A stretch of 64,000 nucleotides of DNA from Acidobacteriota bacterium (lineage in GTDB: Bacteria; Actinomycetota; Actinomycetes; Actinomycetales; Microbacteriaceae), in NCBI GenBank assembly GCA_019351995.1, contig JABBOD010000011.1, forward strand, positions 1 through 64,000, in the 5' to 3' direction. Positions within the stretch are counted from its first letter, which is position 1. Each line of letters begins with the position of its first letter. The translations under genes and the position numbers were made by a program. Under the pieces are notes generated by a model. That model was not told where the DNA came from. It saw nothing but the letters and a program-made list of their open reading frames with translations, and did no database searches. This document shows positions 1-64,000 of this stretch, in pieces.

Positions 1-692
1 ACACCATGGCCAGGTGGGCGGTGCGTCTTCGCGAAGTGCGGGCGGTGGGGCCGAGCTGAGTCAAGACTGGCCGCGGACACGTGCACGGCACGCTCGACGA
101 GGAACGGGATCGGATGAGCACCGTCATCGAGCAGGTCCGCGCAGGCGATCTTCTGCTGCGCGAGGAGTCCCTTTCCTTCCAGAAGCGGGGCCGCGGGCTC
201 GGAGATCGCCTTGGAGTTCTCGCGCGCGCTCCGCCACGCATGTGCAGCTTCGCGTCGTAACACACCTGTACGACTTCGACCACGAGCTGGAACGTACCGC
301 CTCACCCGCGTCGGTGTTCCTCCGCGCGCTGCATGTCGATGTTGACACGCGGACTTAGCAGCTCGAGCGCGGACGACCGCTGTCGATGAGCTACGGGTGG
401 AGGTCTTCGACCGGATGTTCAAATCGGCCATGCTCGTGCCATCCGTTGAATAGGCGGCGATGTCCGACTACAGCCAAACCCGCCGCATTGTGACCCAAAG
501 TTCGACCGAGAACATCGACAGACCTGCTCATGGTCCGCGGGTGTATCGGTGCGCGCCAGTTCACCAACGCGGTGGTGCTGATGCGTGTATCCGGAGAAAA
601 CACTCGTGATGCTGCGGCCGCGGTAGACGGTCCTACAGAATCTGTAGGACCGTCGGACGAAGTCGGGGCCTCAACGATCGATCGAACAGCGG
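1..692. other. No supportable gene; degenerate end of an integrated element
   Basis: No reading frame here has a recognisable domain, a convincing start with a ribosome-binding site, or a partner frame that extends beyond about 110 residues. Short stretches look like coding debris in different frames, for example a frame reading LDEERDRM near 95-125 and one reading LRVEVFDRMFKSAM near 390-450, which is what frameshift decay of an old gene would leave. The stretch lies downstream of the integrase, inside the presumed integrated element. I could not identify the parent genes. Confidence 0.5.
626..654. repeat. 29-bp perfect palindrome downstream of the integrase gene
   Basis: Two 14-nt arms (GACGGTCCTACAGA and its exact complement) flank a single central base. 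It lies 39 bp past the integrase stop. As RNA it would form a stable hairpin, so it may terminate integrase transcription, but there is no T-tract on the integrase strand. A protein-binding dyad is the alternative. Confidence 0.6.
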
Positions 693-1898
693 TCACCCAT
701 CGGCACGACCGATCGCATCGTCGAGGATCACCGCGGTGACCGGGTCGACTTGTTCCGGGGTGACCACGTAGTTGGCGCGGGTGACGGCTTCGCTGGAGTG
801 GCCCAGCAGACGGGAGGCGAGGGTGATGCCGCCCGCTTGTTCGACGAGGGTGGCTGCGGTGCGGCGGAAGATGTGGGTGGTGAACTCGTCCACCACGATG
901 TTCGCTTGATGTAACGCGTTCTCGTTGTCGTGAACAAAGCTGCGCAGGAGGCGTTCAAAGTTGCTGACGCTGTACGGCCGGCCCGTGCTGGTGGTGAACA
1001 GATACGCGTCGGGCTCGACCCCGGTGGAGGCCAGTCTTCTCCGGATGGCAGCTGCGGCGAAGCTGGGCAGGGTGACGCGGCGCGTCTGTCGGGCGCGTTT
1101 CGGGGTCGGTTTGCGCCTCATACCGTCCTGCCGGGTGGTGACGAGGGTGGCGGCGATCAGGAGGGTGGGCGCGCTGCCGGTGATCTCGACGTCACTGCGG
1201 CGCAGGGCGAGGATTTCCCCGATCCGGGCGCTGGTGCCGATCATGATGTCCATGCCGTCCTCAAGTTTTCGGGCGTCCGGGCGCGGGCCGTCCGTGGGGG
1301 CTGTGCGCCACGCGTGCATGAGGGCGCGAGCGATACCGATCTGGACGGGAGAAAGGTAGGACTGTCGTTTGGGGCTGGAAGGCAGGCGTTGCACGTCCCG
1401 GATCGGGTTGAAGTCCAGGACGTCCTGGCGCACGGCGGTACCGCAGACCATGCTGAGGGCGGCCCGGGCCTTGCGGGCCGCGGAGATCGACCGGGTGGCA
1501 AGGATACGTTGCAGGATCCGGTCGGCGCGGCCCACGCTCAGCTCGCGGAGCCTGATGGCGCCGCAGGCGGGGACGACGACTGTGCGCACGCTGTCCTGAT
1601 AACCCTCCAAGGTGGACACCTCGACGCGGCCGGAAGTTCGGACCTCCGCGAGCCACACGTCGCAGGCCTCGGCGATGGTGGAGTCAAGGCTCAGGAGCTG
1701 TTCGAATCCGGTGCTCAGCACCGCGGCGCGCCGCTGCAACAGTTCCAGGGCTGCGTCTGGGGTGGCCGCGAGGGTCTTCAGCGGGTGGATGACCCCGGCG
1801 TCGTCGCGGATCCGACTGCGCGCCCGTATACGGCCGTCGGCCAGGGTGGTGAACTGGATAGTGCCGAGTTGTCCGGCCGGGGTCCGAGGCCTAGGCAT
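693..1898 (-). CDS. Tyrosine recombinase / phage-type integrase
   Basis: A 401-residue site-specific recombinase that would catalyse integration and excision of a mobile element. The N-terminal third looks like an arm-binding plus SAM-like core-binding region. The C-terminal catalytic domain shows the expected R...HxxR...H...Y set: Arg in SARIGEILALRR, HxxR in THIFRRTAATL, His in LLGHSSEAV, and a candidate nucleophilic Tyr in ANYVV close to the C-terminus. It starts 8 nt inside the upstream excisionase-like gene, so the two are probably co-translated. It sits just beyond the 3' end of tRNA-Gln, the usual position for a tRNA-targeting integrase, and the frame is intact. The other end of the element is not visible. 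Confidence 0.93.
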   Translation of the reverse strand: MPRPRTPAGQLGTIQFTTLADGRIRARSRIRDDAGVIHPLKTLAATPDAALELLQRRAAVLSTGFEQLLSLDSTIAEACDVWLAEVRTSGRVEVSTLEGYQDSVRTVVVPACGAIRLRELSVGRADRILQRILATRSISAARKARAALSMVCGTAVRQDVLDFNPIRDVQRLPSSPKRQSYLSPVQIGIARALMHAWRTAPTDGPRPDARKLEDGMDIMIGTSARIGEILALRRSDVEITGSAPTLLIAATLVTTRQDGMRRKPTPKRARQTRRVTLPSFAAAAIRRRLASTGVEPDAYLFTTSTGRPYSVSNFERLLRSFVHDNENALHQANIVVDEFTTHIFRRTAATLVEQAGGITLASRLLGHSSEAVTRANYVVTPEQVDPVTAVILDDAIGRADG

Positions 1899-2091
1899 GG
1901 TCGCGCTGCCTACGGAACCACTCCATCACCTCGATCAACTCGTACCGCACATGCCGGCCGATCTTCCGGTACGGAGGTCCGGTGCGGGTCAACCGCCAGT
2001 CCTCCAAGGTCCGTGGCGGGACCTTCAGGAGCCTCGCGAGCTCGTCCTGGGTGAGGATGACCGGAAGAGGCGGTGCTGCTGTGTCGACCAT
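1891..2091 (-). CDS. Excisionase-like helix-turn-helix protein
   Basis: A 66-residue protein of the MerR-like/excisionase HTH class. It contains LTQDELARLLKVPPRTLEDW followed by a wing with GPPYRKIGRHVRY, the typical pattern of phage and plasmid excisionase (AlpA/Xis-like) proteins. The start chosen is the internal ATG at 2091. The longer frame to 2244 would translate through the GGGACA/TTTTGTCCC repeat block, which looks regulatory rather than coding. It lies directly upstream of and overlaps the integrase, so it probably controls recombination direction or int transcription. Confidence 0.8.
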   Translation of the reverse strand: MVDTAAPPLPVILTQDELARLLKVPPRTLEDWRLTRTGPPYRKIGRHVRYELIEVMEWFRRQRDHA

Positions 2092-2183
2092 GCACCTCAG
2101 GTGCGCACCGCGTTCCGGAACGACCCGGTGGTCTTCGGAGGCAGTCGGTATCCGATTCGGCGCGAAGACCGAAGAAGGTCGCT

Positions 2184-2214
2184 GGGACAGGTTTTTTGTC
2201 CCGTATTTTGTCCC
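2184..2214. repeat. Putative integrase arm-type repeats (TTTTGTCCC)
   Basis: Two direct copies of TTTTGTCCC lie at 2194-2202 and 2206-2214, 12 bp apart, with an inverted GGGACA at 2184-2189. They lie between the excisionase start and the tRNA 3' end, where accessory binding sites of tyrosine integrases usually sit. Binding is inferred from position and repetition only. Confidence 0.45.
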
Positions 2215-2246
2215 TGGCCCAACGGCGGTGAAGCGTGACATCAAGG

Positions 2247-2277
2247 AACCCCTGATTTCCGCTTGAAATCAAGGGTT
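2247..2277 (-). terminator. Hairpin just past the 3' end of tRNA-Gln
   Basis: Arms of 13 nt (2247-2259 and 2265-2277, one mismatch) around a 5-nt loop begin 6 bp past the tRNA 3' end. Most likely this is the tRNA terminator. Because it is at the element junction it could also be part of the attachment region. Confidence 0.6.
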
Positions 2278-2282
2278 CAAAG

Positions 2283-2354
2283 CTGGGGTACCTGGACTCG
2301 AACCAAGAACAACTGAACCAGAATCAGCCGTGTTGCCAATTACACCATACCCCA
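2283..2354 (-). tRNA. tRNA-Gln (anticodon CTG)
   Basis: A complete 72-nt cloverleaf can be drawn on the minus strand. The acceptor stem is TGGGGTA with TACCCCA. The anticodon stem GCTGA/TCAGT carries loop TTCTGGT, giving anticodon CTG. The T-arm is CTTGG, loop TTCGAGT, then CCAGG. The discriminator is G. The 3' CCA is not encoded. It is followed downstream by the hairpin at 2247-2277 and the integrase module, so it appears to have served as an integration target. It lies next to gltX; in actinobacteria tRNA-Gln is generally charged by a non-discriminating GluRS and then amidated by GatCAB. Confidence 0.95.
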
Positions 2355-2473
2355 TCGAAAATCCCTGATCAGAGGGCTTTTTCGAAGTTGGAACGAGCGA
2401 GAATCTGCGAGGAGATCCCCGGTCGGGCCGTCGTCCAGCATACGACATCGGGAGCGTCGCCCCGAATCGGACG

Positions 2474-3964
2474 TCAGAGACTCAGGCGGAACCTCTCCAG
2501 GCGCGCCAAGGTGGATTCCTTGTCGAGGATCTGCATGGACTCGAACAGGGGCGGACTGATCCGCCTCCCGCTCAACGCGGTGCGCAGCGGGCCGAAGGCC
2601 ACGCGCGGTTTGAGACCCGCCCCCTCGATGAGAGCACCGCGCAGGGCCGACTCGACGGCCGCGGTCGAAAAGTCCTCAAGCGGCTTGAGGGCAGCCTGTG
2701 CGGCATCCAGAACGAGCTTCGCCTCGTCCACATTCGCCGGCAGCGCGTCGGCCTCGTAGACGATCGCGTCGTCGTCGAGGAAGAAGAACTCCAGCAGGCC
2801 GCGCACCTCGCCGAGCACGGCGATACGCTCCTGCACGAGAGGCGCAGCCTCGCGCAGAATGGCCTTCTCGGTGGGAGTCGGCGGGTCGCTCACCACACCG
2901 GAGAGGTAGGGCAGGATGCGCTCGCCGAAGTCGTCGGCAGCCAGCATCCGGATGTGATCGCCGTTGATCGAGTCGGCCTTCTTCTGGTCGAATGATGCCG
3001 GATTCGGGTTCACGTCGACGATGTCGAAGGCGGCGACGAACTCCTCGCGGGTGAAGATGTCCCGATCCGGTGCGATGCTCCAGCCGAGCAGCGCGAGGTA
3101 GTTGAGCAGGCCCTCCGGGATGAAACCACGGTCGCGATGATGGAAGAGGTTCGATTCCGGATCGCGCTTGGAGAGCTTCTTCGTCCCCTCGCCGCGGACG
3201 AGCGGAAGATGCCCGAAACGCGGCACGAAATCCGTCACGCCGAGCTCGATCAAGGCCAGATAGAGGGCGATCTGACGCGGCGTACTCGACAGCAGGTCCT
3301 CACCGCGGAGCACATGCGTGACACCCATCAGGGCATCATCGACAGGGTTCACGAAGGTGTACAGCGGGGCGCCGTTCGGCCGGACCACGACGAAGTCGGT
3401 GAAGCTCCCCGCCGGGAAGACGATCGGTCCGCGAACCAGATCGTCGAAGCCCAAATCGGCGTCGGGGACACGCAGGCGCATGGCCGGCTCGCGACCTTCG
3501 GCGCGGTACGCGGCGCGCTGCTGGGCCGTCAGCTCGCGCTCGAAGTTGTCGTACCCCTGCTTCGGATCGCGACCGTTCGCGACGTTCCGCGCCTCCATCT
3601 CGTCCGGGGTGACATAGCTCTCGTAGAGCAGTCCGGCATCCACCATGCGGGCGATCAGGTCCCGGTAGATCTGGGTGCGCTGCGACTGCCGGTACGGCTC
3701 GTTCGGGCCGCCCTTGTCGACGCCCTCGTCCCAGTCGAGTCCGAGCCAGCCGAGAGCGTCGAGCAGCTGCAGATAGCTTTCTTCGCTGTCCCGCGCGGCG
3801 TCGGTGTCTTCGATGCGGAAGATCATCTTGCCGCCCGTGTGCCGGGCGTACGCCCAGTTGAACATGGCGGTCCGCACCAACCCGACGTGGGGCGTGCCGG
3901 TCGGGGACGGGCAGAAACGAACGCGGACATCGGTGCCGGTGGCGGTGCTGAAGGGGATGGACAT
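2474..3964 (-). CDS. gltX: Glutamyl-tRNA synthetase
   Basis: Class I aminoacyl-tRNA synthetase (496 residues) that loads glutamate on tRNA-Glu and, in organisms without GlnRS, also on tRNA-Gln. The HIGH-type motif is [11 protein letters not shown] near the N-terminus, and the KMSKS-type motif is [10 protein letters not shown] in the middle, followed by the helical anticodon-binding domain. Length matches the bacterial family. The start at 3964 ([10 protein letters not shown]) is preferred over the 16-residue upstream extension because it begins just before the conserved first strand and has a TAGGCT hexamer 8 nt upstream, as in other leaderless-type starts of this window. tRNA-Gln(CTG) lies about 120 bp downstream on the same strand. 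Confidence 0.97.
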
Positions 3965-3972
3965 CGGTGTCG

Positions 3973-3978
3973 AGCCTA
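3973..3978 (-). promoter_or_regulatory. Leaderless-type -10 of gltX (TAGGCT)
   Basis: TAGGCT lies 8 nt before the ATG at 3964 and no Shine-Dalgarno sequence fits in between. The same TAGGCTCGA string precedes the starts at 6841 and 55470. Confidence 0.55.
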
Positions 3979-3998
3979 CCGGCGCGATGGTCGCCGGT

Positions 3999-4853
3999 TC
4001 AGACCAGCGCAAGCACGGCCGACGCCCCCAGGGCGAGCGCGACGCCGACGATCTGCAGCCAGCTCAGCCGCTCCTTCACAATCACGAACGCGAGGATGAC
4101 GGTGCCAAGCGGGTAGAGGGCGTTGAGCACACCCATCACGGCGAGCTCCCCCAGATGCAGTCCGATCACCAACAGGACGTTGCCGCCGGCGAGAAGTACG
4201 CCGGCGAGGATCGACTGCACCACGGCCGTGCGGTCACGGAACCCGCGGAGCTCCCCCGTGCCTCGGCGCACCCGGTTGACCAGCAGCGCGACCGTGTAGA
4301 TGAGTGAGGCGACGATCAGGTCGATCCAGAGCGGCACGAGCCCCGAGTCACGGGGGGTGCGACCGATCGCGATGATGTAGCCCGCGTAGCCGAGCCCTGC
4401 GATCGAACCGTAGACGATCGCCCGCGGCGTCAGGCGCGCGGCATCGCGCTGGCGCGGAATCGCGAGCAGCACCGCCGCCACGACGACGGCGACCAGCGCC
4501 AGGTACCCGGGCGGTGCGATCCGCTCCCCCAGGGCGATGCCGACGATGGCGGGAACAACGGCGTAGATCATCGCGACACCGGGCGACACAACACTCATCG
4601 GACCGATCGCGAGGCTGGTGAAGAACGCCCAGGTGCCGATCCCGCCCCCGACACCCGCCACGAGTCCCAGAACGACCGCCGAGGTCGACCAGTGCTGCTG
4701 GCTCGAGAGCGTGGCGATGGTCGCGATGATCAGCGCGGCGATCTGGCTGATGAAGCTGACGACCAGAGCGGTGATGCGCCGTGATGCGAGCCCGCCGAAG
4801 AAATCGGAGGCCCCGTAGATGAGCGCGCTGGTCAGCCCGAGAAACGCGATCAT
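3999..4853 (-). CDS. EamA/DMT-family membrane transporter
   Basis: A 284-residue integral membrane protein with about ten hydrophobic segments arranged as two EamA-like repeats, beginning [21 protein letters not shown]. This is the drug/metabolite transporter superfamily; the substrate cannot be inferred. The start at 4853 puts the first residue directly before transmembrane segment 1, whereas the longer frame to 4952 adds a hydrophilic tail with no family precedent. It lies 34 bp upstream of gltX on the same strand and may contribute readthrough, but gltX has its own promoter-like hexamer. Confidence 0.85.
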
Positions 4854-4974
4854 GCTCCTAGTGAACCGGATGCCGGCGACCACCGGTGACCGGAACCACC
4901 GACTCGAGTCACCGACCCAGGGATCGGCCCCGTCGGCATCCGGGGGCAGCACGGCAACGGTCTCGGGCGAGCCC

Positions 4975-5985
4975 TCAGCGAGGAAGCGAGATCAGGAGCG
5001 CCAACGCCACGATGATCGTCCAACTCAGGGCGCCGGCGAGCAGCGCGCGCGGTCCCGAACGGAGGAGCCGCTCGAGCCGGAGCGACGCGCCGATCGCGAA
5101 CAGCGCTGCCGCCAAGAGGGCCGACTGGATGCCGTCAGCGATCGTGAGGACGGCATCCGGAACCGGGAGGAGAGTGCGGACCAGGACCAACCCGAGAAAG
5201 CCGAGGATGAAGAGGGGCACGATCGGCGGACGAGACGTTGCCACGGCATCACCGGCCGGCATTCGCGCAGCGCGCCGACGCGTCGAGATCGAGGTGATCG
5301 CCACCATGGGCGCGAGCATGAGCACTCGGGTCAGCTTGACCACGATCGCCACCGACAGGGCGGCAGTACCAGCGGTTCCCGCCGTCGCCACGACCTGGCC
5401 GACATCGTGCACGCTGGCCCCCACCCAGTGCCCGAATGTCGCTGTCGAGAGACCCAGCGGCACGGCCAGAGCGGGCAAGATGGCGATCGCCGCCGTGCCG
5501 TACAGCGTGACGAGCGCGGTCGGAGTGCCGGTGTCCCGCGGGTCCGTGCCGCGTGCCGCGCTCATCGCGCCCACCGCACTCACCCCGCAGATCGAGAAGC
5601 CGGCGGCGAGCATCACGGGCTCGTCACCTGGCAATTTGAGCGCGGTCGCGATCCCCCAGGTGATCACGAAGCTGACGCCCACCAGTGCGATGATCTCGAG
5701 CACCGACAGCCATCCGAGATGCGCGATGTCGGTCAGGCTCAGCTTGAGACCCAGCACGACGATCCCGAGGCGAAGCAGACGTCGGGATGCCTGCGCGAGT
5801 CCGGGCTTGAGCACCCCGTCGAGCGCCGCACGCGCGGGCTTCACGGAACCGACAACCACCCCGAGCACGATCGACGCGGTCAACCAGGGCACCACCGGAA
5901 ACAGCGCGTGGATGCCGAACCCCGCCGCCGCTCCGATCGCCGCAACCGTAATCCCCGGCAGCCACCCGAATCGGCGACCGCTCAC
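4975..5985 (-). CDS. YeiH/UPF0324-family putative anion (sulfate) exporter
   Basis: A 336-residue polytopic membrane protein of the conserved YeiH family (Cons_hypoth698), often annotated as a putative sulfate exporter. About ten transmembrane segments are visible. The family-like stretches LGIVVLGLKLSL, GFSICGVSAVGAMS and the glycine-rich SVHDVGQVVATA are present. The start is a GTG at 5985 with no clear ribosome-binding site, so the exact N-terminus is uncertain. It lies 52 bp downstream of the FAH-family gene on the same strand. No sulfur gene is adjacent to support substrate assignment. Confidence 0.85.
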   Translation of the reverse strand: MSGRRFGWLPGITVAAIGAAAGFGIHALFPVVPWLTASIVLGVVVGSVKPARAALDGVLKPGLAQASRRLLRLGIVVLGLKLSLTDIAHLGWLSVLEIIALVGVSFVITWGIATALKLPGDEPVMLAAGFSICGVSAVGAMSAARGTDPRDTGTPTALVTLYGTAAIAILPALAVPLGLSTATFGHWVGASVHDVGQVVATAGTAGTAALSVAIVVKLTRVLMLAPMVAITSISTRRRAARMPAGDAVATSRPPIVPLFILGFLGLVLVRTLLPVPDAVLTIADGIQSALLAAALFAIGASLRLERLLRSGPRALLAGALSWTIIVALALLISLPR

Positions 5986-6037
5986 CGCGCCGACACCGGG
6001 ACTGCACGCACCGCACGCAACCGCACCGCCGCGACGA

Positions 6038-6841
6038 TCACTCCGCGCCGTCTCGGTGACGCGCCGGGTTGCTCAGCGTCCCGATGCCCTCGATGGTGCA
6101 CTCGATGGTCTGCCCGTGCACGAATCCGCCAAGACCCGATGGGGTTCCCGTGAAGATCACATCGCCGGGAAGCATCGTCCAGACGTCGCTCACGTAGGCG
6201 ATCAGTTCGGGAATGCCGTGAATCAGGTCCTTGGTGTTGCCGTGTCGGCGCGGCTCCCCGTCCACCGTGCTCGAGATCTCGAGGTTGCTCGGGTCGAGTT
6301 CGGTCTCGATCCACGGGCCGAGTGGTGCGAAGGTGTCATAGCCCTTGGCCCGCGCCCACTGGCCGTCGGCGAACATCTGGTCCCGAGCCGAGACGTCGTT
6401 TCCGATGGTGTAGCCGAAGATGTAGTCGGCCCACCGCTCGGCCGGCACCTGCTTGGCGATCTTGCCGATGACGATGACCAGCTCGGACTCGTGGGTGATG
6501 CGCCCCTCGACCGGCGGGATCTGGATGAAGTCGCCGGGGCCGACGACCGCCGTGTTCGGTTTCAGGAAGATCAACGGGTTGGCGGGGGCATCGACATTCG
6601 CGGCCATGTCCTTGGCGTGCTCGGCGTAGTTGAGGCCCACGCAGACCACCTTCGAACGCGGGATGACGGGTGCGAGCAACTTCGCGCTCGCGAGGGGAAC
6701 GCGCTCCCCCGTCGGCTGGTATCCGGCGAACATCGGATCTCCGGCGAGAACGACGAGCTGCTGCTCGCCCGTCTCCTCGTCGAGGTCGACGATGGCGAAC
6801 CGGGGGTCGTCACCTGGCGTGCTGAACCGGGCTACCTTCAC
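6038..6841 (-). CDS. Fumarylacetoacetate hydrolase family protein
   Basis: A 267-residue FAH-superfamily enzyme. These use a divalent metal for C-C bond hydrolysis, decarboxylation or isomerisation of beta-keto or enol acids. The metal-binding HESELVIVIGK stretch and the conserved GYTIGNDVSARD and FTGTPSGLG motifs are present. Length fits the short FAH class (2-hydroxyhepta-2,4-dienedioate isomerase / acylpyruvase types) rather than true tyrosine-pathway FAH. The start is a GTG at 6841 with TAGGCT exactly 7 nt upstream. It lies 46 bp downstream of ilvE but probably has its own promoter. The substrate is unknown; it may be oxaloacetate or acylpyruvate metabolite repair. Confidence 0.9.
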   Translation of the reverse strand: MKVARFSTPGDDPRFAIVDLDEETGEQQLVVLAGDPMFAGYQPTGERVPLASAKLLAPVIPRSKVVCVGLNYAEHAKDMAANVDAPANPLIFLKPNTAVVGPGDFIQIPPVEGRITHESELVIVIGKIAKQVPAERWADYIFGYTIGNDVSARDQMFADGQWARAKGYDTFAPLGPWIETELDPSNLEISSTVDGEPRRHGNTKDLIHGIPELIAYVSDVWTMLPGDVIFTGTPSGLGGFVHGQTIECTIEGIGTLSNPARHRDGAE

Positions 6842-6848
6842 AGCTTCG

Positions 6849-6854
6849 AGCCTA
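6849..6854 (-). promoter_or_regulatory. Leaderless-type -10 of the FAH-family gene (TAGGCT)
   Basis: TAGGCT, 7 nt (CGAAGCT) before the GTG start at 6841. Confidence 0.55.
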
Positions 6855-6887
6855 GTCGGGCTTGATCGTGCCGTCGCGCCGCGGACC

Positions 6888-8012
6888 TCAGGCGTCGAGC
6901 CGAGTCAACCAGCCGTGACGGTCCTCGATGCGGCCGTACTGGATGCCGGTGAGCTCATCGCGCAGAGACAACGCAACGCGGTCCGAGGCGTCGATCTCGG
7001 GCATCCAGATGCCGAACTCTGCTGACTTGATCTCCGAGATCGGTGTGATCACCGCGGCCGTGCCACAGGCGAACGCCTCGATGATGTCCCCGGAGTCCAC
7101 ACCCTGCCGCCACTCGTCGATCGTCACGGGACGCTGCTCGACGGTGTAGCCACGGTCGCGCGCGAGTCGAAGCACCGAATCCAGAGTGATTCCCTCGAGG
7201 ATCGAGTCGCTGTCGGGAGTGATGAGCCGCTTGTCTCGGGTGACGAGCACGACGTTCATGCCGCCGAGCTCTTCGAGGTACTTTCCCTCCTGCGCATCGA
7301 GGAACAGCACCTGGGCACAGCCGTTCTCGTACGCCTCCTGCTGGGCGACGAGTGACGCCGCATAGTTGCCACCCGTCTTCGCCGAGCCCATGCCGCCGTG
7401 GCCCGCACGCGTGTATGTCGTCGAGAGCCAGATGGAGACCGGGGCAACGCCTCCCGTGAAGTAGGCCCCCGCGGGGCTGGCGATCACGTAGTAGTTGACC
7501 TTGGCCGCGGGACGCACGCCGAGGAAGGCCTCTTTGGCGAACATGAATGGCCGCAGGTAGAGCGAGGTCTCGGGAGCGGTCGGAACCCAGGCTCCGTCGA
7601 CGGCGATGAGCTGCTTGATCGACTCGAGGAAGTACTCGGTGGGCAGCTCCGGCAGCGCGAGGCGGCGGGCGGAACGCTGCATCCGCGCCGCGTTCTGCTC
7701 GGGCCGGAAGGTCCAGATCGAGCCATCGGCGTGTCGGTAGGCCTTCAGCCCCTCGAACACCTCCTGCGCATAATGCAGCACGGCGGCGGCCGGATCCAGC
7801 GCGATCGGTCCGTATGGCTGCACGCGCGGGCGATGCCAGCCACCGCGCTCCGACCAGCAGATGTCGACCATGTGATCGGTGAAGATCTTGCCGAAGCCGA
7901 GCTCTCCGCTGTTCAGGAGCTCCTGGCGCTCCTCATCCGTCTTGGCGGCGTCGTTGCGGATGACCTGCCAGAGCAGGCTCTGGGTGGCCATGGGGAGGAG
8001 GTTGATCGCCAT
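6888..8012 (-). CDS. ilvE: Branched-chain amino acid aminotransferase
   Basis: PLP-dependent class IV aminotransferase (374 residues) carrying out the last step of Val, Leu and Ile synthesis or the first step of their breakdown. It shows the family pattern ALDPAAAVLHYAQEVFEGLKAYR, the Arg-rich QNAARMQRSARRL, the PLP-lysine region MGSAKTGGNYAAS and the late phosphate-binding GTAAVITPI. Length matches BCAT family II. The start ATG at 8012 is preceded by GGAGA. It lies 28 bp downstream of leuB on the same strand, making a leuB-ilvE pair, with the other BCAA genes about 21 kb away at 28.7-33.9 kb. Confidence 0.96.
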   Translation of the reverse strand: MAINLLPMATQSLLWQVIRNDAAKTDEERQELLNSGELGFGKIFTDHMVDICWSERGGWHRPRVQPYGPIALDPAAAVLHYAQEVFEGLKAYRHADGSIWTFRPEQNAARMQRSARRLALPELPTEYFLESIKQLIAVDGAWVPTAPETSLYLRPFMFAKEAFLGVRPAAKVNYYVIASPAGAYFTGGVAPVSIWLSTTYTRAGHGGMGSAKTGGNYAASLVAQQEAYENGCAQVLFLDAQEGKYLEELGGMNVVLVTRDKRLITPDSDSILEGITLDSVLRLARDRGYTVEQRPVTIDEWRQGVDSGDIIEAFACGTAAVITPISEIKSAEFGIWMPEIDASDRVALSLRDELTGIQYGRIEDRHGWLTRLDA

Positions 8013-8040
8013 GCTGTCTCCGATGTCGAGGTCGTGATGT

Positions 8041-9093
8041 CTAGTGTGAACCCAATTGCGCCCGGATCGCCGCGCCGACGGCGCCGGTGGTGCGGGGGGT
8101 CGACCCGCGAGAGGCGAGATCCGCCGTCACCGCCGCCTCGACGCGCCGTGCCGCCTCCGGCATCCCGAGGTGGTCGAGGAGCAGTGCGGTGGACAGGATC
8201 GCGGCGGTGGGGTCAGCCTTCTGCTGCCCGGCGATGTCAGGAGCCGAACCGTGCACGGGCTCGAACATGCTGGGGAACGCGCCATCCGGGTTGATATTGC
8301 CGGAGGCCGCCAGCCCGATGCCGCCGCTGATCGCGCCCGCCAGGTCGGTCAGAATGTCGCCGAAGAGGTTGTCCGTGACGATCACGTCGAATCGTGCGGG
8401 GTCGGTGACGAAGAAGATGGTCGCCGCATCCACGTGCAGGTAGTCCCAGACGACATCCGGATGGCGCGCGGCCTCCGCCTGCACGCTGCGAGCCCACAGT
8501 GAGCCGGAGTGGGTGAGCACGTTGGTCTTGTGCACGAGCGTCAGCCGATTGCGGCGCTTCTCGGCCAGTTCGAAGGCGTACTTGACGACGCGCTGCACAC
8601 CGTATGCGGTGTTGACGCTGACCTCGTTGGCGATCTCCTGCGGGGTCCCGACGCGGATGCTGCCGCCGTTTCCGACGTACGGACCCTCTGTGCCCTCCCG
8701 CACCACCACGAAATCGACAACTCCGGGCGCCGACAGCGGGCTCACCACCCCGGGGAACAGCACCGTCGGCCGCAGGTTGACATAGTGGTCGAACGCGAAG
8801 CGGAGCTTGAGCAGCAGCCCGCGCTCGATGATGCCGCCAGCGAGCTTCGGGTCCCTCGGGTCGCCGCCCACCGCTCCGAGCAGCATGACCTCATGCTTCG
8901 CCAGCGCCGCCAGGTCATCGTCGCTCAGGATCTCGCCGGTCTCGAGGTAGTGCCGCGCCGAGAACGGGTACTCGGTGACGTGCAACGAGACCTCGTCACC
9001 CACCGCCGCCGCGAGCGTCGCCACCGCCTCGGCGATCACTTCTGGGCCGATTCCGTCGCCGGGGATAGTGGCGAGGTCGATGGTGCGTGTCAC
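8041..9093 (-). CDS. leuB: 3-isopropylmalate dehydrogenase
   Basis: NAD-dependent oxidative decarboxylase of leucine synthesis (350 residues). The N-terminal [10 protein letters not shown] motif, the substrate-binding [17 protein letters not shown] region and the signature [22 protein letters not shown]-like block (here [18 protein letters not shown]) are visible. The GTG at 9093 is chosen because AGGAG lies a few bases upstream; the in-frame extension to 9144 adds residues before the conserved first strand. It forms an operon with ilvE. Confidence 0.96.
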
Positions 9094-9271
9094 GGGTTTC
9101 TCCTGCGATCTGGGGCCGAAAGCGCCCGTAAATCGAGCTATCAAAGAACTGTCAGGCGGCTCCCAGTCGAGCGCGTTGTGGCGCGGGAATCCGGGATCAC
9201 GGCTTCACAGAAACCCTAGCGCCCCGCCCTCCAGAGCCCGTTCGACCCCCGTTTGGGGGACAGAGCGTGAG

Positions 9272-9277
9272 TATGGT
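9272..9277 (+). promoter_or_regulatory. Leaderless-type -10 of the DUF6458 gene (TATGGT)
   Basis: TATGGT, exactly 7 nt before the ATG at 9285. No ribosome-binding site is present. Confidence 0.5.
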
Positions 9278-9284
9278 CGGCCTT

Positions 9285-9545
9285 ATGAGTATCGGACTGG
9301 GAATCTTTCTGTTTGTCGTCGGCGCGATCATGCGCTTCGCCCTGAGGGTCCAGCTGAGCTGGATCGACCTGCAACTGGTGGGCAACCTGCTGATGGGTGC
9401 GGGCGTCATCGTCGCGATCATCGGCATCGTGCTGCTGATGCGCAAGCGCAGCAGCGTCACCACGGTGCGCAGCACCGTCGACCCGCAAAGCGGCGAAAGG
9501 GTGGCGTCCCGCGAGACGAAGACCACCCCACCGCCGGTGGAGTAG
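9285..9545 (+). CDS. DUF6458-type small membrane protein
   Basis: An 86-residue protein with two hydrophobic segments (about residues 2-18 and 29-53) separated by a short VQLSWIDLQLVG loop, and a charged C-terminal tail ending in TTPPPVE. This arrangement matches the DUF6458 small membrane proteins common in Microbacteriaceae. Function is unknown. The start at 9285 is preferred to the ATG at 9267 because TATGGT sits 7 nt upstream and the homologous form begins MSIGLGIF. It converges on serA. Confidence 0.8.
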   Translation: MSIGLGIFLFVVGAIMRFALRVQLSWIDLQLVGNLLMGAGVIVAIIGIVLLMRKRSSVTTVRSTVDPQSGERVASRETKTTPPPVE

Positions 9546-9567
9546 CCCTGATCGCGCTCGGCTACTC
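9540..9567. terminator. Inverted repeat spanning two convergent stop codons
   Basis: GAGTAGCC (9540-9547) and GGCTACTC (9560-9567) are perfect complements around a 12-nt loop and contain the stop codons of the DUF6458 gene and of serA. Possibly a weak bidirectional terminator; there is no T-tract. Confidence 0.35.
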
Positions 9568-11157
9568 GTCGACGACGTCGATCTCGCGCAGCGAGTCGGC
9601 GGCGATTGCCGCGCGCACGGCCTCGAGAAGACCCTCGGGAACCGGCGAGTCGACGGTGAGCACGCTCAGCGCCTGACCGCCCGCCCCCTTGCGCGCGATC
9701 TGCATGCCCGCGATGTTGATGCCCGCATCGCCGAACTCCTTGCCGTAGATCGCCACGATGCCGGGACGATCCGTGTAGAGCATCACGATCAGGTGCTCGG
9801 CGAATGGCACCTCCACGTCGAATCCGTTGATCTCGACGATCTTCTGCTGTTGCTTGGGCCCGGTGAGAGTGCCGCTGACCGACAGTTGGGTACCGTCGCT
9901 CGTCGCCCCGCGAATCGTGAGCACGTTGCGGTAGTCGGCGCTGGTGGCATCCGTCATCAACCGCACGGCGATGCCGCGCTGCTCGGCCAACAGCGGGGCG
10001 TTGACGTAGCTGACCTGCTCGCTGACCGTGTTCGAGAACAGACCCTTGAGAGCAGCGAGCCGTAACACGCTGACGTCGAACTCGACGATCTCGCCGCGCA
10101 CCTCGATGTCGATGCTGGCCAGCGGGGCCTCCGCAAGCCCGGCGAGTACCTGGCCGAGCTTCTCCATCAGCGGGATGCCGGGCCGCACCGTCGGGTCGAT
10201 GACACCACCGGCGACGTTAACGGCATCCGGAACCAGTTCGCCGCTGAGCGCGAGTCGAACGGACTTCGCCACCGACACGCCGGCCTTCTCCTGCGCCTCC
10301 TCGGTCGATGCCCCGAGGTGCGGGGTGACCACGATGTTCGGCAGGCCGAGCAGCTTCGAGTCGGGCGAAACCGGCTCGCTGACGAAGACATCGAGACCCG
10401 CGCCCGCAATCACGTTGTTCGCCAAGGCCTCGGCAAGCGCATCCTCGTCGATCAGGCCACCGCGGGCGACGTTGACGATGTATGCCGTCTTCTTCATCTT
10501 CGCCAGCTGTGCCGTACCGATCATCCCGGTGGTCTCCGGCGTCTTCGGCATGTGGATCGTGATGAAGTCGGCGGTCGCGAGCAGATCGTCGAGCGAGAGC
10601 AGTTGCACACCCATCTGCTGTGCGCGCGCGGTCGTGACGTAGGGGTCGTAGGCGACGACGTTCATGCCGAACGCCTGCAGACGCGTGGTGATGAGCGCAC
10701 CGATCCGGCCGAGGCCGATGATCCCGACGGTCTTCTCGAACAGTTCGGCACCGGTGTATTTCGAGCGCTTCCACTCCCCCGCGGCCAACGAGGCATTCGC
10801 GGCCGGGATGTGGCGGGCGATGCTCAGCAGGTGGCCGATGGTGAGTTCCGCGGCACTGACGATATTGGAGGTCGGGGCGTTCACCACCATGATCCCGGCC
10901 TCGGTGGCGGCCTTGATATCCACGTTGTCGAGGCCGACCCCGGCGCGCGCGACGACCTTCAGCTGCGGCGCCGCAGCGATCGCTTCGGCGTCCACCTGGG
11001 TCGCTGAACGAATCAGGACGGCGTTGGCCTCGGCGAGCGCGGACAGCAGGGCGGTCCGGTCGGTGCCGTCGACGTTGCGGACGTCGAAGTCGGGCCCGAG
11101 GGCCTCGACGGTGGCGGGCGAGAGTTCTTCGGCGATCACGACGATCGGCTTGGCCAC
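9562..11157 (-). CDS. serA: D-3-phosphoglycerate dehydrogenase
   Basis: First enzyme of serine synthesis (531 residues, the long actinobacterial type). Domains in order: N-terminal substrate-binding half; NAD-binding Rossmann insert with TVGIIGLGRIGALI near residue 145; the D-2-hydroxyacid signatures (MPKTPETTGMIG, NVARGGLIDEDAL); an intervening ASB domain from about 320; and a C-terminal ACT domain (MLYTDRPGIVAIYGKEFGDAGINIAGMQIAR region) for serine feedback. The start is GTG at 11157 with GAAGGA about 10 nt upstream. It is transcribed alone. Confidence 0.97.
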   Translation of the reverse strand: MAKPIVVIAEELSPATVEALGPDFDVRNVDGTDRTALLSALAEANAVLIRSATQVDAEAIAAAPQLKVVARAGVGLDNVDIKAATEAGIMVVNAPTSNIVSAAELTIGHLLSIARHIPAANASLAAGEWKRSKYTGAELFEKTVGIIGLGRIGALITTRLQAFGMNVVAYDPYVTTARAQQMGVQLLSLDDLLATADFITIHMPKTPETTGMIGTAQLAKMKKTAYIVNVARGGLIDEDALAEALANNVIAGAGLDVFVSEPVSPDSKLLGLPNIVVTPHLGASTEEAQEKAGVSVAKSVRLALSGELVPDAVNVAGGVIDPTVRPGIPLMEKLGQVLAGLAEAPLASIDIEVRGEIVEFDVSVLRLAALKGLFSNTVSEQVSYVNAPLLAEQRGIAVRLMTDATSADYRNVLTIRGATSDGTQLSVSGTLTGPKQQQKIVEINGFDVEVPFAEHLIVMLYTDRPGIVAIYGKEFGDAGINIAGMQIARKGAGGQALSVLTVDSPVPEGLLEAVRAAIAADSLREIDVVDE

Positions 11158-11243
11158 GAGAGTGTTCCTTCGGGGTCGGAGATCTGCCTCACGATGGTGG
11201 TGCAGGCAGCGCCCCCGAGTTTAGTGCGTGCAACGATGGGCTC

Positions 11244-11645
11244 ATGACCCCGCTGGACGTCGTGCAGCTCGTGCTGCGGATCCTGCTCGCCGTTGCGCTG
11301 CTCGTCATGGGGGTGAACCATTTCCTGCCGAAGCCTCGGCGGGGCATGCGGGCGATGATTCCTCCGGCGATGCGGCGACCGGGGCTCCCCTCTCCCGCCT
11401 TCCTCGTGGCCTTCACCGGGGTCTGTGAGCTTGCCGGGGCGGGCGGTCTGCTCACCCCCTGGCCGGTGCTCCGCCTCGTGACGGGGATTGCGCTCGCGGT
11501 GTTCTTCGTGGCGGTCTTTCCCGCCAACGCGTACGCGGCGGCCCACCGGGACAGGTTCGGTGCGGTGGCGGTCCCGTTCTGGCCGCGGCTCATCGCGCAG
11601 GGAGTGCTGATCGCGGTGGTGCTGTTCGCGACGATCCCGTTCTGA
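11244..11645 (+). CDS. DoxX-family membrane protein
   Basis: A 133-residue protein with four hydrophobic segments, an early VLRILLAVALLVMGVNHF stretch, and FTGVCELAGAGGLL in the second segment, typical of DoxX-like proteins. Biochemical roles in this family are poorly established (quinone or thiosulfate-linked oxidation in some members, redox stress in others). It is divergent from serA and converges on the membrane-protein pair to its right with only 3 bp between the stop codons. Confidence 0.8.
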   Translation: MTPLDVVQLVLRILLAVALLVMGVNHFLPKPRRGMRAMIPPAMRRPGLPSPAFLVAFTGVCELAGAGGLLTPWPVLRLVTGIALAVFFVAVFPANAYAAAHRDRFGAVAVPFWPRLIAQGVLIAVVLFATIPF

Positions 11646-11648
11646 TTC

Positions 11649-12026
11649 CTACTTGATGGCCGGCTGCACGGCCTGTGCCCACTGGACAACGCTCAGGGCG
11701 AGCGCGTTGGTGGCGGCGAGGCCCACCGCCAGGATCAGCGCGCGAGCAAAGATCTCACGGCCCCGGCCGAGGAGGAGCGCGCCGACGTAGAGCACCGGCG
11801 GCGCGAGCACCCCGATGACGAGCAGGTACCAGGGAACCGCGCCGCCGATCCCGAGTTGCCGGTAGTAGGGGGGAAGAGCGACGAAGTTCGAGATGCCCTG
11901 GAACAGCGGGTAGGCATACAGGACCGCGAAGACGACCGTCAGAACGATCAGCACGACGAGCGAGGAGCGCGAAGCCCCCTCGCGATCAGGAGTGGCGGGA
12001 CCGAGAACGTCGGGGGTGTCGCCCAT
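11649..12026 (-). CDS. Conserved membrane protein, second gene of a coupled pair
   Basis: A 125-residue protein with three hydrophobic segments (VVLIVLTVVFAVLYAYP, AVPWYLLVIGVLAPPVLYV and FARALILAVGLAATNAL). The longer frame to 12422 is only the antisense-like extension into the upstream gene; the ATG at 12026 overlaps the upstream stop by one base (TGATG), so translation is coupled. I do not recognise a family. A role with the upstream membrane protein is the only inference. Confidence 0.75.
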   Translation of the reverse strand: MGDTPDVLGPATPDREGASRSSLVVLIVLTVVFAVLYAYPLFQGISNFVALPPYYRQLGIGGAVPWYLLVIGVLAPPVLYVGALLLGRGREIFARALILAVGLAATNALALSVVQWAQAVQPAIK

Positions 12027-12463
12027 CACAGCACCACCAGCAGAATCGGCCACGGCACGAGCACTCCGATCCCAAGCGCAAACCAGCCAACGCGAACTCG
12101 GGTTCGCGCATCGGGCGTGAGGGTCAGCACGGCGAGGAACCACAGAGCCCCCGAGATGATCGCGACGAACTCCCCGAACTGCCAGGCCACCTGCGAGAAG
12201 AGGTCGCTCGCGGTCGAGCCCGTGATCTGAGCCGAGAGGATCCACCCCACCACGACGGCGAGGAAGAGGGCGGCGAACAGGACGGTGACAGCGGTGCGTG
12301 CCACGCTCGATGAGGTCCCGGGAGCGGCATCCGCGTCGTCGAACACCTCGTCGCCGGCGGGTGGGAGCAGCCGGTTGCGCGTCAACGGGTCGATGCCGCC
12401 GCGGAGATCGTCTCCCGCCCAACTCAGGGCCTCGTCGTCATCCTCGAAGTCGGCGGCTGTCAC
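12026..12463 (-). CDS. Conserved membrane protein, first gene of a coupled pair
   Basis: A 145-residue protein. It has an acidic N-terminus of about 55 residues (DFEDDDEALSWAGDD) followed by three hydrophobic segments around residues 56-80, 92-113 and 124-145. No family is recognised. Its stop codon overlaps the start of the next membrane-protein gene, so the two are probably one functional unit. The start ATG at 12463 is the first in the frame. Confidence 0.75.
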   Translation of the reverse strand: MTAADFEDDDEALSWAGDDLRGGIDPLTRNRLLPPAGDEVFDDADAAPGTSSSVARTAVTVLFAALFLAVVVGWILSAQITGSTASDLFSQVAWQFGEFVAIISGALWFLAVLTLTPDARTRVRVGWFALGIGVLVPWPILLVVL

Positions 12464-12541
12464 ACCCCCATTCTCTCGTGTCCCGCTGAGACTTCCTGCG
12501 CGCGCCGCACGAACGAGCGATCGGTAAGTCAGACTCGAGCT

Positions 12542-13369
12542 ATGGATCTGATCGGTGTTCGCGAGGTGCGAATGGCTTCGTCACGCGCTGAGCTGCGATT
12601 CGCCGACGACGAGGTCCCGCTCGGAGGCGGAACGTGGCTTTTCTCCGAGGAGCAGCCGGGTATCGGCGGCATGGTCGATCTGACCGGTCTGGGGTGGGAA
12701 CCGCTGGTCGAGCAGGCGGATGGTGGGCTCACGATCGCGGCGACATGCACTCTCGCCGAGTTGCGCGCGCATCCCGAACGCGCGGGGCGAGGTGCTCACC
12801 CCCTTTTCGCTCTGGCGGTCGACGCGCTCCTCGGCTCGTGGAAGATCCACCGTTTCGCCACCGTGGGTGGCAACATCTGCCTGGCTCTGCCTGCCGGTCC
12901 GATGACGACACTGACCGCGGCACTGGACGGCGTCGGGCTGATCTGGACGCCGGACGGCACCGAGCGCCGCGTGCCGATCGTCGAACTGGTGACGGGCGTG
13001 CGCCAGACCGTGCTCCGCCACGGCGAGGTGCTGCGGGCGATCGAATTGCCGGCTTTGCCGCTCGCCGCGCGGGTGGCCGTTCGACGGATCTCGCTCGCCG
13101 AACTCGGGCGCTCCGGCGCGTTCGTGATCGCGCGCCGGGATGTCGACGGGACGTTCGTCCTTACGATCACGGCAGCGACATCCCGCCCTCACCAGCTGAG
13201 GTTCGCGTCGATCCCCTCCGCGACAGCCCTCGCGAACGCGATCGACGAGACAGTTGCCGACTGGTACGACGACCCGCACGGGGCCCCCGATTGGCGGCGT
13301 GCGACGAGCCTGCTCTTCGCCGAGGAGTGTCGGGTCGAACTCGATTCAGCGGACGGCGGCGTGGCATGA
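12542..13369 (+). CDS. Xanthine dehydrogenase-type FAD-binding subunit
   Basis: A 275-residue FAD subunit of the molybdenum hydroxylase family. The FAD-binding PF00941-like fold is shown by PLGGGTWLF near residue 24 and by the [21 protein letters not shown] stretch that contacts the isoalloxazine and adenine. It passes electrons from the FeS centres to NAD or O2. Its stop overlaps the start of the fused FeS-Mo gene by 4 nt (ATGA), so the two are co-translated. Nearby purine-breakdown genes favour xanthine or hypoxanthine as substrate. Confidence 0.92.
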
Positions 13370-16017
13370 GCATTCGGATCACCGTCGACGGCGAACCCTT
13401 CGAGGTGACACCGCGCCCCGGGCAGGTGCTGCGCACCGTGCTCCGCAAGGCCGGCAACACCGCGGTAAAGAAGGGCTGCGATGCCGGGGACTGCGGTGCC
13501 TGCTCGGTTCTCGTTGACGGTGAGGCGGTGCACTCCTGCATCTACCCAGCGCATCGACTCGACGGCACAGCGGTGACGACGGTGGCGGGTCTCGGCTCGC
13601 CGGAGGCGCCGCACCCGATCCAGAGCGCGTTCGTCGAGGCGGCCGCGTTCCAGTGCGGGTATTGCACGGCGGGCATGATCGTCACCGCATCGGCTCTCGA
13701 CGAGACCGAGCTCGAGGAGCTGCCGCGGATGCTGAAAGGCAACCTCTGCCGCTGCACCGGGTACCGCAGCATCCACGACGCGCTTCACTCGGTGCGGAAC
13801 ATCGAGACCCCGGAAGCCGGCGCAGCGGCCACCCGTTCGGTTCGCGCCCCCGCGGCCTGGCGCGTGGTGACCGGGCGCGAGGAATACACCCTCGACGGGC
13901 CGGTCACCGAAACCGGCGGGACGTCTCTGCTGCACCTCGCCGTGCTGGGCAGCCCGCACGCGCACGCCAGGATCATCGCGATCGACACACGGGCCGCCGA
14001 AGCGATGCCGGGGGTGCACGGCGTGCTGACGCACCGCGACTCCCCCGCGACGGCCTTTTCCACCGGACGCCACCAGGACCGGCTCGAGGACCCGGATGAC
14101 ACGCACGTACTCGACGACGTGATGCGCTTCCGCGGGCAGCGCGTGGCGGCCGTGGTGGCCGACACGATCGCGGAGGCGCAGCGTGCCCTCGAGGCGATCG
14201 TGGTCGAGTACGAGGTGCTCCCCGCCGTCTTCGACCCGGAGTCGGCTCGGCTTCCCGGCGCTCCGCTGGTGCACCCCGAGCTGGGGGCGGTCGCCCGCGC
14301 GGCGGCACCCGAGCGCAACACCGTCGCCGAGGAACACGGTGAGCGGGGAGACGTCTCGGCCGCGCTGGCGTCGTCGGCGGCGACCGTCAGCGGCACCTGG
14401 AGCACCGCACGGGTGACGCACGCCGCGCTCGAGACCCACGCCGCGCGCGGCTGGCTCGATGCGGAAGGCCGCCTCGTCATCCGCACCTCCAGTCAGGTGC
14501 CGTACCTGGTGCGTGACGAGATCGCCCGCGTCTTCGAGCTGCCCGTCGAGAGGGTGCGCGTCTTCGCGGCGCGGGTCGGCGGCGGCTTCGGTGGCAAACA
14601 GGAGCTGCTCACCGAAGACCTGGTCGCGCTCGCCGTGCTGAGAACCGGACGCGCGGTGCAGTACGAGTTCACGCGGGGCGACGAGTTCACGATCGCGCCG
14701 TTACGGCATCCGATGACCGTCTCGGTCACGCTCGGGGCGAACGCGGACGGCGTGCTGACCGCGATCGCCGTCGACCAGCTCATGGACACCGGCGCATACG
14801 GGAACCACGGAATCGGCGTGATGTACCACTCGGTGCACGAGTCGATCGCGGTCTATCGCTGCGCCAACGTGCGAGTGGATGCTCAGTCCGTCTACACGAA
14901 CAACCCCCCGGCCGGCGCCTTCCGCGGCTATGGGCTGGGGCAGGTGATCTTCGCCGTCGAATCGGCGATGGACGAACTGGCTCGCGAGCTCGGTATCGAC
15001 CCGTTCGAACTGCGACGTCGCAACGTCGTGGTGCCCGGGGATCCCCTGCTGACGATCCACGAGGACGAAGACGAGACGCTCGCGTACCGTGGCGCGCATG
15101 GCGCCGGGCAGTGCCTGGATCTCGTCGAGCGCGCCCTGGCGGTGCCGGGCGGGCTGTCGGCGCCCGCGGGGTGGTCGATCGGGACCGGGATGGCCTTGTC
15201 GATGATCGCGACCGTGCCGCCGCGCGGGCATTTCGCGGATGCGACGATCCGCGCGCTGGACGGCGACCCATCCGACGGCGCCCTCTTTGAACTCGAGGTC
15301 GGCACCGCCGAGTTCGGCAACGGCTCCACCACGGTGCACGTGCAGCTCGCCGCACAGGTGCTGGGCACGACGCCGGAGCGGATCCGCATCCGTCAGTCGG
15401 ATACCGACGTGGCCGGCTACGACACGGGCGCATACGGCTCGACCGGCACGGTCGTGGCGGGAATGGCGGTCTTCCGGGCGGCGACGACGCTGGCCGCCCA
15501 ACTCGCGTCGGGTGGCTCACGAGAGGCGCAGGGGCACTCCGACGGCACGCCACGTTCGGTGGCGTTCAACGTGCACGGGGTGCGGGTGGCCGTGCGAGCC
15601 GAAACCGGCGAGGTGCTCGTGTTGCGCAGCATCCAGGCCGCGGATGCCGGCACGGTGCTCAACCCCGAGCAACTGCGCGGGCAGGTGGAGGGCGGCACCG
15701 CGCAGGCGATCGGGAGCGCGCTCTACGAAGAGGTGGGCGTCGACGGTTCCGGGGAGATCACGACGGTGGCATTCCGCAACTACCGGGTGCCGAAGTTCGG
15801 TGATGTGCCGGTGACCGAGGTGCTGTTCGCCGACACCCACGACCCGCTCGGGCCCCTCGGGGCGAAGTCGATGAGCGAGGCCCCGTACAACCCGGTCGCC
15901 CCGGCCCTGGCGAACGCGATCCGGGATGCCATCGGTGCGCGTCCGTACGCACTGCCGATGACACGCGACCGGGTCTGGCGCCTCACGGAGCCGCCCCTCG
16001 CCCCTCGCCCCCGCTGA
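13366..16017 (+). CDS. Fused [2Fe-2S] and molybdopterin subunit of a xanthine dehydrogenase-like enzyme
   Basis: An 883-residue fusion of the small FeS and large Mo subunits of a molybdenum hydroxylase. Plant-type [2Fe-2S] ligands are Cys38, 43, 46 and 58; the second cluster ligands are Cys97, 100, 128 and 130. The Mo domain starts near residue 170 and shows the cofactor-binding GGGFGGKQE and the late GAKSMSEAP stretch, where Glu is the expected active-site base. The start is the ATG at 13366, overlapping the FAD-subunit stop; the much longer upstream frame is a shadow over the FAD gene. E. coli XdhD has a similar FeS-Mo fusion. With FAD on a separate chain this is a two-gene enzyme. Purine context supports xanthine dehydrogenase, but aldehyde or nicotinate hydroxylases share this fold. 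Confidence 0.92.
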
Positions 16018-16079
16018 GAGTACGCATATCTGCGTACTCTCAGCGTTGAGAGACGGTGCGGACGCGTACTCTCAGCGTC
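16012..16079. repeat. Palindromic repeat cluster CGCTGAGAGTACG, site A
   Basis: A perfect hairpin of two 15-nt arms (16012-16026, CGCTGAGAGTACGCA, and 16031-16045) with a 4-nt loop overlaps the xanthine dehydrogenase stop codon. It is followed at about 16044-16078 by a second, imperfect copy ending CGTACTCTCAGCG. The unit recurs at 37505-37570. Both sites lie between convergent genes, so it may act as a bidirectional terminator and may be a dispersed REP-like element. Confidence 0.75.
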
Positions 16080-16122
16080 GAAATCAGAGTGGATCGCGCT
16101 GCCAGCTCTGAGGGGAGACCGC

Positions 16123-17511
16123 TCAGTGCGGATGCCCATACCGCGCGGCGAGCGGTTCGAGTGCCTCGCGCACCTTCGCCGAGGCCTCCCCGGCAAGCGG
16201 ATTCGTCGAGACGCCGTTCTCGCTGACCAGTTCGCCGCCCACATAGACGCGCTTCAGGTTGCGCAGGCTGCAGGCCAACACGTAGCTGCGCACCGGATGC
16301 CAGAGCGGCCCGATGTCGGGAGCACTCGGATCGACGACCACGAAGTCGGCGTACTTGCCGACTTCCAGCGAGCCGATCCGGTCATCCACTCCGAGCAGTT
16401 TCGCGGAGCCGAGCGTGTGCAGCCGCAGCACCGTCTCGGGCATCATCGACAGCGGATCGCCGGTCTTCGCTCGCAGCATGAACATGCCCATCCGCATGTT
16501 CTGCCACGGGTCGGCGACGTCGGTGCACGCCTGGTCGTCGAGCCCCATCCCGACCGTCATCCCGAGGGCGAGCATCTCGGGGATCTCGGCCACGCCGCTC
16601 GCGAGGCGGCCGTTGCTCCCCGGCTGCCATGACATCCCGGCGCCGCTTTCGGCGGTCTCGCGGATGATCTGCGGCGTGGTCTGGATGAAGTGGCCGAAGA
16701 TCATCCCCGGCCTCAGGGCTCCAGCGTCCCGGTAGAGCGCGAACTTGGAGCGCTGCAACTCCGTCGCTTCGCGGGTCTCGAGGAAGTGCGCCTGGTTGAT
16801 CAGCCCGAAACGGTTCATCGCCTCGACCTCGAGCTCAGCCGCGTTGGCGCGGTTCGACCACTGCACGCTCCCCGTGACCGCCCCGCCGAGGGACAGGGTC
16901 GGATCCCGCGTTGCGCTGTGCGCGAGGATGACCGCCAGACGCTCCAGGACCTCGTCGTCGGTGCCGACCGCGTCATCCATCGGCGTGGAGTTGACGAAGC
17001 GTAAACCGGCGTCGACCTTCGCATCGATTTGCCGGGTCTGGTACTCGGGCGGTCGCAACTCCCCCACCACCTGACGCTGGCCATCGACCATCTCCTCCCA
17101 CGGGATGCGGGGGTCCGTGAAGTCGTATGCCGCGGTCACACCGGCGCCGAGGAAGTCGAGCGAGCCGTGCAGGGTCGTCCAGTAGATGTCGTGGGGGGTG
17201 GCGTGCCGGATCAGCCCGAGCATCGAATCGCACCAGCCGTAGAGAGTCTCGGCGACCCCGAGACCGCGGCTGCCGCTGGTGAACAGGTGGCTGTGCGCCG
17301 AGATGAAGCCAGGGGCCACGAAGGCGCCGCCGACATCGAGGGTCTCGCCCCCTGACGCCTGCGCGAAGACCGCTGCGGACGGGTCTCCGGCGGCGAGCGC
17401 GGCGATCACCCCCTCGACCACCAGCATCCACCCGTGGTCGATGTATCCGGGGTCATCGGTGCCGGCGGGCACGGTGATCAGACGGGCATTGGTGACGAGG
17501 AGAGATGCCAT
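16123..17511 (-). CDS. Amidohydrolase, guanine deaminase / chlorohydrolase type
   Basis: A 462-residue metal-dependent amidohydrolase of the TRZ/ATZ-guanine deaminase branch. It shows the composite N- and C-terminal beta-sandwich strands, the HxH metal pair in GFISAHSHLF, later His ligands in NQAHFLETREA and FGHFIQT, and the catalytic Asp in MGLDDQAC. The C-terminus has the usual GSLEVGKYADFVVVD. The flanking genes (xanthine dehydrogenase, uraH, uraD) suggest deamination of guanine or an oxidised purine, but related enzymes act on other heterocycles, so the substrate is inferred. The start ATG is at 17511. It is separated from uraH by 147 bp. Confidence 0.85.
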   Translation of the reverse strand: MASLLVTNARLITVPAGTDDPGYIDHGWMLVVEGVIAALAAGDPSAAVFAQASGGETLDVGGAFVAPGFISAHSHLFTSGSRGLGVAETLYGWCDSMLGLIRHATPHDIYWTTLHGSLDFLGAGVTAAYDFTDPRIPWEEMVDGQRQVVGELRPPEYQTRQIDAKVDAGLRFVNSTPMDDAVGTDDEVLERLAVILAHSATRDPTLSLGGAVTGSVQWSNRANAAELEVEAMNRFGLINQAHFLETREATELQRSKFALYRDAGALRPGMIFGHFIQTTPQIIRETAESGAGMSWQPGSNGRLASGVAEIPEMLALGMTVGMGLDDQACTDVADPWQNMRMGMFMLRAKTGDPLSMMPETVLRLHTLGSAKLLGVDDRIGSLEVGKYADFVVVDPSAPDIGPLWHPVRSYVLACSLRNLKRVYVGGELVSENGVSTNPLAGEASAKVREALEPLAARYGHPH

Positions 17512-17658
17512 GGCTGCTTTCGGGGTTCAGAGATGTAGGACGAGGCGGGGGGAGGCCGCTCGGGAGCGCTGCCGGGTCTCGCTCCCCACGATCGCGAGAG
17601 GTCGCTCCAGGGGGTGTTGGCGGAGTGATGACCCCCTTGAACGACCCCTCGGTCAGAG

Positions 17659-17985
17659 CTATGAGCCGCGGTAGGTGCTGTAGCCGAACGCGCTCAGCAG
17701 CAGCGGCACGTGAAAGTGCTCGTCGGGGTCGACGATCTCGAAGTCAATCGTGACGCGCGGGTAGAAGGTCTCGAGTTCGATCAGCTCGTAGTAGCGAGCG
17801 GTGTCGAAGACGAGCGTGTAGACGCCGGCGGGCAGCTCCTCCGGGCCGAGCTCCGTGACCCGGCCGTCAGCACCCGTGGCCTTCTGGGCGAGGATGATGC
17901 CGTCGGCATCGCGCAACGACACCGGGATGCCGGCGGCTGGCATCCCGTGCGCGGTATCGAGAACGTGCGTGGTGACCTTGCTCAC
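17659..17985 (-). CDS. uraH: 5-hydroxyisourate hydrolase (transthyretin-like)
   Basis: A 108-residue transthyretin-related protein that hydrolyses 5-hydroxyisourate, the product of urate oxidation, to OHCU. Hallmarks: N-terminal THVLDTAHGMPAAGIPV containing the first active-site His, central Arg-containing strands, HFHVPLLLSAFGYSTYRGS with the C-terminal YRGS tetrapeptide diagnostic for HIU hydrolase over transthyretin. Its start overlaps the uraD stop by 4 nt, so the two successive pathway enzymes are co-translated. Confidence 0.95.
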   Translation of the reverse strand: MSKVTTHVLDTAHGMPAAGIPVSLRDADGIILAQKATGADGRVTELGPEELPAGVYTLVFDTARYYELIELETFYPRVTIDFEIVDPDEHFHVPLLLSAFGYSTYRGS

Positions 17986-18497
17986 AGCGAGTCCTCCTTC
18001 GAGCCGAACGTGGTCGCCAGACGCAACATCGCGATCTCGCGCAACTGCTCCCCCACGATTTCGAGCTCCGTGGCGTCGTCGAGGGCGAGCCGACGGGAGA
18101 GTTCGTCGAGGATCTCAGCGCGCGTCCGACCGGCGGCACGGATCAGGAAGACCCGCCCGAACCGCGCCTCATATGCCGCATTGCCCGCAGCCAGCGCCTC
18201 ACTGAGCTCCGCGTCGCCCGCGTCGGCCTCGCGGTCATCGCCGATCGCGGCCTGTTCCCGGCGGCTGTGCGCGGCGGCGGCGCCCTCGCCGGACGCCCGC
18301 TCGCCAATCCGTGGATGGTGGGCAAGCGCCTCGTCGATCTCGCTCGGCCGAAGCGGCGTCGCGGCCGTGCGAGCGGCGTGCAGCAGCTCATCCAGACTTT
18401 CGAATGGAGCGATCCCGGCGACCTCGATCACCCAGCGACGAACCCCGAGCGCGGCCTCGAGACCGGCGCGCAACTGACTGTCGGTGACCTCCATCAT
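17982..18497 (-). CDS. uraD: OHCU decarboxylase
   Basis: A 171-residue 2-oxo-4-hydroxy-4-carboxy-5-ureidoimidazoline decarboxylase, the step after UraH giving (S)-allantoin. It shows the catalytic-His region LAHHPRIGER and, in the C-terminal half, YEARFGRVFLIRAAGRTRAEIL, both typical of the family. The ATG at 18497 is chosen: TACAGT lies exactly 7 nt upstream, giving a leaderless transcript. The ATG at 18515 would overlap the divergent mocA start. It is the first gene of uraD-uraH. Confidence 0.94.
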   Translation of the reverse strand: MMEVTDSQLRAGLEAALGVRRWVIEVAGIAPFESLDELLHAARTAATPLRPSEIDEALAHHPRIGERASGEGAAAAHSRREQAAIGDDREADAGDAELSEALAAGNAAYEARFGRVFLIRAAGRTRAEILDELSRRLALDDATELEIVGEQLREIAMLRLATTFGSKEDSL

Positions 18498-18504
18498 GTG
18501 CTCA

Positions 18505-18510
18505 ACTGTA
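18505..18510 (-). promoter_or_regulatory. Leaderless-type -10 of uraD (TACAGT)
   Basis: TACAGT, 7 nt before the ATG at 18497. It lies inside the 16-bp gap separating the divergent uraD and mocA-like starts. Confidence 0.5.
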
Positions 18511-18513
18511 GCC

Positions 18514-19092
18514 ATGACAGCAGTGGTGCCCGGGCTGGTGGGAGTGGTCCTCGCGGCCGGATCCGGCTCGCGAGCTGGCGGACCGAAGGGACTCCGCGAA
18601 GGCGCGGACGGGGTGCCGTGGGTGGTCACCGCGACGGCGACGCTGCGGAATGCCGGCTGCGAACGACTGATCGTCGTGACGGGCGCATGGGCGGCCGCCG
18701 TGGCGGCGCTGGTGCCGCACGGCGCCGAGACCGTGGAATGCGTCGACTGGAACACAGGGCTCTCCGCCTCGTTCCGCAGCGGTCTCGAGGCGGCTGCGTC
18801 CGCTCCCGAAGCACGCGCGGTGCTGTTGACCCTTGTCGACCTGCCGGGGATGCCGTCCTCCGTCGCGCAGCGCGTCGTCACGGCCGGTGCGGTCGACGTT
18901 ACGACGCTCCGCCGCGCGACCGTCGCGGGGAGGCCGAACCACCCGGTCCTGCTCGGCCGAGATCACTGGGTCGGTGCCGCGGCGCTGGCGGACGGCGAAC
19001 GGGGGGCCGGGCCGTACCTGCGCCGCAACGGAGCGGAACTCGTCGAGGTCGGCGATCTGTGGGATGGTGCCGATATCGACGGACCGGAGTAG
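18514..19092 (+). CDS. MocA/MobA-like molybdenum cofactor nucleotidyltransferase
   Basis: A 192-residue NTP-transferase with the glycine-rich VVLAAGSGSRAGGPKG nucleotide-binding loop at the N-terminus and LVDLPGMP containing the metal-binding Asp mid-protein. This matches the MocA-like family that attaches CMP to molybdopterin for xanthine dehydrogenase-type enzymes, which need MCD cofactor, and the XDH genes lie about 2.5 kb away. MobA (GMP) is less likely from context. The start at 18514 puts the loop at residue 10; the frame to 18484 overlaps uraD. The gene is divergent from uraD. Confidence 0.85.
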   Translation: MTAVVPGLVGVVLAAGSGSRAGGPKGLREGADGVPWVVTATATLRNAGCERLIVVTGAWAAAVAALVPHGAETVECVDWNTGLSASFRSGLEAAASAPEARAVLLTLVDLPGMPSSVAQRVVTAGAVDVTTLRRATVAGRPNHPVLLGRDHWVGAAALADGERGAGPYLRRNGAELVEVGDLWDGADIDGPE

Positions 19093-19250
19093 GCCGCCGC
19101 GCGGCTTTCCTTCGCGAGCTCATGCGACCGTTGAGCGCGACGCGCGTCGCGATTCGGCGGTCCCGTTCACGCAGGTCGAGGCTGACGGTCACAACCGAGG
19201 GGGTCGGCGTTGATCGGCACGGGGTCAGCAGCTCGACGGGAGGCGCGAGC

Positions 19251-20444
19251 TCAGGCGAGCTCCGCCGCCAGCTTCTGGCCGAGGGCGATGAGTGCCACGT
19301 CACTGCCGCGCGGGCCGACGAGGCAGAGCCCGAGGGGGGCTTCCCCACCGAACGGGCCCGGCACGGCCAGGGCCGGGATGCTGAGGGCCGGCCTCCCCGT
19401 CAAGCCGGCGATGCAGCACAGTCGGATGGTGGCGGAGCGCACGCGATCGAGCTCGGCGGAGTCCGCGGTCGCCGACGGCGCGGCGGAGGAGGCCGATGGA
19501 AGGAGCAGCACGCGGTCGCCGAGCAGTCCGTCGAGCCGCGCGGCGTGCGCGCGCATCGCGACGCGCGCATCCGCTTCCTGCTCGGGGGTGACGGCCGCGG
19601 CAATCGCGAAGCGCGCCGCCGTACCCGAACCCACGGCCCCGGGATGCGCCGTGACCCAGTCACCGTCCGCCCTCCAGGCGTCGGCCGCTTGCACGACGCG
19701 AAAGGTCTCGAACAGCTCGTCGATGTCTCCGAGGTCGACGGTCTCCGCGGGCAGTCCAGCGGCCATCGCGGTGAAGGCGTTCCGAACCGGCAGGTCCGCG
19801 ACGGCGACCAGCCCCGGATCGATCAGGAAGGCGGGCGACGGCTCGATCGAGGCTTCGCCGAGCGTGGCGGTGGCCGCGAGGCGGAGCGTCTCCCCATCCC
19901 GCGTCAGCCAGCCCACCGTGTCGAAGGAGTCCGCCAGCGGGAGGAGCCGCTCTCTGCTGACCGCCCCGTAGCTGGTGCGCAGTCCCCACAGGCCGTTATG
20001 CGAGGCGGGAACACGCACCGAGCCGGCGGTGTCGGTGCCGAGACCGATGCTCGCCTGACCGGATGCCACCGCCGATGCCGGCCCGCTCGACGAGCCGCCC
20101 GGCAGTGCGCCGGGCACGAGCGGGTTGGGCGGGGTCCCGTAGTGCGGGTTCGCGCCGTGGATCGAGTAGGCGAACTCGTCGGTCTGTGCGATCCCACGGA
20201 TCGCCGCGCCCGCCGCGAGCAGCGCCGCGACAGCCGGAGCGGTCCCGTCGGCGACTGGTGCCTCGGCGAGCCAGCTCGGGTTGCCCGCGCCAACCCGGAA
20301 GCCCTCGATATCGAACAGGTCTTTGACGGCGACGGTCTGGCCGACGAGCGTGCCGGATGCCGCCCCCGCGACGAGCGGCGAGCCCACGATCCGCCACACG
20401 CGGGCATCGATCGCGGGCGCAGGGGCCGCGACATCGTCGGCCAT
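19251..20444 (-). CDS. Amidase-signature hydrolase (AtzF/GatA-like)
   Basis: A 397-residue amidase-signature enzyme. The catalytic triad is visible: Lys in QTVAVKDLFD, the cis-Ser in PGGSSSGPASAVASG, and the nucleophile Ser in LGTDTAGSVRVPAS. Length is that of a single-domain amidase, shorter than full allophanate hydrolase. The start at 20444 is taken as the first ATG with a GAGG about 8 nt upstream; the frame extends to 20741 without conserved residues. Lying between the urate-pathway genes and modC, it could hydrolyse a ureide or allophanate-like intermediate, but the substrate cannot be read from sequence. Confidence 0.85.
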   Translation of the reverse strand: MADDVAAPAPAIDARVWRIVGSPLVAGAASGTLVGQTVAVKDLFDIEGFRVGAGNPSWLAEAPVADGTAPAVAALLAAGAAIRGIAQTDEFAYSIHGANPHYGTPPNPLVPGALPGGSSSGPASAVASGQASIGLGTDTAGSVRVPASHNGLWGLRTSYGAVSRERLLPLADSFDTVGWLTRDGETLRLAATATLGEASIEPSPAFLIDPGLVAVADLPVRNAFTAMAAGLPAETVDLGDIDELFETFRVVQAADAWRADGDWVTAHPGAVGSGTAARFAIAAAVTPEQEADARVAMRAHAARLDGLLGDRVLLLPSASSAAPSATADSAELDRVRSATIRLCCIAGLTGRPALSIPALAVPGPFGGEAPLGLCLVGPRGSDVALIALGQKLAAELA

Positions 20445-20676
20445 CAGCGCGGCCTCGGAGGCGAGTACGGCATCCAGGCGAAATCGGCCCTCCGGATGCG
20501 GGCGTGCGCCCCGCGGTTCGACGCACGAATCGGCCCGGCACCCGGCTGCAGGACGGCGTAGCTCCTCACGCGCAATCCCTCCCGGAGATGGTCCGATGCT
20601 GTCGTCAACACTACCGAGAGGATCGCGATGGCCCGCGACCAGCCCAGTGGCCTCCTGCGCGCATTCTCCGACGGAT

Positions 20677-21411
20677 CTACTCGTCGCGACGCTGGACCAG
20701 CCGAGCAACATACGGCGTCGCCGGGGCGGCCATGAGCCCATCCCAGGCGCCTCGCTGAGTGACGGTGCCGCGCTCGAGCACGAGGACGTCGGCCGCGAGC
20801 GCCGTGACGTCGGCCGCGCTGTGGGTGACGATCACCGTCGGCCCGGCGAAGTCGCGCAGGTGGCCGGCGAGCTGGCTACGGACCTCGTCGCGGATCTCGA
20901 CATCCAGCGCCGCCATCGGCTCATCGAGGAGCAGGACGTCGGGTTCGGCAGCCAGAGCGCGGGCGAGCGCCACGCGCTGCGCTTGGCCACCGCTCAACTC
21001 GTGCGGGTAGCGCGCCGCGAGCGTGCCGAGCTCGAAGCGTTCCAGCCACGGGAGTGCGGCGACCCGGGCGACCGACCGGCGGGCGCCATGCATCCGGATC
21101 CCGTAGGCGACGTTGTCGATGACGCTCAGGTGCGGGAACAGCAGAAAGTCCTGGAACACCACGCCGACCCGCCGCTCCTCGGGCGCGAGTCCGACCAGCT
21201 CACGTCTTCCGAGTTGGATGCTGCCACGCTCGGCTTCGACATGCCCGGCGAGCGCATTCAGCACCGTGGTCTTGCCCGCCCCGTTGGGTCCGACGAGCGC
21301 GAGTGGACGCCCGGCCAGGACCTCGAACGCCGCCGTCACCACGAACTCGCCACGCAGCACGGTGACGTCGACGGCCAGCCCCGGCGGGTCGAGTGCACGG
21401 AGGTCGCTCAC
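20677..21411 (-). CDS. modC: Molybdate ABC transporter ATP-binding protein
   Basis: A 244-residue ABC ATPase. Walker A is GPNGAGKTT, the Q-loop is VFQDFLLFPHL, the signature is LSGGQAQR, Walker B is VLLLDEP and the switch His is in VTHS. It lacks the C-terminal Mop/TOBE domain of E. coli ModC; that domain is instead in the first protein of the operon. It begins with GTG at 21411, overlapping the modB stop by 4 nt (GTGA), so it is translationally coupled. Last gene of regulator-modA-modB-modC. Confidence 0.95.
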   Translation of the reverse strand: MSDLRALDPPGLAVDVTVLRGEFVVTAAFEVLAGRPLALVGPNGAGKTTVLNALAGHVEAERGSIQLGRRELVGLAPEERRVGVVFQDFLLFPHLSVIDNVAYGIRMHGARRSVARVAALPWLERFELGTLAARYPHELSGGQAQRVALARALAAEPDVLLLDEPMAALDVEIRDEVRSQLAGHLRDFAGPTVIVTHSAADVTALAADVLVLERGTVTQRGAWDGLMAAPATPYVARLVQRRDE

Positions 21412-22241
21412 CCGCGCACCCCCGGCAACCAACGATCCCGCAGCGACAGCAGCACGACGACCGACACCGCCAGCAGCACGAGCGCCAAGGCGATCGACTG
21501 GTTGAGATTGGTCTGCGATGCCAGATAGCTCGCGATCGGGAGCGTCCGGGTGATACCCGGGTAGCTGCCCGCGAAGGTGATGGTCGCGCCGAACTCGCCG
21601 AGCGCACGGGCGAAGCAGAGCACGGCACCGGCGGCGATGCCGGGGGCGACCAGCGGGATCGTCACCGTGCGGAACACCCGGAACGGCGAGGCGCCGAGCG
21701 ACGCGGCAGCGAGTTCGACCCGGCGATCGGCTCCTCGCAGCGCGCCCTCGACAGCGAAGACCAGAAAGGGCATCGCGACGAAGGTCTGGGCGATCACCAC
21801 CGCACCGGTCGTGAATGGCAGCGTGATTCCGAGCTGGGCGAGGTAACGGCCCAGGATGCCGCTCCGTCCGAGCAGAAGGAGCAGCGCGAGCCCGCCGACC
21901 ACGGGCGGCAGCACGAGCGGGATCGTCACTGCCGCACGAAGCAGCCGACGCGGCAGGACCGACCACGCCACCGAGCGCGCCATGATCACGGCGAGCGGAA
22001 CCCCGAGTATCAGGCACAGCAGGGTGGAGATCGCCCCCGTGCCGAGGGAGAGTCCGAGCGCCTGCAGGGTCTCGGGCGCGAGCAACAGCCCGGGCAGCTG
22101 CGGCCACGGCGCCGAGAGCAGGATCCCGAGCAGTGGAAGCACCAGGAGCGCGATGGCGAGCCACGCGATCACCCAGAGGATGACCGCGGGGCCACGTCGA
22201 CGCGCGCTGCTGCGGCGCCTAGGGGGTCCCGAAGCCCGCAC
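21408..22241 (-). CDS. modB: Molybdate ABC transporter permease
   Basis: A 277-residue inner-membrane permease with about six transmembrane segments. The conserved cytoplasmic EAA-type loop AAASLGASPFRVFRTVTIPLVAPG couples to ModC, and LPPVVGGLALLLLLG is typical of ModB/CysT permeases. The start at 22241 overlaps the modA stop region by 23 nt. Together with ModA and ModC it imports molybdate for the cofactor genes to the right. Confidence 0.95.
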   Translation of the reverse strand: MRASGPPRRRSSARRRGPAVILWVIAWLAIALLVLPLLGILLSAPWPQLPGLLLAPETLQALGLSLGTGAISTLLCLILGVPLAVIMARSVAWSVLPRRLLRAAVTIPLVLPPVVGGLALLLLLGRSGILGRYLAQLGITLPFTTGAVVIAQTFVAMPFLVFAVEGALRGADRRVELAAASLGASPFRVFRTVTIPLVAPGIAAGAVLCFARALGEFGATITFAGSYPGITRTLPIASYLASQTNLNQSIALALVLLAVSVVVLLSLRDRWLPGVRG

Positions 22242-23013
22242 GTTTCAGCGCCGCAAGGCCGGTCGTGGAGAGGATGAACTGCTCGAAGGCCCGTGCGGCC
22301 GCCTTGTTGCTCGAGTTCTTCAGCAGCGCGATCGGGTACCGATTGATCACATTCGCGGCGTCCGGTATCGCGATCTGTGTGACCTTGTTGCCCGCCGTCG
22401 TCGCGTCGGTCACGTAGACCAACCCGGCATCCACCTCGTCCAGCTCGACCTTGGTGAGCACCGCCGTGACGTCCTGCTCCAGCGTGACCGGGGTGACCCT
22501 GAGGTGTTCGGCGGCCAGCAACGTGACCGCCGCCGATCCGCACGGCACTGCTTTGTCGCACAGCGCCACTTTCACGGCGGGATTCGCCAAGTCGCCGACC
22601 GTGGTCACCTTGGCCGGGTTCGAGGGCGGCACGATCAGGGTCAGCACGTTGGTCGCGTAGACGATCGGGGTCTGGTCGGTGAGGCCCGCATCCGTCACCG
22701 GCTTCATGGTCACCTCGTTCGCGGTCGCGAACAGGTCGGCCGGGGCACCCTGCACGATCTGGGTCGCCAGCGCCGAACTGCCGCCGAAGCTCTGGGTGAT
22801 CGTGACCTTCGGGTGCAGCTTCTCGAACTCGGTCGCGAGTTGGCCGTAGACCTGCGCCAGGGATGCCGCGGCCAGGACCGTCACCGTTCCCTTCAGCGCG
22901 TCCTGGCTGCGTGACGGGCTGGGGACGTCGGCACCGCCGACGCCGGAACAGCCCGTGAGCATCAGGGCGGCGGCAACGGTCGCGACGAGCACGGCGGGGC
23001 GGCGTGTCCTCAT
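22219..23013 (-). CDS. modA: Molybdate-binding lipoprotein
   Basis: A 264-residue periplasmic-type binding protein anchored as a lipoprotein: the signal sequence has lipobox LTGC with Cys22. The mature part begins with VTVLAAASLAQVYGQLATEFEKLHP and contains FGGSSALATQIVQGAPADLFATAN, the ModA pattern of oxyanion-binding Ser/Ala residues. Its start overlaps the upstream regulator stop by 4 nt. Confidence 0.95.
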   Translation of the reverse strand: MRTRRPAVLVATVAAALMLTGCSGVGGADVPSPSRSQDALKGTVTVLAAASLAQVYGQLATEFEKLHPKVTITQSFGGSSALATQIVQGAPADLFATANEVTMKPVTDAGLTDQTPIVYATNVLTLIVPPSNPAKVTTVGDLANPAVKVALCDKAVPCGSAAVTLLAAEHLRVTPVTLEQDVTAVLTKVELDEVDAGLVYVTDATTAGNKVTQIAIPDAANVINRYPIALLKNSSNKAAARAFEQFILSTTGLAALKRAGFGTP

Positions 23014-23450
23014 TCGTTCTCCGTACTCGGTGCTGGTGACAGGTGTTTGTCCGGAAGCTCCACGACCACGACGGTGGCCTTCACGCTCGCGACGGCGAGC
23101 ATCCCGGGCGCGAGCTCGAGTTCATCGGCCGCCTCGCGGCTCATCAGCGAGACGACCCGGAAGGGGCCGGCTTGCAGCTCGACCTGCGCCATCACGGTGT
23201 CCTTCGTGACCGCGGTCACGATGCCGGTGAACCGGTTGCGGGCGGATGCGGGAGCGAGCGGGAAGGCGGTGGCGATCGGGGACTCGGTCGCCAGCTCCGT
23301 CATCAGCGGGACGAGCTCCACCCCGTCGACGACCTGTCGACCGTTGGCCGCCTTGCGGATGCGGAGCCGACCCGCGTCGCCCCAGCGCCGAACGGTGTCA
23401 TCGCTGACGCCGAGCATGGCCGCGGCTTCGCTGATACGGAACTCGCTCAC
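23010..23450 (-). CDS. HTH plus TOBE (Mop) molybdate-responsive regulator or molybdate binder
   Basis: A 146-residue two-domain protein. Residues 1-60 are an excisionase/MerR-like HTH (FRISEAAAMLGVSDDTVRRWGDAGRL); the C-terminal 70 residues form a TOBE/Mop domain (NRFTGIVTAVTKDTVMAQVELQAGPFRVVSLMS) that binds molybdate in ModE and Mop proteins. The layout is typical of an actinobacterial molybdate sensor placed first in the mod operon. The GTG at 23450 has AGGAG just upstream; a GTG at 23462 is the alternative. It is probably an autoregulator acting at the dyad in the gap to moeB. Confidence 0.85.
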   Translation of the reverse strand: MSEFRISEAAAMLGVSDDTVRRWGDAGRLRIRKAANGRQVVDGVELVPLMTELATESPIATAFPLAPASARNRFTGIVTAVTKDTVMAQVELQAGPFRVVSLMSREAADELELAPGMLAVASVKATVVVVELPDKHLSPAPSTENE

Positions 23451-23468
23451 GACACTCCTCACCGCAGA

Positions 23469-23497
23469 TGCGTCTTGCGGGTTTGACTATAGACGCA
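23469..23497. promoter_or_regulatory. Divergent promoter dyad between mod and moe operons
   Basis: The inverted repeat TGCGTCT (23469-23475) / AGACGCA (23491-23497) is centred between the two divergent operons. Overlapping -10-like hexamers sit under its right half: TATAGA on the plus strand (23488-23493) and TATAGT on the minus strand (23491-23486). It is a candidate operator for the HTH-TOBE protein. Binding is inferred. Confidence 0.5.
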
Positions 23498-23542
23498 AAT
23501 GAGGTTCAGCGTCGATTGCGGCACTCCTGAGAGAATGGAACC

Positions 23543-24682
23543 ATGGCCTCCTCGGTCGACCCAGACTCCCCGCGCTTCCTGCGCCAGCGCGTGCTCGCGG
23601 GCTTCGGTGCCGACGGTCAGCGCGCGCTTGCCGGTGCCACGGTGCTGGTCATCGGCGCCGGTGGGGTGGGCAGCGCCGTGATCCCCGCGCTCGCGGCCGC
23701 GGGCGTCGGCACGATCGCGATCATCGACGACGACACCGTGGAGGCGAGCAACCTGTCACGGCAGACCATCCACGGCGTTGCCGACATCGGGCGGCCGAAA
23801 GTCGACTCCGCCGCGGATGCCGTGGCGCGCCTCTCCCCCGACACGGTGGTCGTGCGCCACTCCGTGCGTTTCGCCGAGAAGAACTCCTTCGAGCTCCTGC
23901 TCGACGCCAACCTGCTCATCGACTGCTCGGACAACATCGCCACGCGGTACATCGCCAACGATGCGGCCGAGATCCGCGGAATCCCCATGGTCTGGGGCTC
24001 GGCGTCCCGGTACAACGGCCAGGTCGGCGTCGCCTGGGACGAGAAGGGCGTCGACTACCGCGACCTCTTCCCCGAGCAGGCAGACGACGACGGGTCGCTC
24101 AGCTGTGAGCTCGTCGGCGTGCTGCCGACGGTCTGCGTGGTCATCGGAGCCATGATGGCGAACGAGGCGATCAAACTCATCACCGGCATCGGGGCGCCCC
24201 TGATCGGCCGGGTCGTCTCCTTCGACGCTCTCAGCGGGACGACGCGCGAGATCTCCTACGCGCGCAATCCCGACGGCCCGCGCCCCGGTTCGCTCGAGGA
24301 GCGCACGGCCATCCGCGAGCCCGACCCCGACCTCGCGGTGACGCCCACCAAACTGGCACAGCTGCTGGCCGGCCCGACGACGGCCGGCATCCACGAGACG
24401 CCGCCACTGCTTCTGGATGTTCGCGAGGCATCCGAAGCGTCGTTCGTCTCGCTGCCCGGCTCTGTGCTCATCCCGCTCGGCCAGCTGCCGGACCGCCTCG
24501 CCGAGCTCGACTCGCTGCTCCCGAGCCGGAACGCGTCGATTGTCGTCTACTGCCACCACGGCGTGCGCTCCGCGCGAGCGCTTGAGCTGCTCGAAAACGC
24601 CGGGTTCACCCGGGTGCGGCACCTGACCGGCGGCATCGACGCGTGGCGGGTGCAGGTCGATCCCGAGATGGCCGCATATTGA
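23543..24682 (+). CDS. moeB: MoeB/ThiF adenylyltransferase with C-terminal rhodanese domain
   Basis: A 379-residue E1-like enzyme that adenylates the C-terminal Gly of MoaD (and possibly ThiS). The N-terminal domain (about 10-260) carries the ATP-binding VIGAGGVGSAVIPALAAAGVGT and the conserved DDDTVEASNLSRQ. The C-terminal 100 residues are a rhodanese domain with active-site Cys337 in VVYCHHGVRSA, which probably donates sulfur to MoaD. This is the MoeZ-like fusion common in actinobacteria. It heads the moeB-moeA-moaCB-moaE operon and overlaps moeA by 4 nt. Confidence 0.94.
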   Translation: MASSVDPDSPRFLRQRVLAGFGADGQRALAGATVLVIGAGGVGSAVIPALAAAGVGTIAIIDDDTVEASNLSRQTIHGVADIGRPKVDSAADAVARLSPDTVVVRHSVRFAEKNSFELLLDANLLIDCSDNIATRYIANDAAEIRGIPMVWGSASRYNGQVGVAWDEKGVDYRDLFPEQADDDGSLSCELVGVLPTVCVVIGAMMANEAIKLITGIGAPLIGRVVSFDALSGTTREISYARNPDGPRPGSLEERTAIREPDPDLAVTPTKLAQLLAGPTTAGIHETPPLLLDVREASEASFVSLPGSVLIPLGQLPDRLAELDSLLPSRNASIVVYCHHGVRSARALELLENAGFTRVRHLTGGIDAWRVQVDPEMAAY

Positions 24683-25920
24683 GCGTCCCCAGCCGCGCCC
24701 ACGATGCCACCACCGCCCGCACATCCGTCGACGTTCACGTTGCGCGCGTGCTCGAGTTGCTCGCCCCGCTGACACCGCGGCCAACGATCATCCTGCCCCT
24801 CGCTCAGGCTCTGGATCGCGTCACCGCAGCCGAGACGGTGTCGCCGATCGAGCTCCCACCGTTCCGCAACTCGCAGATGGACGGCTTCGCCGTTCGAGCG
24901 GCGGACGTCGCCTCGGCCCCGGTGTCGCTCCCGATCGCCGGCGAGGTGGTGGCCGCACCCGGCACGCCCGCCGAGCTGCGCCCGGGCACGGCCGTGCGGA
25001 TCATGACGGGGGCTCCCGTCCCCGATGGCGCCGACACGATCGTTCCCGTCGAGGACACCCTCGAGGCGAATGACCACGTCTCGATCGCTCGCGGGCGACG
25101 CGTCGGCGAGTACATCCGGGAACCCGGCTCGGATCTGCATATCGGCGACGTGCTGCTGCCCGCCGGGCAGCTGCTCGCCTCCCGGCATCTCGGTGCGCTG
25201 GCCGCCGCCGGGCTGACGACCGTCGCCGTGCGCTCGGCGGTTCGAGTCGCCGTCATCAGCACCGGAAGCGAACTCGTCGCGCCGGGCGAGCCGCTCGGCC
25301 CCGGACAGATTCCGGATGCCAACGGCGTCGCCCTCGCCGCGGCGGCCCGATCGATCGGTGCTGACGTGGTTTTCGAGGGCCGAGTGCGCGACGACGCCGA
25401 CGGGCTGGAGGCCATGCTCGACGCCGCCGCCGCGCTCGGCGCCGAACTGATCCTCACCAGCGGTGGTGTCTCGATGGGCGACCACGAGGTCGTGCGGGAC
25501 GTGCTCGAGCCGCGCGGCGCGCACGTCGACGTGCTCGCGATGCAGCCCGGTGGCCCGCAGGCCGTGGCATCCTGGCCCGCGTCCCGTGGCGCTGCGGCCA
25601 TTCCGATCGTCTGCTTCCCCGGCAACCCGGTGAGCAGTCAGCTCAGCTTCGAGCTGTTCGTCGCCCCGACGCTGCGCGAGCTCGCGGGACGGCTGGCGGC
25701 GGCACGGGAGACCCGTGTTCTGGACTCCCCGCTGCGCTCGATCCCGGGACGGCGGCAGTTCCTCCGCGGGCGGCGAACGCCCGGCGGCGGCGTCACCACG
25801 GTGGGGGGACCGAGCTCGCATCTCGTCGCGGCGCTCGCGGCATCCGATGTGCTGATCGTCGTTCCCGAGAACGTGACAGAACTGGCGAAGGGCGATTCAG
25901 TGGAGACCTGGGAACTATGA
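24679..25920 (+). CDS. moeA: Molybdopterin molybdenumtransferase
   Basis: Inserts molybdate into adenylylated molybdopterin. 413 residues with the MoeA signature FRNSQMDGFAV, the central ISTGSELVAPGEPLGPGQIPDANG, and the active-site loops LTSGGVSMGDHEVV and CFPGNPVSSQLSFE. The proposed start is TTG at 24679, overlapping the moeB stop as TTGA; a GTG at 24643 is possible but would put 12 extra residues inside moeB. The stop overlaps moaCB by 4 nt. Confidence 0.93.
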   Translation: MSVPSRAHDATTARTSVDVHVARVLELLAPLTPRPTIILPLAQALDRVTAAETVSPIELPPFRNSQMDGFAVRAADVASAPVSLPIAGEVVAAPGTPAELRPGTAVRIMTGAPVPDGADTIVPVEDTLEANDHVSIARGRRVGEYIREPGSDLHIGDVLLPAGQLLASRHLGALAAAGLTTVAVRSAVRVAVISTGSELVAPGEPLGPGQIPDANGVALAAAARSIGADVVFEGRVRDDADGLEAMLDAAAALGAELILTSGGVSMGDHEVVRDVLEPRGAHVDVLAMQPGGPQAVASWPASRGAAAIPIVCFPGNPVSSQLSFELFVAPTLRELAGRLAAARETRVLDSPLRSIPGRRQFLRGRRTPGGGVTTVGGPSSHLVAALAASDVLIVVPENVTELAKGDSVETWEL

Positions 25921-26912
25921 GTGATCACCTGTCACATGTCGACGATCACGGCCGCGCCCGCATGATCGATGTCGGTGCGAAGCCGGTCACGCACCGGGTC
26001 GCGGTCGCCGGCGGACTGCTGCAGACCACGCAGGAGGTCATCACGCTGGTGCGCGCCGACGACCTGCCGAAGGCCGACGTGCTCGCGACCGCGCGCATCG
26101 CCGGCATCGCCGCCGCCAAGAAGACCAGCGAGCTCATCCCGCTCGCCCACCTGCTCCCGCTTGACGGGGTCACCATCGACTTCGAACTCGGCGTGGCAGC
26201 CATCGAGATCCGTGCAGCGGTGTCGGTCACCGCCCGCACCGGAGTCGAGATGGAGGCGCTCACCGCGGTCGCCATCGCCGGGCTCACCCTGCACGACATG
26301 ATCAAGGCCGTCGACCCGGCAGCGATGCTCGGCGACATCAGGCTGCTCTCGAAGTCCGGCGGCAAACACGGCAACTGGACCCGTGACGCGCGACCTTCGC
26401 CGGGTGAGCTCGTCGACACCACCCCTTCGGTCCCACGAGGTCGAGCGGTGGTCATCGTCTCCTCCACCGGAGCCGCCAACGGGACGCGCACCGATACGAC
26501 GGGTCCCCTGCTGAGCGACTGGCTGACGCGCCACGGTTTTGCTCCCGACCCCGTCGTCATCACCCCGGATGCGGCCATCGCCACCGCGATCGCCGCCGGC
26601 ATCGCCACCCACCCTGCCGTGCTTCTCACCACAGGAGGCACCGGCATCCACCCGCAGGACCGCACTCCCGAAGCCACCCGCGCCGTTCTCGACCAGGAGC
26701 TTCCCGGCATCGCCGAGGCCATCCGAACGGCCGGTCGCGCCGTCACCCCGACCGCCGCTCTCAGTCGCGCAACCGCCGGCGTCGCGGAGGGCACCATCGT
26801 CGTCAATCTGCCCGGCTCCCCCGGCGGGGTGCGCGACGGGCTGGCCGTGCTCGACGAGCTGCTCCCCCATCTCATCGACCAGCTCGCGGGCGGCGGCCAC
26901 GAAAATGGCTGA
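25917..26912 (+). CDS. moaCB: MoaC-MoaB/MogA fusion protein
   Basis: A 331-residue fusion of two cofactor enzymes. Residues 1-155 are MoaC, cyclic pyranopterin monophosphate synthase, with KKTSELIPLAHLLPL, TARTGVEMEALTAV and DMIKAVDP plus the C-terminal SGGK. Residues about 175-320 are a MoaB/MogA adenylyltransferase with LLTTGGTGIHPQDRTPEAT and NLPGSPGGVRDGLAVL. Joining the first and later steps in one chain is known in actinobacteria. ATGA overlap with moeA and 8-nt overlap with moaE. Confidence 0.94.
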   Translation: MSDHLSHVDDHGRARMIDVGAKPVTHRVAVAGGLLQTTQEVITLVRADDLPKADVLATARIAGIAAAKKTSELIPLAHLLPLDGVTIDFELGVAAIEIRAAVSVTARTGVEMEALTAVAIAGLTLHDMIKAVDPAAMLGDIRLLSKSGGKHGNWTRDARPSPGELVDTTPSVPRGRAVVIVSSTGAANGTRTDTTGPLLSDWLTRHGFAPDPVVITPDAAIATAIAAGIATHPAVLLTTGGTGIHPQDRTPEATRAVLDQELPGIAEAIRTAGRAVTPTAALSRATAGVAEGTIVVNLPGSPGGVRDGLAVLDELLPHLIDQLAGGGHENG

Positions 26913-27324
26913 CGGGGCCGTCTTCGCTCTGGTGACGGATGCCGTTCTCGATCGAGCAGCGGTCGAAGCGTTCGTGGTGACCGTGGAGGATGGCGCCGTC
27001 GTCACCTTCGAGGGCATCATCCGCGACCATGACCACGGCGCGGGCGTTTCAGCCCTCGACTATGAGGCCCATCCGGATGCCGAATCCTTCCTCCGCGATG
27101 TCTGCACCGAGGTCGCGGCGGAGACCGGCCTGCGCATCGCCGCCGCCCACCGCATCGGCCACCTGGTCATCGGCGACGTTGCCCTGATCGCAGCGGTCGC
27201 CGCTCCGCACCGAGCAGACGCCTTCGCCGCCTGCTCGCGCCTCGTCGACCTCATCAAGGAGCGCACACCGATCTGGAAGCGCCAACACCTGGACGACGGC
27301 GTCTCGGAGTGGGTCGGGCTCTAA
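26905..27324 (+). CDS. moaE: Molybdopterin synthase catalytic subunit
   Basis: Large subunit of molybdopterin synthase, 139 residues. It carries GAVVTFEGIIRDHDHG, the ALDYEAHPDAE stretch, the RIGHLVIGDVALIAAVAAPHR strand and the active-site Lys region IKERTPIWKRQ. The start is the ATG at 26905, within the last codons of moaCB; the frame extends much further upstream as an antisense-like shadow. Its partner MoaD is encoded 42 bp away on the opposite strand. Confidence 0.95.
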   Translation: MADGAVFALVTDAVLDRAAVEAFVVTVEDGAVVTFEGIIRDHDHGAGVSALDYEAHPDAESFLRDVCTEVAAETGLRIAAAHRIGHLVIGDVALIAAVAAPHRADAFAACSRLVDLIKERTPIWKRQHLDDGVSEWVGL

Positions 27325-27366
27325 ACCTTCGAGCGTCGAGGCGCCATCGCCCCAGCGCAGCGTCCG

Positions 27367-27606
27367 TTAGCCGCCGGCGAAGGGCGGAAGCACGTCGACC
27401 CGCTCCCCTACCGCGCGGGACGGGTCGCGAGACACCATGCCATCGACCAGGAACGACCCCGTCGAGAGCACCCGCGACATCGGCTCGCCGTAGCGGGCGA
27501 CCAGCCCGGCACGCAACTCGCCAACCGTCGCCACGGGTTCGTCCCAGATCTCCTCGTCGCAACCGGAGGCCTCGGCCGCTGCCGCGAAATACCTCACAAC
27601 CGTCAT
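27367..27606 (-). CDS. moaD: Molybdopterin synthase sulfur carrier subunit
   Basis: A 79-residue ubiquitin-like carrier ending in FAGG, whose C-terminal Gly is adenylated by MoeB and thiocarboxylated. The N-terminal [15 protein letters not shown] strand and the late VLPPFAGG tail are typical of MoaD. The start overlaps the moaA stop by 4 nt, so it is co-translated with moaA. The moaD and moaE stops converge. Confidence 0.95.
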
Positions 27607-28667
27607 CCGCCGATCCCGCCCATCGACCGCACCGGACGCACGAAGTCAGCCGCGTCGATCCCGTGACCCGCCTGCTTTCCCCACATCGCCGCACGCCAGC
27701 GGTCGGCGATGTCGGCATCCGATGCTCCGCTGCGGAGCAGTCCGCGCAGGTCGGTCTCGTCATCGCCGAAGAGGCACGAGCGCACAGTGCCCTCGGCGGT
27801 GATGCGCGTTCGATCGCACGCTTCGCAGAAGGATCGCGTGACCGAGGCGATGATGCCGACGGTGGCGGGACCGCCATCCACGAACCATTCTTCGGCGGGA
27901 GCGGCCGGGTCATCGCGCCCGGCCGGCGTGAGCGTGAACCGCGAGCCCAGCACCACGAGCAGTTCGGCGGCCGGCACCATGTTGGCGCGCTGCCAGGCCT
28001 CGTCGGCATCCAGCGGCATCTGCTCGATGAAGCGCAGCCGTGCGTCGTGCGCGAGCGCCCACGCAAGCAGTTCGGGCGCGTCATCCAACGTCTCGCGCAT
28101 CAGCACCGCGTTGATCTTCAGCGGCGTGAAGCCGGCAGCGTGCGCCGCCTCGATCCCGCGCAACACGGCGGGAAGCCGGTCTCGGCGGGTCAGTCGGCTG
28201 AAGTGCTCGCGGTCCACCGTGTCGAGCGATACATTCACGCGCGAGAGCCCGGCCGCGCGCAGCGCCACCGCCCGCTTATCCAACCCGATCCCGTTCGTGG
28301 TCATCGCCAGCGGGATGCCGGGGGCCGCCTGCGCGCTCAACGCCACGATCTCCAGCAGGTCACCTCGCGTGAGCGGCTCTCCGCCGGTGAAGCGAACCTC
28401 TTTGACACCCAGCGAGTGCCAGCCGATGCCCACGAGACGGGCGATCTCGGAGGCCGTCAGAACATCCTCCCGCGGGATCGCCGGCAGGCCCTCGGCCGGC
28501 ATGCAGTATGTGCAGCGCAGCGAGCACTTCTCGGTGATCGAGACGCGCAGGTCTCGGGCAACGCGACCGAAACGGTCGACCAGCCCCGCGACATCTGGAC
28601 GCCCCTCCGTCGACGGCGCAACGCTCGGATCACGGCGAATCGCCGGCATCCCGAGAGCGAGGGTCAT
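27603..28667 (-). CDS. moaA: GTP 3',8-cyclase
   Basis: Radical SAM enzyme for the first step of molybdenum cofactor synthesis, 354 residues. The SAM cluster motif is Cys48, Cys52 and Cys55 in [11 protein letters not shown] second cluster uses the C-terminal FCEACDRTR and later Cys in RSCLFG. The protein ends MGGIGG, keeping the C-terminal Gly-Gly known to be needed for MoaA activity. The ATG at 28667 has TAGGCT 6 nt upstream. First gene of moaA-moaD. Confidence 0.96.
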
Positions 28668-28673
28668 GACGCC

Positions 28674-28679
28674 AGCCTA
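28674..28679 (-). promoter_or_regulatory. Leaderless-type -10 of moaA (TAGGCT)
   Basis: TAGGCT, 6 nt before the ATG at 28667. Confidence 0.5.
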
Positions 28680-28701
28680 GGCGGATCCGGCCCCGAACAT
28701 G

Positions 28702-28736
28702 ACGAAAGGCCGGGAGGATCGCCCCCGGCCCTTCGT
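28702..28736 (-). terminator. Terminator hairpin downstream of ilvC
   Basis: Arms ACGAAAGGCCGGG (28702-28714) and CCCGGCCCTTCGT (28724-28736), one mismatch, lie 18 bp past the ilvC stop. The GC-rich stem with no long T-tract is usual for actinobacterial terminators. Confidence 0.75.
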
Positions 28737-28754
28737 GTCTGAGAGGTCGATGAA

Positions 28755-29828
<1,074 letters not shown>

Positions 29829-30338
29829 TCAGTTTTTAAAGACTCGTTCGGTGATGCTCTTCCCGCCGCGACCGATCGCAAGAAGGCCGGATTGGGCGAT
29901 TTCCTTGATCCCGTATGGTTCGAGCACGCGCAACAGCGCCTGCACCTTGCCGCTGTCGCCGGTGACCTCGATCACCAGAGCATCCGTGGCGACGTCGACG
30001 ACCCGGGCCCGGAACAGCGTGACCGCCTCGAGAATCTGGCTGCGCGTGGTGTTGTCGACGCGCACCTTGATCAGGAGGTGCTCGCGATGCACGGACTGCG
30101 TCGGGTCGAGCTCCACGATCTTGATCACGTTGACCAGCTTGTTCAGCTGCTTGGTGACCTGCTCGAGGGGGGCGTCTTCCACATCCACGGCGACCGTGAT
30201 GCGTGACAGTCCGTCGATCTCGCTCGCACCGACGGCGAGCGACTCGATGTTGAAGCCGCGGCGAGCGAAGAGGCCGGCGACGCGAGTGAGCAGACCCGGC
30301 TTGTCCTCGACGAGAAGCGAGAGCACGTGATACGTCAT
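29829..30338 (-). CDS. ilvN: Acetolactate synthase regulatory subunit
   Basis: A 169-residue small subunit. The N-terminal ACT domain (HVLSLLVEDKPGLLTRVAGLFARRGFNIESLAVG) carries valine feedback; the C-terminal domain ends AIGRGGKSITERV. The start is at 30338, 4 bp after the ilvB stop; the longer frame overlaps ilvB and is a shadow. It forms the holoenzyme with IlvB. Confidence 0.96.
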   Translation of the reverse strand: MTYHVLSLLVEDKPGLLTRVAGLFARRGFNIESLAVGASEIDGLSRITVAVDVEDAPLEQVTKQLNKLVNVIKIVELDPTQSVHREHLLIKVRVDNTTRSQILEAVTLFRARVVDVATDALVIEVTGDSGKVQALLRVLEPYGIKEIAQSGLLAIGRGGKSITERVFKN

Positions 30339-30342
30339 GTCG

Positions 30343-32142
30343 TCACTCCTCTTCCCACGCGGGGGCGTGGTCGCGCGCGTACTGCACCAAGGAGTTTCCG
30401 AGACCTTGCGGAACCATCGGCCACACCATGGCGTCGCGGCTGACCACGAAGTCGATGACGACCGGTCGATCGTTCGTCTCCATGGCCAGCTTGATCGCCG
30501 CATCCACTTCGTCGGCCCTGGTCACCCGGATGCCGAGCGCGCCATACGCGTCCGCCATCTTCACGAAGTCGGGGATCATGCGCGTACCGTGCCCGGTGTT
30601 CAGGTCGGTGAAGGAATGGCGGCCGTCGTAGAACAAGGACTGCCACTGACGCACCATGCCGAGGCTGGAGTTGTTGATGATCGCGACCTTGATCGGGATG
30701 TCGTTGATCGTGCAGGTGGCGAGCTCCTGATTGGTCATCTGGAAGCATCCATCACCGTCAATCGCCCACACCAGGCGGTCGGGTTGCGCCACCTTGGCGC
30801 CCATCGCGGCCGGGACCGCGTAGCCCATCGTGCCGGCGCCCCCGGAATTGAGCCAGGCGTGCGGACGCTCGTACTTGATGAACTGGGCCGCCCACATCTG
30901 GTGCTGGCCGACGCCGGCGGCGATGATCGCCTCCGGTCCGCTCAACTCCCCGATGCGCGCGATGATCGCCTGTGGCGAGAGCAGTCCGTCATCGGGCTCG
31001 GTGTAGCCAAGCGGGTAGTCGGCTCGCAGGGTGTTCAGCCGGACCCACCACTCGGCGAGGTCGGGCTTGTGGCCTTTCGTGGCGTCGGCGTACGCCGAGA
31101 TCAGGTCGACGATCACATCGTTCGCGTCGCCGACGATCGGCACATCGGCATGACGGATCTTGCCGATCTCGGCTGGGTCGATGTCGACGTGGATGACCTT
31201 GGCATGCGGCGCGAAATCCGCCACTTTGCCGGTCACCCGGTCGTCGAAGCGCGCACCGAGGGCGACGATCAGGTCGCTCTCCTGCAGCGCGAGCACAGCC
31301 GGAACCGCGCCGTGCATGCCGGGCATCCCGAGCTGCTGCTGATGGGAATCCGGGAATGCACCGCGGGCCATCAGCGTCGTGACGACCGGTGCCTCGGTCT
31401 TCTCGGCGAGCTCGAGCAGCACCTTCTCGGCCCCGGAGCGGATGACGCCACCGCCCACGTAGAGCACCGGCCGATCCGCCGCGGCGATCAACTCGGCGGC
31501 GGCGATGATCTGCTTGCCGTGCGCCTTCGTGACCGGGCGGTACCCGGGCAGGTCGATCTTGGGCGGCCAGATGAACGGTGCCGAGTTCTGCTGCGCGTCC
31601 TTGGTGATGTCCACCAGCACCGGTCCGGGACGACCGGTGGAGGCGATCTGGTACGCCTCGGCGAGCGTCGCCGGGATGTCGGCCGGGTCGGTCACCAGGA
31701 AGGAGTGCTTCGTGATCGGCATCGTGATGCCCACGATGTCGATCTCCTGGAACGCGTCAGTGCCCATCACGGTGGAGAAGACCTGACCGGTGATCGCGAT
31801 GAGCGGCACCGAGTCCATGTGCGCATCCGCGATGGCCGTCACGAGGTTGGTCGCGCCCGGGCCGGAGGTGGCGATGCAGACACCGACCCGACCGGATGCC
31901 GCGGCATAGCCTTCCGCCGCGTGCCCGGCGCCCTGCTCATGCCGGGTGAGGATGTGGCGGATCGCCGTCGACGACATCAGTTCGTCGTAGAACGGCATGA
32001 TGGCGCCGCCCGGGATGCCGAACACATCGGTCACGCCCAGCTTCTCGAGCGTGGCGAGGATCGCACCGGAGCCGGTCAGCATCGGTGGCTCGCCGTCAGA
32101 GCCCGAGCGGCCGGGCTTTGTCGCGGGAGGAGCAGTGGTCAT
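30343..32142 (-). CDS. ilvB: Acetolactate synthase catalytic subunit
   Basis: TPP- and FAD-dependent enzyme of 599 residues making acetolactate or acetohydroxybutyrate. It carries the catalytic Glu region [16 protein letters not shown], the central FAD-binding domain, and the TPP-binding [17 protein letters not shown] with the later Asn in [12 protein letters not shown]. It sits 38 bp downstream of ilvD and 4 bp upstream of ilvN. Confidence 0.97.
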
Positions 32143-32180
32143 GGTGTGGTCCTTGCGTACAGAGACGGTGAGAGGAGGAA

Positions 32181-33887
32181 CTACCCCGTGACCGCGCCCT
32201 CCGCGGCGGAGTGCACGAGCTTGGAGTATTTCGCGAGAACGCCACGGGTATAGCGCGGTGGAAGAGGCACCCAGCCAGAACGGCGGTGCTCCAGCTCGGT
32301 CTCATCGACAAGTAGGTCGATCGACCGGGCTGCGATATCGACCCGTATGAGATCACCATCGTGCACGAAGGCGATCGGACCTGCGTCCGTCGCCTCGGGA
32401 GCGATGTGGCCGATGCACAGGCCGGTTGTGCCGCCTGAGAATCTGCCGTCGGTCAAGAGTAATACATCCTTGCCGAGGCCCGCTCCCTTGATGGCGGCGG
32501 TGATCGCGAGCATCTCGCGCATCCCGGGGCCGCCCTTCGGGCCTTCCCAGCGGATGACGACCACGTCGCCGTGGTGGATCTCGCCCGCGGCGAGGGCATC
32601 CATCGCGGCGCGCTCGCGCTCGAACACGCGGGCGGGCCCCTCGAACACCTCGGCGTCGAAGCCTGCCGTCTTCACGACCGCGCCGTCAGGAGCCAGCGAG
32701 CCCTTCAGGATGGTCAGACCGCCGGTGGCGTGGATCGGGTTGTCGAGGGTGCGCAGCACCTCACCGTCCAGCGGCGGGATGTTCATCTCGGCCAGGTTCT
32801 CGGCCATCGTCTTGCCGGTGACGGTCAGGCACTCGCCGTGCAGGAGCCCGGCATCCAGCAGCGCCTTCATCAGCACGGGCAGCCCGCCGCGACGGTCAAC
32901 GTCGTTCATCACGTACTTGCCGAATGGCTTCAGGTCGCCGACGTGCGGGATCTTCGAGCCGATCCGATTGAAGTCGTCGAGGGTGAGATCGACCTCGGCC
33001 TCGCTCGCGATCGCCAGGAGGTGCAGCACGATATTGGTCGAGCCACCCAGAGCCATGCCGACCGCGATGGCGTTCTCGAACGCCTCCTTGGTCAGGATGT
33101 CGCGGGACGTGATCCCGAGGTTCAGCATGTTCACGACCGCCTCGCCCGAGCGGTGCGCGTAGTAGTCGCGGCGCGCGTCGGCGCTGGCCGGGCTCGCGCT
33201 GCCGGGGAGCGACATGCCGAGTGCCTCGGCGACACTCGCCATGGTGTTCGCCGTGTACATGCCACCGCAGGCTCCCTCGCCAGGGGCGAAGGCGCATTCG
33301 ATGCGATGCGCGTCCTCGACGCTCATCGTGCCGGCAAGCACGCCGCCGACGGCCTCGAAGGAGTCGATGATCGTGATGTCCTTCTCGGTTCCGTCGCTGA
33401 GACGCACCCAGCCCGGCGCGATCGAGCCGGCGTAGAGGAACACGGATGCCAGATCCAGTCGTGCCGCCGCCATCAGCATCCCCGGGATCGACTTGTCGCA
33501 CCCCGCCAGCAGCACGGAGCCATCGAGCCGCTCGGCCTGCATGACCACCTCGACGGAGTCGGCGATCACCTCACGGCTGACCAGCGAGAAGTGCATGCCC
33601 TCGTGGCCCATCGAGATGCCGTCGCTGACGCTCACCGTTCCGAACTGAAGCGGGTAGCCGCCGCCCGAGTGCACGCCCTCTTTGGCTGCCTGCGCGAGCC
33701 GCGCGAGGCTCAGGTTGCACGGGGTGATCTCGTTCCACGAACTGGCGATACCGATCTGCGCCTTGTCCCAGTCGGCATCACCCATGCCAACCGCTCGCAG
33801 CATGCCGCGACTGGTGGTGGCTTCGATGCCATCGGTGACGGTGCGAGACCTCGGCTTGTGATCGATCTTCGGCGTTGTTTCCGGCAT
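32181..33887 (-). CDS. ilvD: Dihydroxy-acid dehydratase
   Basis: Iron-sulfur dehydratase, 568 residues. Cluster Cys are visible in the [20 protein letters not shown] and [19 protein letters not shown] regions, and the C-terminal [23 protein letters not shown] is diagnostic. The start ATG at 33887 has TACCCT 6 nt upstream. It is the promoter-proximal gene of the ilvDBNC cluster. Confidence 0.97.
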
Positions 33888-33893
33888 GTGTCG

Positions 33894-33899
33894 AGGGTA
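33894..33899 (-). promoter_or_regulatory. Leaderless-type -10 of ilvD (TACCCT)
   Basis: TACCCT, 6 nt (CGACAC) before the ATG at 33887. No ribosome-binding site fits in this spacer. Confidence 0.5.
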
Positions 33900-33928
33900 T
33901 CGCTGCCCCGCTTACGGTGGTGACGCTG

Positions 33929-33942
33929 CTCGGACGTCCGAG
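33929..33942. promoter_or_regulatory. 14-bp palindrome upstream of ilvD
   Basis: CTCGGACGTCCGAG is a perfect dyad about 30 bp upstream of the ilvD -10 hexamer. It is well placed for an activator or repressor, but no cognate regulator is recognised. Confidence 0.35.
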
Positions 33943-34079
33943 TATCCGGTGAACGGCTGGTCGGCCTCCCCTCTCGGTGCCCGCGAGTTCGAACAGCCGT
34001 TTTCCCGGACACACCGCGTCGACCCGGGGCCGAGCGGCGCGGCGAGCAAAAACGTTGTTCGACCGCGCGGCGGAGCGGG

Positions 34080-34874
34080 TCACTGCTCGTGCACGTCGCC
34101 GTCCCGGAAGGTCGCCAGCGTCGAGAGCACGAGGGCGACCTCGGCTGGCCCTGCAACCCGAAACGCCGCCTCGGTGACGCCGAGACCGCTTTTGACGCCC
34201 AAGTCGTCCGGCCGGAGGGCCGCGAAGGCATCTTCGTCGGTGACGTCGTCGCCCGCGTAGAACACGGCATCCGCCTTCGTGTACCGCCGCAGATGCTCGA
34301 CCGCTTCGCCCTTCGTCGTGGAACGCACCGAGAACTCGAGCACATTCTTGCCCTGCCGCACGGTGAGGTTGTCGATTTCGGCGCTCGCCTCGCTCAGCGC
34401 GACGAGGTGCGCGACACGGGAGTCATGGTCGGTCGCGAGCCGGGTGTGCAGCGCGAACCCGGCAGGCTTGACCTCCAGCCAGACCTGATCGATCGCATCC
34501 GCCACCTCGCCGAGGACCTCGTGGAGCACCTCGACCTGTTCGAGCTCTGCGCTGTCAAGGGCGAACCGGTCGTCGGCGTCGTCCAAACGAATCTCGATGC
34601 CGTGGGAACCAACGAGCAGCGTGGTGTCCGGCAGTTGCGCCACCTCGATGAGGCTGTCGAGTGAGCGGCCGCTGACCAGGGCGACGCGGGTGTTCGGCAG
34701 GGCGAGAAGACGCAGGACCGCATCCCGGGCCTCGGGCAGCGCCCGCGCCTGCTCGGGTGAGTCGACCTCGGGGGCGAGCGTGCCGTCGAAGTCGAGGGCG
34801 ACGAGGAGCTGCCGCACCCTGGCGAGCTCACGCAAAGCTCCCACGAGGGAGGAAGACAGAGGTTCGGGCATCAT
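34080..34874 (-). CDS. otsB: Trehalose-6-phosphate phosphatase
   Basis: HAD-superfamily phosphatase of 264 residues making trehalose from trehalose-6-phosphate. Motif I is VALDFDGTLAPEV; motif II lies in VALVSGRSLDSL; the Lys is in RQGKNVLEFSV; motif IV is FYAGDDVTDEDAF. The start ATG at 34874 (or 34871) overlaps the otsA stop in an ATGATG arrangement, so the pair is translationally coupled. Confidence 0.95.
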   Translation of the reverse strand: MMPEPLSSSLVGALRELARVRQLLVALDFDGTLAPEVDSPEQARALPEARDAVLRLLALPNTRVALVSGRSLDSLIEVAQLPDTTLLVGSHGIEIRLDDADDRFALDSAELEQVEVLHEVLGEVADAIDQVWLEVKPAGFALHTRLATDHDSRVAHLVALSEASAEIDNLTVRQGKNVLEFSVRSTTKGEAVEHLRRYTKADAVFYAGDDVTDEDAFAALRPDDLGVKSGLGVTEAAFRVAGPAEVALVLSTLATFRDGDVHEQ

Positions 34875-36379
34875 CCTGACGGTCGCGCGTTCGGCGACCG
34901 CTCCACCGTCCATTCGAGCTCACCGAGCGCGTCCATGCTGCTGTTCCCGGCGCCGGTGCCGGCGCTTCGCCGCGCCTCCGCCAGCGTTCGCAGGAACGTC
35001 TCAGACCAATGCGTCACGTCGTTCTCACGAACCCGCTTGCGGAGAGTCCGCATACGCTTGCGACGCTCGGACCGCGGCATCTCGACAGCGCGCACGATGG
35101 CGTCCTTCAGGCCGTCGATGTCGTGCGGGTTGATCAGCAGCGCCGTACGCAGCTCATCGGAGGCACCGGTGAACTCGCTCAAGACGAGCACGCCGTCGTC
35201 GTCGAAACGGGCCGCGACGTACTCCTTGGCGACCAGGTTCATGCCGTCGCGCAACGCGGTGACCAACATCACGTCGGCCGCGATGTACAGCGCGGCCATC
35301 TCCTCGCGCGGAAAACCGTGGTGCAGGTAGCTGACCGCTTGATGGCTGATGGTGCCGTAGTCGCCGTTGATGCGGCCGACCGTCAACTCGATCTCGTCCC
35401 GGAGCTGCCGGTAGGTCTCTACCCGTTCTCGACTGGGGCTCGCGACCTGCACCATCGTGATGTCCTCGACCTTGAGGCGGCCGTCCTCGAGCAGCTCGCC
35501 GAACGCCTTCAGACGGTGGCCGATGCCCTTGGTGTAGTCGAGCCGGTCGACGCCGAGCATGATCGTCTTCGGGTTGCCGAGGTCGTGCCGAATCTGCTCA
35601 GCGCGAGCCTGCACCGCGGGGCTCCTGGCCAGCGTCTCGAACGCGTCCACGTCGATCGAGATGGGGAATGCCCGCGCGATCACCGAGCGAGCCGGCGCCT
35701 CGCCGCGAGCCGGGACGTCGATCACCGGGGTCTTCGTCGAGTAGCCGAGCAGGCGACGCACCGCGCGACTGAAGTTGCCGGCATCCGCCACGCGCTGGAA
35801 GCCGATCACGTCCGCGCCGAGCAGGCCCTCGATGATCTGGGATCTCCACGGCAGCTGCGAGAAGATCCCGTATGCGGGGAACGGAATGTGGTTGAAAAAT
35901 CCGATCGTGAGGTCCGGACGAGCCTGGCGCAGCATCCGAGGGACCAGCTGCAGTTGGTAGTCCTGCACCCAGACCGTCGCGCCCTGGGCCGACACCTTGA
36001 CGATCGCGTTGGCGAAACGCTGGTTGACGCTGACGTAGCTGTCCCACCAGACCCGGTGGTAGCTGGGCGGAGCGATCACGTCGTGGTATAGCGGCCAGAG
36101 GGTGTCGTTGCTGAAACCTTCGTAATAGTTCTCGAGGTCGGCGACGCTGAGTGCGATCGGGACGATACGGATGCCATCCCAGTCGAAGGTCTCCAACTCG
36201 AGGTCGGGCTGGCCCGCCCAGCCGACCCACGCGCCGTCCGCTTCCCGCATCACCGGTTCGAGTGCGGTCACCAAGCCACCCGGCGATGGCCGCCAGCTCG
36301 GTGCTCCATCGTCGTCGATCACGCGATCAACGGGAAGACGATTCGAGGCGACGACGAAGTCATATCGTTCATCGCTCAT
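34871..36379 (-). CDS. otsA: Trehalose-6-phosphate synthase
   Basis: GT20 glycosyltransferase of 502 residues joining a nucleotide-glucose to glucose-6-phosphate. It has the N-terminal VVASNRLPV, WVGWAG, WVQDYQLQLVPRML, IGFFNHIPFPA, GVDRLDYTKGI and the donor-binding TALRDGMNLVAKEYVA. About 35 polar C-terminal residues follow the core. It is first in otsA-otsB. A TAACGT hexamer lies 13 nt before the ATG. Confidence 0.96.
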   Translation of the reverse strand: MSDERYDFVVASNRLPVDRVIDDDGAPSWRPSPGGLVTALEPVMREADGAWVGWAGQPDLELETFDWDGIRIVPIALSVADLENYYEGFSNDTLWPLYHDVIAPPSYHRVWWDSYVSVNQRFANAIVKVSAQGATVWVQDYQLQLVPRMLRQARPDLTIGFFNHIPFPAYGIFSQLPWRSQIIEGLLGADVIGFQRVADAGNFSRAVRRLLGYSTKTPVIDVPARGEAPARSVIARAFPISIDVDAFETLARSPAVQARAEQIRHDLGNPKTIMLGVDRLDYTKGIGHRLKAFGELLEDGRLKVEDITMVQVASPSRERVETYRQLRDEIELTVGRINGDYGTISHQAVSYLHHGFPREEMAALYIAADVMLVTALRDGMNLVAKEYVAARFDDDGVLVLSEFTGASDELRTALLINPHDIDGLKDAIVRAVEMPRSERRKRMRTLRKRVRENDVTHWSETFLRTLAEARRSAGTGAGNSSMDALGELEWTVERSPNARPSG

Positions 36380-36540
36380 TCGGTCACGTTATCAGGGTCG
36401 CTTCTCGAGGCCGTGAGAGCAGAGACGCCTCACGTCGAGCTATCGCCGCACCGTTGCGCTCCGAACTGGGGGTGGGCCGGGTGCAGAGTTCCTCAAACTG
36501 TCACCCCTCACACACATCGGCACGTTAGGTTTATTGGCAA

Positions 36541-37431
36541 ATGATTCCCATCGGCATGAGCACCACCTGCGTCTTCCCGGCATCGGTTGAGAAGGCCTTC
36601 AAGATGGCACGGATGGCAGGATTCGACGGCATGGAGATCATGGTCACGAACGACCCCGTGACCCAGGATGCGATCGCACTTCGAGCCCTCAGCGAGAAGT
36701 ACAGCCTGCCGATCCTCTCCATCCACGCGCCGACCCTTTTCCTCACCACATTCGTGTGGGGACGGGACCCCGGGGTCAAGCTCCGTCGATCCGCCGAGCT
36801 GGCCGCCGCGGTCGGCGCGCCCAGCGTGGTGGTGCATCCGCCGTTCCGCTGGCAGTCCGGCTACGCCGAGAACTTCGTGCGCGTCGTCGCCGAGACACAG
36901 GCCGCAACGAGCGTTGAGATCTGCGTCGAGAACATGTTCCCGTGGAAGGTCGGCGGCAAGAACCTGAAGGCATACCTGCCGAGCCCCGACCCGATCGACA
37001 TGAACCCCGATGCAATGACCCTCGACTTCTCGCACGCGTCGCTCACCGGACGCGACTCTCTCGAGTACGCGATGGCGATGGGCGACCGGCTTCGCCACAT
37101 CCATCTTTGCGACGGAACGAGGTCAGTCGACGAGGGCAACATGTTCGACGAGCACCTGGTTCCTGGCTATGGCAACCAGCCCGTCGCCGAGACCCTCACC
37201 TGGCTTGCTGAGAACGAGTGGACGGGCCAGGTCGTCGCCGAGGTCAGCCTGCACAAGATCCGCGACGAGAAGACCAAGCTCCGGATGCTGAAGGAGACCG
37301 TCGCCTTCGCGAAGCTCCACCTCGGGCAGGAGCACGAGGAGCGCGAACCGCTCACCGTCGGATCGGTCAAGCGGCGCCAGCAGCGGAAGGCCTCGCGCCG
37401 CAATCTGAAGTCGGCGCGCGACACCGACTAG
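36541..37431 (+). CDS. Xylose-isomerase-like TIM-barrel protein
   Basis: A 296-residue AP endonuclease-2 / sugar phosphate isomerase-epimerase superfamily protein. TIM-barrel metal-ligand positions are visible as Glu in MEIMVT, His in LSIHAPT, His in VVVHPPFRW, Glu in EICVENMF, Asp/His in LDFSHAS, and Glu in VVAEVSLHK. The last 25 residues form a strongly basic tail (KRRQQRKASRRNLKS), unusual for this fold. The substrate is unknown. The start ATG at 36541 has TAGGTT 9 nt upstream. It is transcribed divergently from otsA. Confidence 0.8.
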   Translation: MIPIGMSTTCVFPASVEKAFKMARMAGFDGMEIMVTNDPVTQDAIALRALSEKYSLPILSIHAPTLFLTTFVWGRDPGVKLRRSAELAAAVGAPSVVVHPPFRWQSGYAENFVRVVAETQAATSVEICVENMFPWKVGGKNLKAYLPSPDPIDMNPDAMTLDFSHASLTGRDSLEYAMAMGDRLRHIHLCDGTRSVDEGNMFDEHLVPGYGNQPVAETLTWLAENEWTGQVVAEVSLHKIRDEKTKLRMLKETVAFAKLHLGQEHEEREPLTVGSVKRRQQRKASRRNLKSARDTD

Positions 37432-37504
37432 GCAGGCGCGCTCTGACGAGCACGTGGTGTGCGGGAGCGCACCCTGCGCTGCGCTGCATCCGCTGCGCCG
37501 CGTC

Positions 37505-37570
37505 CGCTGAAAGTACGTGTTCAGCCCCGCTTTCAGCGCTGAGAGTACGGAGTTATCCGCACTCTCAGCG
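37505..37570. repeat. Palindromic repeat cluster CGCTGAGAGTACG, site B
   Basis: Two adjoining hairpins share a CAGCG junction. The first has arms CGCTGAAAG (37505-37513) and CTTTCAGCG (37530-37538). The second runs 37537-37570 with arms starting CGCTGAGAGT and ending ACTCTCAGCG. The second is nearly the same unit as at 16012-16045. It lies between convergent genes and could terminate both. Confidence 0.75.
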
Positions 37571-37596
37571 AAAGCGAACAGGGAGGCGCGGAACGC

Positions 37597-39333
37597 TCAG
37601 GCGAGCGCGGGCACCAGCCCCAGCGCCCCCGCTCGGCGCGTGCGACGGATCGCGAGGTTCGCGACGAGCACGCTCGCGAGACCGAACAACAGCAGAGCGA
37701 CTGCCGAGCCGATGGCGGTGCCCGCGCTTGCGCCGGTCACGATCTGCTGCATGCCGGTCGTCGCCCAGGTCAGCGGAAGGAAGGGACTGATCCACTGGAA
37801 CGGGGCGGACAGCAGCTGCACCGGGAAGACGCCGATGACCGCGATCTGCAAGGCGAGCAGGAAGAGCGAGATCAGCAGACCCGCGCGACCGAACCCGATC
37901 GTGAGCAGATAGTGGAACGCCGTGAGTGCTGCCGCCGTGATGAGCGAGAAGACCAGGGTCGCGGGAAACAGGCTCCAGCTGACCCCGACCCCGGTGTGCA
38001 GGAGAAGCACCAAGAGCAGCGCCTGAACGCCCGTGACCGCGCCGGCTCGCAGGAGCACGCTGCCGACCACCCGCGACGACGACGCCGTGGAGGCGAGCAC
38101 CCGCCGCGAGACCGGACGCATCACCAGGAACACGGCGAGCGCCCCGATCCACAACCCGAGCGGGAGGTAGAGGCTGGAGACCGCCTGCGCCAGCTTCGAA
38201 ATGCTGTGCGCGGTGGTGACCGAGAGACCAACCGGGTCGGACGCGACGCCCGCGGCTTTCGCCGCGGCTGCGGCGTCGGAGCTCGGGACCTGTTTCGCGC
38301 CGTCACTCAGTCCGGACGAGAGGGCGGTGGCGCCCGAGGCGAGCTGGGAGCTCCCACTGCTCAGCGATTGGGCGCCGCCGAGGAGGGATGGGCCGCTGGC
38401 GGCCAGGGTCTTGGCTCCCGACGCGCTTTGCGCGATGCCGGACTGGATGCCGCTGATTCCGCTTGCCGTCGACGAACTGAGGGTGCTCCCCTGGCTCGCC
38501 GTACTGGCAAGCTGCGCCGCGATCCCCTGCACCCGCGCCATCAGCGCGGCATCGTTCGGTGACGCAGCCAGCGCGGCAGTTGCCGCGGTGAGGGCAGTCG
38601 ACAACTGCGAGACGCCACCGGTGTACGACGCGACGCCGGAACTCAGCTGGTCAAGGGATGCCGCACCACCACTCAACTTTGTGAGCCCCGAGCTGAGCGT
38701 GCTCACCCCGGAGGTGTAGCTCGAGAGACCGCTGCTCAAGCTGGATGCCCCTGACGACAGCGACGCGGCTCCGGAGGCCAAGCCGTTCGCGCCGTCTGCG
38801 GCTTTCGACAGGGAGGCGCCGAGAGTCCCGAGACTCGCGTAGACACCCGAGATGTACTGCTTGGTGATCGCGCTGCCGAAGGTGCGCACCATGCCATCGC
38901 CGAGCGACTGCGCGACCGAGCCGGCCAGGTAGGAGTGGGCGTCATCCGTGCGGATCGAGAGTTGCGCCTGCGTGGGTGACGTGCCCTGCAGCGACAACAC
39001 CGACTTCGAGAAGTCCTTCGGGATGGTCAGGATCGCGTAGACCTGTCCCGCAGCCAGGGCCTTTTTGGCGTCGGCGGCATTGCTGAGGCTCCAGTCCATT
39101 CCTGGCGACTTCGTGCCCGTCAGCTGGGTCACGAGCTGGCGTCCGGCCAGCACATAGTTGGTCGTGCCGTCGGCATTGTGGGTGATGATCGCCTGGTCGG
39201 CGTTCACGATCGCGGCCGGGATGCGGTCGATGCCGGCCTTGGTGTCACCAAGCGACGCGACGTAGAGCCCGACGAAGGCAAGCGGGATCAGCGCAACTGC
39301 CGCGATCGCGGCGAGGCGGAGACGGTTCTTCAT
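37597..39333 (-). CDS. YhgE/Pip-type membrane protein (ABC-2-like)
   Basis: A 578-residue protein. It has an N-terminal membrane anchor (ALIPLAFVGLYVASL), a large extracytoplasmic region of about 350 residues rich in Ser/Gly/Ala short repeats (SSLSSGLSSYTSGVSTLSSG), then five or six C-terminal transmembrane segments. This is the YhgE/Pip layout, whose C-terminus resembles ABC-2 permeases. Its start overlaps the MMPL gene stop by 4 nt (ATGA), so the two are made together. Function is inferred as part of an envelope export system. Family members have been linked to phage reception and to type VII-like surface proteins. Confidence 0.88.
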   Translation of the reverse strand: MKNRLRLAAIAAVALIPLAFVGLYVASLGDTKAGIDRIPAAIVNADQAIITHNADGTTNYVLAGRQLVTQLTGTKSPGMDWSLSNAADAKKALAAGQVYAILTIPKDFSKSVLSLQGTSPTQAQLSIRTDDAHSYLAGSVAQSLGDGMVRTFGSAITKQYISGVYASLGTLGASLSKAADGANGLASGAASLSSGASSLSSGLSSYTSGVSTLSSGLTKLSGGAASLDQLSSGVASYTGGVSQLSTALTAATAALAASPNDAALMARVQGIAAQLASTASQGSTLSSSTASGISGIQSGIAQSASGAKTLAASGPSLLGGAQSLSSGSSQLASGATALSSGLSDGAKQVPSSDAAAAAKAAGVASDPVGLSVTTAHSISKLAQAVSSLYLPLGLWIGALAVFLVMRPVSRRVLASTASSSRVVGSVLLRAGAVTGVQALLLVLLLHTGVGVSWSLFPATLVFSLITAAALTAFHYLLTIGFGRAGLLISLFLLALQIAVIGVFPVQLLSAPFQWISPFLPLTWATTGMQQIVTGASAGTAIGSAVALLLFGLASVLVANLAIRRTRRAGALGLVPALA

Positions 39334-42275
39334 CGCAGGGTACCTTCCGTGACGAGCGTGACGTCGAGCGTGACGTCGAGAGCATGGATGCGCGGCGGGG
39401 TGGCCTCCGCGACCCGGTGGAGGCCGGGCATCCCCACGATGACCGTGGTACCGGAGGGCGCGAGCCGATCCAGCGCGAGCAGGAATGCGCGAGCGTCGAG
39501 CGGATCGGAGAACGGATCGAGCGACTCGAGCAGCACGACCGGCGTCCGCTCACTGAGGGCGATGACGGCAACGGCGACCGCGCGTTCGAGTTGGGGAAGC
39601 GACTCGATGGCGGTGGATGCGTCGACGGGAACGGTCGAGCGGCCGAGTCCCTGCAGCGCACCGGACACGCGCCCCGCACGGGTTCTGGCGCGTCGTGCGG
39701 CGACCGGTGCGAGGTACCACGGCCGAGTGAATCGCAGGTGCTCTTCGAGCAGCTCCCCGACGGTGACCGTCACGCCAGCACGACCTGGGCCGGCGAGGTC
39801 GGCGATGGCGACAAGACGCGCGACCTTCGCCGCGTCGGAGGGCAGCGGATGCCCGCCCACCTGCGCGCGCCCACTCCGAGGATCGAGACGGCCGGCCACC
39901 GCGGCCGCGACCAGCCGTCGCGCGACCGGATCTCCCTCGATGAGGGCGATCGAGCCGGACGCGAGGTGCAACGAGACGGGCCCGACCGTCACGGCGCTTG
40001 CCCCGGAACCAGCGGCGACCACCAGCTCGTCGAGCGAGACCTCCTCGCCGGCCGCTTTGCGATCGAGAGCCCAGGCGGTTGCCTCCTGGTGAGAGCGCAA
40101 GCCCTCCCCCTCGATGTCCACGTTCGGCAGGATGCGGTTCAGCCACCGCGGGACATACCAGGCCGCCCGCCCGGCAAGGGCCATCACGGCGGGCACCAGC
40201 GTCATCCGGATCAGGAAGGCATCAACGAACACCCCGACCGCGAGACCGAGCGCAATGACCTTGATGACGGCGGCGCCCTCAGGAACGAACGCGCCGAACA
40301 CGAAGAACATGATCAGGGCGGCGGCGGTGACAACGCGAGCAGCCCCCGAGAATCCGGTCACGATCGAGGCGCGCGCCACCCGGTTGCGTTCGCGAGCGGA
40401 CGCGCCCGCCGGGAGCTTGGCGACCCCGTGCACGTATGCCTCGCGCATCCCGGAGACCAGGAACACCTCGTAGTCCATGGCGAGGCCGAACAGGATCGCC
40501 ATCAGAAGGATTGGCATGAAACTCAAAATCGGACCGGGAACGACACCGAGGGCCTGTGCCCCCCACCCCCACTGGAAGACGGCGACCACCGCGCCGAAGG
40601 CGGCGAACACCGAGAGCAGATAGCCGAGAGCCGCCTTGACCGGCACCAGGAGCGAGCGGAAGACGACCATCAACAACACGACCGAGAGGCCGACCACGAT
40701 GAGGCCGAAGGGAAGCAGTGCCGAGTCGAGCTGTGACGACACGTCGATCGCCACCGCCGTCGCCCCGGTCACCGCAATCGGTGTGTGGTACTTCGCGGCG
40801 ATCGAGGGCTCGAGTGCGCGGATGCGCTCGACGAGTTGGGTCGTCTTCGGATCGCTGGGTCCGGTCGTCGGGATCACCTGGATGATCGCCGTGTCGAGCG
40901 TCGCGTTGGGCGTACCCGCGCTCACCGACTTGACGCCCTGCAAGCCGGCGATCTGCTCGCCGATCTTCTTCATGTCGGCGACGAAGGTGGTGGACTGCGT
41001 GATGTCGACGGTGATGATCAGCGCGCCGTTGCGGCCAGGGCCGAACTCCTGGCTGACGATGTCGTATGCCTGGCGTGCGGTGGTGTCTTTCGGCTGCGAT
41101 CCCCCGTCCGGCAGGGCCAGGGCGAGGCTGAACGCCGGGATCGACACCACGCCGAGGATCCCGATGACCGCGATCACGAAGACCACGGGAGCCTTGAGCA
41201 CGAGGGTGACCCAGCGCTGGCCCAGCGTCGCACGCGCGGCGCGGGGCGCCTTGGCGGTCGCCGCGCGAACCTTCGGGATCAGCCGGGTTCCGAGCATCCC
41301 CATCACAGCCGGCAGCAGCGTCGTCGCCGCGAGCATCGCCATGAGCACGGCGATGGCGGCCGCGATTCCCATCAGACCCAGGAAGGGGATGCCGACGATG
41401 AGCAGTCCGACCAGAGCGATCATGACGGTCACGCCGGCGAACACGACCGAGCTTCCCGCGGTGGCGACGGCGGTCGCGGCGGATTCTGCCGGATCCATCC
41501 CGGCCGCCAGTTGCGATCGATGTCTGCTCAAAATGAAGAGCGCATAGTCGATGCCGACGGCCAGCCCGATCATGACGGCGAGCAGCGGAGCGGTCGATGA
41601 AATGGTGACGAAGGACGCCATGGTGAGCACCACGCCCATCGAGACGGCAAGCGCGATGATGGCGGACAGCAGCGGGAGGCCGGCGGCGATCAAGGAGCCC
41701 AGCGCGACGATCAGGATGATCGCGGCGAACAGCACTCCGAGCCCTTCGGTCCACGAGATGCCGACCGTCACATTCTGGAAGACCTGGCCGCCGAAGGCGA
41801 CGGTGAGCCCCGCATCCTTCAACGGTTGGGTGGCGTTCTCGACGGCCGTCAACTGAGCGGCTGTGACCTTCTCGGAGGAGGTCGTGAACTGCACTGTGAT
41901 GATCGCGGTCGAACCGTTGTCGCTGACCGCGGATACGGCGTACTGGCTGAACGGCGAGATGGCAGCCTCGACGCCGGTCACGTCGCCCACCGCGGTGACG
42001 ACTTTCTCGATGGTGGCCTTCTGCGTGGCGATGTTGCCGGAGCCGTCCTTCACGACGATCTGCGCGCTCGCCCCCGCGGTCTGCGGGAAGACGGCACCCA
42101 GCAGGTCGATCGCCTTCTGCGATTCGGTGCCGGGGATCGCGTAGGAGTCCTGCAGCTGGCCGCCGAGCGCGACACCGCCGGCAAGCGCGCCAGCGGCGAT
42201 CAGCACCCAGGCGATGAGCACCCGGACGCCATGCCGGAAGGCGAAGCGTCCGAGTCGGTAGAGCAGCGTGGCCAT
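39330..42275 (-). CDS. MMPL/RND transporter with C-terminal degenerate ABC-ATPase-like domain
   Basis: A 981-residue protein. Residues 1-725 are an MMPL-type RND transporter: an N-terminal TM segment, an extracytoplasmic loop, six TMs including VMIGLAVGIDYALFILSRHRSQL, a second loop and a second TM bundle with LLMAILFGLAMDYEVFLVSGMREA. Residues about 750-970 align by eye with an ABC ATPase whose key residues are lost: IALIEGDPVARRLVAAAVAG sits where Walker A would be but has no GKS/T; LPQLERAVAVAVIAL is at the signature; PVVLLESLD is at Walker B. The start at 42275 is the first ATG inside the family-like N-terminus. It is 13 bp after tetR and overlaps the YhgE gene. Substrate unknown; lipid or drug export is likely. 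Confidence 0.9.
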   Translation of the reverse strand: MATLLYRLGRFAFRHGVRVLIAWVLIAAGALAGGVALGGQLQDSYAIPGTESQKAIDLLGAVFPQTAGASAQIVVKDGSGNIATQKATIEKVVTAVGDVTGVEAAISPFSQYAVSAVSDNGSTAIITVQFTTSSEKVTAAQLTAVENATQPLKDAGLTVAFGGQVFQNVTVGISWTEGLGVLFAAIILIVALGSLIAAGLPLLSAIIALAVSMGVVLTMASFVTISSTAPLLAVMIGLAVGIDYALFILSRHRSQLAAGMDPAESAATAVATAGSSVVFAGVTVMIALVGLLIVGIPFLGLMGIAAAIAVLMAMLAATTLLPAVMGMLGTRLIPKVRAATAKAPRAARATLGQRWVTLVLKAPVVFVIAVIGILGVVSIPAFSLALALPDGGSQPKDTTARQAYDIVSQEFGPGRNGALIITVDITQSTTFVADMKKIGEQIAGLQGVKSVSAGTPNATLDTAIIQVIPTTGPSDPKTTQLVERIRALEPSIAAKYHTPIAVTGATAVAIDVSSQLDSALLPFGLIVVGLSVVLLMVVFRSLLVPVKAALGYLLSVFAAFGAVVAVFQWGWGAQALGVVPGPILSFMPILLMAILFGLAMDYEVFLVSGMREAYVHGVAKLPAGASARERNRVARASIVTGFSGAARVVTAAALIMFFVFGAFVPEGAAVIKVIALGLAVGVFVDAFLIRMTLVPAVMALAGRAAWYVPRWLNRILPNVDIEGEGLRSHQEATAWALDRKAAGEEVSLDELVVAAGSGASAVTVGPVSLHLASGSIALIEGDPVARRLVAAAVAGRLDPRSGRAQVGGHPLPSDAAKVARLVAIADLAGPGRAGVTVTVGELLEEHLRFTRPWYLAPVAARRARTRAGRVSGALQGLGRSTVPVDASTAIESLPQLERAVAVAVIALSERTPVVLLESLDPFSDPLDARAFLLALDRLAPSGTTVIVGMPGLHRVAEATPPRIHALDVTLDVTLVTEGTLR

Positions 42276-42288
42276 GCGTTCCCCAGAA

Positions 42289-42873
42289 TCAGTCGGAGGT
42301 GGTTGGTGCGGATGCGAGCGCGGGAGTGACCGCGAGAAGGTCGCCGAGGACCGTGATGAGGGCGGCGCGCATGGCGTCGAGATCCTGGACGGGCATGGCC
42401 AACGGCGCACCCGCGAGGAGGTAGGCGGCACCACCGAGGGCGACGCCGAAGCGAACCTTCTCGTCGAGCGATCCGACGTTCTCCTCCAGGTAGCCGGACA
42501 CCAGTTGGATTTCGGCGTTCGCCCGCCGAACGATCGGCACGTCTTCGAGGGTGGTCGCCTGGTTCACGAAGATCGACGCGGCCGAGCGGTGCTGCAGGAG
42601 AAAATCAACGAACTGGCGGAGAAACTCGGCCCGCTGCTCGCCGCCCGTGCGCAGGGCCGCCAGTCGAGCCTTCCCCAGGATCCCGTCGAGCTGGTCGATG
42701 GCGGGTGCGAGCGCGGACTCCAGCAGCACCTCTTTCGACGCGAAGTGGTACAGAACGGTCGCCTTGGAGACACCGGCACGATCGGCGATCTGCTGGATCG
42801 AGGTCGCGTGGTAGCCCGCGGAGGCGAACTCCTCGAGGGCGACGCGACGCAGCTCGTCAGCAGTGGTGGTCAT
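42289..42873 (-). CDS. TetR-family repressor of the MMPL-YhgE operon
   Basis: A 194-residue TetR-type regulator. The N-terminal HTH is EFASAGYHATSIQQIADRAGVSKATVLYHFASKEVLL. The C-terminal ligand domain is of the common actinobacterial type. It is first in an operon with the MMPL and YhgE genes. The ATG at 42873 has TACCGT exactly 7 nt upstream, and two perfect dyads lie immediately beyond, so autoregulation is very likely. Confidence 0.93.
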   Translation of the reverse strand: MTTTADELRRVALEEFASAGYHATSIQQIADRAGVSKATVLYHFASKEVLLESALAPAIDQLDGILGKARLAALRTGGEQRAEFLRQFVDFLLQHRSAASIFVNQATTLEDVPIVRRANAEIQLVSGYLEENVGSLDEKVRFGVALGGAAYLLAGAPLAMPVQDLDAMRAALITVLGDLLAVTPALASAPTTSD

Positions 42874-42880
42874 AGCTTCG

Positions 42881-42886
42881 ACGGTA
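42881..42886 (-). promoter_or_regulatory. Leaderless-type -10 of tetR (TACCGT)
   Basis: TACCGT, 7 nt before the ATG at 42873, abutting the proximal TetR dyad. Confidence 0.55.
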
Positions 42887-42888
42887 GC

Positions 42889-42921
42889 TGACCGCTCGGT
42901 CAGGTGTTGACCGATCGGTCA
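42889..42921. promoter_or_regulatory. Twin TetR operators
   Basis: TGACCGCTCGGTCA (42889-42902) and TGACCGATCGGTCA (42908-42921) are perfect dyads with centres 19 bp apart, covering the promoter region of tetR. They are the probable binding sites of the adjacent TetR protein. Confidence 0.8.
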
Positions 42922-43033
42922 GATTTCGGGCGGATCCACAGGCTCAGCACCGCCACCGCGCCTGAGCGCCACCCGAGTGAGGCGCACGCGCCCGAAGTCG
43001 CGCGGTACCGTGGAGACGACCCCGGGAGGATCC

Positions 43034-43219
43034 GTGCGCAAGTTCCTGTTCAGCACCAGCGTTCTCAGTGCCGTCTTCAGCGGTGTGAGCGTCGCACGCA
43101 CCACCAAGAGCGGCCCGCGTGACTGGCGTCTCATCCTGCAGTGGGTCATCTGGGGCGCGTCGGTCGCGATCGCGGTCGGCACGGTAATTGAGAAATCGAA
43201 CGACGCGGAGGACTACTAG
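43034..43219 (+). CDS. Small membrane-associated protein
   Basis: A 61-residue protein beginning with GTG (VRKFLFSTSVLSAVFSGVSV), preceded by GGGAGGATCC, a strong ribosome-binding site. One clear hydrophobic segment (LQWVIWGASVAIAVGTVI) lies near the C-terminus, and the N-terminal part is moderately hydrophobic. No family is recognised. It is divergent from tetR. Its stop codon overlaps the FadR-type gene stop as CTAG. Confidence 0.7.
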   Translation: MRKFLFSTSVLSAVFSGVSVARTTKSGPRDWRLILQWVIWGASVAIAVGTVIEKSNDAEDY

Positions 43220-43986
43220 CCGAGGAAGCCGCGGAGCAGCGCGCGCGAGCCGTCCAGGTGCTCGCTCATCGCGGCGGCCGCCGCTTCGGCGTCTCCGGCC
43301 AGGATCGCGAGGACGATCGCCTCGTGCTGGCGGTTCGAATGGTTGATGTTGCGCGGAAGGAGCGGGAAACTGTCAAGCAGTTCGTTGACTCGACTGCGAT
43401 TCTCGGCCATCAGCGTCACGAGTGACGGCACGCCGACGACCTCCGCGATCGTGAGGTGCAATCGCGAGTCGAGCCGTCGATAGTCGGTGGTCGTGGATGC
43501 CGCGACCTCGCCGAGTCGTGTCCACAGGGCCGCGCGTTGCGCCGCATCGAGGCTCCGGCTGGCGGCCGATCGTGCCGCACCCACTTCGAGGATGTCGCGC
43601 AGCCCCAGAAGGTCGTCGAGCTCCGCTCTGGTGGGCAGCGTTGCGGGCGCGTCGGGGGGAAGCGGAAGCGGGTCGCTCAGGAATGTTCCGCCGTAGCGGC
43701 CGCGCCGCGACACGAGGTAGCCGGCATCCGCCAGTTCTTTGATCGCCTCCCGCACGGTGTCACGGCTGACGGAGAAGCGCATGGCGAGTTCCCGCTCGGC
43801 CGGCAACGCCTCACCCGGCGCAACAACCCCGAGTCGAATCGTCTGCATCAGGCGCGCCACGGTGTCTTCGAGCGAGTTGCCGGTGCGCACCGGTCGATAG
43901 ACCGCGGCGTCGACCAAACTCTCCGGCGCCGCACCGGTTTCGACCTGCTCACCCGTCGGAACGGGGGAATCAGAGCGGGGTGACAT
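43216..43986 (-). CDS. FadR/GntR-family regulator of the amine-catabolism operon
   Basis: A 256-residue FadR-subfamily regulator. The winged HTH is VARLMQTIRLGVVAPGEALPAERELAMRFSVSRDTVREAIKEL, and the FCD ligand domain has the expected helical pattern with LHLTIAEVVG and QHEAIVLAILAGDAEAA. The start at 43986 lies inside the last codons of the SDR gene (17-nt overlap), making it the last gene of the glutamine-synthetase-like operon. It probably senses a pathway amine or acid. Confidence 0.9.
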   Translation of the reverse strand: MSPRSDSPVPTGEQVETGAAPESLVDAAVYRPVRTGNSLEDTVARLMQTIRLGVVAPGEALPAERELAMRFSVSRDTVREAIKELADAGYLVSRRGRYGGTFLSDPLPLPPDAPATLPTRAELDDLLGLRDILEVGAARSAASRSLDAAQRAALWTRLGEVAASTTTDYRRLDSRLHLTIAEVVGVPSLVTLMAENRSRVNELLDSFPLLPRNINHSNRQHEAIVLAILAGDAEAAAAAMSEHLDGSRALLRGFLG

Positions 43987-44761
43987 ACGCCGCGCTGATC
44001 CCGCCATCCACCAGGAAGGTCGAGGCCGTGATGAAGCTCGCGTCATCACTGGCGAGGAACGCGACGGCGGCGGCGAGTTCCTCCGGCTCGGCGAAACGGC
44101 CGACCGGCACGTGAATGAGGCGCCGCGCCGCGCGCTCGGGGTCCTTCGCGAACAGTTCCTTCAGCAGCGGCGTGTTCACCGGACCCGGGCAGAGTGCGTT
44201 GACCCGGATGCCTTGACGCGCAAACTGGACCCCCAACTCTCGCGTCATCGCCAGCACGCCGCCCTTGGAGGCCGTATAGGAGATCTGCGAGGTGGCCGAA
44301 CCGAGCACCGCCACGAACGAGGCGGTGTTGATGATCGAGCCGCGGCCGGCCGGCACCATGTGGCGCAGCGCGGCGCGCGAGCACAGGTAGACGCTCGTCA
44401 GGTTGACGAGCTGCACGCGGTCCCAGGCATCGAGCTCGGTGGTCTCGATCGAGTCGTCGTCGGCGGGCGAGATCCCCGCGTTATTGAAGGCGATGTCGAC
44501 GGAACCGTAGGTGGAGGCCGCGGTGTCGAACAGGGCATCCACCTGTCCCTTATCGGTCACATCCACGTTCAGATAGAGGCCGCCGACTTCGGCAGCCGCC
44601 GCCTCACCGCGCTCCGCGTCGACGACGTCAGCGATCACGACCTTCGCGCCTTCGGCCGCGAAGCGTTTCGCGGTGGCGAAGCCGATGCCGCCGGTGCCGC
44701 CGGTAATGACAGCGACCTTGCCGGCGAGGCGCTGGGTGAGGTCGATCTTGGTGATGGGCAT
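43970..44761 (-). CDS. Short-chain dehydrogenase/reductase
   Basis: Classical SDR, 263 residues. The cofactor-binding TGGTGGIGFATAKRF, NNAGISPADD, the catalytic Ser in NTASFVAVLG, and YTASKGG with Tyr and Lys are all present. Asp at the end of beta-2 (VIADVVD) suggests NAD. It lies in the operon after the aldehyde dehydrogenase, so it may oxidise a hydroxyl-bearing intermediate of amine or aminoalcohol breakdown. Confidence 0.9.
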   Translation of the reverse strand: MPITKIDLTQRLAGKVAVITGGTGGIGFATAKRFAAEGAKVVIADVVDAERGEAAAAEVGGLYLNVDVTDKGQVDALFDTAASTYGSVDIAFNNAGISPADDDSIETTELDAWDRVQLVNLTSVYLCSRAALRHMVPAGRGSIINTASFVAVLGSATSQISYTASKGGVLAMTRELGVQFARQGIRVNALCPGPVNTPLLKELFAKDPERAARRLIHVPVGRFAEPEELAAAVAFLASDDASFITASTFLVDGGISAAYVTPL

Positions 44762-44779
44762 GGTGCTCCTGAGTTGTGG

Positions 44780-46135
44780 CTAGCTGGCGAAGAAGACGTT
44801 CTTGGTGTCGGTGAAGGCGAGAGCGGCATCCGGACCGAGTTCGCGGCCGAGGCCGCTCTGCTTGGCCCCGCCGAACGGGGTCGTGTAGCGGACAGAGGAG
44901 TGCGAGTTGACCGAGAGCGTGCCCGACTCGATCGCCCGGGAGACGCGGATGGCACGGCCGAGATCGCGGGTCCAGATCGACCCGGACAGGCCGTAGACGC
45001 TGTCGTTCGCGAGGCGGATGGCGTCGGCCTCGTCGTCGAACGGGAGCACGCTGACCACCGGTCCGAAGATCTCCTCGACCGCGACGCGGTCGGTGCGCGT
45101 GGGGAGCAGCACGGTCGGCGGCATCCAATAACCGGGGCCGCTGGGGGCGGAGCCGCGGAACGCCACGGGTGTGCCGTCGTCCAGGAACGACTCCACCGCC
45201 TCGAAGTGCGCCCGCGACACGAGCGGACCCATCTCGGTCGACTCCTCCGCCGGCGCCCCGACCTTCACGGCCTTCACGGCCGGCTCAAGCAGCTCAAGAA
45301 AACGGTCGAAGACGCGGCGCTCCACGAGGATGCGGCTGCGCGCGCAGCAATCCTGCCCGGCGTTATCGAACACGGCACCCGGAGCCGTGGCGGCGGCGCG
45401 CTCGAGATCCGAGTCGGCGAACACGACGTTGGCGCTCTTGCCGCCGAGTTCGAGGGTCACCGGCTTGACCTGCGCCGCGCATCCTGCCGCCACCTGCTTC
45501 CCGACCGCCGTCGACCCGGTGAAGACCACCTTGCGCACCCGCTCGTGCGTGACGAACCGCTCCCCGACGACCGCGCCGCGGCCGGGCAGAACCTGAAAGA
45601 GACCATCGGGCAGACCGGATTCGAGGGCGAGCTCACCGAGCCGGATCGCGGTCAGCGGGGTCCACTCGGCGGGCTTCAGCAGCACCGCGTTGCCCGCCGC
45701 GAGCGCCGGAGCGAATCCCCAACTCGCGATCGTCATCGGGAAGTTCCACGGCACGATGATGCCGACAACGCCGAGCGGCTCGTGGAAGGTGACGTCGATG
45801 CCTCCCGCAACGGGGATCTGCTGGCCGATCATGCGCTCGGGCGCTCCCGCGTAGTACTCGAGCACGTCGCGCACGTGGCCCGCTTCCCAGCGAGCCGAGC
45901 CGATCGGATGCCCGGAGTTCAGCACCTCCAGCGCGGCGAGTTCCTCGACCGCGCCGTCAACGGCGGCGGCAAATCGGCGCAGTGCCCGCGCGCGATCGGC
46001 GGGGGCCAGCGCCGCCCACCTGACCTGTGCCGCGACGGCGCGCTCCACCGCCGTATCGACCTCCTCGAGCGAGGTGTGCGCGACCTCGCGGATGACGGTC
46101 TCGTCGGCGGGATTGATCAGGATCGTGGCACTCAT
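44780..46135 (-). CDS. Aldehyde dehydrogenase (gamma-glutamyl-aminoaldehyde type)
   Basis: NAD(P)-dependent aldehyde dehydrogenase, 451 residues. VPWNFPMTIASWGFAPALAAGNAVLLKPAEWTP, the catalytic Glu in VTLELGGKSANVVF, the nucleophile Cys in NAGQDCCARSRI and the C-terminal FGGAKQSGLGRE are present. The family is PuuC/KauB-like. The operon context with GS-like and PuuD-like proteins suggests oxidation of a gamma-glutamylated aminoaldehyde. Its start overlaps the PuuD-like stop by 4 nt. Confidence 0.93.
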   Translation of the reverse strand: MSATILINPADETVIREVAHTSLEEVDTAVERAVAAQVRWAALAPADRARALRRFAAAVDGAVEELAALEVLNSGHPIGSARWEAGHVRDVLEYYAGAPERMIGQQIPVAGGIDVTFHEPLGVVGIIVPWNFPMTIASWGFAPALAAGNAVLLKPAEWTPLTAIRLGELALESGLPDGLFQVLPGRGAVVGERFVTHERVRKVVFTGSTAVGKQVAAGCAAQVKPVTLELGGKSANVVFADSDLERAAATAPGAVFDNAGQDCCARSRILVERRVFDRFLELLEPAVKAVKVGAPAEESTEMGPLVSRAHFEAVESFLDDGTPVAFRGSAPSGPGYWMPPTVLLPTRTDRVAVEEIFGPVVSVLPFDDEADAIRLANDSVYGLSGSIWTRDLGRAIRVSRAIESGTLSVNSHSSVRYTTPFGGAKQSGLGRELGPDAALAFTDTKNVFFAS

Positions 46136-46890
46136 TCCCGCACCCCTCGGTAGCTTCTGGCCGCGTCGACCAGGCTGTCAAACAGGCGGACGTCATCGGC
46201 GGCATCTTGCTCGGGATGCCACTGCACCCCGACGCCGAATGGCACACCGTCGAGCTCGACCGCCTGCACGATTCCGCCGCTCGAGCGGGCGGTGACGAGC
46301 AGCCCGTCACCGAGTGAGTCGATGGCCTGGTGGTGGTAGCTCTGCACCTCATGGGGTCCGGCGCCGATGATCGTGGCGATCTTCGATCCGTCGATCACCT
46401 GGATCTCGTTGACCTTGAACACCCCGTTCACGCCCGTATAGCGGTCGTCACCGACCACCTCGGGCAGGTGCTGGTGCAGGGTGCCTCCGCGGTTGACATT
46501 GAGCACCTGGATGCCACGGCAGATCGCGAGGAACGGCACCTCGGCGTCGATCGCGGCGGTGAGCAGCGCGTCATCCCAGTCGTCGCGGAGCCGACTCGGA
46601 GCATCCGCCATCGGATGCGCGTCCGCCCCGTAGCGGCTCGCTTCGACGTCGAGTCCGCCGGAGATGATCAGCCCGTCGAGCCGGGCCATGACCTGTTCGG
46701 CGACCCCGCCCTCCAGCGGCTGCGGTGGGAGCAGGACCGGGATGCCGCCGGCCTTCTCGACCGCCGCGAAGTACACCTCGGGCAGGAATGCGGCCTGCAC
46801 ATCCCACACCCCGGTCTGCGCGCGCTGCAGATAGGTGGTGAGCCCGATCATCGGGCGCGGGCGCCGGGAGTCAGAGTCGCTCGAAGCCAC
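46132..46890 (-). CDS. Class I glutamine amidotransferase-like hydrolase (PuuD type)
   Basis: A 252-residue peptidase C26 protein with the Cys nucleophile in PFLAICRGIQVLNV, catalytic His in VQWHPEQD and its Glu partner. The family includes PuuD, which cleaves gamma-glutamyl-GABA. The GTG start at 46890 lies inside the GS-like gene (20-nt overlap). The role is inferred as releasing glutamate from gamma-glutamyl intermediates. Confidence 0.92.
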   Translation of the reverse strand: MASSDSDSRRPRPMIGLTTYLQRAQTGVWDVQAAFLPEVYFAAVEKAGGIPVLLPPQPLEGGVAEQVMARLDGLIISGGLDVEASRYGADAHPMADAPSRLRDDWDDALLTAAIDAEVPFLAICRGIQVLNVNRGGTLHQHLPEVVGDDRYTGVNGVFKVNEIQVIDGSKIATIIGAGPHEVQSYHHQAIDSLGDGLLVTARSSGGIVQAVELDGVPFGVGVQWHPEQDAADDVRLFDSLVDAARSYRGVRE

Positions 46891-48235
46891 GGATCCGCTC
46901 CCAATCGGTCACAACCGCGTCGTACGCCTTCAACTCGACGCGCGCGTTGTTCAGGTAGTGCTCGACGACCGCCGGCCCGAAGGCCTCCTGCGCGACCGCC
47001 GAGTTCGCGAAGAGTTCGGCCGCGTCGCGCAGGGTGGTCGGCACCCGCGGCGCGTCGGAGCCGTAGGCGTTGCCCACGAAGATCGGCTCCAGCTTGAGCT
47101 CGTTCTCGATGCCGTAGAGGCCACCGGCGATGAGCGCGGCCACGGCGAGGTACTGGTTGACGTCCCCGCCGGGAACCCGGTTCTCGACGCGGAGACCCTG
47201 CCCGTGGCCGACCACTCGCAACGCGCACGTGCGGTTGTCGAGCCCCCAGGCGATCGCCGTCGGCGCAAAGCTGCCCTCGACAAAGCGCTTGTATGAGTTG
47301 ATGTTGGGGGCGAAGAACAGGCTGAGTTCCCGAGTGGTGGCGATCAGGCCGGCGATCCAGTGCTCCATCAGTTTCGAGAATCCGTGCGGGCCATCCCCCG
47401 CCATCACCGCGTCACCGTCGGTGCCGCGCAGCGAGAGATGGATGTGGCAGCTGTTGCCTTCGCGTTCGTTGAACTTGGCCATGAAGGTGAGGGCCTGCCC
47501 GTGCTGGTCGGCGATCTCCTTGGCACCGTTCTTGTAGATCGCGTGGTTGTCGCAGGTGGCGAGCGCCTCCGTGTAGCGGAACGCGATCTCCTGTTGGCCG
47601 AGGTTGCACTCGCCTTTGACAGCCTCGCAGTACATGCCCGCGCCGTCCATACCGTTGCGGATGTCGCGCAGCAGCGGCTCCATCCGCGTGGACGCCAGCA
47701 GCGCGTAGTCGATGTTGTAGTCGCTGGCCGGGGTGAGGCCGTCATATTTCTTGGCCCAGGCATCCCGGTAGCTGTTCTCGAACACGATGAACTCGAGTTC
47801 GGTGCCGACGAACGGCACGAGTCCCCGCTCGGCCAGGCGCGCGATCTGCGTCTTCAGGATCTCGCGCGGCGACTGCGGCACCAGAGAGCCGTCCATCGTG
47901 GTCAGATCGGCCATCACCATCGCCGTACCCGGAAGCCACGGGATCACCCGCAGGGTGTCGAGGTCCGGCTTCAACACCATGTCGCCGTACCCGGTCTCCC
48001 AGCTCGAGATGGCGTAGCCGTCGACCGTGTTCATCTCGACGTCGACGGCGAGCAGGTAGTTGCAGGCCTCCGCACCGTGCGCGGCGATGTCCTCCTGGAA
48101 GAGGCGGGCGGAGGTGCGTTTGCCGACGAGTCGCCCCTGCATGTCGCAGAACGCGACGATCACCGTGTCGATGTCGCGCTTCTCGATCAGAACACCGAGT
48201 TCGTCGATCGTGAGGTTCCCACTCTGGACGGCCAT
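46871..48235 (-). CDS. Glutamine synthetase-like gamma-glutamyl-amine ligase
   Basis: A 454-residue GS-family protein (PuuA/GlnA3-GlnA4 type rather than GlnA). Its metal-binding core has EFIVFENSY, NLGQQEIAFRY and HIHLSLRG, and NINSYKRFVEGSFAPTAIAWG and NRVPGGDVNQYLAVAAL are the usual late motifs. It lacks the adenylylation Tyr loop of GlnA. It probably attaches glutamate to an amine such as a polyamine or ethanolamine. It heads a five-gene operon. The ATG has a strong AAGGAGG about 6 nt upstream. Confidence 0.92.
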   Translation of the reverse strand: MAVQSGNLTIDELGVLIEKRDIDTVIVAFCDMQGRLVGKRTSARLFQEDIAAHGAEACNYLLAVDVEMNTVDGYAISSWETGYGDMVLKPDLDTLRVIPWLPGTAMVMADLTTMDGSLVPQSPREILKTQIARLAERGLVPFVGTELEFIVFENSYRDAWAKKYDGLTPASDYNIDYALLASTRMEPLLRDIRNGMDGAGMYCEAVKGECNLGQQEIAFRYTEALATCDNHAIYKNGAKEIADQHGQALTFMAKFNEREGNSCHIHLSLRGTDGDAVMAGDGPHGFSKLMEHWIAGLIATTRELSLFFAPNINSYKRFVEGSFAPTAIAWGLDNRTCALRVVGHGQGLRVENRVPGGDVNQYLAVAALIAGGLYGIENELKLEPIFVGNAYGSDAPRVPTTLRDAAELFANSAVAQEAFGPAVVEHYLNNARVELKAYDAVVTDWERIRGFERL

Positions 48236-48411
48236 GGTGTCCTCCTTCTGATTCCGACCATTACAACCTAGAGTCCTTCCGCGGAGCCTCAGAACTTTTC
48301 ACGCGACGGCAACCTCCAAAGGTAGAACCTCGGTACCAATAAGGGCCATTTTCGGACCCGACATCGACAGCACGCCCCCAACCGGAGTTCGTCGGCACAA
48401 GGCGGCGGAGA
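48236..48411. other. Intergenic region upstream of the GS-like operon
   Basis: This 176-bp gap should carry the promoter of the GS-like operon, which runs leftwards, and the end of the transcript of the small gene at 48412-48756. A TCGGTACCAA stretch near 48329 contains a GGTACC dyad and could be a GntR-type site, but this is weak. No RNA gene is visible. Confidence 0.35.
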
Positions 48412-48756
48412 TCAGCTCTCCTCCGCATCGGTGAGCCCGAGCTCACGAAGCGCCTCCAGGCCGCCTGCCCGGTAACTCGCCCACTCGCCGCCGCCATCTG
48501 CCCTGGGCTGCTGACGCCCCTCCCACGACTCCCGCAGCGTGGTGATCAGCTCCGAGATCCGGCTAGGGGACGGGTCGTCGCGGAGGCCCCGCAACATCTC
48601 CCCCAATGCGGCGACACGTCCTTCGTGGAACTTTGCAGCCGGAAACGAGCGCCCGCTCTTCGTCAGAGCGCAGGCCGTCGAGTCGCCGAGGGCATCCGAC
48701 CAGGCCCGAATCGCCTCAGCGCGAAGTCGAGCGACTCCGGGCGCGTCGATCGCCAT
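48412..48756 (-). CDS. Hypothetical protein in the CstR-like operon
   Basis: A 114-residue soluble protein, mostly helical in character, with no domain I recognise. It contains one Cys (STACALTK) and an Arg/Glu-rich middle (FHEGRVAALGEMLRGLRDD). It lies 18 bp downstream of the CsoR-family gene on the same strand, so it is probably co-transcribed with it. The start ATG is at 48756. Confidence 0.65.
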   Translation of the reverse strand: MAIDAPGVARLRAEAIRAWSDALGDSTACALTKSGRSFPAAKFHEGRVAALGEMLRGLRDDPSPSRISELITTLRESWEGRQQPRADGGGEWASYRAGGLEALRELGLTDAEES

Positions 48757-48774
48757 TGCATCTCCGCAGTCGGG

Positions 48775-49032
<258 letters not shown>

Positions 49033-49073
49033 TTATTCCTCCGACGTCGACCGCGATAGCTGATGTCCCCATG

Positions 49074-49109
49074 ATACCCCCGCCGTATTTTAAATACCCC
49101 TGGGGGTAT
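49074..49109. promoter_or_regulatory. CstR-type operators between repressor and thioredoxin gene
   Basis: ATACCCC-TG-GGGGTAT (49094-49109) is a perfect GC-rich CsoR/CstR-type dyad. An imperfect copy beginning ATACCCC lies at 49074-49087. Between them is GTATTTTAAATAC, which offers -10-like sequence on both strands. Confidence 0.8.
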
Positions 49110-49165
49110 CTGCTACCATGGGCGAATCCGCGCGAAAGTCGGCGGTGATTCCGAAAGGCAGCCCC

Positions 49166-49537
49166 GTGGCAACCACCCACCTGACAGCCGATTCCTTCGG
49201 CGAGGCGGTCGCGCAGAACGACATCGTCTTCGTCGACTTCTGGGCAGCCTGGTGCCCGCCCTGCCGGGCCTTCGCACCCGTCTTCGAGAAGGCTTCCGAG
49301 AGGCACCCCGGCATCGTGTTCGGCAAGGTCGATACCGAGGCCGAGCAGCAGCTCGCCGCCACGGCTCGCATCACCTCGATTCCGACGTTGATGGCATTCC
49401 GCGACCACATGCTCGTCTTCTCCCAGCCCGGGGCTCTGAACAGCCAGCAGTTCGAACAACTCATCGGGGTGATCGAACAGCTGGACATGGACGAGTTCCG
49501 TCGGGGGCTGGAATCGGAAACCACATCCCGCGCCTGA
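49166..49537 (+). CDS. Thioredoxin-like protein
   Basis: A 123-residue thioredoxin fold protein with active site WCPPC (Cys30, Cys33) and cis-Pro in ITSIPTLMAF. A GTG start at 49166 is preferred: it gives the usual compact thioredoxin N-terminus and has AAAGG about 7 nt upstream. The frame extends to an ATG at 49118 right beside the operator. In this context it may reduce persulfides or supply electrons to rhodanese-bound sulfur. Confidence 0.9.
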   Translation: MATTHLTADSFGEAVAQNDIVFVDFWAAWCPPCRAFAPVFEKASERHPGIVFGKVDTEAEQQLAATARITSIPTLMAFRDHMLVFSQPGALNSQQFEQLIGVIEQLDMDEFRRGLESETTSRA

Positions 49538-49588
49538 GGCACCAGCCACAGCTCCCCAACAAATCCACCTCAAACGGACAAGGACACC

Positions 49589-49966
49589 ATGAAGCGCATC
49601 ACCCGCCTGCTCGCCCCCCTCGCCATCGCCGGTTCCGTGGCTCTCGGACTCTCCGGCTGCGCCCCCGCGGCGGAGTCACCGTCGATCTCGGTCGCCGCCG
49701 GGACCGTGGTCATTGACGTACGTACGCCCGCAGAGTATGCCTCCGGGCATCTGGCGGGCGCGATCAACATCGACGTGCAATCGGCATCCTTCGACTCGGT
49801 CGCCGGCCGGCTCCCCGCCGATGGGACCTACGTGCTCTACTGCCATTCAGGGTCACGTGCCGCGGCAGCGATCAGCCACCTGGCGACGCTCGGCTTCACG
49901 CACCTGACCAACGCCGGAGGGCTCGACGCAGCCTCATCGGCGACCGGTCTGGCAATCGTCCAGTAG
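49589..49966 (+). CDS. Rhodanese-domain lipoprotein
   Basis: A 125-residue secreted rhodanese. The N-terminal signal has lipobox LSGC, so the protein is membrane-anchored outside the cytoplasm. The rhodanese domain has DVRTPAEYASGHLAGAINI and the active-site Cys loop YCHSGSRA. It lies 51 bp after the thioredoxin gene on the same strand, so it is probably co-regulated by the CstR-like repressor. It would transfer sulfane sulfur at the cell surface. Confidence 0.92.
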   Translation: MKRITRLLAPLAIAGSVALGLSGCAPAAESPSISVAAGTVVIDVRTPAEYASGHLAGAINIDVQSASFDSVAGRLPADGTYVLYCHSGSRAAAAISHLATLGFTHLTNAGGLDAASSATGLAIVQ

Positions 49967-50007
49967 CGTCAGCTGTCGGTCGGGAAGGTCCCGTCTCGAC
50001 ACTCCGC

Positions 50008-50592
50008 TCAGGCCTGGCGCTCGAACGCGGCCAGATGGTTCTGCGAGCCGGCCAGCAGTCGCTGATAGGCGCTGACGACGTCGGCCTGGCCTTCGAGCGC
50101 GATGGCACCGTTCAGATCGACGATGTCCTTCTTCTCGATGGTCACACCGACCTGGATCGCCTCGCGATAGCTCGTGCGTCCCTGGGCGATGAGCCGATCG
50201 TAAAGCGCCTGCAACTCGGTGTTGGTGAACACTCCGAGCTCGGTCGAGCGGGAATCGACGATGCCGCGGCTCGCGAGCAGCGGCACGAGAAGGTTCTGGT
50301 GTGTCGTCTCGCTCGCGGCGATGTTGCCGAAGATGTTCGCACCCCACGTCTCGCCGAGCAGGACATACACGTCGTGGGCCAGCTTCTCTTCCTCGATCAT
50401 GTAGCTCAAAGACGCTGCGGTGACCGGCGTGGAGTCGACGGCCGTTGCCGTCGGGGCAGGAGCAACGGTGGCCGTACCCTGCGAGCGGGGCGCCTCGGCC
50501 GGGGGAACCGTCAGCACGATGGCGGCAGCGCCGACTCCGACGACCACCAGTCCGGCCGCGACGAACGTGATGACGAGGCCGCGTGTCCTCAT
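50008..50592 (-). CDS. DUF2202 ferritin-like exported protein
   Basis: A 194-residue protein with an N-terminal membrane anchor or signal (LVITFVAAGLVVVGVGAAAIVL), a short Pro/Thr/Ala linker, and a DUF2202 domain with LSYMIEEEKLAHDVYVLLGETWGANIFGNIAASETTHQNLL. The Glu and ExxH pattern suggests a ferritin-like di-metal four-helix bundle. Function is unknown. The start ATG at 50592 overlaps the CoA-disulfide reductase stop by 4 nt, so it is translationally coupled. Confidence 0.87.
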   Translation of the reverse strand: MRTRGLVITFVAAGLVVVGVGAAAIVLTVPPAEAPRSQGTATVAPAPTATAVDSTPVTAASLSYMIEEEKLAHDVYVLLGETWGANIFGNIAASETTHQNLLVPLLASRGIVDSRSTELGVFTNTELQALYDRLIAQGRTSYREAIQVGVTIEKKDIVDLNGAIALEGQADVVSAYQRLLAGSQNHLAAFERQA

Positions 50593-52286
50593 GAGACGGC
50601 GCTCGCAGCTGCGGCGAGCCGCAGTTCGGGGACGAGTCGTCGCTCGGCATTCACACGTGCCGTCATCCCGGCGTTCCAGGTGAGGTAGCCGCCGTCAAGG
50701 TTGACAGCATCCCGGCCCAACTGGCTCAGAAGTCGCACCGCGGTGTGACCGCGCTGGCCCACCTTGCAGTGCACGATCAGCCGCCGATCGGGGATCTCGG
50801 CGATTCGTGAGCGGATGTCGTCGAGAGGGATGTTGATCGAGCCGGGGATGGCTCCCTCGGCGTGCTCGGACTCGGTGCGCACGTCGACAAGAACCGCGCC
50901 GGCTGCCAGCTCGGCATCGAGTTCGTGCCACTGGATCGAGCGAGTGAGCCCGTCGACCGCGTTGAGTGCCACATAGCCGAGCATGTTCACGGGGTCCTTG
51001 GCGGAGGAGAACTGCGGGGCGTATGCCAACTCGAGGTCGGCGAGTTCGGAGGCAAGGATGCCTCCGGCCATCGCCGTCGAAATCACATCGATCCGCTTGT
51101 CGACTCCGTCGCCGCCGATGCCTTGCGCTCCCAGGATCTCGTCGGTGCGGGCATCGACGACCAGCTTGAGCGACATCGACGTGGCGCCCGGGTAGTACCC
51201 GGTGTGCGACGCGGGATGCGTGTGGATGACGCGAATGTCGCGGCCGGTCGCACGCAACAGCTTCTCGTTCCAGCCGGTTGCGGCGATGGTGAGACCCATC
51301 AGACCGACGACGGCGGTGCCGAACGCGTCTCGCACCCGGATCGTCTTGCCGCTGATCGCGTCCGCGACGAGACGACCGTGACGATTCGCCAGTCCGGCGA
51401 GCGCGACGAGGCGCTGCTCCCCCGAGATCGCATCGGTCTTCTCGACGGCGTCGCCGATGGCATAGATGGACGGGTCGCTGGTGCGCAACTGGCTGTCGAC
51501 GCGGATGCCGCCGCGCTCACCGAGGGCAAGGCCCGCGGCAACCGCGAGGGAGGTCTCGGGTCGCACGCCGATCGATGCAAGGACGAATTCGGCCGGCACG
51601 GTGCTGCCGTCGCTGAGCGTTGCCGTGTCGGGTCCTATCTCGGATACCTGAGTACCGAGCCGCACATCGACCCCTGCCGCGCGAAGTCGGTCGGCGACGG
51701 GACCTGCCATCTCGGGGTCGAGGGGTGGGAGCACCTGGTCGCCGAGCTCCACGAGCGTGACGTCGAGGCCACGATGCACGAGGTTCTCGACCACCTCGAG
51801 CCCGATGAATCCGGCACCGATCACCAGGGCGGTGCGCGGGGCGGAGTCGAGCTCGCTCATGGCGCGGTCGACGTCCTCGATGTCACGCAGGGTCAACATC
51901 CGCTCCCCGCCGGGAAGCGGCGGCCGAACGGGCGTGGCACCCGGGGAGAGCACGAGAGAGTCGTAGCGCTCGACGGACTGCTCGCCGGTGAGCACATTGC
52001 GGACGCTGACGGTCTTGGCATCGCGGTCGATCGCTGTCACCTCGCGATGCACGCGCACGTCGAGGCCGAAACGGGAGCCGAGGGATGCGGGCGTCTGAAG
52101 CAGCAGGCTCTCACGCTCTTCGATGACACCACCGAGGTAGTACGGAAGTCCGCAGTTGGCGAAGGAGACGTGGCCGCCGCGCTCGAGAACGAGAATCTCG
52201 GCGTCTTCGATCAGGCGTCGGAGGCGGGTCGCGGCGGACATGCCGCCCGCGACGCCGCCGATGATGATGATGCGCTGTGTGCTCAT
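50589..52286 (-). CDS. CoA-disulfide/persulfide reductase with C-terminal rhodanese domain
   Basis: A 565-residue flavoprotein of the CoADR-RHD class. FAD-binding IIIIGGVAGGMSAATRLRR, single redox-active Cys45 in HVSFANCGLPYYLGG, NAD(P)-binding VIGAGFIGLEVVENL, the C-terminal dimer domain, and a rhodanese domain from about residue 470 with Cys507 in HCKVGQRGHTA are present. It reduces CoA (per)sulfides. The start ATG at 52286 is preferred over the upstream frame because TATAGT lies 6 nt upstream and the CstR-type palindrome at 52301 is beyond it. Confidence 0.95.
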   Translation of the reverse strand: MSTQRIIIIGGVAGGMSAATRLRRLIEDAEILVLERGGHVSFANCGLPYYLGGVIEERESLLLQTPASLGSRFGLDVRVHREVTAIDRDAKTVSVRNVLTGEQSVERYDSLVLSPGATPVRPPLPGGERMLTLRDIEDVDRAMSELDSAPRTALVIGAGFIGLEVVENLVHRGLDVTLVELGDQVLPPLDPEMAGPVADRLRAAGVDVRLGTQVSEIGPDTATLSDGSTVPAEFVLASIGVRPETSLAVAAGLALGERGGIRVDSQLRTSDPSIYAIGDAVEKTDAISGEQRLVALAGLANRHGRLVADAISGKTIRVRDAFGTAVVGLMGLTIAATGWNEKLLRATGRDIRVIHTHPASHTGYYPGATSMSLKLVVDARTDEILGAQGIGGDGVDKRIDVISTAMAGGILASELADLELAYAPQFSSAKDPVNMLGYVALNAVDGLTRSIQWHELDAELAAGAVLVDVRTESEHAEGAIPGSINIPLDDIRSRIAEIPDRRLIVHCKVGQRGHTAVRLLSQLGRDAVNLDGGYLTWNAGMTARVNAERRLVPELRLAAAASAVS

Positions 52287-52292
52287 GACCCC

Positions 52293-52298
52293 ACTATA
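52293..52298 (-). promoter_or_regulatory. Leaderless-type -10 of the CoA-disulfide reductase gene (TATAGT)
   Basis: TATAGT, 6 nt (GGGGTC) before the ATG at 52286. The operator lies 2 bp further upstream. Confidence 0.55.
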
Positions 52299-52300
52299 GA

Positions 52301-52316
52301 ATACCCCCGGGGGTAT
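52301..52316. promoter_or_regulatory. CstR-type operator of the CoA-disulfide reductase gene
   Basis: ATACCCCCGGGGGTAT is a perfect 16-bp dyad. It shares its half-site ATACCCC with the operator at 49094-49109, which ties the two loci to one repressor. Confidence 0.85.
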
Positions 52317-52370
52317 ATCAAGAGGCGCGATTCCGTTCGCGACCGCTTCGCCGGCGCACGACGATCGGTG

Positions 52371-52415
52371 GCACGCTCCCGTTGTCAAGGACAGTCCTTG
52401 ACAACGGGAGCGTGC
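52371..52415. repeat. 45-bp near-perfect palindrome (TTGTCAAGGAC core)
   Basis: Two 22-nt arms (52371-52392 and 52394-52415) are exact complements around one base. The core is TTGTCAAGGAC and its complement. It lies 3 bp past the end of the PLP-enzyme gene and about 85 bp upstream of the CoA-reductase start. It may be a terminator for the PLP-enzyme gene (no T-tract), a binding dyad, or a small mobile element. Confidence 0.7.
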
Positions 52416-52418
52416 CAG

Positions 52419-53651
52419 TCAGAAGAAGGTCTCCACGAAGCCCACGACCGCCGGATCGGCGGCAGCCGCCGACTCGAGCTCGGGAATCAGCCGCCACCTG
52501 TCGAACGCCGTGCACGGGTGCGAGACGCCGAGCCGGACGAGGTCGCCCACGGCGATCGAGGACGAGACAGGGACGCTCACGTAGGCGTGCTGGTCGTTGA
52601 GCGTCGTCACCACCGCACCGGGATGACCGTGCACCACCGGGAGCCCAAGATCGATCGGCGCATCCCGCTTCCCCGCATCGAGGATCACCAGCGTCGGCTC
52701 CGGTCGCGACACCACCCGTGACCACAGCGCGAGCCCGGGACGGAACGCGAGCGACGAGTCGGCGAACGGCGAGATCCCGTCGTAGAACACCTCATCGTGC
52801 GCCTGGAATGCTCCCGAGCGCAGCACGACGGTGACGTCGCGGCCGCGAGAATCGGCCAGCAGACCCAGCTCCTCGGCGACGACCTCGAAATACGCGCTGC
52901 CGCCCGCCGTGACCAGCGGCTCCAGCAACGCATCCCACGTCAGCAGCGTCGACATCAGCTCACGCAACTCGCTCAGGTAGGTGCGCACGCGAGCCAGCGT
53001 CGAAGGGGAGCGGTCGGCCCCATACGAGCCCTCGTAGCCGGCGACTCCGCGCAGGCGGAGGCGCGGCGCGGCCAGCACCTCACGTGCGACCGCGAGCGCG
53101 GCCTCCGTGCCGCGCGCACCCGTGCGACCGCCGGGAGCGCCGAACTCGATCAACACGTCAAGCGGGCGGGTGCCTGGCGACTCCGCGAGCAGGCGGACGC
53201 CCTCGACCGAGTCGACCCAACATGCGATCTCGGCCCCGGTGTCCACTTCCTCCGACAGCCATGAGATGGCGACGGGATCGACGACCTCGTTCGCGATCAG
53301 CAGCCGCTGCACACCCGACGCACGTGCCACCTGGGCCTGCCACACCGTTGCGACGGTGAGACCCCAGGCGCCAGCATCCAGCAAGCGCTGCCACAGCTCG
53401 GGAGCCATCGTCGTCTTGCCGTGCGGCGCCACCTCGAGTCCGCGCTCGCGCGCCCAGTCAAGAAGCGTGGTGGTGTTGTGGTCGACGGCGGATCGGTCGA
53501 GCGTCAACAACGGCGTCGAGAACTCGCGGAGTAGATGCCGCTCGGTGGCCACCTCCGAGGCCTTCCGCCCCCACAGGCTCGACGGCACCGACTTGTGCCG
53601 CACACTCAACACGAGGGACGCATCTGGCACAGCCGGAACAGAGGAGCTCAC
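52419..53651 (-). CDS. PLP-dependent D-threonine aldolase / D-serine dehydratase-like protein
   Basis: A 410-residue fold-type III PLP enzyme. The N-terminal alanine-racemase-like barrel has PLLTLDRSAVDHN and the PLP Lys79 in EVAPHGKTTMAPELW. The C-terminal D-Ser-dehydratase-type domain has a metal-binding His/Cys pattern (LGVSHPCTAFDRW). The likely reaction is retro-aldol cleavage or dehydration of a D-beta-hydroxy amino acid. The start is GTG at 53651, with TAGCGT exactly 7 nt upstream. It is divergent from the alpha/beta hydrolase. Confidence 0.88.
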   Translation of the reverse strand: MSSSVPAVPDASLVLSVRHKSVPSSLWGRKASEVATERHLLREFSTPLLTLDRSAVDHNTTTLLDWARERGLEVAPHGKTTMAPELWQRLLDAGAWGLTVATVWQAQVARASGVQRLLIANEVVDPVAISWLSEEVDTGAEIACWVDSVEGVRLLAESPGTRPLDVLIEFGAPGGRTGARGTEAALAVAREVLAAPRLRLRGVAGYEGSYGADRSPSTLARVRTYLSELRELMSTLLTWDALLEPLVTAGGSAYFEVVAEELGLLADSRGRDVTVVLRSGAFQAHDEVFYDGISPFADSSLAFRPGLALWSRVVSRPEPTLVILDAGKRDAPIDLGLPVVHGHPGAVVTTLNDQHAYVSVPVSSSIAVGDLVRLGVSHPCTAFDRWRLIPELESAAAADPAVVGFVETFF

Positions 53652-53658
53652 CCTCGAA

Positions 53659-53668
53659 ACGCTAGCGT
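53659..53668. promoter_or_regulatory. Symmetric divergent leaderless promoter (ACGCTAGCGT)
   Basis: This 10-bp palindrome carries TAGCGT on each strand (53663-53668 plus, 53664-53659 minus). Exactly 7 nt separate each hexamer from its start codon: ATG at 53676 to the right and GTG at 53651 to the left. Confidence 0.6.
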
Positions 53669-53675
53669 GGCCATC

Positions 53676-54437
53676 ATGGACCGGGTCACCCAGAGGCGAC
53701 GTCGACACGGCGTGCGGATGTTCGGCCTCGCCGCCCTCGCCCTGGGCGTGGTCGGGATCGCGAGCTTCCTCACCTGGGCGTCGACCCCCATGCCCCCGGA
53801 GCCCGGCCCCCTGGCGACCGCTCGGGCCGACTCGGCCTTCACACTCAGCGAGACGGCCGACGGCGTCGTGCTCGCGCCGGAGAACCCGAACGGAACCGGG
53901 CTTGTCTTCATCTCCGGGGCGCGCGTCGACCCCGCGGCGTACGCGAACAAGCTGTCCGGGATCGCCGATGCGGGCGTCACCGTCGTGATCGCGCGACCGA
54001 CGCTGAACTTCGCGATCTTCGAGACCCGCCCGCTCAGCACATTTGAGGGCCTGGCCAGCACCTCGCGTGTCGTCACGTGGTACGTGGGCGGGCACTCCCT
54101 CGGTGGCGTACGCGCCTGTCAGTATGCGGCGGATGCGCCCCCCGACACGGTTGCGGGCGTCATCCTCTTCGGCTCATACTGCGCCGCCGACCTGTCACAC
54201 AGCAGCCTGCCCGTGCTGACCCTGTCGGCAGCACGCGACGGCCTCAGCACGCCCGCGAAGATCGCGGATGCCGCAGACCTGCTCCCGACCGACGCTCGAC
54301 TGGTCACCCTGCCGGGCGCCGACCACGCACAGTTCGGCGACTACGGCGCCCAGCCCGGCGACAATCCGGCCACCGCGAGCGATGCCCAGACACAAGATGA
54401 GATCACGTCGGCGGTACTGAAGTTCCTCGGCCAGTAG
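53676..54437 (+). CDS. Alpha/beta hydrolase-fold membrane-anchored protein
   Basis: A 253-residue protein with an N-terminal signal or anchor (MFGLAALALGVVGIASFLTWAS). It is then an alpha/beta hydrolase (Abhydrolase_5-like) with the nucleophile Ser in GGHSLGGVRAC, Asp in SAARDGLSTP and His in LPGADHAQFGDYG. The substrate is unknown. The start ATG is at 53676. Confidence 0.87.
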   Translation: MDRVTQRRRRHGVRMFGLAALALGVVGIASFLTWASTPMPPEPGPLATARADSAFTLSETADGVVLAPENPNGTGLVFISGARVDPAAYANKLSGIADAGVTVVIARPTLNFAIFETRPLSTFEGLASTSRVVTWYVGGHSLGGVRACQYAADAPPDTVAGVILFGSYCAADLSHSSLPVLTLSAARDGLSTPAKIADAADLLPTDARLVTLPGADHAQFGDYGAQPGDNPATASDAQTQDEITSAVLKFLGQ

Positions 54438-54450
54438 GCGCGATTTCGCG

Positions 54451-55470
54451 TCAACTCGGACGCGATTGCGGCGCGCGAGCAGCCGTCTGACCGGGGTCGC
54501 TCACCACGACATCCCCGAGCGCCTCGTCGATGCGCGCCATCAACTCCGTCGGGATGACGACCCCAGACGCCTTCACGTTTTCAGCCACCTGCTCCGGCCG
54601 TGATGCGCCGATGATCGCCGCCGCGACGTTCGGGTTCTGCAACACCCACGCGACGGCGAGTTGCGCCATCGAGAGATCGAGTTCCGCCGCAATCGGCTGA
54701 AGCTCCTGCACGCGGGTGAGCACGTCATCCGTCAAGAAGGCCTTGACGGTGTTGGCGCCACCCTTCTCGTCGGTCGCCCTGCTCCCCTCCGGCAACGGAG
54801 CCCCCGGCCTGTACTTGCCCGTCAACACGCCCTGCGCGACCGGCGACCAGACGATCTGCGAGATCCCGAGTTCGATCGAGGTGGGCACGACCTCCGGCTC
54901 GATGACCCGCCAGAGCGCGGAGTACTGCGGCTGATTCGAGATCAGCTGGATGCCCAGCTCCTTCGCCAGAGCGTGTCCCGCCCGCAGTTGCTCTGCGGTC
55001 CACTCGCTCACACCGATATACAGCGCCTTGCCTTGGCGCACGAGGTCGGCGAAAGCCTGCATGGTCTCCTCAAGCGGCGTCTCGGTGTCGAAACGATGCG
55101 CCTGATAGAGGTCGACGTAGTCGGTCTGAAGCCGCGTCAGCGACCCCTCGATCGACTCGAAGATGTGCTTGCGACTCAGCCCGGAATCGTTAGGGCCCTT
55201 GGGCCGCTTGGGCCCGGTCGGCCAGTAGACCTTCGTGAAGATCTCGAGGGAGGCGCGACGCTCCCCCTTGAGTGCCTCGCCGAGCACGGTCTCGGCCGCG
55301 GTATTCGCGTAGGTGTCTGCGGTGTCGAAGCTGGTGATTCCGGCATCCAGAGCGGCGCGCACGCAGGCGGTCGCCATGTCATTCTCGACCTGTGAGCCGT
55401 GGGTCAGCCAGTTGCCGTAGGTGATTTCCGAGATCTTGAGGCCCGATTTTCCGAGGTAGCGAAAGTCCAT
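54451..55470 (-). CDS. Aldo/keto reductase
   Basis: A 339-residue NADPH-dependent aldo/keto reductase of the YghZ/Kv-beta type. The catalytic tetrad is Asp and Tyr in SFDTADTYAN, Lys in IFTKVYWP and His in LYQAHRFD. The C-terminal cofactor region is AAIIGASRPEQVAENV. The ATG at 55470 has TAGGCT 6 nt upstream. Its stop lies 13 bp from the alpha/beta hydrolase stop, convergent. Confidence 0.95.
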   Translation of the reverse strand: MDFRYLGKSGLKISEITYGNWLTHGSQVENDMATACVRAALDAGITSFDTADTYANTAAETVLGEALKGERRASLEIFTKVYWPTGPKRPKGPNDSGLSRKHIFESIEGSLTRLQTDYVDLYQAHRFDTETPLEETMQAFADLVRQGKALYIGVSEWTAEQLRAGHALAKELGIQLISNQPQYSALWRVIEPEVVPTSIELGISQIVWSPVAQGVLTGKYRPGAPLPEGSRATDEKGGANTVKAFLTDDVLTRVQELQPIAAELDLSMAQLAVAWVLQNPNVAAAIIGASRPEQVAENVKASGVVIPTELMARIDEALGDVVVSDPGQTAARAPQSRPS

Positions 55471-55476
55471 GGTTCG

Positions 55477-55482
55477 AGCCTA
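55477..55482 (-). promoter_or_regulatory. Leaderless-type -10 of the aldo/keto reductase gene (TAGGCT)
   Basis: TAGGCT, 6 nt (CGAACC) before the ATG at 55470. Confidence 0.55.
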
Positions 55483-55499
55483 CGACCGAGACGCTGAGG

Positions 55500-56163
55500 T
55501 CACGACCGTTCCCGATGGCTGGGCGCCTGCACCACAACTCGACCCTGCCGCCAGACCCGGACAGCGGCGACCCGCTGGTTGGAAAGATCGTCGCTCGGGA
55601 GTCCGAGCGCGTCGTAGAGTCGCGCGAGCATGGTCTCCGCGGCACGGATGTTGGTCCCGCGGTGTTCGGCGATCGCCCGAGTCGACGCGCCGTCGGCGAG
55701 CATGCGCAGCACCTCTGCTTGCGCGGCCGTGAGTTGGATCGTGTCGTCGACGACAGACGGCTCGGGGTCCGAGAGACCCGAGATGGAACGGACGACGGCA
55801 TCCCGCAGATCCTGGAAGCCGTCCAACTGCGTTTTCACCAGGTACACGACGTCGTCCGGGAGAGAGCCAGCGTCTTGAATCGCCAGTTCGGGAGACAGGT
55901 GCGAGGTGAGGGCGACGAGGCCGACCCACGGAAACTCCTCGTGCACCCGGTTGAGCAGTTCGCCAGCGGATTCGCCGGGGCCGAAATGCAAATCACTGAT
56001 CAGCGCGTGCGGCTGTTCCCGCACGACCAAGGTCCAGGCATCCGACGTTGTCGTCGCGGTGACGACCAGGAGCCCGAGGCCACGGAGGCCTTCCGCGACG
56101 AGCGAGGTGATGAAGGCATCATCATCGGCGACCACGACCTTCAACCTGGTCGCCGCGCCCCGT

Positions 56164-56183
<20 letters not shown>
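55500..56183 (-). CDS. LuxR-type response regulator
   Basis: A 227-residue regulator. The receiver domain (about 15-135) has the acidic pocket VVVADDDAF, the phospho-acceptor Asp in ALISDLHFG and a Lys in VYLVKTQ. The C-terminal GerE-type HTH is LTAAQAEVLRMLADGASTRAIAEH. The start at 56183 lies inside the hybrid-kinase gene (20-nt overlap), so it is the kinase's likely partner. Confidence 0.9.
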
Positions 56184-58485
<2,302 letters not shown>

Positions 58486-58492
58486 GGCGACC

Positions 58493-58498
58493 ACTCTA
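58493..58498 (-). promoter_or_regulatory. Leaderless-type -10 of the hybrid-kinase gene (TAGAGT)
   Basis: TAGAGT, 7 nt (GGTCGCC) before the ATG at 58485. Confidence 0.55.
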
Positions 58499-58667
58499 GG
58501 TCCGGAGTCCGTTGCAGGGCGCGAGATTTCAGCCATTGCCACGAGGCGAGCATGTTCGTTTTGCGCACGCGGCGCACCCTCCCGCGGAGCAGTGGACGAG
58601 TCGGTCTGCCTAGGGTCGAGGGACCGGGTGATCGCTCGGCTGTTCGTGGACGAGGCAGGGGCACAAG

Positions 58668-59972
58668 ATGGTGGGCACAATCATCCGTGTCGCGCTCGCG
58701 CCAGTGCTTCGGTTCGCCAAGCTCCGACTCGACCAGGCCGACACCTTCGCTCCCAGCCCTGACGGTCCACCTCGGGCCCACGCGGCCGGAGTCGACGCCT
58801 TCCGCATCCTGATCGTGGGAGACGGAGTGGCGCGCGGCCTCGGCGTTCGAAGTCATGAGCTGGCGCTACCGGGCTACCTGGCGCGCACCGTCTCCCGGCG
58901 AATGGGGCGCGGAGTCGATATCGATGTGGTCACCGCGCCGCGACTTCCGCTGTCGGGGATCGTGAGCGCGATCCGCCACCACCACCCCGGCCGCTATGAC
59001 GCCATCGTGATCGCGGCGGGATCCGAGGAGGCGCTGCTGCACGAGCCGGTGCAACGCTGGAGGAGCCGCCTCACCGCGGCGATCACCGAGGTCGTCTCTC
59101 TCGTGTCACCGCAGACCACGGTCCTGGTGTGCGGCATCCCCGCGACCCATCGTCGGCAGAGCCTGCCGACCGTCATCGCGCGGTTGGCCGACGCGCACGC
59201 GCACTCCTTGGATATGGCGAGTCGAGAGGTCTGTGCGGAACTCCCCGCAACCCGGTTCATCCCCATGATCCCCGGGCGGGTCGAGGTCGGCACGCTGACG
59301 CCGGCTGCCTCTCTCTACAGCATGTGGGCGGATGCCATCGCCCAGCGCTTGGCGTCCGGTCGGATCGGCATCCACCACAACGCAGGGCCGGCCGACGATG
59401 AAGACGAACGCCAGGCGGCCGTCGACCGTCTGCGTTTCAACACGCAGGCGCTTGATCCGACCCTGCAGAAGATCGTGGCGACGGCGAGACAGGTGTTCGG
59501 GACCGAGAGCGCGATGTTCACCGTCCTGGACCGCGATGTGCAGCTGCATGTCGCGCGATCCAATGTCTCGTTGACCGAGCTGCCACGAAGCGAATCGTTC
59601 TGCCAGCACGTGATCCTGCAGGAGGGCGGGATGGTGGTCGAAGACGCGAGTCTGGATCGGCGTTTTCACGACAATCTCCTCGTCACCGGCGATGTGCAGC
59701 TCCGCTTCTATGCCGGGTTCCCGGTCGACTCGCCCGACGGGGAGCGAGTCGGTGCGCTGTGCATCTTCGATTCGAGCCCGCGTCCCGCCGGCGAGGTCAA
59801 CCTCGCCCTGTTGCGTGAGTTCGCGGTCCTCGTGCAGAACGAACTGTGGCGCTTCCTCACGGTGACCGTCGACACGACTCCGCGGTTGCGCCGACTCGGC
59901 CAGCCGTGGGTCGAGCGAAGCCTCATGAAGGTTCACCCGGGTGTCGACCAGAACAGCGATGCCGTCCGCTGA
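58668..59972 (+). CDS. Degenerate SGNH-like plus GAF domain protein
   Basis: A 434-residue protein. Residues about 44-235 resemble an SGNH/GDSL fold but have lost the key residues: block I reads VGDGVARG (Gly53 instead of the nucleophilic Ser) and block III reads GSEE (118-121) instead of GxND. Block V has no clear DxxH. Residues about 260-400 are a GAF domain (VFGTESAMFTVLDRDVQL, FCQHVI, FYAGFPV, GALCIFD). It is probably a sensor rather than an enzyme. It is divergent from the hybrid kinase and overlaps the LOV gene. Confidence 0.8.
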   Translation: MVGTIIRVALAPVLRFAKLRLDQADTFAPSPDGPPRAHAAGVDAFRILIVGDGVARGLGVRSHELALPGYLARTVSRRMGRGVDIDVVTAPRLPLSGIVSAIRHHHPGRYDAIVIAAGSEEALLHEPVQRWRSRLTAAITEVVSLVSPQTTVLVCGIPATHRRQSLPTVIARLADAHAHSLDMASREVCAELPATRFIPMIPGRVEVGTLTPAASLYSMWADAIAQRLASGRIGIHHNAGPADDEDERQAAVDRLRFNTQALDPTLQKIVATARQVFGTESAMFTVLDRDVQLHVARSNVSLTELPRSESFCQHVILQEGGMVVEDASLDRRFHDNLLVTGDVQLRFYAGFPVDSPDGERVGALCIFDSSPRPAGEVNLALLREFAVLVQNELWRFLTVTVDTTPRLRRLGQPWVERSLMKVHPGVDQNSDAVR

Positions 59973-60348
59973 GGCCTTGAGGGCGTCGGAGGTCCTCCTG
60001 GCCTCTGCTCTCGACGTGGAGTCCGAGGCCTCACTGGTGTCAGACGCCCACCGCCAGACGATCTACTGCAACCGCGCATTCACGGTCATGACCGGGTACG
60101 GAATCGAGCAGCTGTTCGGGGGGAACTGCGCCATCCTGCAGGGGCCGATGACAGACCGGAACACCATCGTCGACATGCGCCGCGCCCTCGATGCGGGCTG
60201 GGCGTACCGAGGACGCCTGCTCAATTATCGGCGCGACGGGACGACGTTTTGGAACGAGCTCACGATCAGCCCCGTCCACGACTCGCGCGGTGATCTCGTC
60301 AACTTCGTGAGCGTGCAGCGGGATGTCAGCGATGAGATGGATCGCTGA
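59941..60348 (+). CDS. Short LOV-domain blue-light photoreceptor
   Basis: A 135-residue single-domain PAS/LOV protein with the flavin-binding motif GGNCAILQG (Cys63 for the FMN adduct). Further FMN contacts are Asn95 in NYRRDG, Asn105 in FWNELTISPV and Gln126 in FVSVQRDVS. The usual Arg after the Cys is Ala64. There is no effector domain. The start is GTG at 59941 (ATG at 59959 is an alternative), overlapping the GAF-protein gene end. Confidence 0.88.
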   Translation: MSTRTAMPSAEALRASEVLLASALDVESEASLVSDAHRQTIYCNRAFTVMTGYGIEQLFGGNCAILQGPMTDRNTIVDMRRALDAGWAYRGRLLNYRRDGTTFWNELTISPVHDSRGDLVNFVSVQRDVSDEMDR

Positions 60349-60378
60349 CTCGCTCGGCGAGAAGGACCGGAACGGCGA

Positions 60379-61524
60379 TCAGCGTGTGGCTGCGGGCGGA
60401 ATGCGATCTCGGTAAAGGTCCAGCGCATCCCGCGCCGGAGAGCTGATCGGGGAGGCCCACGGTGACCGGGCGCCTCCATAGGCTGCAGGACCGATCCGAA
60501 AGTGCTGCGCCTGCTCCTCCGTCTCGATGAAGGGCAGATCCATCGGGTAGAGCCGCTCGCCGCGTGGTCTCGGTCCCGCCTTGGAGACGTGACCCCAGAG
60601 TTCGTGCCCGACGACGTCCTCGGCAAGGTGGGCCACCTCGATCATGCGGTCGAGGTCGATGCCGGTGTCGATGCCGAGTTCGTTGAGGAGGTCGACGAGG
60701 TCCTCGGTCGGAATCATCCGGGTCATGCGGCCGTGGCCGCCATATGGGCATCCGCCCATCCCCCCGACCGAGGAGTCGAGGACCAGTGTGTGCTCGGAGT
60801 CGAGGGCCAGGATCGCCTGATAGGCCGAGAGCATGGCGGTCCCCCGCGCGTCGTGCAGGTGCAGATGGAAGGTGCGGATGCTGGGCCACCTGCCCCGGAT
60901 GGCCGCCAGTTGGGAGGCGACGCGGTCCGGCATGTTCCAGGCCATCGGGTCGCCGATCCACACCCGGTCGACGGGAATCCCCGCCTCTGACCAGAGCTGG
61001 TATTGGAGCTCGAGCATGGCCATCCGACTCTCCTCATCGAAGGGCCCGAGCCAGTTGGATCCCCACGCCGCGTTGATGCCGATTCCCGCCGAGGGCGCCC
61101 CGGAGGCGACCGCGTCTGCGATGACTCGGGGCAGATCGGCGATCTCTTCGGCCTGGGAACGGTTGGTGTTGCGGCGCACGAACACGTCGCACAGGTGCAC
61201 CAGGGTTCGGGGGAACTCTGCCGGCTCGCTCAGCGGCGGCGTGTACCGACTCATCCGTTCGCGGCCGCGTTCGTTCAGGGCGAGGCCGGTGTACCGCACT
61301 CCGGGCACCGGCGTGAAGCGCGAGACCAGTTCATCCACGTCTTTCATCTGGGGTGTCCATCGGGGACTGACGAAGGACCCGACCACGATCGTGCTGAGCC
61401 CCGTCGTCGAGAGCGCGTCGAGCAGGCGCACCTTGGCGTCGACCGAGATGTCGGCGCTCTCGATCTGCATGCCCTCGCGCATCCCCTCTTCGATGATGCG
61501 CACCGTGGGAAAACCGTTCTCCAT
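60379..61524 (-). CDS. HMG-CoA lyase-like enzyme
   Basis: A 381-residue HMGL-like TIM-barrel enzyme. The N-terminal EEGMREGMQIE matches the family's R-E-G-x-Q motif. The metal-binding FHLHLHDARGTAMLSAY and the active-site Cys loop GGMGGCPYGGHG are characteristic of HMG-CoA-lyase-type enzymes. It would cleave a 3-hydroxy-3-methylacyl-CoA to an acyl-CoA plus an oxo-acid. It lies 11 bp downstream of the CoA-transferase gene, so it probably acts on that enzyme's product. Confidence 0.9.
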   Translation of the reverse strand: MENGFPTVRIIEEGMREGMQIESADISVDAKVRLLDALSTTGLSTIVVGSFVSPRWTPQMKDVDELVSRFTPVPGVRYTGLALNERGRERMSRYTPPLSEPAEFPRTLVHLCDVFVRRNTNRSQAEEIADLPRVIADAVASGAPSAGIGINAAWGSNWLGPFDEESRMAMLELQYQLWSEAGIPVDRVWIGDPMAWNMPDRVASQLAAIRGRWPSIRTFHLHLHDARGTAMLSAYQAILALDSEHTLVLDSSVGGMGGCPYGGHGRMTRMIPTEDLVDLLNELGIDTGIDLDRMIEVAHLAEDVVGHELWGHVSKAGPRPRGERLYPMDLPFIETEEQAQHFRIGPAAYGGARSPWASPISSPARDALDLYRDRIPPAATR

Positions 61525-61535
61525 GACTCTCCTTC

Positions 61536-62738
61536 TCAGATCGCTCGGCTTGCCCGGAGCGTCGCGATTTCGTCGTCCGAATACCCCACGTCACGAAGAA
61601 GCTCGTCGGAATGCTCCCCGAGCTGTGGCGGTGGCATCGACGGCGCGAGAACCTGACCATCGACGTGCACGCCGCTACCGAGGATCGTCACCGGGTGCCC
61701 AACCGAACTGGTCACGTCCACCTCGTGCAGCAAACCGCGGGCGACAATCTGTTTCTGCGCCAAGGCCTGTCCGACAGACAGCACCCGGCCGGCCGGCACG
61801 CTGACCGCGGCGAGCAGCACCTCCCATTCGGCGGCACTCCGCTCGGCGAGCACCGCCTCCAGTTCGTCCCGGAGCTCCGCACGATGGCGCTTGCGGTCGC
61901 CGCGCGTCAGAAATCGCGGATCGTCGATCAACTGCTCGCAGCCGCAGACTCGGCAGACGGCCTCGAACTGCACCTGGGTGTTCGCGGCGATGTTGAGGCC
62001 CCCGTCGGCGGTCCGAAACGTACCAGAAGGTGCCGACGTGACGTTGTCGTTCCCGATGCGTCCCGACGGCTCACCGATGACGAGCTCATTGGACACCGCC
62101 CAGCCCATCGCCGTCATGGATGTCTCGAGCATCGAGACATCCAAGAACACGCCGCGACCGGTGGATGCCCGACCGACCAGCGCGGCGCAGACGGCCATCG
62201 CCCCGGCATAACCGCCGACCGTGTCGCAGATCGGGAACCCGACACGTACGGATTCGCCGTCGGGGAATCCGGTGACGGCGGTCATCCCCGCGAGCCCCTG
62301 GACGATCTGGTCATATGCGGGCCGGTCGGCGAGCGGACCGTCCTGGCCGAATCCGGTGATCGCGCAATAGATCAGCCGCGGGTTGAACTCCTGCAGCCGC
62401 TCCCAGGAAAACCCGAGCCTGCCGAGGACGCCCGGACGCATGTTCTCCACCAGGACGTCGGCCGATTGCACCAACCGCGCAAAAACCCGCTTCCCGTCCT
62501 CACTCTTCAGGTCGAGGGTGATCGATCTTTTCCCCGCGTTCTGCGCGAGAAACGACGCTCCCATCATCGGGGTATGGTGCTCGTCGTCGTCGCCGATCTC
62601 GCGCGCCAGGTCGCCGGTGCCGGGGATCTCGATCTTCGTGACCTCGGCGCCGAAGAGACTCAGCTGATATGCGGCGAACGGGCCCGAGAGCACGGTCGTG
62701 AGGTCGAGCACTCGGATGCCGGAGAGCAGGCCGATCAT
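61536..62738 (-). CDS. CaiB/BaiF (family III) CoA-transferase
   Basis: A 400-residue CoA-transferase. The N-terminal GIRVLDLTTVLSGPFAAYQLSLFGAEVTKIE and the catalytic-Asp region LADRPAYDQIVQGLAGM are present, and SVPAGRVLSVGQAL is a usual C-terminal motif. The start ATG at 62738 has AAAGG about 6 nt upstream. It moves CoA from a donor thioester to a carboxylic acid, probably the acid bound by the neighbouring transporter. Confidence 0.93.
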   Translation of the reverse strand: MIGLLSGIRVLDLTTVLSGPFAAYQLSLFGAEVTKIEIPGTGDLAREIGDDDEHHTPMMGASFLAQNAGKRSITLDLKSEDGKRVFARLVQSADVLVENMRPGVLGRLGFSWERLQEFNPRLIYCAITGFGQDGPLADRPAYDQIVQGLAGMTAVTGFPDGESVRVGFPICDTVGGYAGAMAVCAALVGRASTGRGVFLDVSMLETSMTAMGWAVSNELVIGEPSGRIGNDNVTSAPSGTFRTADGGLNIAANTQVQFEAVCRVCGCEQLIDDPRFLTRGDRKRHRAELRDELEAVLAERSAAEWEVLLAAVSVPAGRVLSVGQALAQKQIVARGLLHEVDVTSSVGHPVTILGSGVHVDGQVLAPSMPPPQLGEHSDELLRDVGYSDDEIATLRASRAI

Positions 62739-62763
62739 GTTGCCTTTCGGTGAAATGACGAGG

Positions 62764-62798
62764 CCCGGCGGCCGATGCACACGTCATCGGCCGCCGGG
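62764..62798 (-). terminator. Hairpin between the binding-protein and CoA-transferase genes
   Basis: Perfect 14-nt arms (CCCGGCGGCCGATG at 62764-62777, complement at 62785-62798) surround a 7-nt loop, 14 bp past the binding-protein stop. Likely a terminator or mRNA-stabilising hairpin that keeps binding-protein expression above that of the downstream enzymes. Confidence 0.75.
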
Positions 62799-62812
62799 AT
62801 GTGGATGATGCT

Positions 62813-64000
62813 CTACTTCATTACCCCAGCGATCTGCTCCGGAGTGACGTAGGTACCTGCCGTGTTCGTCAGGTCCTGGTTGAAGCCGACAACCGAGAAG
62901 CCACTGAACACGTTGTGGTACTTGTTGAAGTTGTCATCTCCACCTGCACCGTTGTAGTCGATCTGCTTACCCGCGTTCAGCAGGGTGACACAGGCCTTGT
63001 AATCGGTGCACGCGGTTCCCGGGGGGCTGGACACGTCGGCGACGTGCGTGTGCCAGACCTTCGGATCCGTCGACTTCGCCTCGGTCATGGCCAGCGATGC
63101 GATCACGATCGAGTCGTACTCGTTGAACGTGGTCGGCAGCGGCTGGGCGTCCTTGTAGACCGCCTTGTAGTCGGCGAGGAAGTGGTCGTACCCGGCACCG
63201 CTCGGCGATGCCGCCACCGCCGCGAACAGGTTCGTCGGCGCCTTCGGGCCGAAGGCCTGCGCATAGGCCTTCGACGACTGCAGGTCGTCCCCGACCCACG
63301 GCGTGTCGAGGTAACCGAGCTGGGCGGCGTTCGCCCACAGGGTCGACGCGGTCTGCGTGTCGAACGACGAGAAGATCACGTCGGGGTGACCGGCGAATGC
63401 CTTGGACAGCTCCGAACGGTACGAACCCTGGCCGGGCACGATCGTGAGACTCTGCTGAACCGTTCCGCCGAGTGCCTCGAACGCCTTCGTCAACGGCGCC
63501 ACGAAGCCCTGGGAGTTGGCCGAGTTGTCGAAGATCAGCGACGCGGTCTTGAAGCCCTTCACCTTCGAGGCGAAATAGGCCATCGCGACCGACTCGTTCG
63601 AGTCCGACGAGGTGGTGCGGAACACGTACGGGTAGTTCATGTTGTCCAGCTGCGTGGAACCTCCGATCATGAAGTCCACCACGTTGCTGGCGCCGAAGTT
63701 GTTGATCACCGCCTCGATCGTCGGCGAGAACGGACCGATCACGGCCACCGGGTTGTCCAGCAACAGCTTGCGGAACGCCGGCAGGGTGTCCACTGAGTCG
63801 GCCGCGTCGTCGGCGCTGGCGGAAACCAGTTGGTGCCCCATCACGCCGCCGTTGTGGTTGACCTCGTAGAGGCCCGCCGCCACGCCGTGCACGCCCCAGT
63901 CGGAGAGGATCGACTTCGAGCCCGTGAAGGGGAAGATCTCACCGATGGTGAGCTTGGAGGACGAACCGGAGGAGGAGGACGACCCCCCGGATGCGCACCC
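62813..64000 (-). CDS. ABC transporter substrate-binding lipoprotein, branched-chain amino acid type (5' end cut)
   Basis: The frame is open to the window edge. The visible 395 residues begin with the lipobox Cys (Gly-Cys-Ala), so only the signal peptide and start lie outside. A Ser/Gly linker follows, then a LivJ-type periplasmic-binding fold (IGEIFPFTGSKSILSDWGVHG, AVIGPFSPTIEAVINNFGASNVVDFMIGGS, YVFRTTSSDS, GFKTASLIFDNSANSQG). The family binds branched-chain amino acids or small carboxylates. The neighbouring CoA-transferase and HMG-CoA-lyase-like genes suggest a branched hydroxy-acid. Confidence 0.9.
   Translation of the reverse strand, partial: GCASGGSSSSSGSSSKLTIGEIFPFTGSKSILSDWGVHGVAAGLYEVNHNGGVMGHQLVSASADDAADSVDTLPAFRKLLLDNPVAVIGPFSPTIEAVINNFGASNVVDFMIGGSTQLDNMNYPYVFRTTSSDSNESVAMAYFASKVKGFKTASLIFDNSANSQGFVAPLTKAFEALGGTVQQSLTIVPGQGSYRSELSKAFAGHPDVIFSSFDTQTASTLWANAAQLGYLDTPWVGDDLQSSKAYAQAFGPKAPTNLFAAVAASPSGAGYDHFLADYKAVYKDAQPLPTTFNEYDSIVIASLAMTEAKSTDPKVWHTHVADVSSPPGTACTDYKACVTLLNAGKQIDYNGAGGDDNFNKYHNVFSGFSVVGFNQDLTNTAGTYVTPEQIAGVMK

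Follow-up and report, generated by a model that had tools for sequence, protein, structure and literature searches.

Introduction

In Firmicutes, YhgE/Pip proteins act as receptors for phages, and they are related to part of the type VIIb secretion system; to our knowledge no power source of YhgE has been established so far. An ABC-2-type membrane domain is the usual docking partner of an ABC nucleotide-binding domain (NBD). The closest described parallel to the locus analyzed here is the export of the mycobacterial lipid PDIM, for which MmpL7 and DrrABC have been suggested to act as one assembly, so that an MMPL protein works with an ABC-2-like ABC transporter (PMC11539658). In that system, however, MmpL7 and DrrABC are encoded by separate genes, MmpL7 is said to have no proton relay, and DrrA keeps the Walker A, the Walker B and the H-loop (PMC11539658). 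Our locus is the mirror image, with a pump that carries the relay motifs and an NBD that appears to be dead, and its YhgE is neither DrrB nor DrrC. The neighboring gene belongs to the same family as YhgE/Pip and EsaA of Firmicutes (phage infection protein, type VIIb secretion), and the paper on these proteins names no ABC partner (PMC4999554), whereas in the class of Actinobacteria studied here such a partner accompanies nearly every YhgE. In Saccharopolyspora hirsuta, F1721_04135 and F1721_04140, a YhgE and an MMPL with neighboring locus tags, are both raised by cholesterol (PMC9782250).

Results

Organization of the locus

The window, which is the whole stretch of 64,000 nucleotides that was analyzed, contains an MMPL gene with a long C-terminal tail, followed by yhgE and preceded by a gene for a TetR-type regulator (Table 1). 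The first-pass annotation had placed the fusion gene at 39330-42275, which is correct, and the gene lies on the minus strand; the peptides that it quoted, EGDPVARR, VAGRLDPRSGRAQVGG, LPQLERAVAVAVIAL and PVVLLESLD, are all found within residues 726-981. The end of the fusion gene and the start of yhgE overlap in the sequence ATGA, and the list of open reading frames shows no second NBD in the operon. Positions 43216-48235 hold a cluster that resembles amine or polyamine degradation, in which a GntR regulator, an SDR dehydrogenase, an aldehyde dehydrogenase, a glutamine amidotransferase-like and a glutamine-synthetase-like gene were recognized by eye.

Table 1. Features of the tetR, MMPL::pseudo-NBD and yhgE locus; positions are those of the window.
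Feature	Position	Strand	Basis or remark
MMPL::pseudo-NBD fusion gene	39330..42275	-	981 aa; ATG at 42275, stop ends at 39330 (ORF)
MMPL pump core, residues 1-725	40101..42275	-	PF03176, E 5e-77; GIDYAL and AMDYEV proton-relay-type motifs
Conserved linker LPNVDIEGEGL, residues 716-726	40098..40130	-	Alignment
Pseudo-NBD tail, residues 726-981 (256 aa)	39333..40100	-	Profile comparisons
Walker A position GDPVARR, residues 781-787	39915..39935	-	RR replaces K-S/T; R in 30/31 and 28/31 tails
Signature-loop position LPQLER, residues 893-898	39582..39599	-	Stands for LSGGQ
Walker B position VVLLE, residues 913-917	39525..39539	-	Glu; 28/31 relatives carry Asp
yhgE, YhgE/Pip family, ABC-2-type membrane domain	37597..39333	-	TIGR03061, TIGR03062, PF12698
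TetR-type regulator gene	42289..42873	-	ORF; TetR assigned by eye from sequence
Palindrome TGACCGATCGGTCA, putative TetR operator 1, upstream of tetR	42908..42921		Exact palindrome
Palindrome TGACCGCTCGGTCA, putative TetR operator 2	42889..42902		Palindrome scan

The MMPL pump core

The pump core matches PF03176 with 259.5 bits (cut-off 20.5) in two stretches, which correspond to the two MMPL repeats. The Asp-Tyr pairs of GIDYAL and AMDYEV are present in the window protein, and both pairs are kept in 65 of the 70 fusions that were collected. By analogy with MmpL3 we take these pairs to be a proton relay and, because both are kept, the proton gradient is likely to be the power source of this MMPL. 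The core and the Asp-Tyr pairs are common to MmpL3 and other unfused MMPL proteins of PF03176; however, the unfused homologues, at 701-783 aa, stop soon after the core and lack a nearby YhgE, while the window MMPL is fused and adjoins YhgE. No YhgE was found near any of the 10 unfused homologues checked in named genomes, and within this genome neither of the two yhgE genes adjoins any MMPL gene besides the fusion.

The tail is related to ABC nucleotide-binding domains

A plain search misses the ABC likeness of the tail, because the tail alone matches nothing in Pfam, NCBIfam or the PDB sequences. Tail matches were found in 69 of the 149 related genomes searched, and an alignment of 31 tails (A1) was used for the motif counts given below and for a profile against PDB. 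This profile matched ABC NBDs (EcfA, MsbA, TAP1 and others) with E-values down to 3.4e-6, in a collinear alignment that covers positions 19-229 of 250, from before the Walker A to past the Walker B, and places LPxLERA under LSGGQ and VVxLDxxD under the Walker B. A more divergent set of tails (A2), which takes in three stand-alone NBDs, reached an E-value of 7.4e-17. Comparison of the tails with 35 canonical NBDs from related genomes by hhalign gave 97.1% (E 5e-11), against 0.1% for reversed tails and 0.1 to 1.4% across all controls (reversed tails with NBDs, MMPL with NBDs, and tails with MMPL or YhgE). Furthermore, a model of stand-alone YhgE-linked NBDs built without the window sequence scored the window tail at 93.5 bits (E 1.3e-27), and the best of 2000 shuffles at 11.1 bits. 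Chance resemblance to an ABC NBD is ruled out by the reversed and shuffled controls. The model of canonical NBDs did not detect the single window tail, and so the link between the tail and ABC proteins runs through the family. A phylum-wide tally with the tail profile returned 359 of 396 genomes, a figure in which ordinary ABC ATPases are mixed in at weak E-values and which is not a count of the family. Structure prediction of the tail, proposed in the first-pass annotation and made from its single sequence without an alignment, gave a pLDDT of 40, too low to be informative about the fold.

On these profile comparisons the window tail is almost certainly a degenerate ABC nucleotide-binding domain. 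The first-pass annotation had proposed a degenerate ABC-ATPase-like domain fused to MMPL from the letters alone; the A1 profile, hhalign and the stand-alone model agree with it, and it is further backed by stand-alone and fused relatives that retain a Walker A.

Motif loss and selection

The window tail lacks a Walker A of the form GxxxxGK[ST], the LSGGQ signature, the Walker B Asp and catalytic Glu, and the H-loop His. The Lys-Ser/Thr of the Walker A is changed to Arg-Arg in nearly all of the 31 tails (Table 1), and the consensus at the signature loop is LPxLER (Leu 31/31, Arg 27/31). The Walker B Asp is kept by most relatives; the window has E917 at this position, followed by S918. The catalytic Glu is absent from the relatives as well, and TTVIVGMP is found where TxxxVTHD with the H-loop His is expected. 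Across the 133 members of the wider NBD family none carries an LSGGQ-type signature ([LIVMFY]SGG[QEM]), and the Walker A position is occupied by Lys in only 10 and by Arg, the commonest replacement, in 84. The window tail is very probably unable to hydrolyze ATP, judging from its motifs.

The alignment of the 31 tails contains invariant positions. Measured against the nearest relative (L050), the tail has a dN/dS of 0.18 and is under purifying selection; the values for the pump core and YhgE are 0.16 and 0.23. Random decay of the tail is ruled out by conservation and dN/dS. The earlier description of each catalytic motif as worn holds for the loss of the motifs; it does not hold for wear at random, since the Walker A site carries a conserved Arg-Arg, and this change is a conserved rewrite.

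The YhgE partner and gene linkage

The yhgE product matches TIGR03061 (131.3 bits, cut-off 96.15), TIGR03062 (127.7 bits, cut-off 102.2) and PF12698 (ABC2_membrane_3, E 1.3e-19). A search for other MMPL-ABC fusions adjoining yhgE, suggested by the first-pass annotation, was fruitful: in the set of 70 fusions, most of which had been picked through the tail rather than through yhgE, yhgE is the next gene in the same orientation in 69, and the remaining one lies at a contig end. From the opposite side, of 55 yhgE genes picked by their own profile alone, with the NBD ignored, 51 are immediately preceded by an NBD of this family, which stands alone in 34 and is fused to MMPL in 17. One of the four exceptions (L210) is preceded directly by an MMPL gene that matches the tail weakly. 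The occurrence of the NBD upstream of yhgE either as a separate gene or as a fusion is a Rosetta-stone pattern.

Evolutionary rates correlate alike for all pairs (partial r of 0.41 for tail and YhgE, 0.48 for core and YhgE, and 0.40 for core and tail), which indicates a co-inherited unit but does not point specifically to contact between tail and YhgE. Rate correlation as a sign of such contact was dropped, the three values being similar.

The NBD partner seems to be limited to full-length YhgE. YhgE-like proteins of 432-554 aa with weak matches (L220-L225) have no adjacent NBD relative. A tandem pair of YhgE-like genes from the family of the window (L182, 1021-6461) likewise has no NBD relative nearby.

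Stand-alone and fused forms across the class

The fusion recurs within the family and order of the window and beyond them in further orders of the class, and yhgE genes directly preceded by stand-alone members of the same NBD family are found in other families and orders. In Rhodococcus erythropolis R138, the plasmid pLRE138 encodes a stand-alone NBD (WP_029257019.1) that adjoins a YhgE (WP_029257018.1). It shares the NBD family and the YhgE neighbor with the window; however, it is a separate gene with no MMPL, and PF00005 still matches it (6.8e-6). The NCBI label of this protein is only "ATP-binding cassette domain-containing protein".

Some stand-alone forms keep the Walker A, and the relatives span a series from GPSGSGKT through GxxGSGRT to none. 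A few fused forms with a Walker A also occur in other families of the class: L167, L218 and L219 carry GPSGSGKT, L227 carries GPPGTGKT and L229 carries GSDGAGKT, and Pfam ABC_tran matches the L167 tail at 3.5e-16. ATP use may therefore be possible in parts of the family, to judge by the retained Walker A. In a tree, the YhgE-linked NBDs split from the canonical ABC NBDs with full SH-aLRT support, the deeper branching order being uncertain with long branches, and the fused and stand-alone states are explained by just three changes.

A second branch of fused tails (L073-L089 and L102-L109) consists of shorter forms without the middle of the NBD, between the Q-loop and the signature; their fusion to MMPL is kept and yhgE is the next gene. 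The second yhgE of the window's own genome lies in ORF 4170-6134 of another stretch (L170, G000:C28:71000-81000) and is preceded by a stand-alone NBD relative of 228 aa (ORF 3679-4365), more decayed than the window tail, which has no match in Pfam or NCBIfam and clusters in the tree with comparable short NBDs from the same family.

Regulation

Within the window, TGACCGATCGGTCA and TGACCGCTCGGTCA are the only palindrome sites with zero to one mismatch. Among 76 fused loci, 27 carry a like palindrome 588-756 bases upstream of MMPL, and almost all of these belong to the branch of the window; a tetR homologue is present upstream in the same orientation in 35 of 70 fused loci. This organization points to an autoregulated operon of tetR, mmpL::pseudo-NBD and yhgE, in which TetR would bind the putative twin operator.

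Discussion

The preferred reading of the pseudo-NBD is a docking or coupling domain, because an NBD that is very probably incapable of hydrolysis is still conserved beside an ABC-2-type partner. By ancestry it is kin to the dedicated NBD that elsewhere in the class is usually encoded by a separate gene directly upstream of yhgE; having lost the P-loop Lys, the signature, the catalytic Glu and the H-loop His and retained its conserved core, it would most likely still dock on the cytoplasmic face of the ABC-2-like membrane domain of YhgE. Docking would yoke the MMPL pump to YhgE, and the proton gradient acting through MMPL, not ATP at the pseudo-NBD, would drive export. The substrate may be a hydrophobic compound or a lipid, which YhgE, with its long extracellular repeat region, would help to pass outward. 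The cholesterol response of S. hirsuta fits a hydrophobic substrate, the fusion state of its MMPL aside. The operon would be released when TetR leaves the twin operator.

We hold the whole proposal, a pseudo-NBD that couples a proton-driven MMPL pump to an ABC-2-like YhgE, to be evenly balanced between right and wrong. For the coupling mechanism taken alone, which is drawn from gene order, the chances likewise seem equal. The first-pass annotation had suggested that the tail couples MMPL to YhgE; gene order fits this very well, and the contact part is an inference, gene order being equally compatible with co-regulation without contact.

The same tight linkage and overlapping genes would suit a domain that only aids the folding, insertion and co-placement of MMPL and YhgE and has no role in the transport cycle. 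None of the present results discriminates between such an assembly domain and coupling, and we consider assembly alone quite unlikely. The tail could also act as a regulatory sensor whose Arg-rich former P-loop binds an anionic ligand, either a lipid headgroup or a nucleotide that is not hydrolyzed, and gates MMPL without touching YhgE. The conserved Arg-Arg at the former phosphate-binding loop is what such a sensor would need, but the idea leaves unexplained the link of this NBD family to yhgE where MMPL is absent, and it seems unlikely.

An unconventional working ATPase, in which Arg stands for Lys, ATP is bound and perhaps a second NBD completes the site to power YhgE, would agree with the graded Walker A series of the relatives and with the Walker B Asp in 28 of the 31 tails. 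Against it, the window tail has neither that Asp nor any of the other catalytic motifs and its operon has no second NBD, which makes this reading very improbable. That the tail is a functionless remnant might be supposed from the loss of motifs and from the branch whose shorter tails lack the middle of the domain; however, its dN/dS lies near that of the pump core, invariant positions persist over 31 sequences and the tail is kept in every fused operon seen, so that a vestige is scarcely credible.

Docking or coupling thus being the preferred reading, it can be carried further, at the price of a rather doubtful composite: the dead ABC domain on MMPL would be a clutch through which the proton gradient drives YhgE, the YhgE-linked NBDs would form a distinct, LSGGQ-less branch of ABC proteins, and a proton motor would have replaced an ATP motor in the lineage of the window.

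The literature searched, with most subscription journals outside its scope, holds no description of the fusion or of YhgE-linked NBDs, and the MMPL-NBD-yhgE arrangement is apparently a widespread, undescribed variant made from known parts. An NBD-like partner for nearly every YhgE in the class, often fused to MMPL, allows a guess at how YhgE is energized. The series from an intact to a missing Walker A offers natural material for the study of NBD roles beyond ATP hydrolysis and, if the coupling is true, a proton pump would have taken over an ABC-type membrane subunit.
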